NCBI RefSeq assembly: GCF_022227765.1
Contig: NZ_JAJMLZ010000001.1
Span: forward strand, 124,001 to 188,000
DNA: 64,000 nucleotides
From: Ectothiorhodospira shaposhnikovii
GTDB lineage: Bacteria; Pseudomonadota; Gammaproteobacteria; Ectothiorhodospirales; Ectothiorhodospiraceae
Direction: 5' to 3'
The stretch's first letter is position 1; every line of letters begins with the position of its first letter. Made by a program: the position numbers and the translations under genes. Below, piece by piece: positions 1-64,000 of the stretch. The notes under the pieces are model-generated. The model worked only from the letters and a program-made list of their open reading frames with translations. It did no database searches and was not told the origin of the DNA.

Positions 1-17
1 AGAAGCACGATACGCAT
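1..17 (-). CDS. adk: Adenylate kinase, N-terminal start only (cut by window edge)
   Basis: Only the first five codons plus two bases lie in the window. Read on the minus strand, an ATG at 17 begins M-R-I-V-L, preceded by a good ribosome binding site (AGAGGAAA, roughly 22-30). That start is how most bacterial adenylate kinases begin (MRIVLLG...), before the P-loop. The gene would run leftwards out of the window, divergent from ppa. The enzyme interconverts ATP plus AMP with two ADP in the cytoplasm. The identification rests on very few residues, so it is tentative. Confidence 0.5.
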
Positions 18-152
18 GGCATTTCCTCTTTAGTATATAGGCGTGTGTTGCATGGGTTATAAAGACATTAGGCCGAAACTTATACCTGCTCAAGCGCCCG
101 GCACGCAAGCACTCCCCTTGGGGATATGGCTTTTCGTCGGCCGGGTTGCCGT

Positions 153-158
153 TATAAT
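153..158 (+). promoter_or_regulatory. Candidate -10 box of the ppa promoter
   Basis: A perfect TATAAT lies 37 bp upstream of the ppa start codon. I see no good -35 box at 16-18 bp spacing, only T-rich sequence near 130-135, so this is an extended or activator-dependent promoter at best. Confidence 0.35.
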
Positions 159-195
159 GCCGCCTCCCGATTCACTCACTCTTGGGCCTGATCCA

Positions 196-729
196 ATGAA
201 CATCGACAAGATCTCCGCAGGCAAAGACCTGCCCAACGACATCAACGTGATCATCGAGATTCCCGCGTATGCCTCCCCGGTCAAGTACGAGGTGGACAAG
301 GACAGCGGTGCCCTGCTGGTGGATCGCTTCATGGCCAGCCCCATGTTCTATCCCTGCAACTACGGGTTCGTGCCCCATACCCTGTCCGATGACGGTGACC
401 CGGTGGACGTGTTGGTGATGACCCCCTTCCCGGTGGCCAGCGGCAGCGTGATCCGTTGCCGCCCCGTGGGCATGCTCAAGATGACCGACGAGGCGGGCGA
501 GGATGCCAAGCTGCTGGCGGTGCCCGTGTCCAAGTTGTCCCGGGAATATGATCACATCCAGGGACCCGATGATGTCCCCGCCCTGTTGCTGGACCAGATC
601 AAGCACTTCTTCGAGCACTACAAGGAACTGGAACCCGGCAAGTGGGTGAAGGTCGAAGGCTGGGTCGGCGTCGACGAGGCCCGGGCGGAGATCGAGAGTT
701 CCGTCAAGCGTTACCAGGCTCAGGCCTGA
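196..729 (+). CDS. ppa: Inorganic pyrophosphatase (family I)
   Basis: Cytoplasmic soluble pyrophosphatase, 177 aa, hydrolysing pyrophosphate to phosphate and so pulling biosynthetic reactions forward. The signature DGDPVDVLV with its metal-binding aspartates is present, as are conserved stretches such as [16 protein letters not shown] and KWVKVEGW that closely resemble the E. coli enzyme (about 176 aa). The frame is open further upstream to 43, but the start at 196 (MNIDKISAG) matches the family N-terminus, and a TATAAT box lies between the two, so the longer form is unlikely. It is followed by a strong hairpin and diverges from adk. Confidence 0.95.
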
Positions 730-737
730 TCTCGTTG

Positions 738-762
738 CCGGGGAGGCCCGAGGCCTCCCCGG
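738..762 (+). terminator. Hairpin after ppa, probable terminator
   Basis: Perfect 11-bp GC-rich stem (738-748 with 752-762) around a 3-nt loop, starting 8 bases after the ppa stop. The following T-tract is weak (TTT, then TCTTTT about 14 bases on). It separates ppa from the cell-wall operon. Confidence 0.65.
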
Positions 763-844
763 TGCGTTTGCCCACTCTTTTCAGGCACGCCGGCCCCTAT
801 ACCTCCTCCTGCCCGTGTGGCCATGAGTCTTCCGGATCAAGGGC

Positions 845-2698
845 ATGTCGTCGCGTCAACCCATCAAGAATCATCACCAGGAGCAGCGGCTGTTCCTGGC
901 CCGGATCATCACCCTGGGTGTCATCATCGTCCTGCTGTTCGGTCTTGTCGGGGTGCGGCTGACGCAGTTGCAGGTGATCAATCATTCCCATTTTTCCACC
1001 CTGTCCCAGAATAACCGGGTGCGCCTGGAAGCCCTGCCGCCGCCCCGGGGGCTGATCTATGACCGCAACGGCGTGGTGCTGGCGGAGAATCGTCCGACCT
1101 ATCAGCTGGAGGTGACCCTGGAGCAGGTGGACAACCTCCAGGACACCCTGGATCGCCTGTCGGCGCTGCTGGATCTGGAACCGGCCGAGATAGATCGCTT
1201 TCGCCGCTCCCTGCGGGGCAAACGCCCTTTCCAGGCGGTGCCGCTCAAGCTCAATCTCACCGACGAGGAACTGGCCAACTTTGCCGTTAATCGGCATCTG
1301 TTCCCCGGCGTGGACGTGCAGGCCGGGGTGGCACGTCATTATCCTCATGGCGAGGCCCTGGCCCATGTCATCGGCTACGTGGGACGTATCGATGAGCGGG
1401 AACTGGCACGCATCGATACCCGTCGCTATGCCGGCACCACCCACATCGGCAAGCTGGGGGTGGAACGCTATTACGAAGATCACCTGCATGGTCATGTGGG
1501 GTTCCAGAAGGTGGAGGTGAATGCCCAGGGCCGGACCCTGAGGGTACTGGAGCGGGAGCCGCCGGTACCGGGGCGTGATCTGGTGCTGAGCCTGGACGTG
1601 CGCCTGCAGGCCGTGGCCCAGGAGGCACTGGACGGCATGGCCGGCGCCATCGTCGCCATGGATCCCCGCAACGGCGAGGTCCTGGCCATGGTCAGCATGC
1701 CCACTTTCGATCCCAACCTCTTCGTGCACGGGATTCCGGCCCGAACCTTCCAGGAGTTGCGCAACAACCGCCGTCAGCCGCTGTTCAACCGTGCCCTCTC
1801 CGGTCAGTACCCGCCGGGTTCCACCCTGAAGATGCTGGTGGGTCTGGCGGGGCTTGAGCATGGGGTGATCCGGGCCGACCGCATGATGTTCGCCGCCGGC
1901 TACTACACCCTGCCCAACGACACCCGCCGCTACCGGGACTGGCGTCGACACGGCCATGGCTGGGTGGACCTGGACAAGGCCATCACCCAGTCTTCCGACG
2001 TGTATTTCTATGACATGTCCTTCCGGCTGGGGATCGATCGCATGTCGGAGTTTCTGGGCCGTTTCGGGGTGGGGGAGGCCACGGGCATCGACAGTACGGG
2101 CGAACGTCGCGGCCTGTTGCCCAGCCGGGAATGGAAGCGGGCCGCCCAGGGCATGCCCTGGTTTCCCGGCGAGACCCTGATCACCTCCATCGGACAGGGC
2201 TACATGCTGGCCACGCCCATGCAGCTGGCCTCCATCAGCAGTACCCTGGCCATGCGGGGCCAGCGGGTGCGTCCCCATCTGCTGCGCGGCATGCTGGGCG
2301 AGGACGGCGAGGAACTGCATGTGGCCGAGCCGGAGTTCCTGGCCCCGGTGCAGGTGTCCCGCGCGGAGTTCTGGGACCAGGTGCTGACCCCGATGGAGCA
2401 TGTCATGCACCGTCCCAACGGCACCGCCTATCATTCGGCGGGCCGCGACGCGCCCTATCGCATCGCCGGCAAGACGGGGACGTCACAAGTGTTCGGCCTG
2501 GGGCAGGACGAGGAATACGATGAGGCGTCCGTGGCCAAGCACCTGCGGGATCACGCCCTGTTCATCGGTTTTGCGCCGGCGGATGATCCCCGCATCGCGG
2601 TGGCGGTGCTGGTGGAGAACGGCGGCAGCGGTGGCCGGGTGGCGGCACCGGTGGCCCGCAAGGTGATGGATTATTTCATACTGGAGATGACCCCCTGA
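845..2698 (+). CDS. mrdA: Penicillin-binding protein 2 (peptidoglycan transpeptidase of elongation)
   Basis: Class B PBP, 617 aa, cross-linking peptidoglycan in the elongasome with RodA. One N-terminal membrane anchor (about residues 18-40) is followed by the dimerisation/pedestal region and the transpeptidase domain. All three active-site motifs are visible: S326-T-L-K329, S383-S-D385 and K543-T-G545. Length matches E. coli PBP2 (633 aa). The start at 845 has an AAGGG very close to it, so the start could be slightly different, but the N-terminus (basic residues, then a membrane span) looks correct. Its last base overlaps the first base of mrdB, implying translational coupling. Confidence 0.95.
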   Translation: MSSRQPIKNHHQEQRLFLARIITLGVIIVLLFGLVGVRLTQLQVINHSHFSTLSQNNRVRLEALPPPRGLIYDRNGVVLAENRPTYQLEVTLEQVDNLQDTLDRLSALLDLEPAEIDRFRRSLRGKRPFQAVPLKLNLTDEELANFAVNRHLFPGVDVQAGVARHYPHGEALAHVIGYVGRIDERELARIDTRRYAGTTHIGKLGVERYYEDHLHGHVGFQKVEVNAQGRTLRVLEREPPVPGRDLVLSLDVRLQAVAQEALDGMAGAIVAMDPRNGEVLAMVSMPTFDPNLFVHGIPARTFQELRNNRRQPLFNRALSGQYPPGSTLKMLVGLAGLEHGVIRADRMMFAAGYYTLPNDTRRYRDWRRHGHGWVDLDKAITQSSDVYFYDMSFRLGIDRMSEFLGRFGVGEATGIDSTGERRGLLPSREWKRAAQGMPWFPGETLITSIGQGYMLATPMQLASISSTLAMRGQRVRPHLLRGMLGEDGEELHVAEPEFLAPVQVSRAEFWDQVLTPMEHVMHRPNGTAYHSAGRDAPYRIAGKTGTSQVFGLGQDEEYDEASVAKHLRDHALFIGFAPADDPRIAVAVLVENGGSGGRVAAPVARKVMDYFILEMTP

Positions 2699-3816
2699 TG
2701 CTCAACGGCACCGCGGAAGAACACGGCCTGGGGCGCGCCATCGTCCGTGCCCTGCACCTGGATTTGCTGTTGCTGGGCGGGGTGGCGCTGTTGCTGGCCA
2801 TGGGCTTCGTGGTGCTCTACAGCGCCAGCGGGGAAGACCTGGATACCCTGTATCGCCAGGGGGTGCGGGTGGGTATTGCCTTCACCGTGCTGATGGTGAT
2901 GGCGCAGATCCCGGCCAACCATCTGCGCCAGTGGTCGCCATGGGTGTATGCCGGCGGGGTGTTGCTGTTGCTGGCGGTGATGTTCTTCGGCGAAGTGGGC
3001 AAGGGAGCGCAGCGGTGGCTGGATCTGGGCGTGGTGCGTTTCCAGCCTTCCGAGTTCATGAAGATCGCCGTGCCCATGATGGTGGCCTGGTATTTCGCCG
3101 ACCGCCCCCTGCCGCCCCGGTTCCTGGAAGTGGCGGCGGCGGCTTTGCTGGTGATGGTGCCGGCCGTGCTCATCGCCAAGCAGCCGGACCTGGGTACCGC
3201 CCTGCTGGTGGCGGGATCCGGTCTGGTGATCATCTTTCTGGCTGGGGTGCGCTGGCGTATTCTCATGGGGCTGGGGGCCCTGGCCCTGGTGGCGGCACCG
3301 TTGCTGTGGCATTTCATGCAGGATTATCAGCGTCGGCGGGTACTCACGTTGCTGAACCCGGAGAGCGACCCCCTGGGGGCCGGCTATCACATCATCCAGT
3401 CCAAGATCGCCATCGGTTCCGGCGGGTTCTACGGCAAGGGCTGGCTCAACGGTACCCAGTCCCAGCTCGAGTTCCTGCCGGAGCGTTCCACCGACTTCAT
3501 CTTCGCCGTCTACGCCGAGGAGTTCGGCCTGATGGGCATCCTGCTGCTGCTGTCCCTCTACCTGCTGGTGATCCTGCGCGGGCTGACCATCGCCCTGCGG
3601 GCCCAGGATACCTATTCGCGCCTGCTGGCCGGCAGCCTGAGCTTCACCTTCTTCGTCTACGTATTCGTCAACACGGGCATGGTGTCGGGACTGCTGCCGG
3701 TGGTCGGGGTCCCCTTGCCCTTATTCAGCTACGGCGGTACGTCCATGGTGACCCTGATGGCGGCTTTCGGTATTCTCATGTCCATCAACTCCCATCGCAG
3801 ACTACTCGCCCGATGA
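2698..3816 (+). CDS. mrdB: RodA, SEDS-family peptidoglycan glycosyltransferase
   Basis: Integral membrane protein of 372 aa with about ten hydrophobic segments. It polymerises lipid II into glycan strands and is the partner of PBP2 in the rod complex. Family signatures are present near the C-terminus (GVPLPLFSYGGTSM) and in the middle (QPDLGTA, and EFGLMGI after the ERSTDFIFAV stretch). The ATG overlaps the mrdA stop by one base, and the gene overlaps mltB by four bases (ATGA), so the cluster is one operon. Length is the usual one for RodA (370 aa). Confidence 0.95.
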   Translation: MLNGTAEEHGLGRAIVRALHLDLLLLGGVALLLAMGFVVLYSASGEDLDTLYRQGVRVGIAFTVLMVMAQIPANHLRQWSPWVYAGGVLLLLAVMFFGEVGKGAQRWLDLGVVRFQPSEFMKIAVPMMVAWYFADRPLPPRFLEVAAAALLVMVPAVLIAKQPDLGTALLVAGSGLVIIFLAGVRWRILMGLGALALVAAPLLWHFMQDYQRRRVLTLLNPESDPLGAGYHIIQSKIAIGSGGFYGKGWLNGTQSQLEFLPERSTDFIFAVYAEEFGLMGILLLLSLYLLVILRGLTIALRAQDTYSRLLAGSLSFTFFVYVFVNTGMVSGLLPVVGVPLPLFSYGGTSMVTLMAAFGILMSINSHRRLLAR

Positions 3817-4880
3817 CTTCCCTGTGCGCTTCTCCAGTGCCTTTCCACCGTCGTATCCTCTCCCTGCTGCTGACGGCGCTGCTGTTGGGCACCTGTGCCG
3901 CGGCCGGGGCCAACCCTCGCGGCCTGGTGGCCGGTGATCCGCCCTACCTGGAGCGCGATGACGTCCGGGAGTTCATCCGCACCCTGGCCCGGGAAGACGG
4001 CTTCGATGCCCGCGAGCTGGAGCGCCTGTTTGCCGAGGCCAGGCCGCAGCAGCGGATCCTGGATCTGATCTCCACCCCGGCCGAGGCCCGGCCCTGGAAG
4101 GATTACCGTCCGATCTTCCTCACCGAGCAGCGTATCCGTGCCGGGGAGCGTTTCTGGCAGGAGCATGAGGCCACCATCCTGCGTGCCCAGGAGACCTTCC
4201 AGGTCAATGCGGAGATCATCGTCGCCATCATCGGCGTGGAAACCTTCTACGGCCGCCATCAGGGCACCTTCCCGGTGCTGGACGCCCTGGTGACCCTGGG
4301 CTTTGACTATCCGCCCCGGGCAAATTTCTTCCGTTCCGAACTGCGCCACTACCTGCATCTGGCGCGGGAGGAAGGGCTGGACCTGCGCGGCACGCTTGGT
4401 TCCTATGCCGGGGCCATGGGCCGGGGGCAGTTCATCTCTTCCAGCTATCGTGAATATGCCGTGGACTTCAGCGGCGACGGCCGTCGGGACCTGCTCAACT
4501 CCTGGCCCGATGCCATCGGCAGCGTGGCCAATTATTTCCGTCGTCATCACTGGACCATGGGCGCGCCCGTGGTGGTGCGGGCCCGGGTGGAGGGCGATGC
4601 CTACAAGTCCCTGGTCGGCGGCGGCTACCAGGCCCGATACGGCCTCGACGAACTGGCCCGCCACGGCATCGTGCCGGAAGGTCGGGTCGCCCCCGACGCC
4701 CGCTTCTCCGTGATCGAACTGCAGGCGGAGGAGGGGACCCAGGTCTGGCTGGGTTACGAGAACTTCTACGTCATCACCCGCTACAACCGCAGTCCGCTCT
4801 ATGCCATGGCGGTGTATGAGTTGGCTCGGGAGATTCGCAAGGCCCGGGAGCAGGCCCTGGCGGAGGGTGGGGCGCGGTGA
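3813..4880 (+). CDS. mltB: Lytic murein transglycosylase B
   Basis: Periplasmic muramidase of 355 aa that cleaves the MurNAc-GlcNAc bond with anhydro-MurNAc formation. The slt-like catalytic domain carries the essential Glu at residue 143 in IIGVETFYG, followed by the typical GAMGRGQFISSSYREYAVDF segment. The N-terminus is hydrophobic with a possible lipobox-like LLGTC at about residues 24-28, so export or lipidation is likely. The frame is open far upstream inside mrdB, but the ATG at 3813 overlapping the mrdB stop (ATGA) is the natural start. Confidence 0.92.
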   Translation: MTSLCASPVPFHRRILSLLLTALLLGTCAAAGANPRGLVAGDPPYLERDDVREFIRTLAREDGFDARELERLFAEARPQQRILDLISTPAEARPWKDYRPIFLTEQRIRAGERFWQEHEATILRAQETFQVNAEIIVAIIGVETFYGRHQGTFPVLDALVTLGFDYPPRANFFRSELRHYLHLAREEGLDLRGTLGSYAGAMGRGQFISSSYREYAVDFSGDGRRDLLNSWPDAIGSVANYFRRHHWTMGAPVVVRARVEGDAYKSLVGGGYQARYGLDELARHGIVPEGRVAPDARFSVIELQAEEGTQVWLGYENFYVITRYNRSPLYAMAVYELAREIRKAREQALAEGGAR

Positions 4881-5743
4881 CACGGCACGGTGCCATGCGT
4901 CTTTTGCCGGTCATCTTGCTGGCGCTGATCCTGGCAGCCTGCAGCGGCAGCCGCGGTCCGGCCCCTGTTTCCGGGTACACACCGGAAGAGCGCGACGGCG
5001 CCCCCCATCCCAGCCGGATCCCGGATCTGTCCCGGATCCCCGAGCCGGTGCCCCGGGTGGAGCCCATGAGCCGTTACGGCAACCCGGAGTCCTATGTGGT
5101 ATTCGGGCGCCGCTACACCACCCTGGACAGCGCGCAAGGGTATCGCGAGCGCGGCGTGGCTTCCTGGTACGGGACCAAGTTCCATGGCCGGCGCACTTCC
5201 AGCGGCGAGCCTTATGACATGTTCGCCATGACCGCGGCCCATACTTCATTGCCCCTGCCCACCTACGTGCGGGTGACCAACCTGGAAAACGGCCGCAGCG
5301 TGGTGGTGCGGGTGAATGACCGCGGACCGTTCGTGGACAACCGCATCATCGACCTTTCCTATGCGGCGGCCCATCGCATCGGCATGCTGGATCGGGGCAC
5401 GGCGCGGGTGGAGGTCAAGGCCCTGACGCCCGAACCGTCCGGCCCGAATGTCATCCAGGCCGGCTGGGTGGAGCCGTCGCCGCCCGCCGGGCCGTCCGAA
5501 TCCGGCCTGGCCGGACCCGTATTCCTGCAGGTGGGCGCCTTTTCCAGCCGCGTGAACGCGGAGCAGTTGCGCGACCGTCTGCACGCGCGGCTCGACCAGG
5601 TGGCCGTGCTGGAAAGTCGCCAGGACGACACCACGCTTTACCGTGTGCGTGTCGGTCCCCTGTCGGACGTGCGCAGCAAGCGGGATACGGTCCGGATCCT
5701 GCAGTCCATGGGGCTTGGAGACTATCGGGTCGTCGCCGATTGA
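4877..5743 (+). CDS. rlpA: RlpA, septal-ring lytic transglycosylase lipoprotein
   Basis: Lipoprotein of about 288 aa with a signal peptide and lipobox (LAAC), a double-psi beta-barrel domain (around GVASWYG to RVNDRGPFVDNRIIDLS) and a C-terminal SPOR domain (from about FLQVGAFSS) that binds denuded glycan at the septum. In Pseudomonas the family cleaves peptide-free glycan strands. The GTG start overlaps the mltB stop and has a GGAGG box about 10 bases upstream; an in-frame ATG at 4895 just before the signal peptide is the alternative. Part of the mrd-dac operon. Confidence 0.9.
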   Translation: MTRHGAMRLLPVILLALILAACSGSRGPAPVSGYTPEERDGAPHPSRIPDLSRIPEPVPRVEPMSRYGNPESYVVFGRRYTTLDSAQGYRERGVASWYGTKFHGRRTSSGEPYDMFAMTAAHTSLPLPTYVRVTNLENGRSVVVRVNDRGPFVDNRIIDLSYAAAHRIGMLDRGTARVEVKALTPEPSGPNVIQAGWVEPSPPAGPSESGLAGPVFLQVGAFSSRVNAEQLRDRLHARLDQVAVLESRQDDTTLYRVRVGPLSDVRSKRDTVRILQSMGLGDYRVVAD

Positions 5744-5830
5744 ACCCCTTCGCATCCGGGGTGTCCCTGGTGTGTTACCCTTTTCGATCCGAATACCCAT
5801 TCCGTCGGTTTTACAGCCCCTGAAGATGCC

Positions 5831-7000
5831 ATGATGCCAAGACTCGTCGTCAGCGTTCTGTTGCTTGCCCTCCTGTTGCCCGGACTGGCCGGCGCCAGCC
5901 TGCGTGTCTCTCCCCCCTCGGACCTGACCGCGCGCAACTATGTGCTGCTGGATGCGGTCAGCGGCATGGTACTCGCCGAGCGGGCCGCCAACGAGCGGGT
6001 CGAGCCCGCCAGCCTCACCAAGATCATGACCGCCTATATCGTCTTCAAGGAATTGCAGGACGGTCGGCTGGCTCTGAACGAACCGGTGGACGTGAGTGAA
6101 CGGGCCTGGCGAACCGGCATGCGGGGGGCATCGCGCATGTTCATCGAGGTGAACACCCAGGTCGGGGTCGAGGAATTGATCCGCGGCATGATCGTGCAGT
6201 CCGGCAACGACGCCTGCGTCGCCCTGGCGGAGCGCATTGCCGGTACGGAAGGCGCCTTCGTGGACATGATGAACGCCCAGGCCCGCGCCCTGGGGATGTA
6301 CGATACCCAATTCCAGAACAGCCACGGCCTGCCCAGTGACGCGGCCCAGTACACCACGGCCCACGACATCGCCGTGCTGATGCAAGCCCTGATCCGGAAT
6401 TTTCCCGAATACTATTCCTACTATTCCGAACGCAGCTTCACCTTCAACGGCATCTCCCAGTCCAATCGCAACATCCTGCTGTGGCGGGATGACTCCGTGG
6501 ACGGGGGCAAGACCGGCTGGACCAGCAATGCCGGTTATAACCTGGTGTCTTCCGCCCAGCGGGACGGCATGCGTCTGGTGGCCGCCGTCATGGGTATCCA
6601 GGCCGGTGATCACGAGCAGGGTGGACGCATCCGCGCCAATGAGTCCCAGGCCCTGTTCAACTGGGGCTTCAGGCAGTTCGAGGGCCACAAGCTCTATGAC
6701 GGCGGGCTGGCCCTGACCGAAGCCCGGGTCTTCAAGGGAGAGCAGAACAAGGTCCAGCTGGGTCTGGTGCAGGATCTTCACGTGACCATCCCCCGCGGCA
6801 GCTATGATCGCCTCCAGGCCGAGATTTCCCTGGGCAGCAAGCTGGAAGCCCCCATCGAGCAGGGGCGTGCCTACGGCGAACTGCGCATCATGCTGGACGG
6901 TGAACCGCTGCGGGTATTGCCCCTGGTGGCCTTGCAGGGCGTCGAGGAGGGCGGCCTGTTCCGGCGCCTGATCGACAGTGCCTGGATGCTGGTGCGCTAA
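5831..7000 (+). CDS. dacA: D-alanyl-D-alanine carboxypeptidase (PBP5/6 family)
   Basis: Low-molecular-weight PBP of 389 aa that removes the terminal D-Ala from pentapeptide stems. Visible: a signal peptide (cleavage near GLAGA, residue about 22), S61-L-T-K64, an SGN triad motif (in VQSGNDAC), a KTG motif (GGKTGWTSNAGYN), and a C-terminal beta domain ending in an amphipathic anchor (LFRRLIDSAWMLVR) as in E. coli PBP5. An 87-bp gap follows rlpA. A second in-frame ATG follows at 5834. Neighbours show the standard elongation/lipoate gene order. Confidence 0.94.
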   Translation: MMPRLVVSVLLLALLLPGLAGASLRVSPPSDLTARNYVLLDAVSGMVLAERAANERVEPASLTKIMTAYIVFKELQDGRLALNEPVDVSERAWRTGMRGASRMFIEVNTQVGVEELIRGMIVQSGNDACVALAERIAGTEGAFVDMMNAQARALGMYDTQFQNSHGLPSDAAQYTTAHDIAVLMQALIRNFPEYYSYYSERSFTFNGISQSNRNILLWRDDSVDGGKTGWTSNAGYNLVSSAQRDGMRLVAAVMGIQAGDHEQGGRIRANESQALFNWGFRQFEGHKLYDGGLALTEARVFKGEQNKVQLGLVQDLHVTIPRGSYDRLQAEISLGSKLEAPIEQGRAYGELRIMLDGEPLRVLPLVALQGVEEGGLFRRLIDSAWMLVR

Positions 7001-7020
7001 CACTGCGGATGGTTCAAGAC

Positions 7021-7872
7021 ATGATCATCTATCTCAATGGTGAGTTCGTTCCGGAAACACAGGCCCGGGTGTCCGTGTTCGACCGGGGTTTTCTGTTCGG
7101 TGACGGGGTCTACGAGGTGATCCCCGTGTTCGGCGGCCGCCCTTTGCGGCTGGCGGAGCATCTGGAGCGCCTGACGCGTAGTCTGGCCGAGGTGCGCATC
7201 GACAATCCCCATGATCGGTCGGGATGGGAGTCCCTGTTCACGACCTTGCTGGAGAAAAATCCGGGCGGGGACCGCAGCCTCTACGTCCAGGTGACCCGGG
7301 GCGTGGCCCGGCGTGATCACGCCTTTCCGACCGGCGTCCGGCCCACGGTCTTTGCCATGGTCAACCCCATCGTCCCCCAGAATCCGGCGGTACTGGAGCA
7401 GGGGGTGGCGGCGGTGGTGGTCGACGACCATCGCTGGTCCCGTTGCGACATCAAGGCCATCACCCTGCTGCCCAACGTGCTGGCCCGTCAGGAGGCCCTG
7501 GATGCCGGGGCGACGGAAGCCATCCTGATCCGTCAGGGGCTGGCAACGGAAGGGGCGGCAAGCAATCTGTTCGTGGTGGGAGACGGCGTCATCGTCACCC
7601 CGCCCAAGGACCGATCCCTCCTGCCCGGCATCACCCGTGATCTGGTGGTGGAACTGGCCCAGGAGGCGGGGCTGCCGTTGATGGAGTCCACCATTCCGGA
7701 GCAGTCCCTGCGGGTGGCGGAGGAGATCTGGCTGACCAGTTCCACCCGGGAGATCCTGCCCGTGACCCGTCTGGACGGTCGGCCGGTGGGGGCGGGCGTG
7801 CCCGGTCCGGTGTGGTGCCGCGTGCACGGCCTGTACCAGGATTACAAGGCCCGACTGCGGGAGACCGCATGA
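7021..7872 (+). CDS. dat: D-amino acid aminotransferase (class IV, PLP-dependent)
   Basis: Fold-type IV aminotransferase, about 283 aa, interconverting D-alanine/alpha-ketoglutarate and D-glutamate/pyruvate, which would feed peptidoglycan synthesis and fits a position right after dacA. Family features: IYLNGEFVP start, FDRGFLFGDGVYEVIPV, the PLP lysine in CDIKAITLLPN, and EGAASNLFVV. An in-frame ATG at 7009 is also possible; I prefer 7021 because of a GGATGG box 8 bases upstream and the family N-terminus. A branched-chain aminotransferase or aminodeoxychorismate lyase are the paralogous alternatives. It overlaps the next gene by four bases. Confidence 0.85.
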   Translation: MIIYLNGEFVPETQARVSVFDRGFLFGDGVYEVIPVFGGRPLRLAEHLERLTRSLAEVRIDNPHDRSGWESLFTTLLEKNPGGDRSLYVQVTRGVARRDHAFPTGVRPTVFAMVNPIVPQNPAVLEQGVAAVVVDDHRWSRCDIKAITLLPNVLARQEALDAGATEAILIRQGLATEGAASNLFVVGDGVIVTPPKDRSLLPGITRDLVVELAQEAGLPLMESTIPEQSLRVAEEIWLTSSTREILPVTRLDGRPVGAGVPGPVWCRVHGLYQDYKARLRETA

Positions 7873-8141
7873 TGAAAAAGCCTGAAGAGATGGGGTTGCA
7901 GTTTCCCTGCCAGTTCCCGGTCAAGGTATTCGGTGCCTCGGTGCCGGAACTGGGGGAACGGGTGCGGGCCATCGTCGGCAAGCACGTGCCGGACATCCGG
8001 GAGTCGGATTTCTCCATGCGTGCCTCCAAGGGCGGGCGCTACCAGGCCATCACCATCCGTGTCCACGCTCGCAGCCAGGCCCAGATGGATGCCCTCTACC
8101 TTGAGCTCAATGCCTGTGAGCTGGTGCAGATGACCCTCTGA
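7869..8141 (+). CDS. ybeD: YbeD/DUF493 family protein
   Basis: Small 90-aa protein with the conserved DUF493 pattern ([11 protein letters not shown], then [13 protein letters not shown], and [15 protein letters not shown] at the end). E. coli YbeD (87 aa) lies between dacA and lipB, exactly as here, and has an ACT-like fold; its molecular role is not established, though lipoate-related regulation has been suggested. The start overlaps the aminotransferase stop (ATGA), supporting co-translation. Confidence 0.9.
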
Positions 8142-8151
8142 GTCCGGTCTG

Positions 8152-8778
8152 ATGTCCGCCATTCTCGTACGCCGCCTGGGGCGCCGGGACTATGCTTCCA
8201 CCTGGCGGCGGATGCAGGCCTTCACCGATGTCCGGGATGAAACCACCGCCGATGAACTCTGGCAGGTGGAGCATCCTCCGGTGTTCACCCTGGGCCTCAA
8301 CGGCAAGTCCGAGCACATTCTCGATGCGGGTGACATCCCGGTGATTTCGGTGGACCGGGGTGGTCAGGTGACCTATCACGGACCGGGGCAGGTGGTCATT
8401 TACACCCTGCTGGATCTGCGGCGCTCGGGCCTGGGGGTGAGGGCCCTGGTCACTGCGCTGGAGTCGGCGGTGATCGATTATCTGGCCACCCAGGGCATCA
8501 CCGCCCGGGCCAGGCCGGATGCACCGGGCGTCTATGTGGATGGGGCCAAGATTGCCGCCCTGGGGCTTCGGGTCAGGCGAGGGGGCAGTTATCATGGGCT
8601 GGCCTTCAACCTTGACCCGGACCTGTCCGCCTTTGATCGCATCAATCCCTGCGGCTATCGGGGCCTGGCGACCACCTCGCTGGTGGCGCTGGGCGTGCGG
8701 ACGGACTGGGACCTGGCGGCCCAGGGGCTGACGAACGCCTTGTCACGGCGGTTGCAAAGGCCGCTCATTGCCCCATGA
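8152..8778 (+). CDS. lipB: Octanoyl-[acyl carrier protein]:protein octanoyltransferase
   Basis: Transfers octanoate from ACP to lipoyl domains, the first step of lipoate biosynthesis. 208 aa, usual length. Key motifs: [16 protein letters not shown], the catalytic lysine region [16 protein letters not shown], and the catalytic cysteine in INPCGYRG. It starts 10 bp after ybeD. The last 14 bases overlap the 3' end of prmC on the opposite strand, so the two transcripts converge. Confidence 0.94.
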
Positions 8779-9616
8779 TTCCCAGTGTCACCCGGTCCCT
8801 GCCGCCCAGATCCCGCACCGTGTCCACTTCGGTAAACCCCCGCTGCTCCAGCAGCGCCCGCACGGCCTCGCCTTGATCCATTCCGTGTTCCAGCAGTAAT
8901 GCGCCGCCTGGTCCGAGATGACGGGGGGCCTGCTCGACGATCCGGCGGATGTCCGTCAGCCCGTCCGGCCCGGAGGCCAGGGCCGAGCGTGGTTCGAAGC
9001 GCAGATCACCCTGGGTCAGATGGGGGTCTGCGTCGGCGATATAGGGGGGGTTGGAGACGATCAGATCGAACCGTTCGCCGGTCAGGGGCGCGAACCAGCT
9101 GCCCTGGCGGCATTCGACCCGTGCCTCCAGACCCAGCCGCGTCACGTTTTCCCGTGCCACCGCCAGTGCCTGGGGCGAGCGGTCCACGGCAACGATACGG
9201 CATCGAGGGCGCTCCACGGCCAGGGCCAGGGCGATGGCACCCGTGCCCGTGCCCAGGTCCGCCAGCCGGCCCGAAAAATCTTCGGCCAGCCGAGACAGGG
9301 CGGCCTCCACCAGGGTTTCAGTATCGGGGCGGGGGATCAGCACGCCGGGGCGGACCGTGAGGTTCAGGGACCAGAATTCCCGGCAGCCCAGCAGGTAGCT
9401 GACCGGTTCGCCCTCGCCGCGACGCCGCACCAGGGTCCGAAAGATCGCCAGGGCGTCCGGGTCTTCCAGGATGTCATCGCCATGGGCATAGAGCCAGCCG
9501 CGGTCCTTGCCCAGGACATGGGCCAGCAGCAACTCGGCTTCCAGGCGGGGGGCGTCCCCCTGGGCCAGGGCGGATCTCGCCTCGACCAGCAGGGCCTTGA
9601 GGGTGATGGCGGGCAA
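8765..9616 (-). CDS. prmC: PrmC, release-factor glutamine methyltransferase
   Basis: SAM-dependent enzyme methylating the glutamine of the GGQ motif of release factors. About 283 aa with the N-terminal helical domain, the SAM-binding motif [14 protein letters not shown] and the catalytic NPPYI. It follows prfA, its substrate's gene, as in E. coli. No ATG is available near the expected start; a TTG at 9616 ([10 protein letters not shown]) gives the family length and lies 9 bases after the prfA stop. The frame stays open further upstream but that part overlaps prfA and does not resemble the family. Confidence 0.9.
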
Positions 9617-9624
9617 GGCCGGCT

Positions 9625-10707
9625 TCAGTCCGCCAGGGCGGCCAGTTGTTCCGCCTGATGTTCGTTCACCAGCGGATCGATGACCGGATCCAGATCGCCG
9701 GCCATGATGGCTTCCAGCTTGTAGAGGGTCAGGTTGATGCGGTGATCCGTGACCCGCCCCTGGGGGAAGTTGTAGGTGCGGATGCGCTCGGAGCGATCCC
9801 CGCTGCCCACCAGGCTCTTGCGGGTGGCGCTTTGTTCCTGGAAGCGGCGGGTCTCTTCCCGCTCGATCAGCTTGGCGGCGAGCAGACTCATGGCCCGGGC
9901 CTTGTTCTTGTGCTGGGAGCGCTCGTCCTGGCATTCCACCACCAAGCCGGTGGGCAGGTGGGTGAGACGCACGGCGGAATCGGTACGGTTGACGTGCTGG
10001 CCGCCGGCGCCGCTGGCCCGGTAGGTGTCGATGCGAAGGTCCGCCGGATTGATCTCGGGGATCTCCATCTCGTCCGGTTCCGGCATCACGGCGACGGTGG
10101 CGGCGGAGGTGTGGATGCGACCCTGGGACTCTGTATCCGGCACCCGTTGTACCCGGTGGGCGCCGGACTCGAACTTGAGGCGGGAATAGACCCCGCGCCC
10201 AATGATGCGGGCGATGACCTCCCGGTAACCGCCATGCTCGCCCTCGCTTTCGGACAAGAGTTCCACTTGCCAGCCCCGGGTTTCCGCATAGCGGCTGTAC
10301 ATGCGGAACAGATCGCCGGCAAAGATGGCGGCCTCGTCCCCGCCGGTGCCGGCACGGATTTCCAGGAAGGTGTTGTTCTCGTCGTGGGGGTCTTTCGGGA
10401 TCAGGTGCCGCTGCAGGTCCAGTTCCAGGGACTCCAGCCGGGACGAGACCGCGGGGATCTCCTCCTCGGCCATGGCGCGCAGGTCCGGGTCCGGATCGCG
10501 GGCCATCTGGCGGGCCGCCTCCAGCTCATCGAGTGCGGCGGCATAGGCCTTCCAGCTCTGAACCACCGGTTCGAGCTGGCTGTATTCCATGGAATACCGG
10601 CGAAAGCGATCCTGATCCCCGATGACCTGCGGGTCCGCCAGCAGGCCGCTGAGTTCCTCGAAACGATCCGCGATGTCTTCAAGCTTGCGGCGAATGGAGT
10701 CTTTCAC
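9625..10707 (-). CDS. prfA: Peptide chain release factor 1
   Basis: Recognises UAA and UAG stop codons and triggers peptide release. 360 aa, same as E. coli RF1. The stop-codon recognition motif is P190-D-T192 (PxT class) within [14 protein letters not shown], and the catalytic GGQ is at residues 235-237. The start codon overlaps the hemA stop by four bases, giving the classic hemA-prfA-prmC operon. Confidence 0.96.
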
Positions 10708-11978
10708 GAATGGATCTTGTCGGTGGAACTCGGCAGCTTGAAGAGGGCATGGGCCGCGTCCACCAGTTCCAGACGGCCTTCGCGGGCGGCCTCGTTCATG
10801 GTGTGGCAGGGGTCATGCAGCAGCTTGTTGGTGAGGGTATGGGCCAGGAAGGACAGAGCCTCTTCCGGCGACCTGCCGGCGGCCACCATCTGATTGGCCT
10901 TTTCCAGCACCTCCATCTGCACGCCGTGGGCCTTGTCGCGGAAGGCGCAGATGGTGCTCACCGCGCTCTGGGCCCGCAACCAGCCCATGAAGGTGCTGAC
11001 CTGGGATTCGATGATCTCCTCCGCCTGACGCGCCGCCTCGCGGCGGGACTGGAGGTTTTCCTGGATGACCTCTTCCAGGTCGTCCACGGTATAGAGGAAG
11101 ACGTTGTCCAGATTGCCCACCTCCGGCTCGATGTCCCGGGGCACGGCGATGTCCACCATGAACATGGGGCGGCGCTTGCGGGCCTTCAGGGCACGCTCCA
11201 CAGCGCCCTTGCCCAGGATCGGCAGGGGACTGGCGGTGGAGGAAATGAGGATGTCGGCCTCCGCCAGGCGGGCGGGGATCTCGGACAGGGTGATGACCTC
11301 GGCGTCGAACTCGCTGGCCAGTACCTTGGCCCGTTCCACCGTGCGGTTGGCGACGATGATGCGGCCGATCTGGTTGCTGTGCAGGTGGCGGGCCGCCAGT
11401 TCGATGGTTTCACCGGCGCCGATCATGAGGGCGGTGAGGGGCTTCATGTCGCCCCAGATCTGCTTGGCCAGGGAGACGGCGGCAAAGGCCACCGAGACCG
11501 GGCTGGACCCGATGGCGGTGGAGGTGCGGACGTTCTTGGCCACCGAGAAGGCATGCTGGAACAGTCGTCCCAGTTGGCGGCCCAGGGTGCCGGCGGCGCC
11601 GGCGCTCTGATAGGAACCCTTGAGCTGGCCCAGGATCTGGGGTTCGCCCAGCACCAGGGAGTCCAGGCCGCAGGCCACGCGGAGCAGGTGCTTGACCGCG
11701 TCGGCTTCCGAGTGACGATAGATGTAGGGCTGGATCTCGCCGGGCTTGAGGCGGTGGAAATCCGCCATCCAGTGCAGCACCCGGTCCGTTGGCTGGTGGG
11801 CTTCGGAGCGGAAGTAGATCTCCGTCCGGTTGCAGGTGGACAGGATCGCCGCTTCCTCCACCGGAGTGGAGCGGGTCAGACCGGTGAGGGCTTCATCCAT
11901 GCGGTCCGGGGAGAACACGACGCGTTCACGAATCCCGACCGGGGCGGATTTATGATTGACTCCGAGAGTAAAAAGCAT
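10704..11978 (-). CDS. hemA: Glutamyl-tRNA reductase
   Basis: First committed step of tetrapyrrole synthesis by the C5 pathway, reducing glutamyl-tRNA to glutamate-1-semialdehyde; supplies heme and, in a phototroph, bacteriochlorophyll. 424 aa. The start [14 protein letters not shown] fits the family exactly; the frame is open 17 codons upstream (to 12029) but that extension is not family-like. The catalytic cysteine is C49 in [10 protein letters not shown]; a Rossmann NADPH domain and a C-terminal dimerisation helix follow. Diverges from the TPR lipoprotein/lolB cluster. Confidence 0.95.
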
Positions 11979-12432
11979 CGCACGTGAGGACCTGTGGAAT
12001 AGCGTATTCTGCGCCAGCATTGAAGTCATGACAAGATGTCCCGGATTTTCAACCCTTTGAGTCCGCTCGTAAAACCGGTCTGCCCAAAATTGACCCGTCG
12101 CGGCGGGAACTTATCGGCCGCCGTGGGGTGCTAAGGAACATGGGAAGGAAAAATGCGCTTGCATCGCGGTGCGTCATTTTTCGTTCCGTTGCCCTGGCCC
12201 GGTTCTGTCGTCGACCGTATCAGATCCACTCCAATGTGGTGGATTGCCCGCTGATCGTCCATGTCCCGCATCAAGAGCTTGCGATTTCGTGGTCAGTGGG
12301 GCTTGACTTTCGGTTGATCCGGTTGACACGACGTCGAGCCGGGGCGTGTCCAGTCTAGTTTACACTGTCCGGCGATTTTGGCACGCCCCATGGGGCGATC
12401 ATTTTTCAAGCAAATGGGTTTATAGTCTTTCC
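11979..12432. other. Divergent intergenic region hemA / TPR lipoprotein
   Basis: About 450 bp without a convincing gene. A short open frame (12128-12358) lacks a ribosome binding site and family resemblance. On the plus strand a TTGACA (12323-12328) and a TATAGT (12421-12426, 7 bases before the TPR gene) are each box-like but are not correctly spaced to each other. The region must hold promoters for both directions; I cannot place them firmly. Confidence 0.4.
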
Positions 12433-14208
12433 ATGCTGCCCGATCAAAGATCCGTTTTCCCTTGGTTCCCCCCGCGTCGCCCGCTACCCCGCATGGGGAT
12501 GGCGGTGGTGCTGTGCGGATTGCTGACCGCCTGTGCGGGGTTGCCCCGGGACGGTCAGGACCATGAACCCTGGCGGCCCCTTGCCGAAGGCCATCTGCTG
12601 CCGCTGCAGGCGCAGGAGAACGGTGTCGCCGATTTGTTCTATGAATTGCTGGTGGGCGAGATTGCCGGGCACCAGGGTGAATTGCAGGTGTCCATCGAGC
12701 ACTATCTGCGGGCGGCCCAGCGTACACGCAACCCCGAAGTGGCTGAGCGGGCGACCCGCATCGCCCTGTTCGCCGGCGACCCATCCGCGGCCCTGCCGGG
12801 TGCCGAGCGCTGGCTGGCGCTGGAGCCGGAGAATCTGGAGGCCCGTCAGATCCTGGCCGCGCTGCTGGTCAACGAGGGCCGCCCGGAAGAAGCCGCCACC
12901 CATCTGCTCACCGTGCTTGAGCGCATGGAGGCGGTGGAGGGTGACGGCTACGGCCTGCTGGTGAACATGCTGTCCCGCAGTCAGAACGGTGATGCCGCGA
13001 TAGAGGCCCTTGCCCTGGTGGCGGAGGGCCGTGGCGACGAGGCCCATGCCTATCTGGCGGTGGCCAGCCTGGCCCTGCAGCAGGATCGCCCCCTGACGGC
13101 CGTGGCGGCGGCCGAAAGGGCGCTGACCCTGGACGGCGGGCTTAGGGAAGCTCACGTCCTGCGCGCCCGTGCCCTGGGGCATGCCGGTGACGAGGAAGCC
13201 TCCCTGCGGGCCATGGGGGATCTGGTGGCGCGCTATCCCGGGGATGTGGATCTGCGCATCACCTATGCCCGCCTGCTGCTGCAATCGGAGCGTTATGAGG
13301 AGGCCCGTCAACAGTTCGAGCGGGTTGCCCGCGAGCGGCCGGGGGATGCCGACCTGCTCTATACCCTGGGGCTGCTGAACATCGAGGTGGAACAGTACGA
13401 GGACGCGCAGCGTTATCTGGAGCGGGTGCTGCAGACCGGGCGGCGTGCCCAGGAGGCCCGCTATTACCTGGGACGGATCGCAGAGACCACCGGTGACCGT
13501 GAACGGGCCATCCGCTTCTATGAGCAGGTGACTCGGGGAGATCACCGTGACGAGTCCGTCATTCGCGCCGCCCTGCTCAGGGGGGAACTCGGGCAGGTGG
13601 CGCGGGCTCGTGCCGATCTGTCGGCGTTGCGGGATCGTCTGGCCGAGCCGGGTGATCGGGTGCGGGTCTATCTGGCCGAGGCCGGTCTGCTTCGGGATGT
13701 GCGTGACTATGAAGCCGGGATGGACCTGCTCAATCAGTCCTTGCGGGAATACCCCGGCAATCCGGACCTGCTGTACTCCCGGGCGCTCATGGCGGAGCGA
13801 TTGGACCGGATCGATCTGGTGGAGGCGGATCTGAACCAGATCCTGGCCCAGGATCCGGATAACCCGGCCGCTCTCAATGCCCTGGGCTACACCCTGGCGG
13901 ATCGTACCGATCGCCACGAGGAGGCCTACGGCTATATCCGTCGGGCCTATGCCCAGCGCCCGGATGACGCGGCCATCATCGACAGCATGGGCTGGGTGCT
14001 CTACCGTCTGGGGCGTCTGGACGAGGCCGAGGTCTACCTGCGGCGTGCCCACGACATGATGGAGGACGGCGAGATCGCCAGTAATCTGGCGGCCCTGCTG
14101 TGGGATCGGGGCGAGCGGGAGGAAGCCCTGGAGATCCTCTACCAGGCCCTGGAGCGGGATCCCGATCATGCGCGTCTGCTCAGGCTCAAGGAGCGTCTGG
14201 ATCCATGA
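12433..14208 (+). CDS. Tetratricopeptide-repeat lipoprotein upstream of lolB
   Basis: Predicted outer-membrane-associated lipoprotein of up to 591 aa. A signal peptide ends in a lipobox (LLTAC), after which nearly the entire chain is helical repeats with TPR character (for instance DLLYTLGLLNIEVEQYEDA and ALNALGYTLADRTDRHEEA). TPR proteins of this size directly before lolB are common in gammaproteobacteria, for example Pseudomonas; the role is unknown but location with lolB hints at envelope assembly. The start could be 12433 or 12493, the latter giving a more compact signal peptide (MGMAVVLCGLLTAC). It overlaps lolB by four bases (ATGA). Confidence 0.88.
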   Translation: MLPDQRSVFPWFPPRRPLPRMGMAVVLCGLLTACAGLPRDGQDHEPWRPLAEGHLLPLQAQENGVADLFYELLVGEIAGHQGELQVSIEHYLRAAQRTRNPEVAERATRIALFAGDPSAALPGAERWLALEPENLEARQILAALLVNEGRPEEAATHLLTVLERMEAVEGDGYGLLVNMLSRSQNGDAAIEALALVAEGRGDEAHAYLAVASLALQQDRPLTAVAAAERALTLDGGLREAHVLRARALGHAGDEEASLRAMGDLVARYPGDVDLRITYARLLLQSERYEEARQQFERVARERPGDADLLYTLGLLNIEVEQYEDAQRYLERVLQTGRRAQEARYYLGRIAETTGDRERAIRFYEQVTRGDHRDESVIRAALLRGELGQVARARADLSALRDRLAEPGDRVRVYLAEAGLLRDVRDYEAGMDLLNQSLREYPGNPDLLYSRALMAERLDRIDLVEADLNQILAQDPDNPAALNALGYTLADRTDRHEEAYGYIRRAYAQRPDDAAIIDSMGWVLYRLGRLDEAEVYLRRAHDMMEDGEIASNLAALLWDRGEREEALEILYQALERDPDHARLLRLKERLDP

Positions 14209-14804
14209 GGACACTCCTGCTTGTCTGTCTGGTGAGCCTGCTGCTCACCGCCTGTGCCGTGCGTCCACCGGTGCCGGTGGATGATCGGGAGCAGGCCTGG
14301 CGAGAACGGGTGCAGTTGCTCTCCGCCCAGGATGAATGGACCCTGAGCGGCCGGATCGCGTTGTTCCTGGAGAACGAGCAGTGGAATGCCCATCTGCGCT
14401 GGCGTCAGCGGGGGGATGACTACGACATCCAGCTGTTCGGACCGTTCGGACGTCATGCCGCCACCCTGGAGGGCAATGCCACCGGCGTGACCTTGCGTAA
14501 TGCCGAGGGCGACGTGTATCAGGACCGGGACGTGGACCGTCTGGTGCATCAGGCCCTGGGCTGGCAGCTGCCGGTCAGCGGATTGCGTTACTGGGTGCTC
14601 GGCATACCCTCCCACGACCGCCTGGAAGGGCGGACCCTGGATTCCGCGGGCAGGGCCCAGCGACTGCTGCAATCCGGCTGGGACGTGGGGTACGATCGCT
14701 ATGCCGAGGCCGTCGGCCCGGCGCCGCTGCCCGATCGCATGAGGCTGGAATTCGACGACATACGCGTCCGCCTGGTGGTGGACGACTGGCAAATGACACC
14801 ATGA
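14205..14804 (+). CDS. lolB: Outer-membrane lipoprotein receptor LolB
   Basis: Accepts lipoproteins from periplasmic LolA and inserts them into the outer membrane. 199 aa, itself a lipoprotein (LLLTAC lipobox at about residues 13-17). The family pattern is visible: WTLSGRIAL near the start of the mature protein, then LRWRQRGDDYDIQLFGPFG and LGWQLPVSGLRYWVLG. Gene order lolB-ispE-tRNA-prs is conserved in gammaproteobacteria. Overlaps both neighbours by four bases. Confidence 0.93.
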   Translation: MRTLLLVCLVSLLLTACAVRPPVPVDDREQAWRERVQLLSAQDEWTLSGRIALFLENEQWNAHLRWRQRGDDYDIQLFGPFGRHAATLEGNATGVTLRNAEGDVYQDRDVDRLVHQALGWQLPVSGLRYWVLGIPSHDRLEGRTLDSAGRAQRLLQSGWDVGYDRYAEAVGPAPLPDRMRLEFDDIRVRLVVDDWQMTP

Positions 14805-15682
14805 TGCAACAAGACCCTTGCATGGGCTGGCCCGCGCCCGCCAAGCTCAACCTGTTCCTGCACATCACCGGTCGTCGGCCCGACGGCTATCACGAATTGC
14901 AGTCCGTGTTTCAGTTCCTCTCCCATGGGGATACCCTGGATTTCCGTTTGCTGGATGAGGATCGGGTGTGCGCCGAGCACGCCCTTGACGGCGTGGATCA
15001 TGACGATGATCTGACCGTCCGGGCCGCTCGGGCCCTCAAGGCCGCCACCGGTCACCCCGGCGGCGTGGCCATCCGGGTCCATAAACGTCTGCCCATGGGA
15101 GGCGGGCTCGGCGGCGGTAGTTCCGATGCGGCCACGGTGCTGGTGGCCCTCAATGCCCTCTGGGAGACCGGACTGGACGACGACGCCCTGGCCGACATGG
15201 GTCTGACGCTGGGTGCGGACGTGCCGGTGTTCGTGCGCGGCCATGCCGCCTGGGCGGAAGGGGTCGGGGAGCGGCTGGCGCCGGTGTCGCCGCCTGAGCC
15301 CTGGTATCTGGTGGTGCATCCCGGCGTGATGGTGCCCACCGGGGCGATCTTTACCGATCCTGGATTGACACGGGACTGTCCACCCATCAAAATAGCGGAC
15401 TTTCTTGCAGGACGAGCAGGCAACGTGTGTGAGCCGGTCGTCTGTCGGCGCTTTCCGGAGGTGGCCAAGGCCCTGGAATGGCTGCAACGACAGGGTGTGA
15501 CGGCGCGCATGACGGGTACCGGCAGCTGTGTGTTCGGCATCTTCGAGACCGAGGAAGCCGCCCGCGCCGCCCGTGACTGTCTGCCGGGTGGATGGACGGG
15601 GTTTGTGGCCCGTGGTTGCAACCAGTCTCCGTTGCATCGACGCAGGGCTCGGCTTCAGGCTGTCACTGCCTCGCAGGAATAA
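14801..15682 (+). CDS. ispE: 4-diphosphocytidyl-2-C-methyl-D-erythritol kinase
   Basis: GHMP-family kinase of the MEP isoprenoid pathway, phosphorylating the 2-hydroxyl of CDP-methylerythritol. 293 aa. Signatures: WPAPAKLNLFLHITGRRPDGYHEL at the N-terminus and the glycine-rich ATP loop PMGGGLGGGSSDAA. A second ATG follows immediately at 14804. Translationally coupled to lolB. Confidence 0.95.
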   Translation: MMQQDPCMGWPAPAKLNLFLHITGRRPDGYHELQSVFQFLSHGDTLDFRLLDEDRVCAEHALDGVDHDDDLTVRAARALKAATGHPGGVAIRVHKRLPMGGGLGGGSSDAATVLVALNALWETGLDDDALADMGLTLGADVPVFVRGHAAWAEGVGERLAPVSPPEPWYLVVHPGVMVPTGAIFTDPGLTRDCPPIKIADFLAGRAGNVCEPVVCRRFPEVAKALEWLQRQGVTARMTGTGSCVFGIFETEEAARAARDCLPGGWTGFVARGCNQSPLHRRRARLQAVTASQE

Positions 15683-15699
15683 CGAGTCACACGATTTAT

Positions 15700-15774
15700 T
15701 GGGCCGTCGCCAAGTGGTAAGGCACCGGGTTTTGATCCCGGCATTCGCAGGTTCGAATCCTGCCGGCCCAGCCA
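15700..15774 (+). tRNA. tRNA-Gln (anticodon TTG)
   Basis: 75-nt cloverleaf with encoded CCA. The acceptor stem pairs TGGGCCG with CGGCCCA; the anticodon stem CCGGG/CCCGG encloses loop TTTTGAT, giving anticodon TTG; the T arm has GTTCGAATC. It lies between ispE and prs, a frequent position for tRNA-Gln in gammaproteobacteria. Confidence 0.95.
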
Positions 15775-16002
15775 TTCTTCGGACGTTGCCTGCCGTCGCC
15801 AGGCCAGCGCCGCCACCGGTTCACTGTCCCCATGACGGTCATCGGCTGGCGGCGTTTACGCTATGGCGCGGACCGGTGCGTCCTTTCGCCGGCAGGGTGG
15901 CCCGCGTCAGCCCTGCTGGTGCAGCCCTGTCATCCGCTTCGCTCGCAACCGGACATTGTTGGAATCATGCTGCCCAGGTCCACAGTGGTGGAAAAATCCA
16001 AG

Positions 16003-16941
16003 ATGATGGTCTTCGCGGGGAATGCCACTCCCCAACTGGCACAAAGTGTCGTCAATCACCTGAACCTGCCGCTGGGCAAGGCCGTCGTCGGTCGCTTCAG
16101 CGACGGGGAAGTGCAGGTGGAAATTCTGGAGAACGTGCGCGGCCGGGACGTCTTTATCGTCCAGTCCACCGGCGCGCCCACCAATGACAATCTGATGGAA
16201 TTGCTGATCATGGTGGACGCCCTGCGCCGGGCCTCCGCCGGGCGCATCACCACCGTCATTCCCTATTTCGGCTATTCCCGTCAGGATCGCCGGGTGCGGT
16301 CCGCCCGCGTGCCCATCTCCGCCAAGGTGGTGGCCAACATGCTTGAGGCTGTCGGCGCCGACCGGGTGCTCACGGTGGACGTGCATGCCGATCAGGTCCA
16401 GGGTTTCTTCAACGTGCCGGTGGACAACGTCTATGCCTCGCCGGTCCTGCTGGGCCACATCTGGCGCCAGAAGATCCCGAACCTGCTGGTGGTGTCTCCC
16501 GATGTCGGCGGCGTGGTCCGCGCCCGCGCCCTGGCCAAGCGCCTGGATGACGCGGAGCTGGCCATCATCGACAAGCGGCGTCCCAAGCCCAACGAGTCCC
16601 AGGTGATGCACATCATCGGGGATGTGGAAGACAAGACCTGCATCATCATCGACGATCTGGTGGACACCGCCGGCACCCTGTGCCAGGCCGCCAAGGCCCT
16701 CAAGGACCACGGGGCTTCCAAGGTCATGGCCTATGCCACCCATCCGGTGCTCTCCGGCCCCGCCATCGAAAACATCAACAACTCCCAGCTCGACGAGCTG
16801 GTGGTCACGGATACCCTGCCGCTGCGTCCCGAGGCCAAGGCCTGTGGTCGCATCAAGCAGCTCAGTGTTGCCGGCATGCTGGCGGAAACCATCCGCCGCA
16901 TCAACCGCGAGGAATCGGTCAGCTCCCTGTTCATCGACTGA
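16003..16941 (+). CDS. prs: Ribose-phosphate pyrophosphokinase
   Basis: Makes PRPP from ribose-5-phosphate and ATP for nucleotide, histidine and NAD synthesis. About 312 aa. Conserved: [61 protein letters not shown] and the PRPP loop [11 protein letters not shown]. The frame is open upstream; ATG 15967 would add 12 residues. I prefer 16003 because family members start within a few residues of the FAGN motif. A terminator follows at 16968. Confidence 0.93.
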
Positions 16942-16967
16942 TGAACCGGTAAGGCTGGATCGCCACT

Positions 16968-17000
16968 GCCTCTCCTGGTCGCGGGAGAGGCTTTTTGTTT
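16968..17000 (+). terminator. Rho-independent terminator after prs
   Basis: An 8-bp perfect stem (16968-16975 with 16984-16991) is followed directly by TTTTTGTTT. It begins 26 bases after the prs stop and 20 bases before rplY starts, so rplY is probably reached by read-through or its own promoter. Confidence 0.8.
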
Positions 17001-17019
17001 GTATGACTGGAGAACCGAC

Positions 17020-17649
17020 ATGAGTGTCAATTTTGAACTGCAAGCCGAGCCGCGCGCGGACCAGGGCAAGGGTGCGAGCCGCCGCCTGCGTCGTGCCGGC
17101 AAGCTGCCCGCCATCGTCTACGGCGGCGGCAAGGATCCCGTGGCCATCACCTTGGACCACAATGCCGTGTGGCTGAGCCTGGCCCATGAAGCCTTCTATT
17201 CCCACATCCTGACCCTGAAGATGGATGGCAAGTCCGAGCGGGTCATCCTGCGCGACCTGCAACGTCATCCGGTCAAGCAGATGGTTCTGCACATGGATCT
17301 GCAGCGTGTCACCGATGACCAGACCCTGAAGGTGCATGTGCCCCTGCACTTCATCAACGAAGAAAGCTGCGTGGGCGTGAAGACCGGCGGCGGCATGATC
17401 AGCCATCAGGCGGTGGAAGTGGAAGTGGAGTGCCTGCCCAAGGATCTGCCTGAGTTCATCGAGGTGGACGTGGCTGCCCTGAATGTGGGTGACTCTCTGC
17501 ACCTGTCCCAGATCCAGTTGCCGGAAGGCGTGAGCATCGTGGCCCTGGCCCAGGGTCCGGATCATGACCTGCCGGTGGTCAGCGTGCTGAAGACCCGTGG
17601 CGGCAGCAGCGCCGAAGCGTCTGAAGGCGAGGGCGAAGGCGAGGCGTAA
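17020..17649 (+). CDS. rplY: Ribosomal protein bL25, long CTC form
   Basis: Binds 5S rRNA in the large subunit. 209 aa, i.e. the two-domain CTC/TL5 type, not the 94-aa E. coli form: an N-terminal L25 domain ([32 protein letters not shown]) and a C-terminal beta domain, then an acidic Glu/Gly-rich tail. The start at 17020 follows a CTGGAG box; the prs-rplY-pth-ychF order is the common one. Confidence 0.94.
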
Positions 17650-17692
17650 GCCGCCTTATCTTTCCGACCGCAAGAAAGGATGACACCTGCCA

Positions 17693-18274
17693 GTGGCTGA
17701 CAAAGACACCGTTCAGGTCATCGCGGGGCTGGGAAATCCCGGCCCCGACTATGCCATGACCCGGCACAATGCCGGGTTCTGGTTCGTGGATGAGCTGGCA
17801 CGCCGTCATGGTGGCCAGTTTCGCCTGGAGAACAAGTTTGCCGGCGAAACGGCGCGCATCCGCATCCAGGGGCAGGAAATCTGGCTGATCAAGCCCCAGA
17901 CCTACATGAATCACAGTGGGCAGCCCATCCGGCTGCTGACCCAGTTCTACAAGCTTCCCATCACCTCCGTGCTGGTGGCCCACGACGAGATCGACCTGCC
18001 TCCGGGCACGGCCCGTCTCAAGCGCGGGGGTGGTCATGGTGGGCACAACGGCCTGCGGGACATCATGGCCCACCAAGGGCAGGACTTCATGCGCCTGCGG
18101 CTGGGGGTAGGCCATCCCGGGCATCGTGAGCAGGTGGTCGGGTTCGTGCTTAACCGTCCCTCCCGCGAGGAAGAGCCCCTGATCATGGACGCCATTGATC
18201 GTGCCGCCGACCTCATGCCCCTGCTGTTGTCCGAGGGACTGCAGAAGGCCATGAACCGACTGCACTCGGCGTGA
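17693..18274 (+). CDS. pth: Peptidyl-tRNA hydrolase
   Basis: Recycles peptidyl-tRNA released from stalled ribosomes. 193 aa. Family motifs: GLGNPGPDYAMTRHNAGFWFVDELA containing the catalytic histidine, LIKPQTYMNHSG, and HDEIDLPPGTARLKRGGGHGGHNGLRDI. The start is a GTG at 17693 with an AAAGGA box 13 bases upstream. Downstream of rplY and 61 bp before ychF. Confidence 0.95.
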   Translation: MADKDTVQVIAGLGNPGPDYAMTRHNAGFWFVDELARRHGGQFRLENKFAGETARIRIQGQEIWLIKPQTYMNHSGQPIRLLTQFYKLPITSVLVAHDEIDLPPGTARLKRGGGHGGHNGLRDIMAHQGQDFMRLRLGVGHPGHREQVVGFVLNRPSREEEPLIMDAIDRAADLMPLLLSEGLQKAMNRLHSA

Positions 18275-18335
18275 TTGACCCGGTTTGTCTCTTTTTCCAT
18301 CCTGATTTTCCACCTGATCCCACCCGGACCCTCCC

Positions 18336-19427
18336 ATGAGCTTGAAATGCGGCATCGTCGGCCTGCCCAATGTGGGCAAATCCACCCTCTTCAATGCCCT
18401 CACCAAGGCGGGCATTCAGGCGGAAAACTACCCCTTCTGCACCATTGACCCCAATGTGGGCGTGGTGCCGGTGCCTGATCCCCGGCTCAAGGTCCTGGCC
18501 GGGATCGTCTCCCCGGAGCGGGTGTTGCCCACCACCGTGGAGTTTGTGGACATCGCCGGCCTGGTGGCCGGTGCCTCCAAGGGCGAAGGCTTGGGTAACC
18601 AGTTCCTGGCCCACATCCGCGAGACCGACGCCATCGCCCACGTGGTGCGCTGTTTTGAGAATGACGACGTGATCCACGTGGCCGGCAAGGTGGATCCCCT
18701 GTCCGACATCGAGGTCATTCACACCGAGCTGGCCCTGGCGGACCTGGAGACCGTGGAAAAGGCCCTGACCCGCCTGACCCGCAACGCCAAGTCCGGCAAC
18801 AAGGATGCCATCGCCCGCAAGCAGGTGGCCGAGAAGGTGCAGGCGGTGCTGGCCGAAGGCCGTCCCGCCCGCAGTGCCGAGCTGGATGATGAAGAGCGCC
18901 TGCTGCTGCGGGAATTGCAGCTCATCACCGCCAAGCCCACCATGTACATTGCCAACGTCAATGAGGATGGTTTCGGGAATAATCCGCTGCTGGATCGGGT
19001 GCGGGAACACGCTGCCGCGGAACAGGCCCAGGTCGTGCCCGTCTGTGCCGCCATGGAGGCGGAGATCGCCCAGTTGGACGAGGCCGACAAGGCCGAATTC
19101 CTGGGTGAGATGGGTCTGGAAGAGGCCGGGCTGGACCGGGTGATCCGGGCCGCCTACGAACTGCTGGGTCTGCAGACCTTCTTCACCGCCGGGGTCAAGG
19201 AAGTCCGTGCCTGGACCGTCAAGCGCGGCGCCACCGCGCCCCGGGCGGCCGGCGCCATCCACACGGACTTCGAGAAGGGCTTCATCCGCGCCGAAGTCAT
19301 CGGCTATGACGACTACGTCAACTGCAAGGGCGAGCAGGGTGCCAAGGATGCCGGTAAATGGCGTCTGGAGGGCAAGGAGTACATCATGAAGGAAGGGGAC
19401 GTGGTGCACTTCCGGTTCAACGTCTGA
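18336..19427 (+). CDS. ychF: Redox-regulated ATPase YchF (Obg-family)
   Basis: OLA1/YchF P-loop protein, 363 aa, an ATP- instead of GTP-preferring member of the TRAFAC class linked to ribosomes and oxidative stress. Walker A is GLPNVGKST (residues about 8-16); the G4 position reads NVNED where GTPases have NKxD, as is usual in YchF. C-terminal TGS-like domain ends FRFNV. Pairing with pth is widespread. Confidence 0.95.
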
Positions 19428-19469
19428 GCCATTCGACGGTTTTCCCGACCTTGCCTTCCCCCGAAGTGC

Positions 19470-19632
19470 CATTCCCGCGCAAGCGGGAATCCAGTTGAAG
19501 CGTCATTCCCGCGCAAGCGGGAATCCATTTCATGACGATGCCAGATCAGTTTCTGGCGGGTTTGTCATTCCCGCGCAAGCGGGAATCCAGTTGCGGACGG
19601 AAACTCTGGACTCCCGCTTTCGCGGGAGTGAC
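19470..19632. repeat. Cluster of four dRS3-like palindromic repeats
   Basis: Three direct copies of a palindrome ATTCCC-N8-GGGAAT (cores at about 19471-19490, 19506-19525 and 19568-19587, each with the same inner GCGCAAGC and followed by CCA) plus one copy in the opposite orientation (about 19606-19632) with core CTCCCGC...GCGGGAG. They fill the gap between ychF and tRNA-Met. The same family recurs at 56284-56310. The pattern equals the consensus of neisserial dRS3 elements and similar repeats scattered in many proteobacteria; their function here is unknown, though stem-loops in transcripts are certain to form. Confidence 0.85.
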
Positions 19633-19664
19633 GGCAGGAGATTCACCAAATGTTGTCTCCGTGC

Positions 19665-19693
19665 TTGACAACGATCCTGGGTCCGAGCAAAAT
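19665..19693 (+). promoter_or_regulatory. Promoter of the tRNA-Met gene
   Basis: A perfect -35 TTGACA (19665-19670) and -10 CAAAAT (19688-19693) are separated by 17 bp. A GC-rich discriminator (CGCGC) lies downstream, the pattern of stringently controlled stable-RNA promoters. The mature tRNA begins 13 bases later. Confidence 0.65.
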
Positions 19694-19706
19694 AACGCGC
19701 TTTCAA

Positions 19707-19783
19707 GGCTACGTAGCTCAGCTGGTCAGAGCATCGCACTCATAATGCGGGGGTCGGTGGTTCAAATCCACCCGTAGCCACCA
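19707..19783 (+). tRNA. tRNA-Met (elongator, anticodon CAT)
   Basis: 77-nt cloverleaf with encoded CCA; acceptor stem GGCTACG/CGTAGCC is fully paired at position 1-72, which marks the elongator and not the initiator. Anticodon loop CTCATAA gives CAT; T arm contains GTTCAAATC. Close to the E. coli elongator tRNA-Met. Confidence 0.95.
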
Positions 19784-19793
19784 TAGTCAAAAA

Positions 19794-19818
19794 GCCCGCC
19801 TAGTGCGGGTTTTTTTGT
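19794..19818 (+). terminator. Rho-independent terminator of tRNA-Met
   Basis: Stem CCCGC/GCGGG (19795-19799 with 19805-19809) with a 5-nt loop and seven following T residues, 11 bases after the tRNA CCA end. Confidence 0.88.
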
Positions 19819-19902
19819 GCCTGTTGATCCCGTTGTCGGTTGTGTTGGCCGTCTTCGAGGTCGATACTCTTTTGCATCAACGGTTTCGGAGTTTGGAGAT
19901 CC

Positions 19903-20106
19903 ATGAAGAGATACGGCATCCGCGTTACCCTGCCCGAGGGAGACACCCTGTCCGCCGGCCATCTACTGGGGGAGAACTGGGAGCAGTTCCGGTGGTTCGA
20001 CAGCGCTCAGGAGCGGGATCGCATGTTCGATGAGATGCGCCGGCCGCCGCCGTATTACCGGCGTGGTGACGTGGCAACTCAGGTGTTGGAGAAGGTGGAT
20101 CGCTGA
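19903..20106 (+). CDS. Small hypothetical protein (67 aa)
   Basis: Not recognised. Starts at ATG 19903 behind a TTTGGAGAT ribosome binding site. The product is soluble, charged and rich in Arg/Asp/Glu (MKRYGIRVTLPEGDTLSAGH..., then ENWEQFRWFDSAQERDRMFDEM, ending VLEKVDR), with no signal peptide or membrane span. It lies 63 bp before the transglutaminase-like gene on the same strand, so the two may be co-transcribed. Confidence 0.65.
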   Translation: MKRYGIRVTLPEGDTLSAGHLLGENWEQFRWFDSAQERDRMFDEMRRPPPYYRRGDVATQVLEKVDR

Positions 20107-20169
20107 TATCTTGCCGGGACTGGTCCGCTCCGGGGTGCATGGAACACTGAATAGCAGAGAGGACGGACC

Positions 20170-20979
20170 ATGTGGTTGCGAGTCGGTTGTAACCTGGAAA
20201 TGCGTTTTCAGGTGGAAAGTCCCATGCTGCTCCTGCTCAGACCGCGCAGTGATGCCCATCAATGGGTGGCGCAGGATCGTTATGCCGTTTTTCCCGGCAT
20301 GCCGATCATCGAATACACCGACATGTACGGTAACCTGTGGCAGCGCCTGACGGCGCCGCCCGGTTACTTCAAAGTGGAGGTGCGTTCCGATGTGCAGGTG
20401 CCGGCCACCCTGGAGCAGGCACCCGGGGCGCCCTTCGTCCTGATTCAGGACCTGCCGGATCAGGCCCTGATGTATCTGACACCCAGTCGCTACTGCGACT
20501 CGGACCGGCTGGGCCGGCTGGCCGGCGAGATTGTGGCAGGCTGCATTCCCGGCTATGACCAGGTGGCGGCGATCACCCGCTGGACCCATGAGCACCTTGG
20601 CTACCTCACCGACTCCGATCCGGCGCCTATTTCCGCGCTGGAGGCCATCGATCGGCGTAATGGTGTCTGTCGGGATTTCAGCCACGTCGGCATCGCCCTG
20701 TGTCGGAGTCTGAGCATCCCGGCCCGTTATGTGGTGGGTTACCTGAATCAACTGGAACCCATGGATCTGCATGCCTGGTTCGAGGCCTTCGTGGGAGGGC
20801 AGTGGTATTCCTTTGATCCTACCCGGGCAAGGCCGGATGCAGGCCGGGTTCGCTTGGGCTATGGGCGGGATGCGGCAGATGTTCCCGTGTTCAATCAGTT
20901 CGGTCCGCTGGTGCTGCCGTCCCGGATGGAAGTGTCCGTGGAGCAGATCACAGTGCCGATCGGTGAAACCCCGTCCTGA
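20170..20979 (+). CDS. Transglutaminase-like cysteine protease family protein
   Basis: 269 aa cytoplasmic protein (no signal peptide). The papain-like transglutaminase core carries the complete triad: C167 in NGVCRDFSH, H201 in DLHAWFEA and D216 in SFDPT. The N-terminal part (residues 1-110) is a beta-rich domain typical of the bacterial transglutaminase N-terminal family. Such proteins are peptidases or amide-forming enzymes; the substrate is unknown. AGAGGA box before the start. Its end overlaps by 32 bp with the convergent aspartoacylase-like gene. See the neighbourhood finding for a possible link. Confidence 0.85.
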   Translation: MWLRVGCNLEMRFQVESPMLLLLRPRSDAHQWVAQDRYAVFPGMPIIEYTDMYGNLWQRLTAPPGYFKVEVRSDVQVPATLEQAPGAPFVLIQDLPDQALMYLTPSRYCDSDRLGRLAGEIVAGCIPGYDQVAAITRWTHEHLGYLTDSDPAPISALEAIDRRNGVCRDFSHVGIALCRSLSIPARYVVGYLNQLEPMDLHAWFEAFVGGQWYSFDPTRARPDAGRVRLGYGRDAADVPVFNQFGPLVLPSRMEVSVEQITVPIGETPS

Positions 20980-21985
20980 TTTCGGCATCCATCCGCTCCA
21001 TCAGGTAGCACAGGCAGTCCTGGCGGATCACCCGTTCATCCAGGGTGAGCATGGAGGGCATCATGGGGCGGGTGAGTACCAGACGGCCGTGTTCCACCGC
21101 GAAGTAGTGGGCGGACACCTCCGCCCCTTGTTCGTCATGGGCCGTGACCGGTAGCGGGCGGCCCCCGTTGACCGTGCCCAGCACGGTGCCGGCGGGCAGT
21201 TCCCGGAAGTTCATGTGGTCCAGGTCCGGGGCGAACAGCAGGTCCGTCCTTCTGTCCTCGAAACTGATCCGGACCTCGGCCGGGATCTTTACCTGGGCCA
21301 CGGTATGGAACAGGTCCAGATCATGGGCGGGAACCGGGGTATCCGGCAGTTCCGCCAGGTTCAGGCAGGCACGGACATAGTCCGCCGCATGCATCACCCC
21401 GTGCCGGTCGGTGGGTTTGCCGCATTCCAGGGTCACCGCCGGACACAACTCGGCAAAGGCCATGGACTGCACGCCCCGGGGGCGTATGAAGTACACCACC
21501 GTGCGGCTGAACAGGGTGGCCAGACGCAGGTAGCGGTGGTCCAGCCGGTTGATGCAGGCATAGTGGGGGTTCAGGCCGGTGTTGTTGTGAATGTCCACGC
21601 TGGCAAAGACGCCCCGTAACCTCATGGTATCCACCACCTCGGCGGCAAGCCGGGATTCCGGGCTGTCCGGTGCCTCCGTGCCCGGCCAGATGCGATTGAA
21701 GTCCGCCTGACCCTCCAGGCGTCTGACGCCTTCCCGGGCTGCCGCCACATTCCCCACGAACAGGCTCAATCCCCTGGGCAGTTCCCCGGCCGACAGTTCC
21801 GCGAGTACCTGCTGGATGGCATGCAGGCCAACCGGCTCGTTGCCGTGCAGCAGGATGGAGACGAACAGGGCAGGCATCCGGCGGCCCGGCAGATGAAACA
21901 GGGTCGGTTCGGGGACGATGCGATGCAGTTCCCCGACCGGGGTATCCAGAAAGCCCGCGGGCAGTCCTTCCTGCTGTCTCAGCAT
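20948..21985 (-). CDS. Succinylglutamate desuccinylase/aspartoacylase family zinc hydrolase
   Basis: 345 aa member of the M14-like AstE/AspA family, zinc enzymes that remove an acyl group from an amino acid. Zinc ligands and catalytic residues are recognisable: H47-G-N-E50, the arginine motif DFNRIWPG, H133 in DIHNNTG, and the catalytic glutamate E187 in TLECGK. No other ast genes are near, so arginine catabolism is unlikely; the gene follows the GCS2-type ligase with a 7-bp overlap and its own GGAGGA box, pointing to a shared pathway. Exact substrate unknown. Confidence 0.82.
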   Translation of the reverse strand: MLRQQEGLPAGFLDTPVGELHRIVPEPTLFHLPGRRMPALFVSILLHGNEPVGLHAIQQVLAELSAGELPRGLSLFVGNVAAAREGVRRLEGQADFNRIWPGTEAPDSPESRLAAEVVDTMRLRGVFASVDIHNNTGLNPHYACINRLDHRYLRLATLFSRTVVYFIRPRGVQSMAFAELCPAVTLECGKPTDRHGVMHAADYVRACLNLAELPDTPVPAHDLDLFHTVAQVKIPAEVRISFEDRRTDLLFAPDLDHMNFRELPAGTVLGTVNGGRPLPVTAHDEQGAEVSAHYFAVEHGRLVLTRPMMPSMLTLDERVIRQDCLCYLMERMDAEIRTGFHRSAL

Positions 21986-23451
21986 GATTCAGAATCCTCC
22001 GGGGAGACGGGTTGCAGATCCCATTGATGGACAGGGTCGTCGGTGGCCTGGTGCCGGCGCAGGGCCCGGGTCAGCGCGGGCATGTCCCGTCCGTGCCGGG
22101 CAACGAAATCCCGTTGCCAGCGGGCGCCGTTGCGGCCCGACCGGACTCGCTCGGCCAGGATTTCCAGGTAATGATGGCTGTCCGCCCGGGCCAGTCCCAG
22201 GCGCTGAAGGCCGTGACGGGCCCGGGGCAGCAGTTCGTCCAGGATCAGGTCCTGTATCCCGATGCGTTCCCCATGTCGCCATTGCAGGACGGCGGCCAGT
22301 CCCAGGCGGGCCGACTGGTAGAAGTTGTCCTTGGCGGCGGCAAAGGGGATCAGGGATTCGGGCCCCCCGGGTTCGGTGAGCAGGTCTTCCACCAGACCAT
22401 AGAAAAAGGCGGCATTGGCCATGCTGTCGGCGAGGGTGGGGCCTGACGGCAGGACCCGGTGCTCAATCCGGACATGGGGGCGGCCTTCGTCGTCAAAACC
22501 GATCAAGGGCCGGTTCCAGCGCCAGATGGTGCCGTTGTGCAGGCGCAGATGAGGGAACCGCTCCGGCGGGGTGTCGCTGCACATGGGCAGCAGAACCGGG
22601 AAATGCGCCAGGTTTTCCTCGAAGCATTCCAGGATGGACTCCCGGGCATAGCCGGAACCGAAGCTGACCCGGCGCAGGGGGCCTCGGGCCACCTCTTCGT
22701 AGCCACCCACTTCCACCGCCTGTTCGAAGACGGGAATCCGGGTCTCGTCCCACAGATCCTTGCCGAACAGGAAGGGGGCATTGGCGCCGGCGGCCACCAT
22801 TGGGGCGGAGGCGATGATGGCGGCGTTGTATACCTGGTGGGCCGTATCCGGCGGTGTCTGCAGGTGGATCTGGAACGAGGTGGTGGCGGCCTCCAGCATG
22901 ACATCCCGGTGCAGGTGCAGAAGATGCTCCCGGCCGGCGATGTCCAGACGCACCGGGCGCCCCTGCCGGGAGCGGAAGACCTCTCGGTTCAGGGCGCGGT
23001 AGCGTTTCATGGACGACATGTTGCCCAGACGCAGGTGTTCCGGGCGCAAGGTGGGCAGGATGCCGGTCATCAGGGCGCGGGCGCCGACGGCCTCGGCGGC
23101 CTCAAGGGCGCGCTGCCAGGTGGCCGACATCTCCCGATGGATCAGGCCGAGGGCACGGCCCTTCAGCGGGTGGGGGTGGGTGTTGACCTCGATGTTGAAG
23201 GCGGCCAGCTCGGGCGTGGCCATGGGGTCATCGAATTGTCGCAGGAAGGCTTCGTTGAGGGGGGCCGGGCCTTCGTGCCGATCCAGCAGCCAGGCCTCGA
23301 TCTCGAATCCCGCCACCGGGTCGTCGTGGACGAAACGGCCCTGCTGGAACCATTCCCGGGCGAGCCGGGTTTCGGCTTCCAGGTGGCTCCGGAAGCGGGT
23401 GAAATCGCCGGCCTTGAAGTGTGTGTGATCGATCTCCTGGCCCACGGTCAT
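21979..23451 (-). CDS. Glutamate-cysteine ligase type 2-like carboxylate-amine ligase
   Basis: 490 aa enzyme of the GCS2 (YbdK-like) superfamily, which joins a carboxylate to an amine with ATP through an acyl-phosphate. The start region shows GFEIEAWLLDRHEGPAP and later ELAAFNIEVN, which correspond to the metal-binding glutamates of the family; FQIHLQ and RVSFGSGY match the body. True GshA is not obvious here, and the partner gene is a deacylase, so the product may be a modified amino acid or dipeptide and not glutathione. First gene of a two-gene minus-strand operon. Confidence 0.8.
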   Translation of the reverse strand: MTVGQEIDHTHFKAGDFTRFRSHLEAETRLAREWFQQGRFVHDDPVAGFEIEAWLLDRHEGPAPLNEAFLRQFDDPMATPELAAFNIEVNTHPHPLKGRALGLIHREMSATWQRALEAAEAVGARALMTGILPTLRPEHLRLGNMSSMKRYRALNREVFRSRQGRPVRLDIAGREHLLHLHRDVMLEAATTSFQIHLQTPPDTAHQVYNAAIIASAPMVAAGANAPFLFGKDLWDETRIPVFEQAVEVGGYEEVARGPLRRVSFGSGYARESILECFEENLAHFPVLLPMCSDTPPERFPHLRLHNGTIWRWNRPLIGFDDEGRPHVRIEHRVLPSGPTLADSMANAAFFYGLVEDLLTEPGGPESLIPFAAAKDNFYQSARLGLAAVLQWRHGERIGIQDLILDELLPRARHGLQRLGLARADSHHYLEILAERVRSGRNGARWQRDFVARHGRDMPALTRALRRHQATDDPVHQWDLQPVSPEDSESC

Positions 23452-23462
23452 CCCCGGATGTG

Positions 23463-23496
23463 CGTGAGCCCTGATCGTCGTCGATCAGGGCTCACG
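23463..23496. terminator. Perfect 15-bp stem-loop between fabA and the ligase gene
   Basis: 23463-23477 pairs perfectly with 23482-23496 around a TCGT loop. It lies 20 bases past the fabA stop and 11 bases before the ligase start on the minus strand. There is no T-tract on either strand, so it could be a terminator, an RNA-stabilising hairpin or an operator. Confidence 0.55.
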
Positions 23497-23516
23497 GGTC
23501 AAACGGGGAGGGGGCT

Positions 23517-24029
23517 TCAGAAACCGTCGGTGGAGGTGAACAGCCCGACCCGCAGATCCTTGGCGGTGTAGATCAGGCGATCGTCCACCAGTACCTGGCC
23601 GTCGGCGATGCCGAGTACCAGCTTGCGGGTGATGACGCGCTTGACGTCCACCTGGTAGGTGACCTTCCTGGCGCTGGGCAAAACCTGCCCGGTGAATTTC
23701 ACTTCGCCCACACCCAGGGCGCGACCGCGGCCGGGATTGCCGATCCAGGCCAGGTAGAAGCCCACCAGCTGCCACATGGCATCCAGGCCCAGGCAGCCGG
23801 GCATGACGGGGTCACCCGGGAAATGGCAGTCGAAGAACCAGAGATCGGGATTGATGTCCAGTTCGGCACGCATCTCACCCTTGCCGAAGGCGCCGCCCTC
23901 GTCACTGATATGGTTGATGCGATCCATCATCAGCATGTTCGGGACCGGCAGCTGAGCATTGCCGGGGCCGAACATCTCTCCGTGGCCGCATTGCAGAAGT
24001 TCTTCGCGCTCGTAACTGTTCTTTCGCAT
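23517..24029 (-). CDS. fabA: 3-hydroxydecanoyl-ACP dehydratase/isomerase
   Basis: Introduces the cis double bond of unsaturated fatty acids in the anaerobic pathway. 170 aa, normal length. Conserved: [39 protein letters not shown] with the catalytic histidine in [11 protein letters not shown] and the catalytic Asp in [11 protein letters not shown]. fabB is not in the window. A strong hairpin follows. Confidence 0.96.
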
Positions 24030-24103
24030 GGGTTGGGTGTCTGGCGATAAGGAGCCGCCTATTGGACCGGATTACGCCCCCGGGCACAAGGGGAAATCCG
24101 GTT

Positions 24104-24427
24104 TCAGGCGTCCCAGCGTAGCTGAGCCAGTTCCGAACGGGTGAAGAACCGGCCCTGACGCATGAAGCCGGCGACAATGCCGTCCTTCAGGGCGGTGATG
24201 CGGCCCTGTTCATCCCGTTCGATCACCCAGTGATCCGGCAGCCCATCCAGCAGGTGGATGACCGCCAGCGAACCATCCTCGTTGATGGACAGGTGTGTTT
24301 CGTGCGTCTGCACGTCCATGAACGCAGGGAGAAAACCCAGCACGGCAGCCCCGGCCGTCATGTCCGGCAGTTCCCGGTAGGGGGTGAGCTGGGCGCCCAT
24401 TTTCAGTTCCAGTTGGCTTCGGTCCAT
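24104..24427 (-). CDS. Conserved-looking hypothetical protein (about 107 aa)
   Basis: No family recognised. The product MDRSQLELKMGAQLTPYRE... has mixed sequence with HETHLSINEDGSLAVIHLLDG and RQGRFFTRSELAQLRWDA, soluble, with no signal peptide. The start is uncertain: further in-frame ATG codons at 24451 and 24478 would lengthen it by 8 or 17 residues, none with a clear ribosome binding site. It sits on the same strand as fabA, 74 bp upstream. Confidence 0.55.
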   Translation of the reverse strand: MDRSQLELKMGAQLTPYRELPDMTAGAAVLGFLPAFMDVQTHETHLSINEDGSLAVIHLLDGLPDHWVIERDEQGRITALKDGIVAGFMRQGRFFTRSELAQLRWDA

Positions 24428-24623
24428 GGGTCGGTCTCTATTGAATTGCATGATCCGATTGTATTTCGGCATATTCATGCGTGAACATGCATGCGCCTGT
24501 CAGTCCAGGTGGTGTACAACGGGGTAGCCTGGAACAGGATGGCCTCAATAGATTTGTCGGCCGTCCATCGGAAAACTTTAAGCCGTCTGCCGGCCACCCG
24601 TACCGAAAACCGGGAGTTGATGA

Positions 24624-26039
24624 ATGAGCAGCAACGATCTATGGGGCCTGTGGGCGGACAGCCTGGGTATTTCCATCCTGATCTGGGTGGTGATCGGGAT
24701 CCTGGTCCTTTACTTCAGTCGCCCCTGGCTGCGCCGTGGATTGCGGCAGCTCTTTCATCTGCTGGAATGGCAGTTCCGAGCTGCCGCCCATGGCCTGCGA
24801 TTTGCCGGTCGCAAGGTGCGTCATCGTCACCAGGCCTATCTGCGTGGCGTGGCGCTGCGCCGTCTGCAGCTGAGGGTGGAACGGGAATATCTGGGCATCC
24901 ATCATCGTCTCAACCGGGATCTGGGAGGGTATGCCCTCCTGCAGCGACGCATTGCCGAACAGATCGAAAGGATCGAAGAGGACTACCGCCAGACCCGGGA
25001 CCAGATTCCCGAGGAGCCCGCCTGGATCCATACCGCCCGCGCCCTGGCCGAGGCCCCCCCAAAACCGGATCCTCGTGTCGGCACCATGCTGCAGGAGATC
25101 CACGACACCCTGGCCCGCGTGGGCCGGGATACCCTGGAGGAGTATCGCCAGGGCAACCGGGAGCGACTGAAGATACTCCGTGGTTTATTGCCGGAATGGC
25201 GTGCCCTGGGCGACCGTCTGACCGACCTGGAAAAAGGCGTGGTCGCGGTGCGGGATCAGGCGCGACACCTGGATGTGACGCTGTCCCAGTACCAGCGCTT
25301 CAGGGACCGGGGCATGCCCCCGCCCGCCCTGACCCTGGCCTCGCTGGGCCAGCTGCTGGTGAGCCTGCTACTGCTGGGTCTGATCCTGATGGCGGGGGTG
25401 ACGGGGTATCACCTGCTGCTCATGCCCGTCACGGAAATGCTGGGCTGGCATCCCGGGGAAGCGGGTGGCCCCGGCCTGGCCTCCCTGGCAACGCTGTTGT
25501 TTCTGCTCATGCCGGCGATGGCCGGTGGCATGATTCTGGAGTCCCGGGGCGTGACCTCCCTGTTGCCCATGGTTGCCGGTTGGGACGCGGCGGGGAGGCG
25601 GCGCCTGATGTGGGGCGGCATTCTATTGCTGATCCTGCTGGCCTGGCTGTCCGGCGCGCTGGCCGCGTCCCGTGATCTGTTCATCCTGCACGAGGACGCC
25701 CTGGGCCGACTGCTGGAAGGTGAGCCGGAACTGGCGCTGCCGCCGCTGGAATGGCTTTCCCTGTTGACGCTGCTGTCCCTGGGCGGGTTGATGACCCTGC
25801 TGCTGGCGCTGACCCCGTTGCCGCTGCAGTTGTTCATGCAGGCCATGGGGGTGCTGGGGGGGTGGTGGGTCGTGGTGGTGCTGCAGGTACTGGCGTTCCT
25901 GAGCTTCCATCTTGCCCGCACGATGCGGCTGCTGTCCTGGTTCCTGCCGGTAGTCTATGACCTGATCCTGTTCCTGCCCCTGCAACTGGAGCACCGGGTA
26001 CGGCGATGGCAGCGGTCCAGGGCATCCACGAAGACGTGA
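24624..26039 (+). CDS. Unrecognised membrane protein with coiled-coil domain
   Basis: 471 aa, family not recognised. Visible layout: one N-terminal membrane span (about 14-32); a strongly basic then helical charged cytoplasmic-type region (about 45-225) with heptad-like Arg/Glu/Leu pattern; then at least five further hydrophobic spans (about 230-250, 275-300, 330-350, 375-400, 405-430) and a basic C-terminus (VRRWQRSRASTKT). The two-part build resembles mechanosensitive or transporter-associated proteins but no diagnostic motif was found. Starts 10 bases after a TTGATG; its best ribosome binding site is weak (GGGAG). Stands alone, convergent with the rhodanese gene. Confidence 0.7.
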   Translation: MSSNDLWGLWADSLGISILIWVVIGILVLYFSRPWLRRGLRQLFHLLEWQFRAAAHGLRFAGRKVRHRHQAYLRGVALRRLQLRVEREYLGIHHRLNRDLGGYALLQRRIAEQIERIEEDYRQTRDQIPEEPAWIHTARALAEAPPKPDPRVGTMLQEIHDTLARVGRDTLEEYRQGNRERLKILRGLLPEWRALGDRLTDLEKGVVAVRDQARHLDVTLSQYQRFRDRGMPPPALTLASLGQLLVSLLLLGLILMAGVTGYHLLLMPVTEMLGWHPGEAGGPGLASLATLLFLLMPAMAGGMILESRGVTSLLPMVAGWDAAGRRRLMWGGILLLILLAWLSGALAASRDLFILHEDALGRLLEGEPELALPPLEWLSLLTLLSLGGLMTLLLALTPLPLQLFMQAMGVLGGWWVVVVLQVLAFLSFHLARTMRLLSWFLPVVYDLILFLPLQLEHRVRRWQRSRASTKT

Positions 26040-26070
26040 TGTCCCGGGCCGCCATGCCGGGCCGAAGGGA

Positions 26071-26502
26071 TCAGCACTGCTCCCAGGGCAGACCGTGGAA
26101 GCGCCAGCCGCCCAGGCTGGAGCGTTGGTGCTTCTCGTCCAGTTCTCCCTCAAAGCCTTCGCCGATGTGGTAGACGTTGGGAATCCCCTCCCTGATCAGC
26201 AGTCGACCCGCATCCAGGGAACGCTTGCCGCTACGGCAGATGAGGATCACCGGGGCACCGGTTTCCGGGGCTGACTCACTCCCGACGCTGCCCAGCAGCA
26301 GCTTGCGTACCTCGGGCACGAACCTCGGGTTGAGGGTCCAGTCCGGCTCGTCCATCCAGGGGATGTGCACGGCGCCGACCGGGTGCCCGACAAACAGGAA
26401 TTCCATGCTGGAGCGGATGTCGATCAGCAGGGCTCTCGGATTTTCCCTGAGCAATTCATGGGCTTCCCGCGGACTCAGGTGAGCAGGGTCTTTCTCTGCC
26501 AT
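26071..26502 (-). CDS. Rhodanese-like sulfurtransferase domain protein
   Basis: 143 aa single-domain rhodanese without signal peptide, so cytoplasmic. The active-site loop is C89-R-S-G-K-R94, the persulfide-forming cysteine with a basic loop typical of catalytic (not phosphatase-type) members. The N-terminal LLIDIRSSMEF and HIPWM match the domain. It likely handles sulfane sulfur, in keeping with a sulfur-metabolising host, but a general redox role is equally possible. Confidence 0.88.
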   Translation of the reverse strand: MAEKDPAHLSPREAHELLRENPRALLIDIRSSMEFLFVGHPVGAVHIPWMDEPDWTLNPRFVPEVRKLLLGSVGSESAPETGAPVILICRSGKRSLDAGRLLIREGIPNVYHIGEGFEGELDEKHQRSSLGGWRFHGLPWEQC

Positions 26503-26712
26503 GGGCTGTGATTCCAGTGGTTGGTGTGACGTGATCCTGGGGCAGGCGTTCAGGTTTCAGGCCTGCAAGGCTGATAGAGTAGGGGAGTGGCGCTCGTCCG
26601 TCACCCCGCACGCGGTGAGGGCCGGCCGTGTTTTTGTGACCTTCGGCACAAGTAACAGTCCTGCTGTCCCCGGCCCTGCCGGGGGGACGATTACAATAGG
26701 CGCGCCTGATCC

Positions 26713-27432
26713 ATGACCGACAAGCAAAGGACATCTTTCGTGAAACACCCTCTGGTATCCCTGCCGCCTCTGATCCTGGTCATCCTGCTGCTGACAACTG
26801 CCTGGTCCGGCTTGGCCCAGGCCCAGAGCACGGCCTATATCTCCGACGAACTCAGCGCCCATATCCGTACCGGCAAGACGCTGCAGCATCGCATCCTGCA
26901 GTTTCTCACCAGCGGCACGGCGGTGACCGTGCTGCAGGTGGATGACGACGGCTATAGCCTGGTTCGGACGGCCAACGGGACCGAGGGGTGGATCGAGAGC
27001 CGTTTTCTCATGAACCGTCCCCACGCCAGGGAACGTTTGGCCCAGGCAGAGCGTCGTATACAGCAGCTGGAGGAAAATCGCGGGGAACAGGGCGACCGGA
27101 TTCGTGGTCTGACGGCTGAACGGGACAATGAAACCCAGCGGGCCAACGCCTTGAGTGCGCGGCTGGCGGAGCTGGAGCGGGAACTGGAAACCCTGCGCGA
27201 GGTGGCGGCGGATCCACTGGAAACCGCCCGTCGCAACGAGGCCCTGACCGACGCGCTGACCCGGGAACAGGCCCGGGTCGGGGCGCTCCAGGATCAGAAT
27301 CGTGCCTTACAGGAAAATGTGCGCAGGGACTGGTTTCTGGTGGGAGCCGGTGTATCCATCGGCAGCCTGTTGCTGGGGATCATCCTGACCCGTATTCGCT
27401 GGCGCCGTCGGCAAAGTGGCTGGATCGACTGA
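26713..27432 (+). CDS. SH3 domain protein with coiled coil and C-terminal membrane anchor (YgiM-like)
   Basis: 239 aa. A signal peptide or N-terminal span (about 15-37, ending AQAQS) is followed by a bacterial SH3 domain (about 38-100: AYISDELSAHIRTG...WIESRFLM), a long coiled coil (about 100-200) and a C-terminal span (about 208-227) with basic tail. This layout is the TIGR04211/YgiM family found in many gammaproteobacteria; the function is unclear, probably envelope related. A TACAAT box lies at 26692-26697. Confidence 0.82.
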   Translation: MTDKQRTSFVKHPLVSLPPLILVILLLTTAWSGLAQAQSTAYISDELSAHIRTGKTLQHRILQFLTSGTAVTVLQVDDDGYSLVRTANGTEGWIESRFLMNRPHARERLAQAERRIQQLEENRGEQGDRIRGLTAERDNETQRANALSARLAELERELETLREVAADPLETARRNEALTDALTREQARVGALQDQNRALQENVRRDWFLVGAGVSIGSLLLGIILTRIRWRRRQSGWID

Positions 27433-27445
27433 TCCCGGCGGCGAC

Positions 27446-27478
27446 ATCCCTTTCTGCTGCGTCGCAGCAGAAAGGGAT
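27446..27478 (+). terminator. Perfect 15-bp hairpin after the SH3 gene
   Basis: 27446-27460 pairs perfectly with 27464-27478. It begins 14 bases after the stop and is not followed by a T-run on the plus strand, so termination may be weak or factor-dependent. Confidence 0.6.
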
Positions 27479-27702
27479 TGCAAACAAAAAGCAAGTTTGG
27501 TTAGCATAAAACGTGCCTGAGTGAAGGCTCACGGAGTCGTGTGCCGCTAATTTTTGCCTGCCCGATGTCCGGGGGCAATATTGCATCCATCCACGTTCAA
27601 CCTGGAGGAGAGAGGCATCCGCGGTCGGTCCTTGACGCGGGGCAGGGGGTATTGGTGCCGAACACCGCGCCGGCCTCTGCTGAATCGCCCATCAGACAAC
27701 CC

Positions 27703-30012
27703 ATGCTGCTTGCCGTCCTGTCCGGATTTCTGATTGCCGCGGTTGCGCCCTGGGTGCATCGGGGCCTGGGTCGCCACAGTGGCTGGGCGCTGGCCGCCTT
27801 GCCCGCGGTGCTGTTCATCTACTTCGCCTCCTTCCTGCCCGCGCTACGCGAGGCCGACGGCGGGCGGATCATCATGGAATACGACTGGATTCCCAGTCTG
27901 GGCATCCAGCTCACCTTCCTTGTCGACGGTCTCAGCCTGCTCTTTGCCCTGCTGATCTCGGGGATCGGTTTCTTCGTCGTGGCCTACGCGGGCCGCTATC
28001 TGGAAGGTCATCGGGACCTGGGGCGCTTTTATGTCCTTATCCTCGCCTTCATGGCCTCCATGCTGGGGCTGGTGCTCTCCAGCAACCTGATCTCCCTGTT
28101 CGTGTTCTGGGAACTCACCAGCATCACGTCCTATCTGCTCATCGGCTACAACCATGAGGACGCCAAGGCCCGCAAGTCCGCCCTGCAGGGGCTGTTCGTC
28201 ACCGTGGCCGGCGGGTTGGCCCTGCTCACCGGCCTGGTCATGATGGCCCTGGTGGGAGGCAGCTACGAGCTGCACGAACTCCTCACCTCCGGCGACATCT
28301 TCCGCGAGCACGACTGGTATCTGGCCATCCTGCTGCTGGTCCTGCTGGGGTGTTTCACCAAGTCGGCCCAGTATCCCTTCCATTTCTGGTTGCCCAATGC
28401 CATGGCGGCACCGACCCCCGTCTCCGCCTACCTGCACTCCGCCACCATGGTCAAGGCCGGGGTCTATCTGATGGCCCGCCTGAATCCCTCCCTGGGTGGG
28501 ACCGAGGCCTGGATGTTGCTGCTGGGCCTGTTCGGGGCCGTGACCATGTTCGTCGGGATCTTCCTGTCGTTGCGTTCCACCGGCGTCAAGCAGGTGCTGG
28601 CCTATTCCACCGTCATGGCCCTGGGTACCCTCACCATGCTCATCGGCGTGGGCACCGAGACCGCCATGCTGGCCGCGATGGCCTTCCTGCTGGCCCACTC
28701 CCTCTACAAAGGGGCGCTGTTCCTGGTGGCCGGCATCCTGGATCACGAGGCGGGCTGCAAGGACTTCCTGCAGACCGGCGGGCTGCGCCGCGCGCTGCCG
28801 GTGACCACCGTCTTTGCCGGTCTGGCCGCCCTGTCCCTGGCCGGGGTGCTGCCGATGTTCGGCTTCGTGGCCAAGGAACTGCTGTTCGAGGCGGTGCTGG
28901 AGGCACCGGCCCTGGCCGGGTTGTTCAGTGTCCTTGCCGTGATCTCCGCCGTCATGGTGGTGGCGGTGGCGGCCATCGTGGGTATCCGGCCCTGGTATGG
29001 TCCTCGGGCCGACACGCCCAAGGTGCCTGCCCATGAGGCGCCGCCGGCCCTGCTGGCGGGCCCCGTGGTCCTGGCCTCCCTGGGACTGCTGTTCGGACTG
29101 GGGGCGGGGCTGGTGGATCAGGGCCTGATCGCCTGGGCGGCGGCGGCGGTGTATGGGGCGCCGGTATCGCCCTACCTGTCCCTCTGGCACGGCTTCAATC
29201 TGCCCCTGTTGCTGAGCGGGGTGAGCCTGGCCCTGGGCCTGTTGCTCTACCTCAACTGGGAACGGTTCCGCCGCGTCACCGGCTTCATGGAGGTGGTCAA
29301 TCGCTATGGTCCCGAAGCGGCCTATGAAAAGACCATGGCCGGGATGGTGTGGCTCTCCGAGTGGCAGACACGGGTGCTGCAGAATGGTTATCTGCGCTAC
29401 TACCTGCTCACCATCCTGATCTCCACCGTGGGCCTGGTCATGGTGACCCTGCTCACCCGCACCGACGTGCACATCGATCTGGATCTTTCCGGCATCTTGG
29501 TGCACGAGGCCTTCATCGTCGCGGTGCTGCTGATGGCGGCCTTGGTGTCGGTGACCACCCGTTCCCGCCTGGGAGCGGTGGCTTCCCTGGGGGTGGTGGG
29601 GTTCTGCGTGGCCCTGATCTACGTGCTGTTCAGTGCCGCGGACGTGGGCATCACCCAGGTGCTGGTGGAGACGCTCACCGTCATCATGCTGGTGCTGGTG
29701 CTGTTCCGTCTGCCGGGCTTCCTCGGCCTGACACCCATGGTCCTGAGGGTCCGGGATGCCATCATTGCCCTGGCTGTGGGCGCCATGATGGCTGTGCTCA
29801 AGCTGGCCGCCAGTACCACCCAGTATGCGGACAGCATTTCCGCGTACTTCATCCAGGAAAGTCAGCCCTCCGGTTATGGCCGCAACATCGTCAACGTCAT
29901 CCTGGTGGACTTCCGTGCCCTGGATACCCTGGGTGAGATCGTGGTGCTGGCACTGGCCGCGGTGGGGGTCTACGCCATGATCAAGTTCCGTGCGGAGGAC
30001 AGAAGACGATGA
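27703..30012 (+). CDS. mrpA: Mrp cation/proton antiporter subunit A
   Basis: Largest subunit of the Mrp/Mnh antiporter, exchanging Na+ (or K+) for H+. 769 aa from the ATG at 27703, whose N-terminus ([15 protein letters not shown]) fits the family. The NuoL-like part has the key residues around [23 protein letters not shown]-like and [37 protein letters not shown] motifs. The C-terminal DUF4040 and MbhE-like parts are present, MrpB being separate. The frame is open to 27541 but that leader lacks membrane character. Starts a seven-gene operon with overlapping genes. Confidence 0.95.
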
Positions 30013-30446
30013 GCCCACAGTTCACCCTGCAGTCGCTGATCCTGCGCACGGCAGCCCATTTCCTGCTGCCGCTATTGCTGATCTTCTCCGTGTTCCTGCT
30101 GCTGCGAGGGCATAACGAGCCCGGCGGCGGTTTCATCGCCGGACTGGTGGCGGCCTCCGCCGTCGCCCTCTACATGTTCGCCCTGGATATCCGCAGCGCC
30201 AAGCGGGTGTTGCGCTTCGAACCCCGGGACCTGTTGGGCTGGGGCCTGCTGTTCGGCGTGATCTCCGGGGTGCCCGCGGTCTTCATGGGGCAGCCCTTCT
30301 TCACCTCCCAGTGGCTGGAGCTGACCTTGCCGGTGCTGGGTGATCTGAAGGTGGGGACGCCGTTGTTGTTCGATATCGGGGTCTATCTGGTGGTGATCGG
30401 CGGGGTACTGCTGATCCTGTTGTCCCTGGCCGAGGCGGAAGAGTGA
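30009..30446 (+). CDS. mrpB: Mrp antiporter subunit B
   Basis: 145 aa, MnhB family, four membrane spans. Conserved [21 protein letters not shown], a signature stretch with the GHNxPGGGF motif. Four-base overlap with mrpA (ATGA). Part of the complex core with MrpA C-terminal domains. Confidence 0.94.
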
Positions 30447-30465
30447 TGATGACAGGAGATCACCC

Positions 30466-30813
30466 ATGGAAACCTTGATGGCGTTTACCGTCGGCGGCCT
30501 GTTTGCCGCCGCCATCTACATGATGCTGCGACGCTCGATCGTCAAGTTGGTGATCGGGCTGGTGCTGCTGTCCAATGCCGCCAACCTGCTGCTGTTCACC
30601 CAGGCCGGTCTGTTGCGCGGTGCGCCGCCCCTGGTGCCCGAGGGTGCCATGCAGCCGGCGGGCGTGGTGGCCGATCCCCTGGCCCAGGCCCTGATCCTGA
30701 CCGCCATCGTGATCGGGTTCGGGGTGCTGGCCTTTGCGGTGGTGCTGATCCACCGCGCCTACGAAGTGGTGCAGGCTGACGATATGGACCAGATGAAGGA
30801 TACCGACACATGA
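30466..30813 (+). CDS. mrpC: Mrp antiporter subunit C (NuoK-like)
   Basis: 115 aa, three spans, homologous to complex I NuoK. Conserved [16 protein letters not shown] and a [17 protein letters not shown] segment. ACAGGAG ribosome binding site, 19 bp after mrpB, four-base overlap with mrpD. Confidence 0.94.
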
Positions 30814-32306
30814 GGCTCGAGGTCGCGCTGCCTGTCATCATTCCCCTGTTCTTCGGCGCCCTGACGCTGATCCTCTGGCGCTGGCGCCTTGCCCAGCGCG
30901 TGACCACCGTGGTCGGGACCGGGCTCATGCTGCTGTCCGCCCTGTGGTTGCTGTCCGCCACCTGGCAGGACGGCATCCTGGTGATGCACATGGGCAACTG
31001 GCAGGCCCCCTTCGGCATCGTGCTGGTGTCGGACCTGCTCGGCGCCATCATGGTGGTGCTGGCGGGCATCAGCGGGTTTGCCACGGCGGTCTATTCCCTG
31101 ACCTCCATGAGCAAGCGCCATGAGGCCTTCGGCTACTATCCGCTGCTGCACCTGCTGCTGGCGGGGGTGAACGGGGCCTTCCTCACCGGCGACATCTTCA
31201 ACCTCTACGTCTGGTTCGAGGTGATGCTGGTGGCTTCCTTTGCCCTGCTGATCCTCGGTGGGGAACGGGCGCAGATGGAAGGGGCCATCAAGTATGTGAC
31301 CCTGAACCTGGTGTCCTCGGCCATGTTCCTGTCCGCCATCGGCCTGCTCTACGGCCTGACGGGCACCCTGAACATGGCGGACATTGCCGACAAGCTCAGT
31401 TATGCCGAAGATCCGGGCATCATCACCGTGATCGCCATGCTGTTCCTGGTGTCCTTCGGCATCAAGGCCGGTGCCTTTCCCTTCTTCTTCTGGCTGCCGG
31501 CCTCGTATCACACGCCCCAGGTGGCGGTCTCGGCCCTGTTCGCGGCCCTGCTGACCAAGGTGGGGGTCTATGCCCTGTTCCGGGTGTTCACCCTCATCTT
31601 CACCCAGGACGTGGACTACACCCATGAGATCCTGCTGTGGGTGGCCGCCGCCACCATGCTCACCGGGGTGCTGGGCGCGGCGGCCCAGTTCGAGTTCCGC
31701 CGCATCCTGTCGTTTCACATCATCAGCCAGATCGGTTACATGATCATGGGACTGGCGCTGTTCACGCCCCTGGCCATCGTCGGCGGGGTGTTCTACATCA
31801 TGCACCACATCATCGTGAAGGCGAATCTGTTCCTGGTCAGCGGTCTGGTGTACCGGCTCAAGGGGACCTACGAGCTCAAGGAACTGGGGGGCATGTATCG
31901 GTCCCATCCCATGCTGGCCATCCTGTTCCTGATCCCGGCCCTGTCCCTGGCCGGGATACCGCCCCTGTCCGGGTTCTTCGCCAAGTTCATCCTCATCCGG
32001 GCCGGCGTGGAGGCCGAGGCCTGGTGGATCGTGGGTGTGGCCCTGGTGGTGGGTCTGCTGACGCTGTACTCCATGATCAAGATCTGGGCCGAGGTGTTCT
32101 GGAAGGCTCAGCCGGAGGAACATGCCGATCGTCCGGTCCATGGCAGCGTCGGCTCCGGCGTGCTCTATCTGACCATCGGCGGAATGGCGGCCCTGACGGT
32201 CTTCATCGGTCTGGGAGCGGAGCCCATCTACCGGATCGCGGATGCGGCAGCCCATCAGCTGCTCAATCCGAGCCTGTACATTGATGCAGTCCTGGGGGAA
32301 CGGTAA
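30810..32306 (+). CDS. mrpD: Mrp antiporter subunit D (NuoN-like)
   Basis: 498 aa, about 14 spans, proton-channel homologue of complex I NuoN/M. Conserved [21 protein letters not shown], the [35 protein letters not shown] loop with the channel lysine, and a later [12 protein letters not shown]. Overlaps mrpC by four and mrpE by one base. Confidence 0.95.
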
Positions 32307-32782
32307 TGATCGGTCCACTGGCCTCGAATATCCTGCTGGCCCTGGTCTGGATGGGCCTGACCGGCAGCTTCACGGGTACCAACCTGTTCATCGGCCTGGT
32401 GCTGGGTTATCTGATCCTGGCCTCCGCCCTGCGGGATCAACCGGGTTTTGCCGCCTATACCGGCAAGATTCCCAAGGCGATCCTTTTCATCGGCTTTTTC
32501 ATCAAGGAGCTGATCCTTTCCAATCTCAAGGTGGCTTATGATGTGCTCACGCCGACGTATTACATGAAGCCGGGCGTGATCGCGTTTCCGCTGGAGGCCA
32601 GGACGGATGCGGAAATCACCGTGGTCGCCAATCTCATCTCCCTGACGCCGGGCACCCTGAGCCTGGACGTCTCCAGTGACCGCAAGGTGCTGTACATCCA
32701 TGTGATGTACCTGGAAAACGAGGAAGCGGTGATCGAGAGCATCCGCTACATGGAATATCGTGCCCTGGAGGTGCTGCGGTGA
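32306..32782 (+). CDS. mrpE: Mrp antiporter subunit E
   Basis: 158 aa. Two N-terminal spans, then a soluble domain ending in a helix. Family motifs YMKPGVIAFPLEARTDAEITVVANLISLTPGTLSLDVS are intact. Its ATG shares a base with the mrpD stop. Confidence 0.93.
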   Translation: MIGPLASNILLALVWMGLTGSFTGTNLFIGLVLGYLILASALRDQPGFAAYTGKIPKAILFIGFFIKELILSNLKVAYDVLTPTYYMKPGVIAFPLEARTDAEITVVANLISLTPGTLSLDVSSDRKVLYIHVMYLENEEAVIESIRYMEYRALEVLR

Positions 32783-32830
32783 GGTGTGCGGGACAGGATC
32801 GGCATTCAAGAATTTGCAGCGGGGGCAGCC

Positions 32831-33106
32831 ATGCTTGAGTTCTCCATATTCATTGCCTATCTGGTGCTGGGGGTGTCCCTGGTGTTGATCTTCTTTCGTC
32901 TGATCCTGGGGCCCAGCCTGCCGGATCGGGTGGTGGCCCTGGAGATGCTGGCAACGCTGACGGTGGGCTTCATCGCCGTCTACACCCTCTCCAGCGGCGT
33001 GACGGCCTTCCTGGACGTGGCCATGGTGCTGGCCCTGACGGCGTTTCTGGCCGCGGTGGGATTTGCCCGTCTGATTGCCAAGGGAGGTAGCCGGGATGAT
33101 GATTGA
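32831..33106 (+). CDS. mrpF: Mrp antiporter subunit F
   Basis: 91 aa, three spans, with the family core FRLILGPSLPDRVVALEML and FLDVAMVLALTAFLAAVGFAR. I start it at 32831 (GGGGGCAGCC box ahead); the frame is open to 32786 but those residues are not family-like. A 48-bp gap follows mrpE, the only real gap in the operon. Confidence 0.92.
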   Translation: MLEFSIFIAYLVLGVSLVLIFFRLILGPSLPDRVVALEMLATLTVGFIAVYTLSSGVTAFLDVAMVLALTAFLAAVGFARLIAKGGSRDDD

Positions 33107-33506
33107 TCTGTTGGTGGAAATCCTGATCAGCCTGTTCCTGCTTACCGGGGTCGGCTTCATGTTCGTGGCGGCCCTGGGCCTGCTGCGCATGCCCGATCTG
33201 CCCATCCGGCTCCATGCCACCACCAAGGCCGGTGCCCTGGGGGGAGGGTTGCTGATGATCGCCGTGGGGCTGGAATTTTTCGGTGACGTGGCGGTGGCCG
33301 CCAAGGCCGCGGCCATCATCGTGTTCCTGGTGCTGACCGGTCCGGTGGCGGCCCATCTGATCGGACGTGCCGGATATTTCGTGGGTGTCCCCATGTGGTC
33401 GGGTACCATCAAGGATGAGCTCAAGGGGCGTTATGATCACAAGACCCAGACCCTGATGTCCCCGCCGGGGCTGAACAAGACCCGGGATGAACAGCCCAAG
33501 GGCTGA
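33096..33506 (+). CDS. mrpG: Mrp antiporter subunit G
   Basis: 136 aa with three spans and the MnhG motif LGLLRMPDLPIRLHATTKAGALGGGLLM. Start at 33096 (MMIDLLVE) behind an AAGGGAGG box, overlapping the mrpF end by 11 bases. C-terminal charged tail. Completes a full seven-gene Mrp set. Confidence 0.92.
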   Translation: MMIDLLVEILISLFLLTGVGFMFVAALGLLRMPDLPIRLHATTKAGALGGGLLMIAVGLEFFGDVAVAAKAAAIIVFLVLTGPVAAHLIGRAGYFVGVPMWSGTIKDELKGRYDHKTQTLMSPPGLNKTRDEQPKG

Positions 33507-33582
33507 TAGCAACAAGGGCCGATATCAGCGTGAAGCGTTACAATTGCGTCCTGACTTTTTAAACACTCATTGGAACACCTCT

Positions 33583-34149
33583 ATGCGCGCAAAACTGCTG
33601 GCAGCGGCCTGTTTGATGGGGATGGCCCCCATGGCCTCGGCCCACACCCTTGACATCTATTTGAGCAAGGAAACGGCCCAGTTCAACTTCATCACCGACT
33701 CCAGCGCCGTCGGGTTCGGCGGCGCCGACCTGTTCTTCGGCCTGTTCTTTAATGAAGACAGTGATTACATGCTGACCACCGGCATGCACGTACGGGGTGT
33801 CCCCGCCGGCGAGCAGCCGCTGACCTTCGGTGTCGGCGGCAAGCTCTTTTTCGGGTTTATCGATGAACCGGACGACAAGTTCCAGGCCCTGGGGTTGGGG
33901 GGCGAGGTGAGGTACACGATACCGGCCAATACGCCCATGTACTTTGCCCTGGAAGCCTACTATGCCCCGCCCATCACCAGCTTCGGCGATGCCGATGATC
34001 TGTGGGACGTTTCCCTGCGCTATGAACTGGAAGTGACGCCGGGCGCGGCCGGATTCATCGGTTACCGGCGGATCGAGACGGATCTGGACTACAAGAAGAA
34101 CTACAAACTGGACGACAACATTCACTTCGGCATCCGTTTCAGTTTCTAG
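33583..34149 (+). CDS. YfaZ-like outer-membrane beta-barrel protein
   Basis: 188 aa. Signal peptide MRAKLLAAACLMGMAPMASA with cleavage about residue 20, then alternating strands ending FGIRFSF, a C-terminal aromatic residue as expected for BAM-assembled barrels. FGIRFSF and GVGGKLFFGF are YfaZ-like. Function is not known. The ORF is open to 33487 but the start at 33583 gives the signal peptide. No good promoter seen; lies 76 bp after mrpG and 2 bp before mazG. Confidence 0.78.
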   Translation: MRAKLLAAACLMGMAPMASAHTLDIYLSKETAQFNFITDSSAVGFGGADLFFGLFFNEDSDYMLTTGMHVRGVPAGEQPLTFGVGGKLFFGFIDEPDDKFQALGLGGEVRYTIPANTPMYFALEAYYAPPITSFGDADDLWDVSLRYELEVTPGAAGFIGYRRIETDLDYKKNYKLDDNIHFGIRFSF

Positions 34150-34151
34150 CC

Positions 34152-34976
34152 ATGAAACCCTCATCATCTCCCGCACTGGATGAGGTTCTCGGCATCATGG
34201 CCCGACTCCGGGATCCGGAGCGGGGCTGTGCCTGGGATCTGAAGCAGACCTACGACAGCATCGTCCCCCATACCCTGGAAGAGGCCTATGAGGTGGCCGA
34301 TGCCATTGCCCGGCGCGATTTTGATGAGCTGCGCTCGGAGTTGGGGGATCTGCTGTTGCAGGTGGTGTTTCATGCCCGGATGGCGGAAGAGGAGGGGCGT
34401 TTCGATTTCAATGATGTGGCCCGCACCCTGGCGGACAAGCTCATCCGCCGTCACCCCCATGTTTTTGCCGGTGTCCGGTTTGAATCGGAAGACGTCCAGC
34501 ATGCGGCCTGGGAGACGGAGAAGGCCCGGGAGCGGGCCGACCGTCAGGGCGCAGGCAGCGGCGGAAATGAACCGGCATCCGGTGTTCTGGACGGCATTGC
34601 CCTGACACTCCCGGCCCTGGCCCGTGCCGCCAAGATCCAGAAGCGTGCCGCCCGGGTGGGGTTCGACTGGGCCGATGCCGCTCCCATCCTGGACAAGATC
34701 CATGAGGAACTGGACGAAGTGCGGGCGGAGATGGGGGCCGGAGCCCCCCATGCCCGCCTGGAGGACGAGCTGGGGGATGTCCTGTTTGCTGTGGCGAACC
34801 TGGCCCGCCACCTGAAAGTGGACCCCGAGGCGGCCTTGCGGCGCACCAATGCCAAGTTCGAGCGCCGTTTCCGCTTCATGGAGGAGACCCTGACCCGGGA
34901 GGGCAGCCGCATGGAAGACGAATCCCTGGAGGCCCTGGAAGCCCTCTGGCAGCTGGCCAAGACCCGGGTGGGCTAG
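34152..34976 (+). CDS. mazG: Nucleoside triphosphate pyrophosphohydrolase MazG
   Basis: Hydrolyses (d)NTPs to monophosphate plus pyrophosphate, house-cleaning and moderating the stringent response. 274 aa with tandem MazG domains. Visible: WDLKQTYDSIVPHTLEEAYEVADAI, the ELGDLLLQVVFH helix, KLIRRHPHVF linking region, then the second domain with KIHEELDEVRAEM and DELGDVLFAVANLAR. Metal-binding ExxE/ExxD pairs (EEAYE, ELGD) are intact. Only 2 bp after the porin, so probably co-transcribed. Converges with nadC. Confidence 0.94.
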   Translation: MKPSSSPALDEVLGIMARLRDPERGCAWDLKQTYDSIVPHTLEEAYEVADAIARRDFDELRSELGDLLLQVVFHARMAEEEGRFDFNDVARTLADKLIRRHPHVFAGVRFESEDVQHAAWETEKARERADRQGAGSGGNEPASGVLDGIALTLPALARAAKIQKRAARVGFDWADAAPILDKIHEELDEVRAEMGAGAPHARLEDELGDVLFAVANLARHLKVDPEAALRRTNAKFERRFRFMEETLTREGSRMEDESLEALEALWQLAKTRVG

Positions 34977-34992
34977 AGAAAGAAGAAAAGGA

Positions 34993-35832
34993 TCAGGCCT
35001 CCAGGCGCAGGGACAAATCCACCGCCTGGATGTGCTTGGTCAGGGCGCCCACGGAGATGAAGTGCACGCCGGTCTTGGCGATTTCCCGGATCCTGGACAG
35101 GTCCACGCCGCCGGAGGCTTCCAGCTTGCAACGATCGCCCACCATGGCGACCGCGGCGCGCATCCCTTCCAGGTCGAAGTCATCCAGCATGATCACATCG
35201 GCGCCGGCCTCCAGCGCCTGACGGACCTCGTCCAGGGTTTCCGTTTCCACTTCCACCTTTACCTGGCCGGGCAGGGCGCGGGCCTGTGCCACGGCTGCGG
35301 CAATGGAGCCGGCGGCCATGATGTGATTCTCCTTGATCAGCACGGCATCGTAGAGACCCAGGCGATGGTTCATGCCGCCGCCGCAGCTGACCGCGTATTT
35401 CTGTGCCAGACGCAGGCCGGGCAGGGTCTTGCGGGTGTCCAGGATATTGGCGGGAGTGCCGGCCACGGCATCCACATAGCGCCGGGTCCGGGTGGCCGTG
35501 GCCGAGAGGGTCTGCAGGAAATTCAGCGCCGTGCGCTCCCCGGTGAGAATGGGCCGGGCCGGTCCGCTCAGCGTGCACAGCCGGGTGTCGGGCTCCACCG
35601 CCTCGCCTTCCCGGCAATGCCAGGTGATTTCCACCGTCGGGTCCAGTTGTCTGAAGGTCTCGTCAAACCAGGCCTGTCCGCAGACGATTGCCTGGTCCTT
35701 GCAGACCACATGAGCCCGGCACCGGGTCTGTTCCGGGATCAGGCCGGCGGTGAGGTCGCCGCCTCCGATATCCTCGATCAGGGCCAGTTTGACGGATTCG
35801 CGAATGATTTCGTGGGGCAGTTTAAGGGACAT
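34993..35832 (-). CDS. nadC: Quinolinate phosphoribosyltransferase (nicotinate-nucleotide pyrophosphorylase)
   Basis: Makes NaMN from quinolinate and PRPP in de novo NAD synthesis. 279 aa. Conserved [16 protein letters not shown], the [18 protein letters not shown] block, [39 protein letters not shown], and [10 protein letters not shown]. Start at 35832 (MSLKLPHE) chosen over the more distal ATG at 35871. nadA and nadB are not in the window. Confidence 0.95.
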
Positions 35833-36048
35833 GATCGCCTTTTGATTCTGAATGCTCCGGTCAGGGGGCAAGCATACCTCAAATGCCGGTCAAGCCCATC
35901 ACGGACTGACCGGATTGCAGCATGCCGACCCGGGCGGCTTTCCGGTGGCGCCGGGAACGCGTCTTAAAATCATCGTCTTCCCGATCATCGGCGTGATGAT
36001 CTATGCTACCGCGGTTGAACTCACCACTGGGTGGAGGGAAGCTGAATC

Positions 36049-36396
36049 ATGAAGTTTGCCGTTCTGGTGGCCATTGTGGCCGACAACCTGGAAGAAAAGG
36101 CCATCGACGTCGCCAAGCAGGCGGGGGCCGGCGGGGTGACCATCATCGATGCCCGGGGGATCGGCGCCAAGGAGAAGAAAACCTTCTTCGGCTTGACCTA
36201 TGAGGGCAGCCAGTCGATTCTGTTGATGGTCCTGGAGAAGAAATTGTCCCTGGCGGTGATGAAGGCGCTGCGGGATGAACTGGATCTGAAGTCTCATAGC
36301 CACGGCGTGGTGTTCACCGTGCCCCTGGAGCATATTGCCGGTATCGACATGCGCCAGATCGAACAGTTTGAAGACCGTCTCAAGGACGAGCTGTAA
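36049..36396 (+). CDS. PII-like regulatory protein
   Basis: 115 aa PII-fold protein. The C-terminal half (HGVVFTVPLEHIAGI) follows the PII pattern GxIFxxPVE, and ...RGIGAKEKKTFF occupies the T-loop position, but the uridylylated tyrosine (Tyr51 region of GlnB) and its surrounding GHTEL/YRGAEY motif are absent, so it is not a GlnB/GlnK. Such PII-like proteins bind nucleotides or second messengers and regulate transporters. The CBS-domain gene follows 14 bp downstream, which I read as its partner. No transporter gene lies next to them. Family member unknown. Confidence 0.75.
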   Translation: MKFAVLVAIVADNLEEKAIDVAKQAGAGGVTIIDARGIGAKEKKTFFGLTYEGSQSILLMVLEKKLSLAVMKALRDELDLKSHSHGVVFTVPLEHIAGIDMRQIEQFEDRLKDEL

Positions 36397-36410
36397 GCCC
36401 GAGGTAACCC

Positions 36411-36809
36411 ATGTTGGTCAAAGATATCATGGTGAAGGACGTGGCGATGATTTCCCCCCTCGCCACCATTCGCGAGGCCATGCGCGAGATGCGCCGGCAC
36501 CAGGTCAAGTCCCTGGTGGTGGACAAGCGCTACGAGCATGATGCCTACGGCATCATCACTTATACCACCATCCTGCGCACCATCGTGGCGGAGGAAGGGG
36601 ACATCGACCTGATCAATGTCTACGACGTCTGCTCCAAGCCGGTGATCAGTGTGCCGGAGGGGCTTGAGGTCAAGCACGTGGCCAAGCTGATGGTCAATCA
36701 GGGGATTCGCCGCATCGTCGTGCTCAAGGACAACACCCTGGTGGGGCTGGTGACGATGAACGACATCGTCGCCTCCATCCTGGAGATGTCCGAGGTGGAC
36801 GCCGAGTAA
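36411..36809 (+). CDS. CBS-domain pair protein
   Basis: 132 aa consisting almost entirely of two CBS domains (a Bateman module): MVKDVAMISPLATIREAMREMRRHQVKSLVV and VCSKPVISVPEGLEVKHVAKLMVNQGIRRIVVLKDNTLVGLVTMNDIV. These modules usually sense adenine nucleotides. Starts 14 bp after the PII-like gene. Ends just before a strong terminator. Confidence 0.85.
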   Translation: MLVKDIMVKDVAMISPLATIREAMREMRRHQVKSLVVDKRYEHDAYGIITYTTILRTIVAEEGDIDLINVYDVCSKPVISVPEGLEVKHVAKLMVNQGIRRIVVLKDNTLVGLVTMNDIVASILEMSEVDAE

Positions 36810-36850
36810 TTCATCACGGCCCCCATTCGGTGGAGTGGGGCTGATGGTCA

Positions 36851-36885
36851 CGCGGGGCGGGCCCATGGCCCGCCCCGCGCCGTTT
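36851..36885 (+). terminator. Terminator between the CBS gene and the chemoreceptor
   Basis: 13-bp perfect stem (36851-36863 with 36867-36879) with a 3-nt loop and CCGTTTTC after it. It lies between the convergent genes, directly abutting the chemoreceptor stop codon, and may serve both. Confidence 0.75.
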
Positions 36886-38502
36886 TCACACCTTGAACCG
36901 GCCCACCAGATCCTGCAGTTCGTCCGCCAGTCGGGCCAGCTGTTCGGAGGCGAGGGTGGTTTCCTCCGCGCCCTGGGCGTTGAGTTCGGCCGCATCGGAA
37001 ATGCTGGTCACATTGCGGTTCATCTCCTCGGCCACGGCGCTTTGCTCCTCGGCGGCACTGGCCACCTGGGCGTTCACGTCGCTGATGGTGGTGACCGCCA
37101 GGGTAATGGCATCCAGCGAGGCATCCGCCTGGGCGGCGCTGTCGCGGCTGGCCTGGGCCGACTGCCGGCTTTCGTCCATGGCCGTCACCGCGCGACGACT
37201 GGCCTGCTGCAGCCGTTCGATCATGGCCTGAATCTCCTGGGTCGAACTCTGGGTGCGGTTGGCCAGGGAGCGGACCTCGTCGGCCACCACGGCGAAGCCG
37301 CGACCGGCCTCGCCGGCACGGGCCGCCTCGATGGCGGCATTGAGCGCCAGCAGGTTGGTCTGTTCGGCAATGCCCCGGATCACGTCCAGCACCTTGCCGA
37401 TCTCCTCGCTGCCGTTGTCCAGTTCACGGATGACATCGGCCGCCTTCTGCACTTCCTTGGCCAACTGCTCGATGCGCTTCATGGTGCCGGAGACAACATG
37501 CTTGCCTTCCTGGGCCGCCTCTTCCGCCTGCCGGGTGGAATCCGAGCTTTGCTGGGCGTTGCGCGCCACCTCATGGGCGGTACTGTTCATCTCGTTCATG
37601 GCGGTGGCCAGCTGATCGATCTCGCTGCGCTGGCGGGAGACGCCGTCGTTGGTGCGCTCGGTGACCGAGGCCAGATCACTGGCGGCCCTGGCCAGTTGAC
37701 TGGTGGACTGCAGGACCCGGCTGATCAGGTCGCGGAAATTGTCCATCATGGCGTTGAAGGCCTGTGCGGCCTGGCCGATCTCGTCCTTGCCGTGGATGGG
37801 CAGACGATGGGACAGGTCGCCGTCGCCCTGGGCGATGCCCTGCAGCCCGCGGGTCATTTCATGCAGGGGGTTGGTGACGAAGCGGCGGGTGAACAGGAAC
37901 AGGAACAGCAGCACCGGCAAACTGATCAGGGTGGCCACGGCAAGGAAGTTGAAGCCGAACCGACGCGAGGCGGTATTGACATCCTCAAGGCTGATCTGCA
38001 GGCTCACCCCGCCCAGCACCGCGCCCTCCGGCGCCACCGCGTGACACAAGGTGCAGTTCTTGCCCAGATACTGGCGTGAATTGAGTACCGGCATGACCGC
38101 CCGCAGGGTGGAGCGATCTTCGGAAAGGGCAATGTAGGGCTCTCCGGTTTCCAGCACGTTGCGCTCGATGGCATCCCGGGGTCTTTCATGCTCGCCGCCG
38201 GGACCGTACTGGCGGGAGACGTTATCACCGCGCAGCACCCTGAGATCGTGGACGTTCTGGAGTTCGATGATCTGGTCGAGGAATTCGGCACGCCGATTGA
38301 TGGTGCCGGTGATCATCATCGTGGTCAGGCCGGCCATGGTGATCTCATGCAGGGTCTCGGAAAAAGACTCTGCCTGACGAACGGCCGTTTGCCGCTGTTC
38401 CTGGACCGTCCAGAAGGTCATGCCGCCCCAGGCCAGCACCAGGATGAGCCACATGGCCCCCACCAGGCGGACCCAGATCGGCAAGTCATTGATACGCTGC
38501 AT
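36886..38502 (-). CDS. Methyl-accepting chemotaxis protein with heme-c motif in the periplasmic domain
   Basis: 538 aa from ATG at 38502 ([10 protein letters not shown]). TM1 about residues 9-30, periplasmic domain to about 183, TM2 about 184-206, HAMP about 207-260, then the coiled signalling domain with the hairpin tip [38 protein letters not shown]. The periplasmic domain contains C150-T-L-C-H154, a CxxCH heme-c attachment motif, followed by a predicted sensor strand pattern ([15 protein letters not shown]). By comparison with heme-PAS/DUF3365-type chemoreceptors (Geobacter, Desulfovibrio DcrA) it could sense redox potential, oxygen or a heme ligand. Whether heme is really attached is inference. 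Confidence 0.9.
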
Positions 38503-38860
38503 GTTGGTTCCCCAGGATACCCATTGATCATTGCGGCACTGCCCTGAACAGCCCCTGCATGGAGTAGATATCGGCCGCGTTGGCAAGAAGTTGATGGCCT
38601 GTTGCCGGCAGAGTCGCGCGGCAAGGCATTTTTCCGGATCGACAGTACTCGTCCCGTGGTGACACATCGGGCCGATCCTTGGAAACATCCTGTCGGGAAG
38701 GCTAATGTGGACTGTACGACGGCTTATTGTGCGCCGTATCGGGCGATCAGGTTTTGAGTTTTGTCATTGAGCCCCATTACCGGCAGAGAATGTCCGACAA
38801 TCGGTGCGGATGCATCCTGTATAGTCTCAGGCAACGTTGCCCACAAGGAGATTTCATGCC
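38503..38860. other. Divergent intergenic region, chemoreceptor / acyl-CoA synthetase
   Basis: 358 bp without a credible gene. On the plus strand a TATAGT box (38820-38825) lies 35 bases before the acyl-CoA synthetase start; no good -35 is at 16-18 bp. A 12-bp palindrome follows (separate entry). Nothing else recognised. Confidence 0.4.
38830..38841. promoter_or_regulatory. Palindrome ggcaacgttgcc, candidate operator
   Basis: A perfect 12-bp palindrome lies between the TATAGT box and the AAGGAG of the acyl-CoA synthetase gene, i.e. at the transcription start. The position suits a repressor site. The regulator is unknown. Confidence 0.4.
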
Positions 38861-40498
38861 ATGCCCATGGGTTCCCTGCCTGCGCTGCTGATCAAGCACC
38901 TGCTGTTTTCTCCCGTCCATTACGATCCGGCGCAAGAGATCGTCTACAAGGGCGAGCATCGTTTCAGTTATGCGGAGTTTCGGCAGCGGGTCGCCCGGCT
39001 GGCGGCCATGCTCAAAGCCCAGGGCGTCGAGCCGGGGGATACTGTGGCGGTGATGGACTACGACAGCCATCGTTACCTGGAGTGCTACTTTGCCGTGCCC
39101 ATGATCGGGGCCGTGTTGCACACCATCAACGTGCGACTGTCCAGCGAACAGCTGGTCTATACCATCAGCCACGCCGAGGATGATCTGATCCTGGTCCACG
39201 ACGAGTTCATCCCCTTGCTGGCCCCGATCCGCGGCCGGATCGAATCGGTGCGGAAGTTCATCCGGCTGACGGATGAAACCTCCGACGAAAGCGACGATCG
39301 GGTCGATCCGGCGGGACTGAATTTCGTGGGTGAGTACGAGCAGCTGCTGCAGGCGGCACAGCCCCTGGAGACCTTCCCTGACCTGGACGAGAACACCCGG
39401 GCCACCTGCTTCTACACCACCGGTACCACGGGTCTGCCCAAGGGGGTGTATTTCAGCCATCGCCAGCTGGTGCTGCATACGCTGACCAGCCTGCTGACTC
39501 TGGCCTCCAACGGCACCCAGGGGCGTTTTCACCGGGAAGACGTCTACATGCCCATCACACCCATGTTCCATGTCCATGCCTGGGGCATCCCCTACATGGC
39601 CACCCTGCTGGGGGTGAAGCAGGTCTATCCGGGCAAGTACATCCCTCACCAGCTGGCCCGGCTCATCGAGACGGAAGGGGTCACCTTCAGCCATTGCGTG
39701 CCCACCATTCTGCACATGCTGCTCAACGATGCGAAGAATGCGGACTGTGACCTCTCGCGCTGGAAGGTGCTGATCGGCGGTTCCAGCCTGTCCAAGGCCC
39801 TGTGCCGTCAGGCCATGGGCCGTGGCGTGGACATCTATACCGGTTACGGCATGTCCGAGACCTGTCCCATCCTCACCCTGTCCCAACTGAGCGATGACGA
39901 ACTGGCATTGCCGATGGACGAACAGATCGATCGCCGGGTCCGCACCGGCCGTCCGCTGCCGCTGGTGGCCTTGCGCGTGGTGGATGCCGAGGGCAGGGAA
40001 GTGACGGCCGATGATCATGCCCCGGGCGAGGTGCAGGTCCGTGCGCCCTGGCTGACCCGTGGGTACCTGAAGGACGAAAAACAATCCGAGCGTCTTTGGG
40101 CCGGTGGCTGGCTGCATACCCACGACGTGGCTTGCCGCGACCATACCGGCAGCATCCGCATCACGGATCGCACCAAGGACGTGATCAAGGTGGGCGGGGA
40201 ATGGCTCAGTTCCCTGGAGCTGGAAGATGTGCTCATGCAGCACCCGGATGTCTCCGAGGTGGCGGTCATCGGACAGCCGGCGGCGCGTTGGGGCGAGATC
40301 CCCCTGGCCCTGGTGGTGCCCCGTGCCGGCACCGAGCCGGGTGAGCGCGAACTGACCCACCATGTCCGTGAGTTCGTGGACAAGGGCATGCTGCCCAAGG
40401 AGTCCATCCTGCTCAAGGTGCGCTTCGTGGATCAGGTGGACAAGACTTCCGTGGGCAAGACCAACAAGGTGGCCCTGCGGGAGAAATACCTCACCTGA
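38861..40498 (+). CDS. AMP-forming fatty acyl-CoA synthetase (AlkK/FadD-type)
   Basis: 545 aa ANL-superfamily ligase activating a carboxylic acid to its CoA thioester via acyl-AMP. P-loop CFYTTGTTGLPKGVYFSHRQ; GYGMSETCPI (A5 motif); the A8 RTKDVIKVGGEW hinge and the A10 lysine region KTSVGKTNKVAL. The family of medium/long-chain fatty acid CoA ligases (AlkK-like) is the best match; exact chain length cannot be read. Start at 38861 with AAGGAG 10 bases upstream. No operon partner; its stop is 2 bp from the convergent DUF3422 gene. Confidence 0.86.
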   Translation: MPMGSLPALLIKHLLFSPVHYDPAQEIVYKGEHRFSYAEFRQRVARLAAMLKAQGVEPGDTVAVMDYDSHRYLECYFAVPMIGAVLHTINVRLSSEQLVYTISHAEDDLILVHDEFIPLLAPIRGRIESVRKFIRLTDETSDESDDRVDPAGLNFVGEYEQLLQAAQPLETFPDLDENTRATCFYTTGTTGLPKGVYFSHRQLVLHTLTSLLTLASNGTQGRFHREDVYMPITPMFHVHAWGIPYMATLLGVKQVYPGKYIPHQLARLIETEGVTFSHCVPTILHMLLNDAKNADCDLSRWKVLIGGSSLSKALCRQAMGRGVDIYTGYGMSETCPILTLSQLSDDELALPMDEQIDRRVRTGRPLPLVALRVVDAEGREVTADDHAPGEVQVRAPWLTRGYLKDEKQSERLWAGGWLHTHDVACRDHTGSIRITDRTKDVIKVGGEWLSSLELEDVLMQHPDVSEVAVIGQPAARWGEIPLALVVPRAGTEPGERELTHHVREFVDKGMLPKESILLKVRFVDQVDKTSVGKTNKVALREKYLT

Positions 40499-40499
40499 T

Positions 40500-41804
40500 C
40501 TATTCGCCGTGTCCCTGCATCAGGCGCTTCTTCACCCGTTTGAGGAAGAACCAGGCACTGAGTACCACGATGGGCATGGCAATCCCCATGCCCAGGGTGG
40601 CGTTGACGGGCAGACCCTGGGACTCCAGGCCCTTGAGCAGATACCCCACCAGGCCCACGCCGTAATAACCGATGGCGATGACCGACAGGCCTTCCACCGT
40701 CTCCTGCAACCGTAGCTGCAGCTTGGCGCGGCGGTCCATGGATTCGAGCAGGTTGCGGTTCTGGGCCTGCAGGCTCACCTCCACCCGAGCCCGCAGCAGG
40801 GCGGTGAGACGGGCCGCCCGCTCCGCCAGGTCCCGTTGCCGGCTGCCCACGGATTCGCAGGTGGCCACCGCCGGCGCCAGCCGGGCATCCAGGAATTCGG
40901 TGAAGGTCTGCAGGCCGACGATACGCCGCTGACGCAATTGTTCCAAACGCTGCTTGACCACCCGGTAATAGGCCTTGGAGGCCTCGAAGCGGAAGGTGGT
41001 CTGGGCCGCCGCCGACTCGATTTCCGCTGCCAGGCCGGTCAGTTCCGCCAGCAGTCGGCTTTCCACCGGCTGGCCCGGGGTCTGGGAGGGTTGCTCCGTC
41101 ATGACGGCGGCCAGTTCCGCCAGACGTCGGTCCGCCATGTCCAGGGTGCGGCTGACCTTGCGTGCCACGGGCAGGGCCAGCAGGGTCATGGAGCGGTAGG
41201 CGTTGAGTTCCAGTACCCGCTTGACCATGCGGCCGGCCTGGGCATCGGTGAGGCCTTCGTTGCGCAGCAGGATGCGGGCATAACCGTCGGTGTGGATGCG
41301 CAGATCCGACCAAGCCCGTCCCAGTCCCCCCACCACTTCCGAGCCGATGATGATGTTGTGACCGAACAGCTCGGCCAGTTCCGCCGGGCTGCGTTCGGGC
41401 ATGTCCTTCGACTCCAGCGCCACGGAAACGGCGCTGACCAGCTCCCCCGGAGAGGCCGCCAGCCACTGGGGCGGCAGCCGCTCGATGACCGGGTTGTCAA
41501 AGGGGTGCGTGTAAGGTCCGGGCTCGGTGAAGGTATAGGTGACGAACTCGGTATGCCGCTCCCAGTGCAGGCGGATGCCGCCCAGATCCGCCACGTGGTA
41601 CTGACCCACGGACTCCGGCACCGGGGCACCGAAGAACTCCAGCAGCTTGATCAGGTGCCCGGTATTGCGGCCGCTGCCCCGTTCCCCGCAGATGAAGGCC
41701 AGGTGCGAGACCCTGGCCGGTGCCTTGATGGGCTCAAAGGTACGGGCATGCAGCTCGGTGGTGACCGCATGGCGCAGGGGGTGTTCCTTGAAGGGCAGCG
41801 GCAT
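40500..41804 (-). CDS. DUF3422 family membrane protein
   Basis: 434 aa. Signature start MPLPFKEHPLRHAVTTELHARTFEPI, typical of DUF3422, then a soluble domain, a long alpha-helical region (about 220-360) and two C-terminal hydrophobic segments (about 375-395 and 400-420) with a basic tail. No function is known for the family. It ends the minus-strand ior/paaK cluster, with an 18-bp gap after the ACT protein gene, so co-expression is likely. Confidence 0.85.
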   Translation of the reverse strand: MPLPFKEHPLRHAVTTELHARTFEPIKAPARVSHLAFICGERGSGRNTGHLIKLLEFFGAPVPESVGQYHVADLGGIRLHWERHTEFVTYTFTEPGPYTHPFDNPVIERLPPQWLAASPGELVSAVSVALESKDMPERSPAELAELFGHNIIIGSEVVGGLGRAWSDLRIHTDGYARILLRNEGLTDAQAGRMVKRVLELNAYRSMTLLALPVARKVSRTLDMADRRLAELAAVMTEQPSQTPGQPVESRLLAELTGLAAEIESAAAQTTFRFEASKAYYRVVKQRLEQLRQRRIVGLQTFTEFLDARLAPAVATCESVGSRQRDLAERAARLTALLRARVEVSLQAQNRNLLESMDRRAKLQLRLQETVEGLSVIAIGYYGVGLVGYLLKGLESQGLPVNATLGMGIAMPIVVLSAWFFLKRVKKRLMQGHGE

Positions 41805-41821
41805 GGCCGTGAGCGTCCTGT

Positions 41822-42259
41822 TTATTCCACCGCGGCGAAGAGTGCTTCGGCTTCGATCACATGGCAACCGGCGGCCGAGAGGGCGTCGATGGCCCGGTCC
41901 GGTTCCTCGAAGCGGAAGATCAGGGCGGCCCGGTGGTTGCGCCGCAGGGAGAAGGCGTACATGTACTCAATCTTGAGTTCCGCCTTGCCGGCCGCTTGCA
42001 ACACCTCGGCCAGGCCGCCGGGACGGTCCTCCACGTCCACCGCCACCACCTCGGTGAGCTTGACCACCCAGTCATCCGCCTTGAGTACCTGCGCGGCCCG
42101 CTCCCAGTCGCGCACGATCATGCGCAGGATGCCGAAGTCCGAGGTGTCCGCCAGGGACAGACTCAGGATATTGATGCCTTCCCGGGACAGCAGGGCCAGG
42201 GGCTCGGCCAGGTGCCCGGGACGATTCTCCAGAAACACGGAAAGCTGTTGCAGCTTCAT
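41822..42259 (-). CDS. Tandem ACT-domain protein
   Basis: 145 aa with two ACT domains: QLSVFLENRPGHLAEPLALLSREGINILSLSL (residues 4-35) and VVAVDVEDRPGGLAEVLQAAGKAELKIEYMYAF (about 69-101). Free-standing double ACT proteins of this type are often encoded next to phenylacetate-CoA ligase and indolepyruvate oxidoreductase genes, and probably sense aromatic or branched-chain amino acids. Lies 27 bp after paaK. Confidence 0.88.
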   Translation of the reverse strand: MKLQQLSVFLENRPGHLAEPLALLSREGINILSLSLADTSDFGILRMIVRDWERAAQVLKADDWVVKLTEVVAVDVEDRPGGLAEVLQAAGKAELKIEYMYAFSLRRNHRAALIFRFEEPDRAIDALSAAGCHVIEAEALFAAVE

Positions 42260-42286
42260 GAAGCGATACTCCTTGATGCGGGCCGA

Positions 42287-43621
42287 CTAGATGGCACGCT
42301 TGTCGATCACCCGCTTGGCCTTGCCTTCGCTGCGGGCGATGGTGCGGGGTTCCACCAGGCGCAGGGCCACGCGGATGCCGATGATCTGCTCGATGGCCTT
42401 GGCCAGTTCGGCGCGGACATCCTCCAGGGCGCGGACCTTGTCGCTGAAGACCTCGGGCGTCACTTCCACTTCCACCGCCATCTGGTCCAGGCCATGGTCG
42501 CGGGTGAGGATGATCTGGTAGTGGGGCAGGGTGCCTTCCACCGCCAGCAGCGCCGCTTCCACCTGGGACGGGAACACGTTCACACCGCGGATGATGAACA
42601 TATCGTCCGAGCGGCGTCCCACGCGACGGATACGGCGCAGGCTACGGCCGCAGCCGCAGGTCTCGGTGATGATGCGGGTGATGTCGCGGGTGCGGTAGCG
42701 GATGATGGGCATGGCCTGCTTGCTCAGGGTGGTGAGCACCAGTTCCCCTTCCTCGCCGTCGGGCAGCACCGCGCCGGTCTCCGGATCGATGATCTCCGGG
42801 TAGAAGTGATCCTCGAAAATGTGCAGGCCGTCCTGGTGCTCGCACTCGCTGCCCACCCCGGGGCCGATGATCTCCGACAGGCCGTAGATGTCGTAGGCCC
42901 GGATGCCGGCCCCTTCCTGGATACGCCGGCGCATTTCCTCGCTCCAGGGTTCGGCGCCGAAGATGCCGGTGTGCAGGGGCAGTTCCCGCAGGTCCAGCCC
43001 CATGTCGTTGGCCCGTTCGATCACATGGATGAAGTAGCTGGGGGTGGCGCAGACGGCGCTGACGTTGAAGTCCTTCATCACCATCAGCTGGCGCTCGGTG
43101 TTGCCGCCGGAAACGGGGATCACCGTTGCCCCCAGGGCCTCGGCCCCGTAGTGGGCGCCCAGACCGCCGGTGAACAGGCCGTAGCCGAAGGCGTTCTGCA
43201 CGATGTCGCCCCGGTGCAAGCCGCAGGCGGCGAAGGTGCGGGTCATCACCTCGGCCCAGACATTCAGGTCTTCACGGGTGTAGGCCACCACAATGGGCTT
43301 GCCGGTGGTCCCGGAGGAGGCGTGCAGGCGCACGATCTCGCTCATGGGGCTGGCAAACAGGCCAAAGGGGTAGGTGTCGCGCAGATCCACCTTGACGGTG
43401 AACGGCAGCTGGGCGATGTCGTCCAGGGTCCGGATGTCCGCCGGGGTCAGCCCCCGCTCCCGCATGCGGGAGCGGAACAGGTCCACGTTGTCGTAGGCGC
43501 GGGTCACCACGGCGCGCAGGCGCCGTAGCTGCACTTCCCGCAGGCGTTCCACGGGCAGATAGTCGGGTGCACTGGCAGGGTGGAATCCACCCTCCACGTC
43601 GTTCCAGCGTTCGCTCAGCAT
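42287..43621 (-). CDS. paaK: Phenylacetate-CoA ligase
   Basis: Activates phenylacetate (or a related aryl-acetate) to the CoA ester using ATP. 444 aa. ATP-binding P-loop LHASSGTTGKPIVVAYT; LSEIIGPGVGSECEHQDGLHIFEDHFYPEII; the final RSEGKAKRVID hinge region. Directly abuts iorB (stop 43622, start 43621), so translation is coupled. Together with IorAB this would take aryl-pyruvates to aryl-acetyl-CoA, and the IorAB product is itself an acyl-CoA, so PaaK would salvage the free acid. Confidence 0.92.
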   Translation of the reverse strand: MLSERWNDVEGGFHPASAPDYLPVERLREVQLRRLRAVVTRAYDNVDLFRSRMRERGLTPADIRTLDDIAQLPFTVKVDLRDTYPFGLFASPMSEIVRLHASSGTTGKPIVVAYTREDLNVWAEVMTRTFAACGLHRGDIVQNAFGYGLFTGGLGAHYGAEALGATVIPVSGGNTERQLMVMKDFNVSAVCATPSYFIHVIERANDMGLDLRELPLHTGIFGAEPWSEEMRRRIQEGAGIRAYDIYGLSEIIGPGVGSECEHQDGLHIFEDHFYPEIIDPETGAVLPDGEEGELVLTTLSKQAMPIIRYRTRDITRIITETCGCGRSLRRIRRVGRRSDDMFIIRGVNVFPSQVEAALLAVEGTLPHYQIILTRDHGLDQMAVEVEVTPEVFSDKVRALEDVRAELAKAIEQIIGIRVALRLVEPRTIARSEGKAKRVIDKRAI

Positions 43622-44128
43622 TCAAACCCCCTCGATCACTTCCGGGCGGGACAGTCCCGCCCCCAGTTTGCGCCCCAGGGCAAAGGCGTGTTCATTGACG
43701 GCATGGAGCTTGGGCGGGAAGCATTGATGGATGGCCGCCACCCATTCCTGTTCGGAGAAGTCCATCACCATGGAGGCGGCACCCAGCAGGGCCACGTTCA
43801 GGCTCTTGCGATTCTTCAGCTCGCCCTCCGGGATCAGGTCCGGAGTGATCAGGACGCCGCCGGGACGCAGCCAGCCCAGGTTGAGATCCACCTGAGTGGA
43901 TTCGAACACCATCAGGAAATCCGCCTCGCCCATGGGCACCATGGGGCTGAGGACCTGTTTGCCGAAGCGCACGTCGGTGGTGACGGAGCCGCCACGCTGG
44001 CTCATACCGTGGACTTCGCTCTTCTTGACCTGCAACCCGCTGGAGAAGGCGGTGGTGGAGAGCAGGTCGGATGCCTTGACCACGCCCTGTCCGCCCAGGC
44101 CGGCCAGCACTACGTTGGTAACTGCCAT
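43622..44128 (-). CDS. iorB: Indolepyruvate ferredoxin oxidoreductase beta subunit
   Basis: 168 aa gamma-like domain of the 2-oxoacid:ferredoxin oxidoreductase family (start NVVLAGLGGQGVVKASDLLS, conserved in the family). Partner of IorA for oxidative decarboxylation of aryl-pyruvates to aryl-acetyl-CoA. At 168 residues it is shorter than typical IorB (about 190-200 aa). 30 bp after iorA, no gap before paaK. Confidence 0.9.
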   Translation of the reverse strand: MAVTNVVLAGLGGQGVVKASDLLSTTAFSSGLQVKKSEVHGMSQRGGSVTTDVRFGKQVLSPMVPMGEADFLMVFESTQVDLNLGWLRPGGVLITPDLIPEGELKNRKSLNVALLGAASMVMDFSEQEWVAAIHQCFPPKLHAVNEHAFALGRKLGAGLSRPEVIEGV

Positions 44129-44158
44129 TGATGATCCCCTAAAGATTCGTTGGATGGG

Positions 44159-45790
44159 TCATTCCACCGGTGCGGCCGCACAACCGGCAGCACAATGCTT
44201 TTCCGCCTCGGCCTTTTCCAGCTTGCGGATCAGCGGTGCCGCCAGGATGCAGGGCCGCTCGGCGATCAGCACGGACAACTCGTCCCGGGCCATCATGTCC
44301 TTGAGGATCTCCTCGAACTTCGCTTCATCCTTCTGCGGATCCACCACCTCGACGTTCTTCACGCCCATGGCCTTGCACACGGCCACGAAGTCCATTTTGT
44401 TGGTCGGTTCGTGGTTCAGGCTGCGGCCGGTCCCCGGATGTTCCTGGCGTCCGGTCATGGCGGTGGTGCTGTTGTCCACGATCAGGACCACATGGCCGGT
44501 GGGCGGCGGGTTGTACACCATTTCGGCGATGCCGGTCAGGCCGGAGTGCACGAAGGTGGAGTCACCGATGACGCTGACCACCCGCCGGGCCTCGGCCTCG
44601 GGCAGCACATGCCGCAGGCCCAGGCCCACGCCGATGGCGGCGCCCATGCACACGCAGGTGTCCATGGCCTCAAAGGGAGGCAGCACGCCCAGGGTGTAGC
44701 AGCCGATGTCGCCGGCGACGATGCAGTCCAGGCGGCTCAGGGCCTCGAACACCTCCCGGTGGGAGCAGCCCTGGCACAGTTCCGGGGGTTTGCCGCGGGG
44801 ACGGGGCGCCTCGGGGCTCACATCGCCGGCGATGATGCGACGCACCCGGGTCACGTTCAGTTCACTGAAGCGGTACATCTCCGGCTTGCCTTCCACCTTC
44901 AGTCCGGCCACCGTGAGGGCTTCGTACAGCAAATGATCCCCTTCCTCAATGACGATGCAGCGGTCCACGCTGTTGACGAAGTCGGTGATCATCTGCATGG
45001 GCAGCGGCCAGGTCAGTCCCAGGGCCAGCACGGTGGCATCGGGCGCGGCCTCGCGGGCGTGCATCACCGAGATGCCCGAGGTGATGATGCCCAGGGACTT
45101 GTCGCCGGGATAGATGCGGTTCAGACCGCTCTCTTCGTTCCAGCGGGCGATTTCTTCCATTTTGGCGCGGACCTTGTGGTGCGCCGGACGGGCATAGGCG
45201 GGAATCATCACGCGGCCGGGGATGTCCCGCTCGAAATGAGGCGCCATGGTGGACGGCCGGGGTTCACCCGGAATCACTTCGGTCTTGGCGTGACAGATGC
45301 GTGTGGTCATGCGCAGGATCACCGGGACGCGCCAGCGCTCGGAGAGTTCGAAGGCGGCCAGGGTGAAGTCATAGGCCTCCTGGGAATCGGAGGGCTCCAG
45401 CATGGGCACGATGGCGGCACGGGCGTAGTGGCGGTTGTCCTGCTCATTCTGGCTGGAGGCCATGCCCGGATCATCGGCGGAGATCAGCACCAGGCCGCCG
45501 GTCAGGTCGATGTAGGCGGCGGTGAACAGGGGGTCGGCGGCCACGTTCACACCCACGTGCTTCATCGTGACCAGGGTGCGGCCGCCGGCAAAGGAGACGC
45601 CCAGGGCCACTTCCAGGGCCACCTTCTCGTTGGGGGACCACTGGGCGGGTCCGCCGATCAGGGAGAAGGCTTCCAGGATCTCGGTGGAGGGGGTGCCCGG
45701 GTATCCGGTTCCGAGGCGTACACCGGCATGCAGGGAGGCCAGCGCGACTGCCTCGTTGCCGCTCAACAAAAGACGTTCGGTCGATGCCAT
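44159..45790 (-). CDS. iorA: Indolepyruvate ferredoxin oxidoreductase alpha subunit, lacking the ferredoxin domain
   Basis: 543 aa thiamine-diphosphate enzyme. The pyrimidine-binding domain (LLSGNEAVALASLHAGVRLGTGYPGTPSTEI) and the TPP-binding domain with the GDIGCYTLG and GDSTFVHSGLTGI motifs are present. Canonical IorA (above 600 aa) ends in a ferredoxin-like domain with two 4Fe-4S clusters; here the C-terminus stops at EKHCAAGCAAAPVE with only a CAAGC cysteine pair, so no such cluster pattern is seen. It heads the operon iorA-iorB-paaK-ACT-DUF3422, with a structured leader upstream. Confidence 0.9.
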   Translation of the reverse strand: MASTERLLLSGNEAVALASLHAGVRLGTGYPGTPSTEILEAFSLIGGPAQWSPNEKVALEVALGVSFAGGRTLVTMKHVGVNVAADPLFTAAYIDLTGGLVLISADDPGMASSQNEQDNRHYARAAIVPMLEPSDSQEAYDFTLAAFELSERWRVPVILRMTTRICHAKTEVIPGEPRPSTMAPHFERDIPGRVMIPAYARPAHHKVRAKMEEIARWNEESGLNRIYPGDKSLGIITSGISVMHAREAAPDATVLALGLTWPLPMQMITDFVNSVDRCIVIEEGDHLLYEALTVAGLKVEGKPEMYRFSELNVTRVRRIIAGDVSPEAPRPRGKPPELCQGCSHREVFEALSRLDCIVAGDIGCYTLGVLPPFEAMDTCVCMGAAIGVGLGLRHVLPEAEARRVVSVIGDSTFVHSGLTGIAEMVYNPPPTGHVVLIVDNSTTAMTGRQEHPGTGRSLNHEPTNKMDFVAVCKAMGVKNVEVVDPQKDEAKFEEILKDMMARDELSVLIAERPCILAAPLIRKLEKAEAEKHCAAGCAAAPVE

Positions 45791-45804
45791 GGTTTAGCTG
45801 CTCT

Positions 45805-45875
45805 ATGTAGACATTGGGGCCACACCCACTGTCCGGCAGGCCGGAAAGGCGGGCAGACAGCCCGGAAGTCTACAT
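45805..45875 (-). promoter_or_regulatory. Structured iorA leader (inverted repeats)
   Basis: An outer inverted repeat (45805-45812 with 45868-45875, ATGTAGAC/GTCTACAT) encloses an inner pair (45829-45833 with 45856-45860, CTGTC/GACAG) and a CCGG-type hairpin (about 45833-45844). It starts 14 bases upstream of the iorA start codon on the minus strand, so it would be in the 5' leader of the mRNA or act as an operator. No known riboswitch was recognised. Confidence 0.4.
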
Positions 45876-45993
45876 CATTCAGCGTGTGGGGCCACCCTTG
45901 GCTGGGTCAATTTTGGCGTGCCCTCAAATCCATGGCTCTCCCCCCAATCCCTCTCCCGCGAGGGGAGAAGGAGATGAGGGGAGGGGGGCGACC

Positions 45994-46323
45994 TTACGAC
46001 CGCGCCACCCAGGCCGTGCACCAGCCCTTGGCGGCCACCTGCTGGCCGGGGAACACGGCACAGGGACCCCAGTCACCACCGGTATCGGTGTACAGCAGAC
46101 AGTTGGCGCAGTTGCTACCTTCCACAAAGGCCGGATGGTCCACCGTGGCGGCATCATGGCGATAGGCCAGGGCCTGGGCCGTGTCCGAGTTCTCGTCCAC
46201 CTTGGCGGCGGCCTGTGCGGCGGTGGCCCAGCCCAGGGCGCCCACCACCGGAACAGCCACCAGGCCATAGGCACCGAACTGCAGGAAACGGCGGCGGCTC
46301 ACGTTGTCGTTCAGGGTTTTCAT
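45994..46323 (-). CDS. hip: High-potential iron-sulfur protein (HiPIP)
   Basis: 109 aa precursor of a small periplasmic 4Fe-4S electron carrier. A Tat signal is visible (twin-arginine S9-R-R-R-F-L, cleavage after about residue 38 in AQA), so it is folded with its cluster before export. The four cluster ligands are C72, C75, C88 and C102 in the HiPIP pattern CxxC-x12-C-x13-C, with PAFVEGSNCANC and WCTAWVARS. Proteins of this kind carry electrons from the bc1 complex to the photosynthetic reaction centre or to a terminal oxidase in purple and sulfur bacteria. The start at 46323 has AAGGAG 8 bases upstream; 46329 is too close to it. Confidence 0.95.
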   Translation of the reverse strand: MKTLNDNVSRRRFLQFGAYGLVAVPVVGALGWATAAQAAAKVDENSDTAQALAYRHDAATVDHPAFVEGSNCANCLLYTDTGGDWGPCAVFPGQQVAAKGWCTAWVARS

Positions 46324-46481
46324 GGTCATTCTCCTTCTCGCTGAAGTTTCAGAACACTGGCCGGGGAGATGACGGTCCTTCCTCCAGCCTCGGGTACAGT
46401 TTCCTCCCGCATGGCTGAACACAACATGAACGAGACGAAGGCCACGTGTCGGACCCGGCACGTGGGTCGTGCCTTGCTCCC

Positions 46482-46510
46482 TTGACACCCCCGGGTGCCC
46501 GGGCTAGCGT
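46482..46510 (+). promoter_or_regulatory. Sigma-70 promoter of the NTF2/lipocalin genes
   Basis: Perfect TTGACA (46482-46487), 17-bp spacer and TAGCGT (46505-46510). It lies 32 bp upstream of the NTF2-like gene start, and likely also serves the coupled lipocalin and HerA-like genes. Confidence 0.65.
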
Positions 46511-46542
46511 CAATCGCTACCGTGAGAGGTTGCCTGGATCCA

Positions 46543-46932
46543 ATGACGTCATTTGCCGAACATCCGGCCCCGGCAACGGTGGTCGATCATTATCTGCAAG
46601 CCATCGAGCGGCATGACTATGACCGTGCGCGCGCCTTGCTGGACGAGCGCTCATTCCGCTACGTCAGCCCCATCAGTCGCTTCGATGACGTCGAGCGTTT
46701 CATCGAACACATGTCGCTGACCGGCGGCATCCTGCAGCGCATCGAGATCCGCAAGCAGTTCGTGGATGGGCCTGATGTGTGCCATTTCATGGTGTTCCAT
46801 GTCCAGATCTCCGAAAAGATGAAGGTCGACGTGGTGCAGTGGGTGCAGGTCAGGGAAGGGCGTATTGCAAGGATCGAAGCCCTGTTCGACGCCCATCCCT
46901 ACCGCATCCTGTTTGAAAGCGAGGCAAACTGA
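46543..46932 (+). CDS. NTF2/SnoaL-like fold protein
   Basis: 129 aa. The pattern ATVVDHYLQAIERHDYDRARALLDERSFRYVSP at the start, the central strands VCHFMVFHVQIS and the last strand GRIARIEALFDAHPYRILF are typical of the SnoaL-like branch of the NTF2 superfamily. Such folds serve as small enzymes or ligand-binding proteins; function unpredictable. Its stop overlaps the lipocalin start by one base. Confidence 0.72.
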   Translation: MTSFAEHPAPATVVDHYLQAIERHDYDRARALLDERSFRYVSPISRFDDVERFIEHMSLTGGILQRIEIRKQFVDGPDVCHFMVFHVQISEKMKVDVVQWVQVREGRIARIEALFDAHPYRILFESEAN

Positions 46933-47501
46933 TGAACTACGGGCTTTCCCACAACACCCTGTCCGTGTGGGCGCGTCTGTGCCTGTCCGCGACGGCCCTG
47001 TTCCTGCTGGCCGGCTGCACCGGCATCCCCAAGGGCGTGGAGCCGGTCCGGGGGCTGGAGGCCGAACGCTATCTGGGTACCTGGTACTCCATCGCCCGGC
47101 TGGATCATTCCTTTGAACGGCGCCTGACCGATGTCACGGCCCATTACGAACTGCGCGAAGACGGCGCCATCAGCGTGCTCAACCGGGGCTATCACCCGGA
47201 TCGGGAGGTCTGGCGGGAGGCGCGAGGCGTGGCCCGGTTCATTGAGTCTCCCACCGTGGGCCGCCTCAAGGTATCCTTCTTCGGACCGTTTCATGGCGCT
47301 TACAACATCATTGCCCTGGACAAGGACGACTACCAGTACGCCATGGTGACCGGTCCCACCCGTTCCTATCTCTGGATCCTGGCGCGCAGCCCCGAACTGG
47401 ACCCCGACGTGGTCCGGCGGTTGGTCGCGCAGGCCCGGGAACTGGATTACGACGTGGACGGACTCATCTACGTGACCCATGAACAAGGAGACCGCCCTTG
47501 A
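46932..47501 (+). CDS. blc: Bacterial lipocalin (Blc-like lipoprotein)
   Basis: 189 aa. A signal peptide with lipobox LLAGC (about residues 22-26) anchors it to a membrane. The lipocalin signature YLGTWYSIARLDHSFER follows, and the VLNRGYHP, RGVARF and YNIIALDKDDYQYAMVTGPTRSYLWILAR strands are those of Blc. It binds a hydrophobic lipid-like ligand; E. coli Blc is linked to membrane stress. Coupled to the upstream gene by one-base overlap and to the next by four. Confidence 0.92.
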   Translation: MNYGLSHNTLSVWARLCLSATALFLLAGCTGIPKGVEPVRGLEAERYLGTWYSIARLDHSFERRLTDVTAHYELREDGAISVLNRGYHPDREVWREARGVARFIESPTVGRLKVSFFGPFHGAYNIIALDKDDYQYAMVTGPTRSYLWILARSPELDPDVVRRLVAQARELDYDVDGLIYVTHEQGDRP

Positions 47502-48982
47502 ACGCACATCCCCTGCTGATCGGTGCCGCGGACGGCCACCCGGTGGCCATCACCCCGCGCATGGCCAATCGCCACGGCCTCATCGCCGGCGCCACCGGTA
47601 CCGGCAAGACCATCACCCTGCAGACGCTGGCCCAGTCCTTCTCGGACCTGGGGGTGCCGGTGTTCGTGCCGGACATCAAAGGTGACTTTTCCGGCATCGC
47701 CGTCCCCGGCCAGATGAATGACCGGGTACGGGAACGGGCAGGGCAGGTGGGCCTGGATGACCTGGACATGCACGGCGCCCCCACCGTGTTCTGGGATGTG
47801 TTCGGCGAACAGGGCCATCCCCTGCGCCTGACCATCGCCGACCTGGGACCCACCCTGCTCAGCCGGCTGATGAACCTCAACGAGACCCAGAGCGGGCTGA
47901 TGCAGCTGGTGTTCCGGGTGGCCGACGACAACGGCTGGCTGCTGCTGGACCTGAAGGACCTGCGCGCCATGGTCAACTGGGTGGGGGAGCAGCGTCAGAC
48001 CTTGAGCCGTACCTACGGCAACATCGCCCCCGCCAGCCTGGGGGCCATCCAGCGCAGTCTGCTCACCCTGGAGTCCCAGGGCGCGGAGCAGTTCTTCGGT
48101 GAGCCGGCGGTGACCCTGGAGGATTTCCTGCAGACCGACGAGCAGGGGCGGGGCGTGGTCAACATCCTGCACGCGGAGCGTCTGTACCGGGCCAGTCCCC
48201 TGGTGTACTCCACCTTGCTGCTGTGGCTGCTGTCGGAGCTGTTCGAGCAGTTGCCCGAGGTGGGCGACGCGGACAAGCCCCGTTTCGTCCTGTTCTTCGA
48301 CGAGGCCCACCTGCTGTTCAAGGATGCCCCCAAGTCCCTGACCGACCGCATCGAGCAAGTGGTGAGGCTGATCCGGTCCAAGGGGGTGGGGGTGTATTTC
48401 GTCACCCAGAATCCCCTGGATCTGCCCGAACCGGTGCTGGGGCAACTGGGCAACCGCATCCAGCATGCCCTGCGGGCCTTCACCCCTCGGGATCAGAAGG
48501 CGGTGAGGGCGGCGGCACAGACCTTCCGGGCCAAGCCGGGCCTGAATACGGAGGCGGAGATCCTGTCCATGAGCACCGGCACCGCTCTGGTTTCCGTGCT
48601 GGACGAGCGGGGCCAGCCCACGCCGGTGGAGCGCACCCTGATTCGCCCCCCCGCCAGCCGCATTGGCCCGTTGAACGATGCCGAGCGGCGGGCGCTGATT
48701 CAGTCCTCGCCCCTGGCGGGTGTCTACGACACCCCGGTGGATCGGGAATCGGCCTATGAAATCCTGCAGCGACAGGCGGAAGCGGCCCTGAGCGAACCCA
48801 CCACGACGGTCACCACCCAGCAGGCGGCGCGCAGTCGTCGCGGCAGTGGCGGCGGTGCATCCCGGCGGGGCGACAGCGTGCTGGCGGCCACCGCCAAGAG
48901 CACCGCCCGGGCGGTAGGCACCCAGATCGGGCGCCAGATCGTGCGGGGCCTGCTGGGTTCTCTAACGGGGAAGCGGCGCTAA
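47498..48982 (+). CDS. HerA/YjgR-like P-loop ATPase (DUF853)
   Basis: 494 aa member of the FtsK-HerA ATPase clan. Walker A is GATGTGKTITLQTLA; Walker B LFFDEAHLLF; GVYFVTQNPLDLPEPVLGQLGNR follows. E. coli YjgR shares the size and layout; its function is poorly known, possibly DNA or RNA translocation. Tail rich in Arg/Gly/Ser (about residues 440-490). Overlaps the lipocalin by four bases. Its 3' end overlaps rlmK by 4 bp on the other strand. Confidence 0.88.
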   Translation: MNAHPLLIGAADGHPVAITPRMANRHGLIAGATGTGKTITLQTLAQSFSDLGVPVFVPDIKGDFSGIAVPGQMNDRVRERAGQVGLDDLDMHGAPTVFWDVFGEQGHPLRLTIADLGPTLLSRLMNLNETQSGLMQLVFRVADDNGWLLLDLKDLRAMVNWVGEQRQTLSRTYGNIAPASLGAIQRSLLTLESQGAEQFFGEPAVTLEDFLQTDEQGRGVVNILHAERLYRASPLVYSTLLLWLLSELFEQLPEVGDADKPRFVLFFDEAHLLFKDAPKSLTDRIEQVVRLIRSKGVGVYFVTQNPLDLPEPVLGQLGNRIQHALRAFTPRDQKAVRAAAQTFRAKPGLNTEAEILSMSTGTALVSVLDERGQPTPVERTLIRPPASRIGPLNDAERRALIQSSPLAGVYDTPVDRESAYEILQRQAEAALSEPTTTVTTQQAARSRRGSGGGASRRGDSVLAATAKSTARAVGTQIGRQIVRGLLGSLTGKRR

Positions 48983-49923
48983 TCCTCCAACCGCCGGATG
49001 ATCCAGCATCGGTGCGGTCGGCCGCGACCGAAATCCTCGGGCACGGTCTGCCGGGTGATCTCCTCCACCCGGCAGGGGGCCAGTTCGTCCTCATAAAGCT
49101 TGAAACCGCGCCGATTGTTGGAAAAGAACAGCTCCCCATGGGCCGAAAGCAGACCCAGGCAGCGGTTGATCATCCAGGCATGATCCCGCTGCACATCCAG
49201 TGTCGCCGTCATCTTCTTGGAATTGGAAAAGGACGGCGGGTCCATCACGATCAGGTCATAGCGCCGGCCCAGTCGCGGCGCATCCTCCAGCCACTGCATC
49301 ACATCCACCCGCTCCAGCCGATGACGCGTCAGGTCCAGCCCGTTGAGCTGGAAATTCCGCAACGACCACTCCTGATAGGTCCGCGACAGGTCCAGGGTTA
49401 GACTCTCCGAGGCGCCCCCGGCCGCCGCATGCACGGAAAAACTCCCGGTATAGGCAAACAGATTCAGAAACCGCTTGTCCTGACTGCGTTCCCGCACCAT
49501 CGCCCGGGTTTGGCGATGATCCAGGAACAGCCCCGTGTCCAGATAGGCGTGCAGGTTCACCGAGAACCTCAGTCCATCCTCCGACACGATCAGCTCATCA
49601 CCTTCCTGCCCGGTCTTCTCATACTGCTCGGTCCCTTTCTGGCGCCGCCGGACCTTCATCGCCAGCGCCTCCGGCGACAGCCCGAAAACGGCCCCCACCG
49701 TCTCGCGGACCTCCTTCAGCCAGGTGTCATAGGCGGCGTCATCCGCCTCCCAACGGGTCTCGTAAACCTGCACATGGGGGATGCCGGCGTACACATCCAC
49801 CGCCACGGGATACTCCGGGATGTCCCGGTCATAGACGCGGAAGCACTCGACGCCTCGCCGTCTGGCCCATTTTGACCAGTGGCGAAAGTTCTTGGATAAA
49901 CGGTTGTGAAAAGGTGAATTCAT
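48979..49923 (-). CDS. RlmK-like 23S rRNA methyltransferase, stand-alone
   Basis: 314 aa. Resembles the C-terminal half of E. coli RlmKL (RlmK, making m7G2069): WARRRGVECFRVYDRDIPEYPVAVD, the SAM-binding LNLFAYTGSFSVHAA, the NPPY-equivalent DPPSFSNSKKM and FSNNRRGFK. The N-terminal THUMP and RlmL methyltransferase halves are missing, so this is a solitary RlmK-type protein, or an RlmI-like relative. Diverges from the EAL gene. Confidence 0.82.
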   Translation of the reverse strand: MNSPFHNRLSKNFRHWSKWARRRGVECFRVYDRDIPEYPVAVDVYAGIPHVQVYETRWEADDAAYDTWLKEVRETVGAVFGLSPEALAMKVRRRQKGTEQYEKTGQEGDELIVSEDGLRFSVNLHAYLDTGLFLDHRQTRAMVRERSQDKRFLNLFAYTGSFSVHAAAGGASESLTLDLSRTYQEWSLRNFQLNGLDLTRHRLERVDVMQWLEDAPRLGRRYDLIVMDPPSFSNSKKMTATLDVQRDHAWMINRCLGLLSAHGELFFSNNRRGFKLYEDELAPCRVEEITRQTVPEDFGRGRPHRCWIIRRLED

Positions 49924-49943
49924 GGTTCGGATATGCTGCGATT

Positions 49944-52331
49944 ATGTATCCTGTGAATCAAGCGGTTTTATCACCACTCGGGGGAGGCATGGACAGGCTG
50001 TGGCTTCGCATCGCTGCCACTGTGGCAATACCCATGACGGCATTTCTGATCATGGCGACCATTGCCCTTGGGGAGCATCATCAACGCCACGAGGAGCGCA
50101 CCCGCATGATCCAGGTGGCCCAACTGGCCCTGGACGGCAAGGCCCTCATTCATGCGTTGCAGGCGGAACGGGGCAGCACGGTCGGTTATCTCAGTGCCCT
50201 GGATAATGACTTTCGCGCGATCCTGGACGAGCATCGGGATGCCACGGACCAGGCACTGCGCCGCTATCAGCGGGATGAAACCATTTATCAGCGGGTGACC
50301 GGCGCCGACCTGGCGGTGTTCCGACGGCAACTGGAAGAAGGCGCGGTCCGGCTGGAGGCCCATCGCGAGCGGGTGGACCGCCATCTGCTCCATCCCCTGG
50401 AAAGCGCCGAGCCCTATGGCCGTCTGATCGATCCCCTGATCCTGATCGCCTCTTCCACGCCCGAGGCCGGCGCCACCCCGGGCATGCTGAGCCTTCTGGC
50501 CGCCTACCGTCGCTTGCTCATGCTCAAGGAACAGGCCGCCCGTGAACGTTCCTTGGGCAGTGCCTGGCTGACCGCCGGCACCCCGGATCCGGTCATCTTT
50601 CGTAATTACCTGCAGCGGGTGGCGGTCCAGGAACTGCAACGCAGCCAGTTTCTCAAGCTTGCGCCCGACATTTACGTGGACAGACTCCATGCCTTGGAGC
50701 AACAGCCGGCTCACCAGGAAGTGATGGCCATCCGCGCCGCCATCACCCAGCAGGGCGAGACACAAAAGCCGGCCGGGCTGAACGGTTTGCATTGGTTCCA
50801 GGTCACCTCGGAGCGGATCGACGGACTTCATCAGCTGGAGCGAACGCTGGTGCGCGACATCCTCGATACCGGCCGCGACATCAAGGCCGCCAGTCAGCGT
50901 CAATGGATCACCTTGCTCGGCGTCACCCTGGCTCTCCTGATTCTCACCCTGGCGCTGTCCCTGACCATTGCCAGGACGCTGTTGCAACGCCATGACCGAC
51001 ACGCACAGGCCATGCAGCGCATCCAGTTTCTGGCGTCCCACGACGCCCTCACGGGCCTTCCCAATCGGGATCACTTCAAGGAACACTTGAACCAACTGCT
51101 GTTCCTGGCTAGATCGGAAAAGCGGTCCCTGGGCGTCTTCCTGCTGGACCTGGAAGGGTTTACCGACATCAACCGCATCTGGGGGGAGTCGGTGGCGGAT
51201 GAACTGCTGTGCCGGGTATCGGAGCGTCTATGCAGACTGATGGGGCCGGATGTCCTGATGGCCCGCATCTATGGTGATCAGTTCGGCGTGGTGCTCTACG
51301 ATTCTCCCCAGCTGGACAACCCTGAACACCTGGCGGCGGATCTGCTGGGGGCCCTCCGGCCCCCCGTGGAGATCGGCCCCCGACGCATCGAGGTCAAGGG
51401 CAACATCGGCATCGTCCTGTGCCCGCCGTATCCCACTGATGCCTCGGAACTGCTGGCCTATCTGGCCTTTTCCGTGCAGAACGCCAAGGACGACCTGCTG
51501 CGTCGTCACAGCATCTTCGAGCCCGTGATCATGTCCCGTCATAGCGAATTGCTGCAGATGGATCGTGACCTGGAATGGGCCTTGGAACATGACGAATTCG
51601 AGCTGTACTACCAGCCCAAGGTGGATCTGGTTACCGGCGCGATCGTCAGTGTCGAAGCCCTGTTGCGCTGGAACCATCCCGATCAAGGGATGATTCCCCC
51701 GAACGTCTTCATCCCCCGCGCAGAGGCCAACGGCAGTATCATCCCCCTGGGCGAACAGGTGTTGCGCAAGGCCTGCCTGCAATGTCAGGCATGGCGCGAG
51801 CAGGGGTTTGAAGATCTCACCGTGGCGGTGAACCTGTCCGCCGTCCAGCTCTACCAGGCCAACTTCGTCGAACAGGTGGAGCGTGCCCTGGCCGACACCG
51901 GCCTGCCCGCCGAGGCGCTGGAGCTGGAACTGACGGAGAGCTGCCTGATGGAAGACATGGACGTGGCGGAACGGATACTGCGGTCCCTGTGCACGCTCGG
52001 GGTGAGCTTGTCGGTGGATGATTTCGGCACCGGTTACTCCTCGTTGGCCTACCTGCGTCGTTTTCCGGTGAGCAGCCTCAAGCTCGATCAGCGCTTCGTC
52101 AAGGAGCTGGAAATGGGCGGGGAGGCCGAACTGATCGCCGGGGCCGTGCTGGCCCTGGCCCGTAGCCTGTCGCTGATCACCGTGGCGGAAGGCGTGGAAA
52201 ACCACTATCAGGCCAAGTGGCTGCATGAGCGGGGCTGCCACCAGGCCCAGGGGTATCTCTATGCCCGCCCCATGCCGGCTTCCGCGTGCTTGACCCTGAT
52301 GCAAAAACGGGAGGCATTCGATGTGCCCTGA
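49944..52331 (+). CDS. NIT-domain membrane c-di-GMP phosphodiesterase with degenerate GGDEF and EAL domains
   Basis: About 795 aa. TM1 about 20-42; periplasmic NIT-type sensor (signature LIHALQAERGSTVGYLS, residues 68-84, as in nitrate/nitrite sensors) to about 320; TM2 321-343; GGDEF domain about 360-530 whose active site reads YGDQF (443-447) instead of GGDEF, so cyclase activity is unlikely; EAL domain about 540-790 with E571-A-L573, VNLS, ELTES, DDFGTGYSSL and AEGVE, so phosphodiesterase activity is likely. Start uncertain: ATG 49944 (used) or 49989 (MDRLWLR). It is 18 bp upstream of siaA in the same direction. Confidence 0.86.
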   Translation: MYPVNQAVLSPLGGGMDRLWLRIAATVAIPMTAFLIMATIALGEHHQRHEERTRMIQVAQLALDGKALIHALQAERGSTVGYLSALDNDFRAILDEHRDATDQALRRYQRDETIYQRVTGADLAVFRRQLEEGAVRLEAHRERVDRHLLHPLESAEPYGRLIDPLILIASSTPEAGATPGMLSLLAAYRRLLMLKEQAARERSLGSAWLTAGTPDPVIFRNYLQRVAVQELQRSQFLKLAPDIYVDRLHALEQQPAHQEVMAIRAAITQQGETQKPAGLNGLHWFQVTSERIDGLHQLERTLVRDILDTGRDIKAASQRQWITLLGVTLALLILTLALSLTIARTLLQRHDRHAQAMQRIQFLASHDALTGLPNRDHFKEHLNQLLFLARSEKRSLGVFLLDLEGFTDINRIWGESVADELLCRVSERLCRLMGPDVLMARIYGDQFGVVLYDSPQLDNPEHLAADLLGALRPPVEIGPRRIEVKGNIGIVLCPPYPTDASELLAYLAFSVQNAKDDLLRRHSIFEPVIMSRHSELLQMDRDLEWALEHDEFELYYQPKVDLVTGAIVSVEALLRWNHPDQGMIPPNVFIPRAEANGSIIPLGEQVLRKACLQCQAWREQGFEDLTVAVNLSAVQLYQANFVEQVERALADTGLPAEALELELTESCLMEDMDVAERILRSLCTLGVSLSVDDFGTGYSSLAYLRRFPVSSLKLDQRFVKELEMGGEAELIAGAVLALARSLSLITVAEGVENHYQAKWLHERGCHQAQGYLYARPMPASACLTLMQKREAFDVP

Positions 52332-52349
52332 CGTCCCCGGAGATACCGC

Positions 52350-54350
52350 ATGCTGAAATACCCCCAGGGCCTCAGAGCCAAGTCCATACTGGCCCTGGCA
52401 CTGGCCTGCCTGGTGGCCCTGGTCCCCGCCGGTCTCCTGGGCTGGCAACTGCTGGAAGGTGTTCGTCAATACTTCGGCGAGGCCTTTGCCGAGAACTTCA
52501 CGCGCCTGAACCGGGAACGGATTCTGGCCCCCGTCTCCCGGGACCTGGCCCTGTCCATGCGCCTGGCGGACTCGGAACTGTCACGCCGGTGGCTGCTGGA
52601 TGAAGACAATGCCGAAAAGCGGGCGATGTTCTTCCTGGAGGCGGAGGGGTACCGTCGCGACTTTCGTGACGCTTCCTATTTTCTGATCAGTGCCCTGACC
52701 AGCCATTACTATTTCAACAGTGCCGACCAGCCATTCAGTGATCAACCCCGCTACACCCTGGACCCGGACAAGCCCAGTGATGCCTGGTTCTTCAACACCC
52801 TGGAACAGGCGGCCGACTACAACATCAACGTCAATCCGGATCTGGAACTGGGTACCACCCGGGTCTGGCTCAATGTCCTGGTGCTGGATGGCGAACGCCG
52901 CATCGGCCTGGCCGGAACAGGCCTTGACCTGAGCGGCTTTCTGGAGGATTTCATCCATACCCGCCCGGTGGGCGTGACACCAATGATCCTGGATCACGGG
53001 GGTGCCATCCAGGCCCACCCGGACCCGACGCTGATCAGCTTCGCCTCCACCACCACGGGCGCCGTCAACGGATACACCCTGGCCCGACGCCTGCCGGACG
53101 ACCTGCAACGCACCGAGCTGGCCCAGGCCATGCAGCAGGCCCGGGAACGGATCGATACCGTGCCCCTGCTGTCGGTGACCCTGGACGGACGTGAACAGTT
53201 GCTGGCCCTGGCCTACATCCCGGAGCTTCAGTGGTATGTGGTCACCGCGGTGGATCTGGCCGCGGCCGCGGTGATTCGGGAAGCCTGGCTGCGGGCCGGT
53301 CTGCTGGTGGTGGCCCTGGTACTGCTGATCCTGTTGATCGGGTTTGGTCTGGCCGTGGATCGCATTGTGCTGCGTCCCCTGCGTGAGCTGCAGCAATCCG
53401 CCAGCGCCATGTCCCAGGGGCGCTACGACCTCCAGCTCCCCCGCGCCGGCAAGGACGAGCTCGGCGATCTCGCTCGGGCTTTCGGGCGCATGGCCGAACA
53501 GGTGAAAAGTCATACCGATGAACTGGAAGGGCGGGTGGAGGAGCGCACCGCGGAACTGCGCCAGGCCAACCAGGAAATGGCCACGGCCCAGCGCCAGATT
53601 CAGGCGTCCATCGACTATGCCAGCCTCATCCAGCGGGCCATCCTGCCGGATAACCGCATGGCGGATCTGCTGGGTCCCCATCACTTCGTGCTTTGGCGTC
53701 CCCGGGACGTGGTGGGAGGCGACTTCTACCTGTTCCACAATGACGGCGAACGCTATCTGATCGGCGTGGTGGACTGTGCCGGACACGGGGTACCCGGCGC
53801 CCTGATGACCATGCTCGCTCGGGCCGCCCTGGATCAGGCCATCAACACCCGGGGCATGGCCTCACCGGCGGCCGTGCTGCACCATGCGGACGGCATCGTG
53901 CGGGAAATGCTCAAGGATGCCGAGACCACCCAGGCCATTGCCACCCACATGGATGCGGGACTGGTGTTCGTGGATCGGGGACGGGGTATCCTGCGTTACT
54001 CGGGGGCGCGCATCAGTCTTTATCATAGCGATGGCCACGAGGTGGAGATCGTCAAGGGCGGGCGCCGAGCCCTGGGGGATCGTCGGGTGGGGCAGTACGA
54101 AGATACCGAACTCAGACTGGACCCGGCCGCCACCTACTACCTGGTGACCGATGGCTACCTGGACCAATCCGGGGGGGATCTGGGCTTCGGGCTGGGGACG
54201 AGCCGTTTCAAGGCGCTGCTCATGGCCCACGCCCGCCGCCCCATGGCCGAGCAGGCCGCCGCCCTGGATCAGGCCCTGGATGATTACCGTGGCAAGCATG
54301 ATCAGCGGGATGACGTCACGGTATTGGCCTTTCGCGTCGACCAATCCTGA
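52350..54350 (+). CDS. siaA: SiaA, membrane PP2C-type phosphatase of the Sia circuit
   Basis: 666 aa. TM1 about 12-34, a large periplasmic dCache-like sensor (about 35-305), TM2 about 310-335, HAMP (about 336-390), coiled coil, then a SpoIIE/PP2C phosphatase domain with RPRDVVGGDFYLF and VVDCAGHGVPGALM, containing the metal-binding aspartates. Size and order match Pseudomonas aeruginosa SiaA (about 663 aa), which dephosphorylates SiaC in response to detergent-like and carbon-source signals. GGAG box before the start. Followed by siaB after 48 bp. Confidence 0.92.
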   Translation: MLKYPQGLRAKSILALALACLVALVPAGLLGWQLLEGVRQYFGEAFAENFTRLNRERILAPVSRDLALSMRLADSELSRRWLLDEDNAEKRAMFFLEAEGYRRDFRDASYFLISALTSHYYFNSADQPFSDQPRYTLDPDKPSDAWFFNTLEQAADYNINVNPDLELGTTRVWLNVLVLDGERRIGLAGTGLDLSGFLEDFIHTRPVGVTPMILDHGGAIQAHPDPTLISFASTTTGAVNGYTLARRLPDDLQRTELAQAMQQARERIDTVPLLSVTLDGREQLLALAYIPELQWYVVTAVDLAAAAVIREAWLRAGLLVVALVLLILLIGFGLAVDRIVLRPLRELQQSASAMSQGRYDLQLPRAGKDELGDLARAFGRMAEQVKSHTDELEGRVEERTAELRQANQEMATAQRQIQASIDYASLIQRAILPDNRMADLLGPHHFVLWRPRDVVGGDFYLFHNDGERYLIGVVDCAGHGVPGALMTMLARAALDQAINTRGMASPAAVLHHADGIVREMLKDAETTQAIATHMDAGLVFVDRGRGILRYSGARISLYHSDGHEVEIVKGGRRALGDRRVGQYEDTELRLDPAATYYLVTDGYLDQSGGDLGFGLGTSRFKALLMAHARRPMAEQAAALDQALDDYRGKHDQRDDVTVLAFRVDQS

Positions 54351-54398
54351 TCCAGTGGAAATGCCGCAAGTCAAATACGCAACGGGGTAACACACCTT

Positions 54399-54947
54399 AT
54401 GTCCGAGATCGACCTGTTCAGCCTGCGACGCCAGTTCAACGAGGACCATATCCTCCTGTGCTTCAACGGCCCCATCTCCCGCAGCCTGATCGAAGAGATC
54501 GGCAATGCCCTGAGAAACTATCTGGAGGCGGATAACGCACTCCCCGGCGCGGCGATGGATGTCTTCGGCATCTATATTGAACTGACCCAGAACATCCGCC
54601 ACTACGTCACCCGCATGGGCTACGATGAGCGTGATGGCTCCGCCACCGTCATCGTTGCCCGCAACGGTGCCGGGCGTTACGTCATCATGGCCGGTAACAT
54701 GGTGGAACGGGAAGACGGCGAACTGCTGCGAAACCGGGTGGAGGAACTGGCGGCCATGGACAAGGCGGAACTCAAGGCGGCCTACAAGGCCCAGTTGCGC
54801 AAGCCCCGTGACGAGGGCGTGCTCAGCGGCGCCGGCCTGGGGCTGGTGGATGTGGCGCGGAAATCCCTGGAGCCGCTGTGCGCCAGGATCTCGCCGGTCA
54901 ATGGTGGCGACGACCGGGTGTTCTTCAGCCTGCGTGCCGTCATCTGA
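54399..54947 (+). CDS. siaB: SiaB, protein kinase of SiaC
   Basis: 182 aa. The family DUF6272/SiaB resembles a GHKL-type serine/threonine kinase: ELTQNIRHY is the N-box-like part and GAGLGLVDVAR the G-loop-like end. In P. aeruginosa SiaB phosphorylates SiaC on a threonine, antagonising SiaA. Length is like the known protein (about 180 aa). Its position between SiaA and SiaC is diagnostic. Confidence 0.9.
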   Translation: MSEIDLFSLRRQFNEDHILLCFNGPISRSLIEEIGNALRNYLEADNALPGAAMDVFGIYIELTQNIRHYVTRMGYDERDGSATVIVARNGAGRYVIMAGNMVEREDGELLRNRVEELAAMDKAELKAAYKAQLRKPRDEGVLSGAGLGLVDVARKSLEPLCARISPVNGGDDRVFFSLRAVI

Positions 54948-54971
54948 ACTATCATTATCAAAAAAAGATAC

Positions 54972-55373
54972 ATGCTTATGTCGTCAGTGATCCACGAACT
55001 GGAAATCCCCGGCACTCAGTCCACCCCCGCCATTGCCACCGACCGGGCGCGGGGGCGATTGCACATGGCGGGTAATTCCTATCCCGAGAACTCCTTCGAA
55101 TTCTTTGCCCGGATTTTTGCCTGGATCCAGCAGTACCTGGATGAGACGGACGGCCCCCTGCACCTGGAGCTGGAACTCATCTACATGAACACCAGCAGTG
55201 TGAAGGCCATGATGGACGTCTTCGACATGCTCGAAGAAGCCCATGCCCAATCCCGGGAAGTCCGGGTGAACTGGTATTACGATCCCCGCAATGAACGGGT
55301 CATGGAAATGGCGGAAGAATTCCGCGAGGACTACACCTTCCCGTTCCAGATCCTCCCCACCGCCGATGACTAG
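54972..55373 (+). CDS. siaC: SiaC, phosphorylated regulator of SiaD
   Basis: 133 aa DUF1987 protein (STAS-like fold). The start HELEIPGTQSTPAI and YMNTSSVKAMMDV match the family; T74 here corresponds by context to the phosphorylated threonine of P. aeruginosa SiaC (about T68). Unphosphorylated SiaC binds SiaD and raises its cyclase activity. Start either at 54972 or ATG 54978. It overlaps siaD by eight bases, supporting translational coupling. Confidence 0.92.
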   Translation: MLMSSVIHELEIPGTQSTPAIATDRARGRLHMAGNSYPENSFEFFARIFAWIQQYLDETDGPLHLELELIYMNTSSVKAMMDVFDMLEEAHAQSREVRVNWYYDPRNERVMEMAEEFREDYTFPFQILPTADD

Positions 55374-56169
55374 GCCATCCGGTTCGATCAAGGATGGCAA
55401 GATCCTGTTGGAACGTATCCAGGCCGCGTTGGAAGAGCCCGACCACGCCCGTCATCCCCTCAGACCCTTGCTGGAGGAAGTGAGTGCTCACATCCTTGGT
55501 CAGAATCAGCGCATGGAGCGACTGCTGAGGATATCGGACGGCTACCATCTGCTCGAACACAACCAGAGCCTGACCCTGGCCGAGCGCTGCGAAAAACAGC
55601 TCAGGCGCATGGAAAAGCTCGCCCGCATTTCGGACCAGTACCAGCGCAATCTCTGGGAAGTCACTGAAACCCTGCGTCAGGCGGCCAACCAGGATTCCCT
55701 GACCGGACTGGCCAACCGACGTTTTCTGATGGAGCGGCTCAAGGACGAGACCCAGCGCGCCACCCGCAAGGATACGCGTCTCGCCATTGCCCTGATGGAC
55801 GTGGACCACTTCAAGCAGATCAACGACCGTTTCGGCCACGAAGTGGGCGACGTGGCCCTGTGCGAGATCGCCGGTGCCGTTCGCCAAGGCGTGCGGCGTT
55901 ACGATGTGTATGGCCGTTGGGGCGGGGAAGAATTCCTCCTCATGTTGCCGGATACGAGGCGGGATGAAGCGATGATGGTGCTTGAGCGCATCCGGCAGAC
56001 CATCTCCACCCTCACCGTGGGCGAGGATGATCCCATCCGGCTTTCCGCCAGCTTCGGCGTCACCCTGCTGCGCTCGGGAGAAGACGTGGACGAAGCGCTG
56101 AAGCGGGCGGATGACGCCTTGTTCGAGGCCAAGCGGGCAGGGCGGGACCGGGTGGTGGTGGGGGATTGA
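55366..56169 (+). CDS. siaD: SiaD, diguanylate cyclase
   Basis: 267 aa. N-terminal helical SiaC-binding region (about 1-95) and a GGDEF domain with active-site R-W-GGEEF and an intact RxxD inhibitory site (RRYD) five residues before it, so the enzyme should be active and product-inhibited. It makes c-di-GMP and promotes aggregation and biofilm when SiaC is unphosphorylated. The ATG at 55366 overlaps the siaC stop; the frame is open upstream but inside siaC. Confidence 0.93.
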   Translation: MTRPSGSIKDGKILLERIQAALEEPDHARHPLRPLLEEVSAHILGQNQRMERLLRISDGYHLLEHNQSLTLAERCEKQLRRMEKLARISDQYQRNLWEVTETLRQAANQDSLTGLANRRFLMERLKDETQRATRKDTRLAIALMDVDHFKQINDRFGHEVGDVALCEIAGAVRQGVRRYDVYGRWGGEEFLLMLPDTRRDEAMMVLERIRQTISTLTVGEDDPIRLSASFGVTLLRSGEDVDEALKRADDALFEAKRAGRDRVVVGD

Positions 56170-56190
56170 AGGCGATTCACCGGCGCTGCA

Positions 56191-56310
56191 TACCTGTTCG
56201 GGTCTTTGCCCATCACTCCCGCGAAATACCTGTTCGGGTCTTTTCCCGTCACTCCCGCGAAATATCTGTTCGGGTCTTTTCCTGTCACTCCCGCGAAAGC
56301 GGGAGACCAG
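56191..56310. repeat. Three tandem 36-bp units ending in a dRS3-like palindrome
   Basis: Three head-to-tail 36-bp units (56191-56226, 56227-56262, 56263-56298) share TACCTGTTCGGGTCTTT-like halves followed by CACTCCCGCGAAA; they differ at one to five positions. Each contains the left part of a palindrome, but only the third continues into the full stem CTCCCGC...GCGGGAG (56289-56306) with the same family as the repeats at 19470-19632. They lie between siaD and the cas operon, a likely junction. No spacers, so not a CRISPR array. Confidence 0.85.
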
Positions 56311-56448
56311 CAGCGGGAGATGGAGGCAGTGCAGTGTTCTTCGGCGCGCGCTTCGCTGAGCATCTGGCGCAGTCAGGTGGAGTCAGTCGAATTTGAATGA
56401 ATTGCGGCTTTTTGTAACACATTACGCTTGACGAATAAGGAAATTCTC

Positions 56449-59037
56449 ATGTTGCGAAAACGTGTGTCTAGGGGTTCTGAATGTAGGGCAGTTTCTTTCG
56501 AAAAGTGCCCTGCCAAGACCTACCAGAGAGTTGATGGGGTCAAAATTGAAGGCCACTCTGTTCTTGAGCACTGCCAGATCGTCGGCGAGGTGGCACGAGC
56601 GCTGATTGCTCGCTATCCATCTGTGCTGCGTAACGCCCTGTTTCCGCCGGGCGCGGAGATGGCCGCGTCTGGGCACGATATCGGCAAGGTCAGTCCCTGC
56701 TTCTACGAAAAACTGCGCCGTGCCTGCAGCCAAGGGCAGACAGTCCTTGAGCCTCTGCCCAACATCAACCCGGATCTTGAAAAACAATGGGGTGGCCATG
56801 CAGGTGTCAGTCAAGTGACTGCCAAGGCACTTGATGCGCCGCCGTATGTGGCAGAGATTCTCGGTCAGCATCATGGCTTCTCTCCACCTGTTGCAGGTCT
56901 CAAGGCGGGTGATGATATTTTTGGCGGGCCACTTTGGCAGCAGGAACGCGCAGCGCTGGTGGCCAAGCTGAAGACGTTGCTCGACAGTGACTGGCCGCTC
57001 ATCGAATCAGTGTCGCAGGCACGCCTGTTGGCTGGGTTGACTTCGGTGGCCGACTGGATCGGCTCGGGGTCTTTTTTTGAAGACCCAGCGCAGCCGTGGC
57101 GGGAACGCATCGAACCCGCACTGGATGACGCCGGTTTCATCCGTCCCGACTATCAAACAGGCCTTTCGTTTGAACAGCTCTTCGGCTTTACTCCTTACCC
57201 GGCTCAACAGCAGTTGATTGATGCGGTGGCCGGCCCAGGAGTCTATGTGCTGGAAGCACCGATGGGCGTGGGCAAGACCGAGGCATCACTGTATGTCGCT
57301 TACCGTATGCTCGCTGGCGGCCAGGCCAGTGGCATCTATTTCGCCCTTCCAACCCAGTTAACCTCCAACAAGATCTACGAGCGCTTCAACGAATTCCTGA
57401 AGGGCATTCTTGCTCCTCAGTGTCGCCACCGCACCCTCCTGCTGCACGGTAAGAACTGGCTGATGGATACCGAAATGGGGGAGGAAGGGGGACCGGGTGG
57501 CGCCTGGTTCAATCAGGCCAAGCGGGGACTGCTGGCACCTTTCGCGGTCGGTACCATTGACCAGGCGCTGATGGCGGCGATGAACGTCAAGCATGGATTT
57601 GTACGTGCCTTCGGGTTGGCTGGCAAGGTGGTTATTCTCGACGAAGTGCACACCTACGACGCCTATACCAGCACCCTGCTGAATGCCTTGGTCGAACTGC
57701 TGCGCGAACTCCATTGCACCGTCATCATCCTCAGCGCCACGCTGAATCGTGAGCGCCGCCAGCAACTGGCGGGTGCCGTGGTCAGGAATGAGTCCTATCC
57801 GCTGATTACCGCTGTGCCGCGCCGGCAGCCTGTGAGTGAGTGGCCCGTTCCTAGTGGAGCGAGCCATACAGTGAATGTGCATTTGCGCGACGCGCAGCAC
57901 GCGGCACTGGCCGAGGCCCTGGATCGGGCCAGTCGCGGCCAGCAAGTACTATGGATCGAGAACACCGTAGTGGAAGCGCAGGAGCGCTATCTTGACTTGG
58001 CTGCTCGCGCTGCCGAACTGGGTGTCGCCTGTGGCCTGTTGCACTCCCGCTTTACCGCCGAGGATCGCCAGCGCATTGAGGCGTCTTGGGTCAGCCTGTT
58101 CGGCAAGAGGGGCTGGCAGGAGAGGACAAGGCAGGGTCGGATTCTGGTCGGCACACAGATCCTCGAACAGTCGCTGGATATCGACGCCGACTTTCTGGTC
58201 AGCCGTTTTGCACCGACCGACATGCTACTGCAGCGCCTGGGCCGACTGTGGCGGCATATCGGAACACCGCGTGAGCCTGAGGCCCGTTGCGAAGCCTGGA
58301 TATTGGCGCCCGACCTAGCGCAGGCGATTGACGCGCCGCTCTCCGCGTTTGGCAGCAGTGCTCATGTCTATAGCGCCTATGTGTTGTGCCGAAGCCTGGA
58401 GGTTTGGCAGGGGATCGACTCGCTGCGCCTGCCGCAGGATATTCGCGCGCTGATCGAGCAGACCTATGCCCAGCGTCAGGAAGACGGGGCCATGGCGCGG
58501 TGGTTGCACGAATTGGACAACGGCACGCCGCGGCGCAAGGGTCGCAGGGCCCTGGCCCAGCTGGCCCGAGTGACCCTGGCCGAGGATGGTAAAAACCTGT
58601 CGGACAGTGAGGCTCAAACCCGCCACAGCGAATCGGAAGGTGAAGAGGTGCTGCTGCTGCGTGCCACCATGCCACTGCCGGAGCAGAGGACGACGCGTCT
58701 GATTCTACTTGATGGTCGGCAGTTGCTGTTGCCCTGGGACCGACATAAATTGGACAAGCGTGGATGGCGCGAACTCAGTGTCTGCCTGATGCGGCAGATC
58801 GTGCCGGTGCCTGTACAGGCGGCGCCGGAATGTCTGCCTGTTGATACCTTGAAGAAGATGGGCCTGCAGCACTGTTTTTATCTGGGCAATCCTGTCCAGG
58901 AAGAATCCGTCTTGCGAGTTGTGTTGGTCGATGAAACCAGTGTGCTGCAGGGTCTGCAGGGCGCCCAGGTGCATCGGAAACATATCCTGGAATATCGTGA
59001 CGACCTGGGCTATCGGGTGATCAAGGAGCATGGATGA
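56449..59037 (+). CDS. cas3: Cas3, type I-E helicase-nuclease
   Basis: 862 aa single-chain HD nuclease plus superfamily 2 helicase that degrades DNA after recruitment to the target-bound Cascade complex. HD part: E40-H41 region, H76-D77 (SGHDIGKVSPCF), H141-H142 and D202 supply metal ligands. Helicase: Walker A APMGVGKTEAS (270-280), DEVH box 398-401, SAT 429-431, and motif VI QRLGRLWRH. Start at 56449 with AAGGA 8 bases upstream; a TTG at 56428 would add seven residues. First gene of the cas operon, lower in GC by eye than its neighbours. Confidence 0.95.
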   Translation: MLRKRVSRGSECRAVSFEKCPAKTYQRVDGVKIEGHSVLEHCQIVGEVARALIARYPSVLRNALFPPGAEMAASGHDIGKVSPCFYEKLRRACSQGQTVLEPLPNINPDLEKQWGGHAGVSQVTAKALDAPPYVAEILGQHHGFSPPVAGLKAGDDIFGGPLWQQERAALVAKLKTLLDSDWPLIESVSQARLLAGLTSVADWIGSGSFFEDPAQPWRERIEPALDDAGFIRPDYQTGLSFEQLFGFTPYPAQQQLIDAVAGPGVYVLEAPMGVGKTEASLYVAYRMLAGGQASGIYFALPTQLTSNKIYERFNEFLKGILAPQCRHRTLLLHGKNWLMDTEMGEEGGPGGAWFNQAKRGLLAPFAVGTIDQALMAAMNVKHGFVRAFGLAGKVVILDEVHTYDAYTSTLLNALVELLRELHCTVIILSATLNRERRQQLAGAVVRNESYPLITAVPRRQPVSEWPVPSGASHTVNVHLRDAQHAALAEALDRASRGQQVLWIENTVVEAQERYLDLAARAAELGVACGLLHSRFTAEDRQRIEASWVSLFGKRGWQERTRQGRILVGTQILEQSLDIDADFLVSRFAPTDMLLQRLGRLWRHIGTPREPEARCEAWILAPDLAQAIDAPLSAFGSSAHVYSAYVLCRSLEVWQGIDSLRLPQDIRALIEQTYAQRQEDGAMARWLHELDNGTPRRKGRRALAQLARVTLAEDGKNLSDSEAQTRHSESEGEEVLLLRATMPLPEQRTTRLILLDGRQLLLPWDRHKLDKRGWRELSVCLMRQIVPVPVQAAPECLPVDTLKKMGLQHCFYLGNPVQEESVLRVVLVDETSVLQGLQGAQVHRKHILEYRDDLGYRVIKEHG

Positions 59038-60539
59038 GCAATATGGAAAACCACTTCAATCTGGTTCAAGAACCCTGGATACCAGTCGCCGGTATCGGGC
59101 GCGTCGGTCTTCGGAAAATCTTCGAGAATCCGCAGTATCGCAGTCTCGGTGGTCATCCGGTACAGCGGATCGCCTTGATGAAATTGCTGCTGGCCATCGC
59201 CCAAGCGGCAGCAACACCGGCTGATGAACAAGCCTGGCGATCACTTGGCGCCGAAGGACTGGCGCGTAGTTGCCTGGCCTATCTGGATCGCTGGCATGAG
59301 TATTTCTACCTGTATGGCGAACGACCGTTCCTGCAGATGCCGGCCGTTCGCGCAGCGGCTCTGCAGCGCTATGGTGCAGTATTACCGGAGATCTCTACCG
59401 GTAATACCACGGTACTCAGCCACGGACAGGTCGAGCGTCGGCTGGATGACGGGGAAAAAGCGCTGTTGCTGGTCAGCCTGATGGCCTTTGCCCTGTCGGG
59501 CAAGAAGACTGACAACAGTGTGGTGCTGACCCCCGGCTATGCCGGCAAGCGCAACGACAAGGGCAAGCCTTCATCCAGTAAGCCGGGACCTGCGGTGGCG
59601 CACATGGGCCTGCTGCACAGCTTCTTGATCGGTAGCAACCTGCAGGAAACCTTGTGGCTCAATCTGTTGACGGACCGTCAGGTCGAACAGGCGATGATCT
59701 TCCCGGGCGGAGTCGGTACGGCACCCTGGGAGTGCATGCCGGTGGGCGAGGATTGCCCGGTTGCCCAGGATCTCAAGCAGTCGTTGATGGGCCGCCTAGT
59801 GCCGCTGTGTCGATTCTGTCTGCTGGCTGAGGAAGGCCTGCACTACTCGGAAGGGTTGGCACATGCCGGTTACAAGGAAGGTGTCTATGACCCCAGTATG
59901 GCGGTCAATCATTCCGGCAAGGAGCCCAAGGCGCTGTGGGTTGATCCGGAAAAGCGCCCTTGGCGCGAACTGACTTCTCTGCTGGGTTTCATTGAACAGG
60001 GGCATCCGCGAGGCTTTCAGAGCCTGCAACTGCGCGCAGGGCTGGACCGTGCTCGCGACGTGACCAAGGTCTTTGCCATCTGGTCGGGTGGTTTGCGGGT
60101 CAGCAGCAATGCCGGGGAGCAGTACGCTTCCGGCGTTGACGATTTCGTCGAGTCCCAGGTTTGGTTACATAGCAACATGCTCGGTGAACCGTGGCTTATC
60201 CATCTCAAGATGGAGATGAATGCGCTGGGGGAACTGGCCAAAAAGTTATACGGTCGGGTGATGGCCTTCTTCAAGGAACAAAATGTGGACGGGGGCAAGC
60301 TGGCTACCCAGGCCTCGACCCTATTCTGGCAACTTTGTGAGCGCCACTTCCAGCAACTGGTAGATGCCTGCGAGCCGGACGAGCAGGGGGCCGAACAGCG
60401 CCGCCAACTGCGGTTGATTTTCGCAGGTTATGTTCAACAGGCCTACGACCGCTTCTGCCCGAAGGAAACCGCCCGGCAGCTGGATGCCTGGGCAAAGTGT
60501 CGACCGAACAACAGCAAATATCTGCGTCAGGAGGCGTAA
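59034..60539 (+). CDS. cse1: Cse1/CasA (Cas8e), large subunit of Cascade
   Basis: 501 aa. Family features: FNLVQEPWIPVAGIGRVG at the N-terminus, GERPFLQMPAV and the conserved ending region; usual length for Cas8e (about 500). It recognises the PAM and recruits Cas3. Its start overlaps the cas3 stop by four bases with AAGGAG ahead, so the operon is coupled. Confidence 0.92.
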   Translation: MSNMENHFNLVQEPWIPVAGIGRVGLRKIFENPQYRSLGGHPVQRIALMKLLLAIAQAAATPADEQAWRSLGAEGLARSCLAYLDRWHEYFYLYGERPFLQMPAVRAAALQRYGAVLPEISTGNTTVLSHGQVERRLDDGEKALLLVSLMAFALSGKKTDNSVVLTPGYAGKRNDKGKPSSSKPGPAVAHMGLLHSFLIGSNLQETLWLNLLTDRQVEQAMIFPGGVGTAPWECMPVGEDCPVAQDLKQSLMGRLVPLCRFCLLAEEGLHYSEGLAHAGYKEGVYDPSMAVNHSGKEPKALWVDPEKRPWRELTSLLGFIEQGHPRGFQSLQLRAGLDRARDVTKVFAIWSGGLRVSSNAGEQYASGVDDFVESQVWLHSNMLGEPWLIHLKMEMNALGELAKKLYGRVMAFFKEQNVDGGKLATQASTLFWQLCERHFQQLVDACEPDEQGAEQRRQLRLIFAGYVQQAYDRFCPKETARQLDAWAKCRPNNSKYLRQEA

Positions 60540-60543
60540 GGGG

Positions 60544-61095
60544 ATGGAGCCTATGCAATCCCAGGAACAACAGCCGGAAAAAAAACCACCCAGCCGGGAG
60601 GAGCGATTTGTTACCGGAGTGCTCAAGGTCTGCACCGAAAACAAGGGTATGGCCGCCCGCCTGCGCCGGGCCGATAACCCGGCGACCGAATATCAGAGCT
60701 GGGAGCTGTTGGCGGCCTATGGTATCGAGCTGGACCAGGAGCGCGAACGCCTGCCCTTCGTCACCGTGGCGGCGGCCATTGCCAAGGCAAAGGCCGAGCA
60801 CAACGGTAGCCTGAGATTGGGGCGTGCCCTGGCGGCTTGCTACGAGAGCGGAAACGCCAGTGACCAGGCCAAGGCTCGCCTGCGGCGATTGCTGGCCTGC
60901 GACGATCTGGCCGAGCTGTGCCGCATCTTGCGCCCGCTGCTCTCTCTGATTGACAGCAAGGTGGGCCAGGGGCTCGATTACATCCGCTTGCTCAAGCAAC
61001 TGCGACATTTTTCGTTCAACGCCCAGCAGGTCAGGGCGCAATGGGCGCAGGAATTCTACGCGCAGGTCTCAAGTGCCGAGGAGGAGGTCGCATGA
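60544..61095 (+). CDS. cse2: Cse2/CasB (Cas11), small subunit of Cascade
   Basis: 183 aa all-helical protein with the Cse2 pattern (start SREERFVTGVLKV, then ALLRR-like AARLRRADNPATEYQSWELLA; KVGQGLDYIRLLKQLRHFS at the end). Two copies bind along the Cascade belly. Start ATG 60544 with AGGAGG upstream, 4 bp after cse1; the frame is open further upstream inside cse1. Confidence 0.88.
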   Translation: MEPMQSQEQQPEKKPPSREERFVTGVLKVCTENKGMAARLRRADNPATEYQSWELLAAYGIELDQERERLPFVTVAAAIAKAKAEHNGSLRLGRALAACYESGNASDQAKARLRRLLACDDLAELCRILRPLLSLIDSKVGQGLDYIRLLKQLRHFSFNAQQVRAQWAQEFYAQVSSAEEEVA

Positions 61096-61736
61096 GCTTG
61101 GTCGTCGGCATGCTATACCTCGACCGCCAAGCCAGCAAGGCGCTGCGGATCACCGATCCCTACTCACTGCACCGGGTGGTCTACAGCCTCTACGAGGACG
61201 TGCGCAGTGCCGAGGAAAAAAGCGCCAGCCAGACCAGCGGCATCCTCTATGCCGACCAGGGTGGCGACTTCCACAGTCGGCGCATCCTGCTGCTCGCCGA
61301 CCGCATACCGGCCGCGTGCATCGATGGTCAGTATGGTCAGGTGCAGAGCAAGCCGCTTCCGGACAGCTTTCTGGAACATGATCGCTATCGCTTCAAAGTG
61401 ATCGTCAACCCAACCCGGCGTAATAATGCCAGCCGTAAGTTGATGCCGGTCAAGGGCCGTGAGGCCATCGGTGACTGGTTCTGCGAGCGCGCCCTGGAGA
61501 GTTGGGGCTTCCGGGTATCCCGTGAGCACCTTCAGGTGGACCGGGTCGACGTCCTGCGTTTCAAGGACAAACAGCAACACCCGGTGACCCTTGTGCAGGC
61601 CCATGTCCAGGGCCAGTTGGAGGTCACCGACCGTGCACAGTTCCAAAACAGCTTTACCCGAGGCATCGGCCGTGCGCGCGCCTTCGGCTGTGGCCTGCTT
61701 CAGGTCGTCCCCCTCATCAATAATCCCTTCTCCTGA
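61092..61736 (+). CDS. cas6e: Cas6e/CasE, CRISPR RNA endoribonuclease
   Basis: 214 aa. H27 (DPYSLHRVVYSLYED) with Y23 nearby fits the catalytic histidine region of Cas6e, and the glycine-rich C-terminal loop GIGRARAFGCGLLQV (189-203) is diagnostic. It cuts the crRNA precursor and stays bound to the 3' hairpin. In E. coli the gene comes after cas5e; here it precedes cas7e. Coupled to cse2 by a four-base overlap. Confidence 0.93.
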   Translation: MSLVVGMLYLDRQASKALRITDPYSLHRVVYSLYEDVRSAEEKSASQTSGILYADQGGDFHSRRILLLADRIPAACIDGQYGQVQSKPLPDSFLEHDRYRFKVIVNPTRRNNASRKLMPVKGREAIGDWFCERALESWGFRVSREHLQVDRVDVLRFKDKQQHPVTLVQAHVQGQLEVTDRAQFQNSFTRGIGRARAFGCGLLQVVPLINNPFS

Positions 61737-61750
61737 AAAGGATTTTCATC

Positions 61751-62875
61751 ATGAACAACGCCTATACCAACACCCGCATTGAGTATCACATCCTGCAGTC
61801 ATTCCCGGTGACCTGTCTGAACCGCGATGATGTTGGTGCACCGAAAACCGCCTTGGTCGGCGGCGTAACCCGCGCCAGAGTCAGTTCGCAGTGCTGGAAG
61901 CGTCAAGTGCGCCTGGCCATGAAAGAGCTAGGCTTGCCGATGGGAACCCGTACCAAGCTCATTGGCTTGCTGATTGCTCGGAAGTGCAAAGAACTTGGTG
62001 CTTCAGATGAACAGGCCAATGCATGTGGTCAAGTGATCGAGAAGATCTTTATCAAGGAGGAAAAAAAGGCTAAAGGCAAGAAGAAGGAGCAAGAGGTTGA
62101 GGAAGTAGCCGCCACTGACGACGACAATGACACCCTGTTGTTCCTGAGCCCCCGAGAAGTTGAAATCATTGCCGGTGCGTTTCACGAGAATGGTTTTTCT
62201 TCTGAGGGTGTAATTACTGCAAAGGAGCAGAAGAAGCAGGCTGCAGAGCTAGCCAAACTCATTGGTAAGCCCGATGAGGTGGTGAATGCGGTTGACATCG
62301 CTCTGTTCGGCCGCATGGTCGCCAAGGCCGCTGACATGAACGTCGAGGCAGCAGCGTCATTCGCTCATGCCATCTCCACCCATCGGGTCAGTAACGAGGT
62401 GGAGTTTTTTACGGCGCTGGACGACCTGCAGATCGAACCGGGGTCGGCACACATGGGTAGCCTGGAGTTCAATTCGGCGACTTACTACCGTTATGTCAGC
62501 CTTGATCTTGGCCAACTGGCGCAAACCCTTGGCGAAGAAAATTTGAAGAAGGCAATCGCTGCCTTCTCTCAGGCGCTGTTTGTCGCCGTGCCCAATGCCC
62601 GGCAGACCACCCAATCCGGTGCCAGTCCTTGGGAGTTTGCCCGTGTGCTGGTACGCAAGGGCCAGCGTCTGCAGGTGCCTTTTGAGAAGCCAGTACAGAA
62701 AGGCCGTGACGGCGGGTATCTGCAGCCAAGTATAGAGGAGCTGAAAAAGTATCTGGATACAAAGGAAAAACTCTTTGGTTCGCTGTTTGGCAAGCTGGGG
62801 AGTTACGACTGGGGTGAGGACAAATCGTTCAGTATTGATGCGCTGATCGCCAAGCTGCAAAGCCATGTGCAGTGA
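61751..62875 (+). CDS. cas7e: Cas7e/CasC, Cascade backbone subunit
   Basis: 374 aa, RAMP-fold protein of which six copies coat the crRNA. N-terminal ILQSFPVTCLNRDDVGAPKTALVGGVTRARVSSQCWKRQVR is the Cse4 signature. Residues about 102-126 form a low-complexity Lys/Glu/Asp stretch (EEKKAKGKKKEQEVEE), in the variable region. 14 bp after cas6e with AAAAGGA ribosome binding site. Confidence 0.93.
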   Translation: MNNAYTNTRIEYHILQSFPVTCLNRDDVGAPKTALVGGVTRARVSSQCWKRQVRLAMKELGLPMGTRTKLIGLLIARKCKELGASDEQANACGQVIEKIFIKEEKKAKGKKKEQEVEEVAATDDDNDTLLFLSPREVEIIAGAFHENGFSSEGVITAKEQKKQAAELAKLIGKPDEVVNAVDIALFGRMVAKAADMNVEAAASFAHAISTHRVSNEVEFFTALDDLQIEPGSAHMGSLEFNSATYYRYVSLDLGQLAQTLGEENLKKAIAAFSQALFVAVPNARQTTQSGASPWEFARVLVRKGQRLQVPFEKPVQKGRDGGYLQPSIEELKKYLDTKEKLFGSLFGKLGSYDWGEDKSFSIDALIAKLQSHVQ

Positions 62876-62883
62876 GGTGCGCG

Positions 62884-63597
62884 ATGAGCGAATCCTATCT
62901 GTTGCTATGGCTGGAGGCGCCACTGCAGTCTTGGGGACATGACTCCCGCTTTGGCCGGCGCGATAGTCTCGACTTTCCTACCAAGTCCGGTGTGATGGGG
63001 CTGCTGTGCTGCGCCCGTGGTGCCGGCGGCGAGGAATGCGACTGGCTGGCTGAATGGGCCGATCTGGACATGCAGTTGGTGGGTTATGTACCGCAGGATC
63101 GTCACGGTATGCCGCTCCCGCGTCAGCCGCTACTGCGCGACTTCCACATGGTTGGCAGCGGTTACGATGATCAGGATCCTTGGCAGACCCTGCTGATCCC
63201 GAAGACCAGTGAAGGCAAAAAGGCTGTCGGTGGCGGTACCAAGATGACCTATCGCTACTACCTGCAGGACATGGCCTATGCCGTGATCCTGCAGGCGCCG
63301 GTCGGGCAGGTCGAGGCGGTAACCGAAGCGCTGATCAATCCAGTCTGGGACTTGTATCTGGGCCGTAAGAACTGCGTGCCTACCGAGTTCGTTTACCAGG
63401 GGTGCTACGCAGAGGCAGAACTGGCTGCAAAGGCTGGCGCGGCACTGGCGGCCGAGAAGAAACGCGTCTTCGCGTTTCGGGTGCTTCAGGGCGAGCACGA
63501 AGGTGAGGTGCTGACCCTCAACGATGTGCCTTTGCAATTCGGCCCGCACAAGAAATACCGGGATCGTCAGGTGACCGTGCAGAAGTGGGAGGAATGA
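62884..63597 (+). CDS. cas5e: Cas5e/CasD, crRNA 5'-handle binding subunit
   Basis: 237 aa with the Cas5e start LLLWLEAPLQSWGHDSRFGRRDSLDFPTKSGVMGLL, including the basic and tryptophan-rich loop that grips the 5' handle. Start ATG 62884 (GAGGTG box 5 bases upstream); the GTG at 62872 inside the cas7e stop would add four residues. Confidence 0.92.
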   Translation: MSESYLLLWLEAPLQSWGHDSRFGRRDSLDFPTKSGVMGLLCCARGAGGEECDWLAEWADLDMQLVGYVPQDRHGMPLPRQPLLRDFHMVGSGYDDQDPWQTLLIPKTSEGKKAVGGGTKMTYRYYLQDMAYAVILQAPVGQVEAVTEALINPVWDLYLGRKNCVPTEFVYQGCYAEAELAAKAGAALAAEKKRVFAFRVLQGEHEGEVLTLNDVPLQFGPHKKYRDRQVTVQKWEE

Positions 63598-63598
63598 G

Positions 63599-64000
63599 AT
63601 GACTGCCGGGCAACGTCTGTTCGTTAAGGTCACCCGCGACTCCCTGCCCCAAGTGAAGGATAAGTACCCATTCTTGTATCTGGAACGCGGCCGTCTGGAG
63701 ATCGACGACAGCAGCATCAAGTGGATCGATGCCGACAAAAACGTGGTGCCCCTGCCAGTGGCGACCCTCAATGCGTTGCTACTGGGGCCGGGTACCACGG
63801 TCACCCATGATGCGGTCAAGACTGCGGTATCAGCCAATTGCTCGATCTGCTGGGTGGGGGAGGATAGCCTGCTGTTCTATGCGGCAGGGTTTCTACCGAC
63901 GGCCGATACCCGGAATCTGAAGCAGCAGATCGAACTGGCCTCGGATACACAAAAATCGCTGGAAGTGGCCCGGAGAATGTTTGCCCGGCGTTTTCCAGAG
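63599..64000 (+). CDS. cas1: Cas1e integrase, N-terminal part (cut by window end)
   Basis: First 134 codons of the type I-E Cas1, the spacer-integration nuclease acting with Cas2. MTAGQRLFVKVTRDSLPQV..., the beta-strand domain with LPVATLNALLLGPGTTVTHDAVKTAVSANCSICWVGEDSLLFYAAG matches Cas1e, and the first helix of the catalytic domain (KVARRMFARRF-like) follows at the edge. The catalytic Glu, His and Asp residues are beyond the window. cas2 and the CRISPR array should lie just downstream. Confidence 0.9.
   Translation, partial: MTAGQRLFVKVTRDSLPQVKDKYPFLYLERGRLEIDDSSIKWIDADKNVVPLPVATLNALLLGPGTTVTHDAVKTAVSANCSICWVGEDSLLFYAAGFLPTADTRNLKQQIELASDTQKSLEVARRMFARRFPE

Follow-up and report, generated by a model that had tools for sequence, protein, structure and literature searches.

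A predicted membrane phosphodiesterase gene is linked to siaABCD in three Ectothiorhodospira species

In Ectothiorhodospira shaposhnikovii the gene of a predicted c-di-GMP phosphodiesterase (PDE) stands directly ahead of siaABCD, and we asked whether it forms one circuit with these genes or is only their neighbour. The DNA analysed is a stretch of 64,000 nt, called the window below. c-di-GMP is a biofilm messenger, and in Pseudomonas aeruginosa it is established that dephosphorylated SiaC activates the diguanylate cyclase SiaD. The mechanism of SiaA, SiaB, SiaC and SiaD in that species has been described (PMC7647112, PMC8457831), and the system there is a four-gene siaABCD operon (PMC7647112), in which no PDE is reported in the literature searched. 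In the window, the PDE gene, siaA, siaB, siaC and siaD follow one another on the same strand; the first three gaps measure 18, 48 and 24 bp, and siaC overlaps siaD. This order, strand and spacing had been given by a sequence-only reading of the same DNA, and the gene coordinates bear them out.

48979..49923, minus strand: rlmI-like methyltransferase gene (PF10672, 97.2 bits), the divergent left neighbour, outside the circuit
49989..52331, plus strand: PDE gene, encoding a membrane protein with NIT, degenerate GGDEF and EAL domains (Pfam; 780 aa from the better-supported start)
50142..50861, plus strand: NIT sensor domain (PF08376, 138.5 bits; structure 4akk), predicted to be periplasmic, between two membrane helices
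51033..51458, plus strand: GGDEF domain with the degenerate active site YGDQF (PF00990, 97.6 bits)
51564..52271, plus strand: EAL phosphodiesterase domain with intact catalytic motifs (PF00563, 238 bits)
52350..54350, plus strand: siaA, dCache-like sensor, HAMP and PP2C (SpoIIE) phosphatase (NF038263, 1076.9 bits; structure 6k4e)
54399..54947, plus strand: siaB, SiaC kinase (NF038264, 282.8 bits)
54972..55373, plus strand: siaC, phosphoprotein (NF038265, 205.5 bits; structure 6k4f)
55366..56169, plus strand: siaD, diguanylate cyclase with GGEEF (NF038266, 319.3 bits; structure 7e6g)
55528..55545, plus strand: first SiaC-binding motif of the SiaD stalk, RISDGY (RISDGYH), aligned to the 7e6g stalk
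55624..55641, plus strand: second SiaC-binding motif of the SiaD stalk, RISDQY (RISDQYQ), aligned to the 7e6g stalk

The PDE had earlier been started at 49944 (795 aa), but the ATG at that position has no Shine-Dalgarno sequence. Because a Shine-Dalgarno sequence (GGGGGAGG) precedes the ATG at 49989 in three species, the membrane-anchor helix begins there and the GGGGGAGGCATGGACAG block at this start is identical across all three orthologues, 49989 is the likelier start, which gives a protein of 780 aa. The start of siaD is most likely 55366 and not the beginning of its open reading frame at 55291: this start goes with ATGACTAG, it makes the overlap with siaC 8 bp long, and it agrees with how the protein aligns to SiaD of P. 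aeruginosa (7e6g).

The first protein had been read as a NIT-EAL protein, and the NIT and EAL domains stand, but Pfam places a GGDEF domain between them that had been overlooked, so a plain NIT-EAL architecture is rejected. Two hydrophobic segments (residues 8–26 and 307–325) flank the NIT domain, hence a periplasmic NIT sensor is the natural reading. The domain matches the structure of a nitrate regulator (4akk, E = 6e-5), and its signal is perhaps nitrate or nitrite, as the name of the Pfam family suggests. Its GGDEF motif reads YGDQF in all 15 of the 15 NIT-GGDEF-EAL homologues compared, which makes a bifunctional enzyme unlikely. All of the catalytic motifs checked in the EAL domain are kept (EALLR, VNLS, ELTES, DDFGTG, LKLD, AEGVE and QGY), and the protein should break down c-di-GMP. 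A pattern search for the SiaC-binding stalk motif found none in this PDE or in the other sia-linked PDEs, so there is no sign that this PDE contacts the switch directly.

The four genes that follow had been named siaA, siaB, siaC and siaD, and these identities hold, because in this order each protein passes its NCBIfam equivalog cut-off (700 bits for SiaA, 225 for SiaB, 150 for SiaC and 290 for SiaD). Their Pfam domains are SpoIIE and HAMP with a dCache-like match (33.4 bits, under the curated cut-off of 45), DUF6272, SiaC and GGDEF. The SiaA phosphatase domain aligns end to end with that of P. aeruginosa (6k4e, E = 1e-105), including the PP2C metal-binding segments GGDF, VDCAGHG, TDG and RDD, and the roles of the metal-binding residues are described for P. 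aeruginosa SiaA (PMC7647112). In SiaC the NTSS phosphosite is invariant; N73-T74-S75 correspond to N67-T68-S69 of P. aeruginosa in the alignment to 6k4f, so T74 here is T68 there. SiaD matches 7e6g with E = 6e-66 and keeps the GGEEF and RxxD sites, and the two stalk motifs listed above correspond to those that bind SiaC in the crystal structure (PMC8457831). By sequence, then, SiaA, SiaB, SiaC and SiaD all share the features of their counterparts in the functioning system of P. aeruginosa; by analogy we infer that dephosphorylated SiaC would also activate SiaD in the species of the window.

A canonical sia locus is present in seven Ectothiorhodospira species, three of which have the PDE gene between rlmI and siaA, namely the window genome (G000), G002 and E. 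lacustris (G004); among the relatives, NIT and SiaC genes occur together only in these three. The rlmI gene serves as the fixed point of synteny, since its position is constant whether or not a relative has the PDE: in E. marina (G009), G006 and E. magna (G003) rlmI is followed by siaA with nothing between, and in the three carriers the PDE gene fills this space. In the SiaA tree, too, the carriers form one group (support 95/99). Because rlmI and siaA are adjacent in three congeners and most other genera have no PDE at this place, a single gain is the simplest account, and the PDE gene was most likely gained once, by an insertion between these two genes within one subgroup of Ectothiorhodospira; it is possible that the gene was ancestral at the site and lost elsewhere. 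Pairwise dN/dS among the three species is 0.13–0.16 for the PDE, 0.11–0.12 for siaA, 0.06–0.08 for siaB, 0.14–0.16 for siaC and 0.13–0.20 for siaD. Thus the PDE is maintained under purifying selection as its neighbours are, and the order PDE-siaABCD, kept in three species at this dN/dS, is more than chance. This upholds the earlier claim of tight linkage between an intact SiaABCD and a PDE that has a predicted periplasmic sensor of its own; the three species all keep this linkage.

In other genera we surveyed 80 named sia loci, a non-random set formed by the best-scoring of more than 240, with siaA assigned in 79 and siaD in 78. Among these best 80 loci, siaA has an EAL gene immediately upstream on its own strand in 3 of 79 cases (E. 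lacustris, and Marinomonas communis and M. ostreistagni with gaps of 29 and 13 bp), and an EAL gene abuts siaD downstream in 2 of 78 (E. lacustris, with a 4-bp overlap, and Achromobacter sp., with no gap). Most sia operons have no PDE gene, and the PDE is not a general Sia partner. The expectation that the NIT-EAL gene would be found next to sia in other genomes thus holds only for the three Ectothiorhodospira species; in Marinomonas and Achromobacter it is unrelated EAL genes that adjoin sia. Because the sia-linked EAL proteins differ between lineages (CHASE-PAS-GGDEF-EAL in Marinomonas, PAS-GAF-GGDEF-EAL in Achromobacter), the coupling of EAL genes to sia arose independently, more than once. 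A second PDE gene, of the PAS-GGDEF-EAL type, directly follows siaD in G002 and E. lacustris (L029:1590-5006 and L031:3392-5965).

The window genome has a second module of similar composition.

L040:5837-12904 (G000:C38): Sia-like module with a CBS-SpoIIE phosphatase, a SiaB-type kinase, a SiaC-type protein and a GGDEF protein

We call this module Sia-like because its proteins fall below the NCBIfam equivalog cut-offs for Sia (207.8 against 700 for the SiaA-like protein and 73.9 against 150 for the SiaC-like protein). It shares with the sia block of the window a phosphatase, a kinase, a SiaC-type protein, a GGDEF protein and an EAL protein ahead of them, and differs in its sub-cut-off SiaA- and SiaC-like proteins and in having a cytosolic CBS sensor. 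The gene upstream of its phosphatase gene, with an overlap of 4 bp, encodes an EAL-CBS-GGDEF protein, and this arrangement recurs in G002 and E. lacustris; in G006 and E. marina the EAL-CBS-GGDEF gene is convergent with the module and touches it, and in G001 and E. mobilis (G008) it is convergent and ∼2.5 kb away. The module is thus PDE-linked in every one of the seven congeners that carry it, and a functional link is suggested by the EAL-CBS-GGDEF gene having stayed nearby despite rearrangement. This EAL neighbour and the phosphatase have related CBS parts, that of the phosphatase being N-terminal (hhalign probability 98, E = 2e-13). Further upstream of the module in the window genome lies the gene of a response-regulator PAS-GGDEF-EAL protein.

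We think it probable, though with some reserve, that the five genes of the window form one operon, in which a membrane PDE is co-expressed with SiaABCD so that a maker and a breaker of c-di-GMP stand under two sensors. This reading is favoured by the tight same-strand spacing, the order kept in three species and the dN/dS of the PDE, which is close to that of siaA; by the intact EAL motifs, and by Sia proteins that are equivalogs with their key residues; by the other PDE genes that abut sia in Marinomonas and Achromobacter and the second one after siaD in E. lacustris and G002; and by the Sia-like module of the same genome, which is also led by an EAL gene, with a 4-bp overlap. In such an operon, the NIT-GGDEF-EAL protein would be made together with the partner switch. 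SiaA, through its own sensor, would dephosphorylate SiaC, which would then bind the SiaD stalk and turn on c-di-GMP synthesis, and the PDE would remove c-di-GMP under the NIT signal. Net c-di-GMP would then reflect two outside signals, the SiaA signal minus the NIT signal, and co-expression would hold the ratio of maker to breaker constant.

A less probable reading, which we nevertheless take seriously, is that a functional PDE between rlmI and siaA shares the transcript and works on the cell's overall c-di-GMP or on some other target, with no specific role in Sia. The linkage is confined to three related species, related NIT-GGDEF-EAL genes elsewhere in the genus have no sia nearby, the PDE has no SiaC-binding motif, and EAL genes are numerous in the window genome (25 EAL-domain matches in 3.34 Mb), so it is possible that an EAL gene adjoins sia without a specific link. 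By a rough estimate, an EAL gene would be the immediate upstream same-strand neighbour of a given gene in well under 1% of cases, and because signalling genes cluster we claim no significance for the adjacency. However, EAL genes were coupled to sia independently in other lineages, a second PDE follows siaD in two species, and the Sia-like module is PDE-linked in every congener having it, all of which speak for a specific role.

It is also conceivable, but improbable, that a promoter in the 3′-end of the PDE gene drives siaA, so that the two are separate transcription units and their proximity is incidental; this reading may overlap with that of a PDE without a Sia role. A scan for sigma-70 promoters on the plus strand between 49600 and 56700 gave no match anywhere, and non-consensus promoters, to which such a scan is blind, leave room for this arrangement. 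Against it, the gap of just 18 bp between the PDE gene and siaA supports a single predicted transcript, and the PDE gene breaks up the intergenic stretch which, in congeners, lies between rlmI and siaA. Still more doubtful is a PDE that binds SiaD or SiaC directly and uses c-di-GMP binding as a sensor to lock or release SiaD rather than mainly lowering the pool, as its tight linkage to siaD and a GGDEFdeg-EAL layout like that of E. coli PdeR (PAS-GGDEFdeg-EAL), which contacts its partner cyclase (PMC5635695), could suggest, but it shares no stalk motif and keeps all hydrolytic residues, though PdeR is active too.

Returning to the one-operon reading, its relation to known systems bears on the earlier suggestion that the opposing maker-breaker design might be undescribed. 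Compared with P. aeruginosa SiaABCD, the block has orthologous SiaA–D in the same gene order, the SiaC NTSS phosphosite, the two SiaC-binding stalk motifs of SiaD and its GGEEF and RxxD sites, and differs in the NIT-GGDEF-EAL gene ahead of siaA. In cdg1-3 of Komagataeibacter xylinus a PDE gene likewise stands directly upstream of a diguanylate cyclase gene in one operon, and such operons are among the earliest c-di-GMP genes described (PMC6559022); unlike the present block, they have no phosphatase/kinase partner switch, and their enzymes are cytosolic and PAS-sensing, with no periplasmic NIT sensor. The antagonistic cyclase and PDE of E. coli dosCP (dgcO-pdeO) are also encoded by coupled, co-transcribed genes (PMC8846402, PMC5635695), but both enzymes sense oxygen and form a complex, and there is no partner switch. 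With PDE and cyclase genes adjacent on one strand across species, the present block is probably a maker-breaker operon of the same kind, and the design itself, preceded by cdg1-3 (PMC6559022) and dosCP (PMC8846402), is not new. In the literature searched, outside which most subscription papers fell, Sia with a PDE gene in its operon is not described; the pairing of a PDE with SiaABCD thus appears undescribed, the maker-plus-breaker principle being already known.

If the coupling is functional, a brake with its own, second sensor is built into the Sia partner switch, and Sia, which studies so far have treated as a producer of four genes, evolves by taking in an enzyme that consumes what it makes, like other c-di-GMP operons. 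Near relatives that have or lack the PDE at one chromosomal site would then offer a natural comparison. More tentatively, Sia-type switches may have repeatedly recruited a dedicated, separately sensing PDE to the operon that encodes them, so that both Sia-type modules are hard-wired as maker-breaker systems in three Ectothiorhodospira species, and the phosphatase and PDE of the second module, with related CBS sensors, may read one signal in opposite ways.

Several minor observations concern the PDE family and the surroundings of sia. The PDE clade shares ∼45–52% identity with the remaining NIT-GGDEF-EAL proteins of Ectothiorhodospira and stands separately, with weak placement, and its sensor part has no strong match beyond the genus among 369 sampled Gammaproteobacteria. 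At a distance from sia, the genus has another maker-breaker cluster, in which a HAMP-GGDEF cyclase gene comes after a tandem NIT-GGDEF-EAL pair and overlaps it by 4 bp (L042:4274-11079 and L044:8254-15062). The PDE as a recently moved member of such pairs of congeners finds no support, as it forms its own clade with this identity to all of them. In G006 an internal deletion of the canonical sia locus (L032:6585-8598) fuses siaA at about residue 596 to siaB at about residue 112, and siaC and siaD are open. Where G002 and E. lacustris have the PAS-GGDEF-EAL gene, behind siaD, the window has cas3 and no such gene; relocation of this gene within the window genome finds no support, the best match there being a protein of 59% identity. 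Between siaD and cas3 lies a 36-bp tandem repeat in three copies (ATACCTGTTCGGGTCTTTTCCCGTCACTCCCGCGAA; 56190-56298), and the CRISPR-Cas genes just downstream of the sia block (56428-60539) comprise cas3 and a large cas gene, the latter assigned by position.
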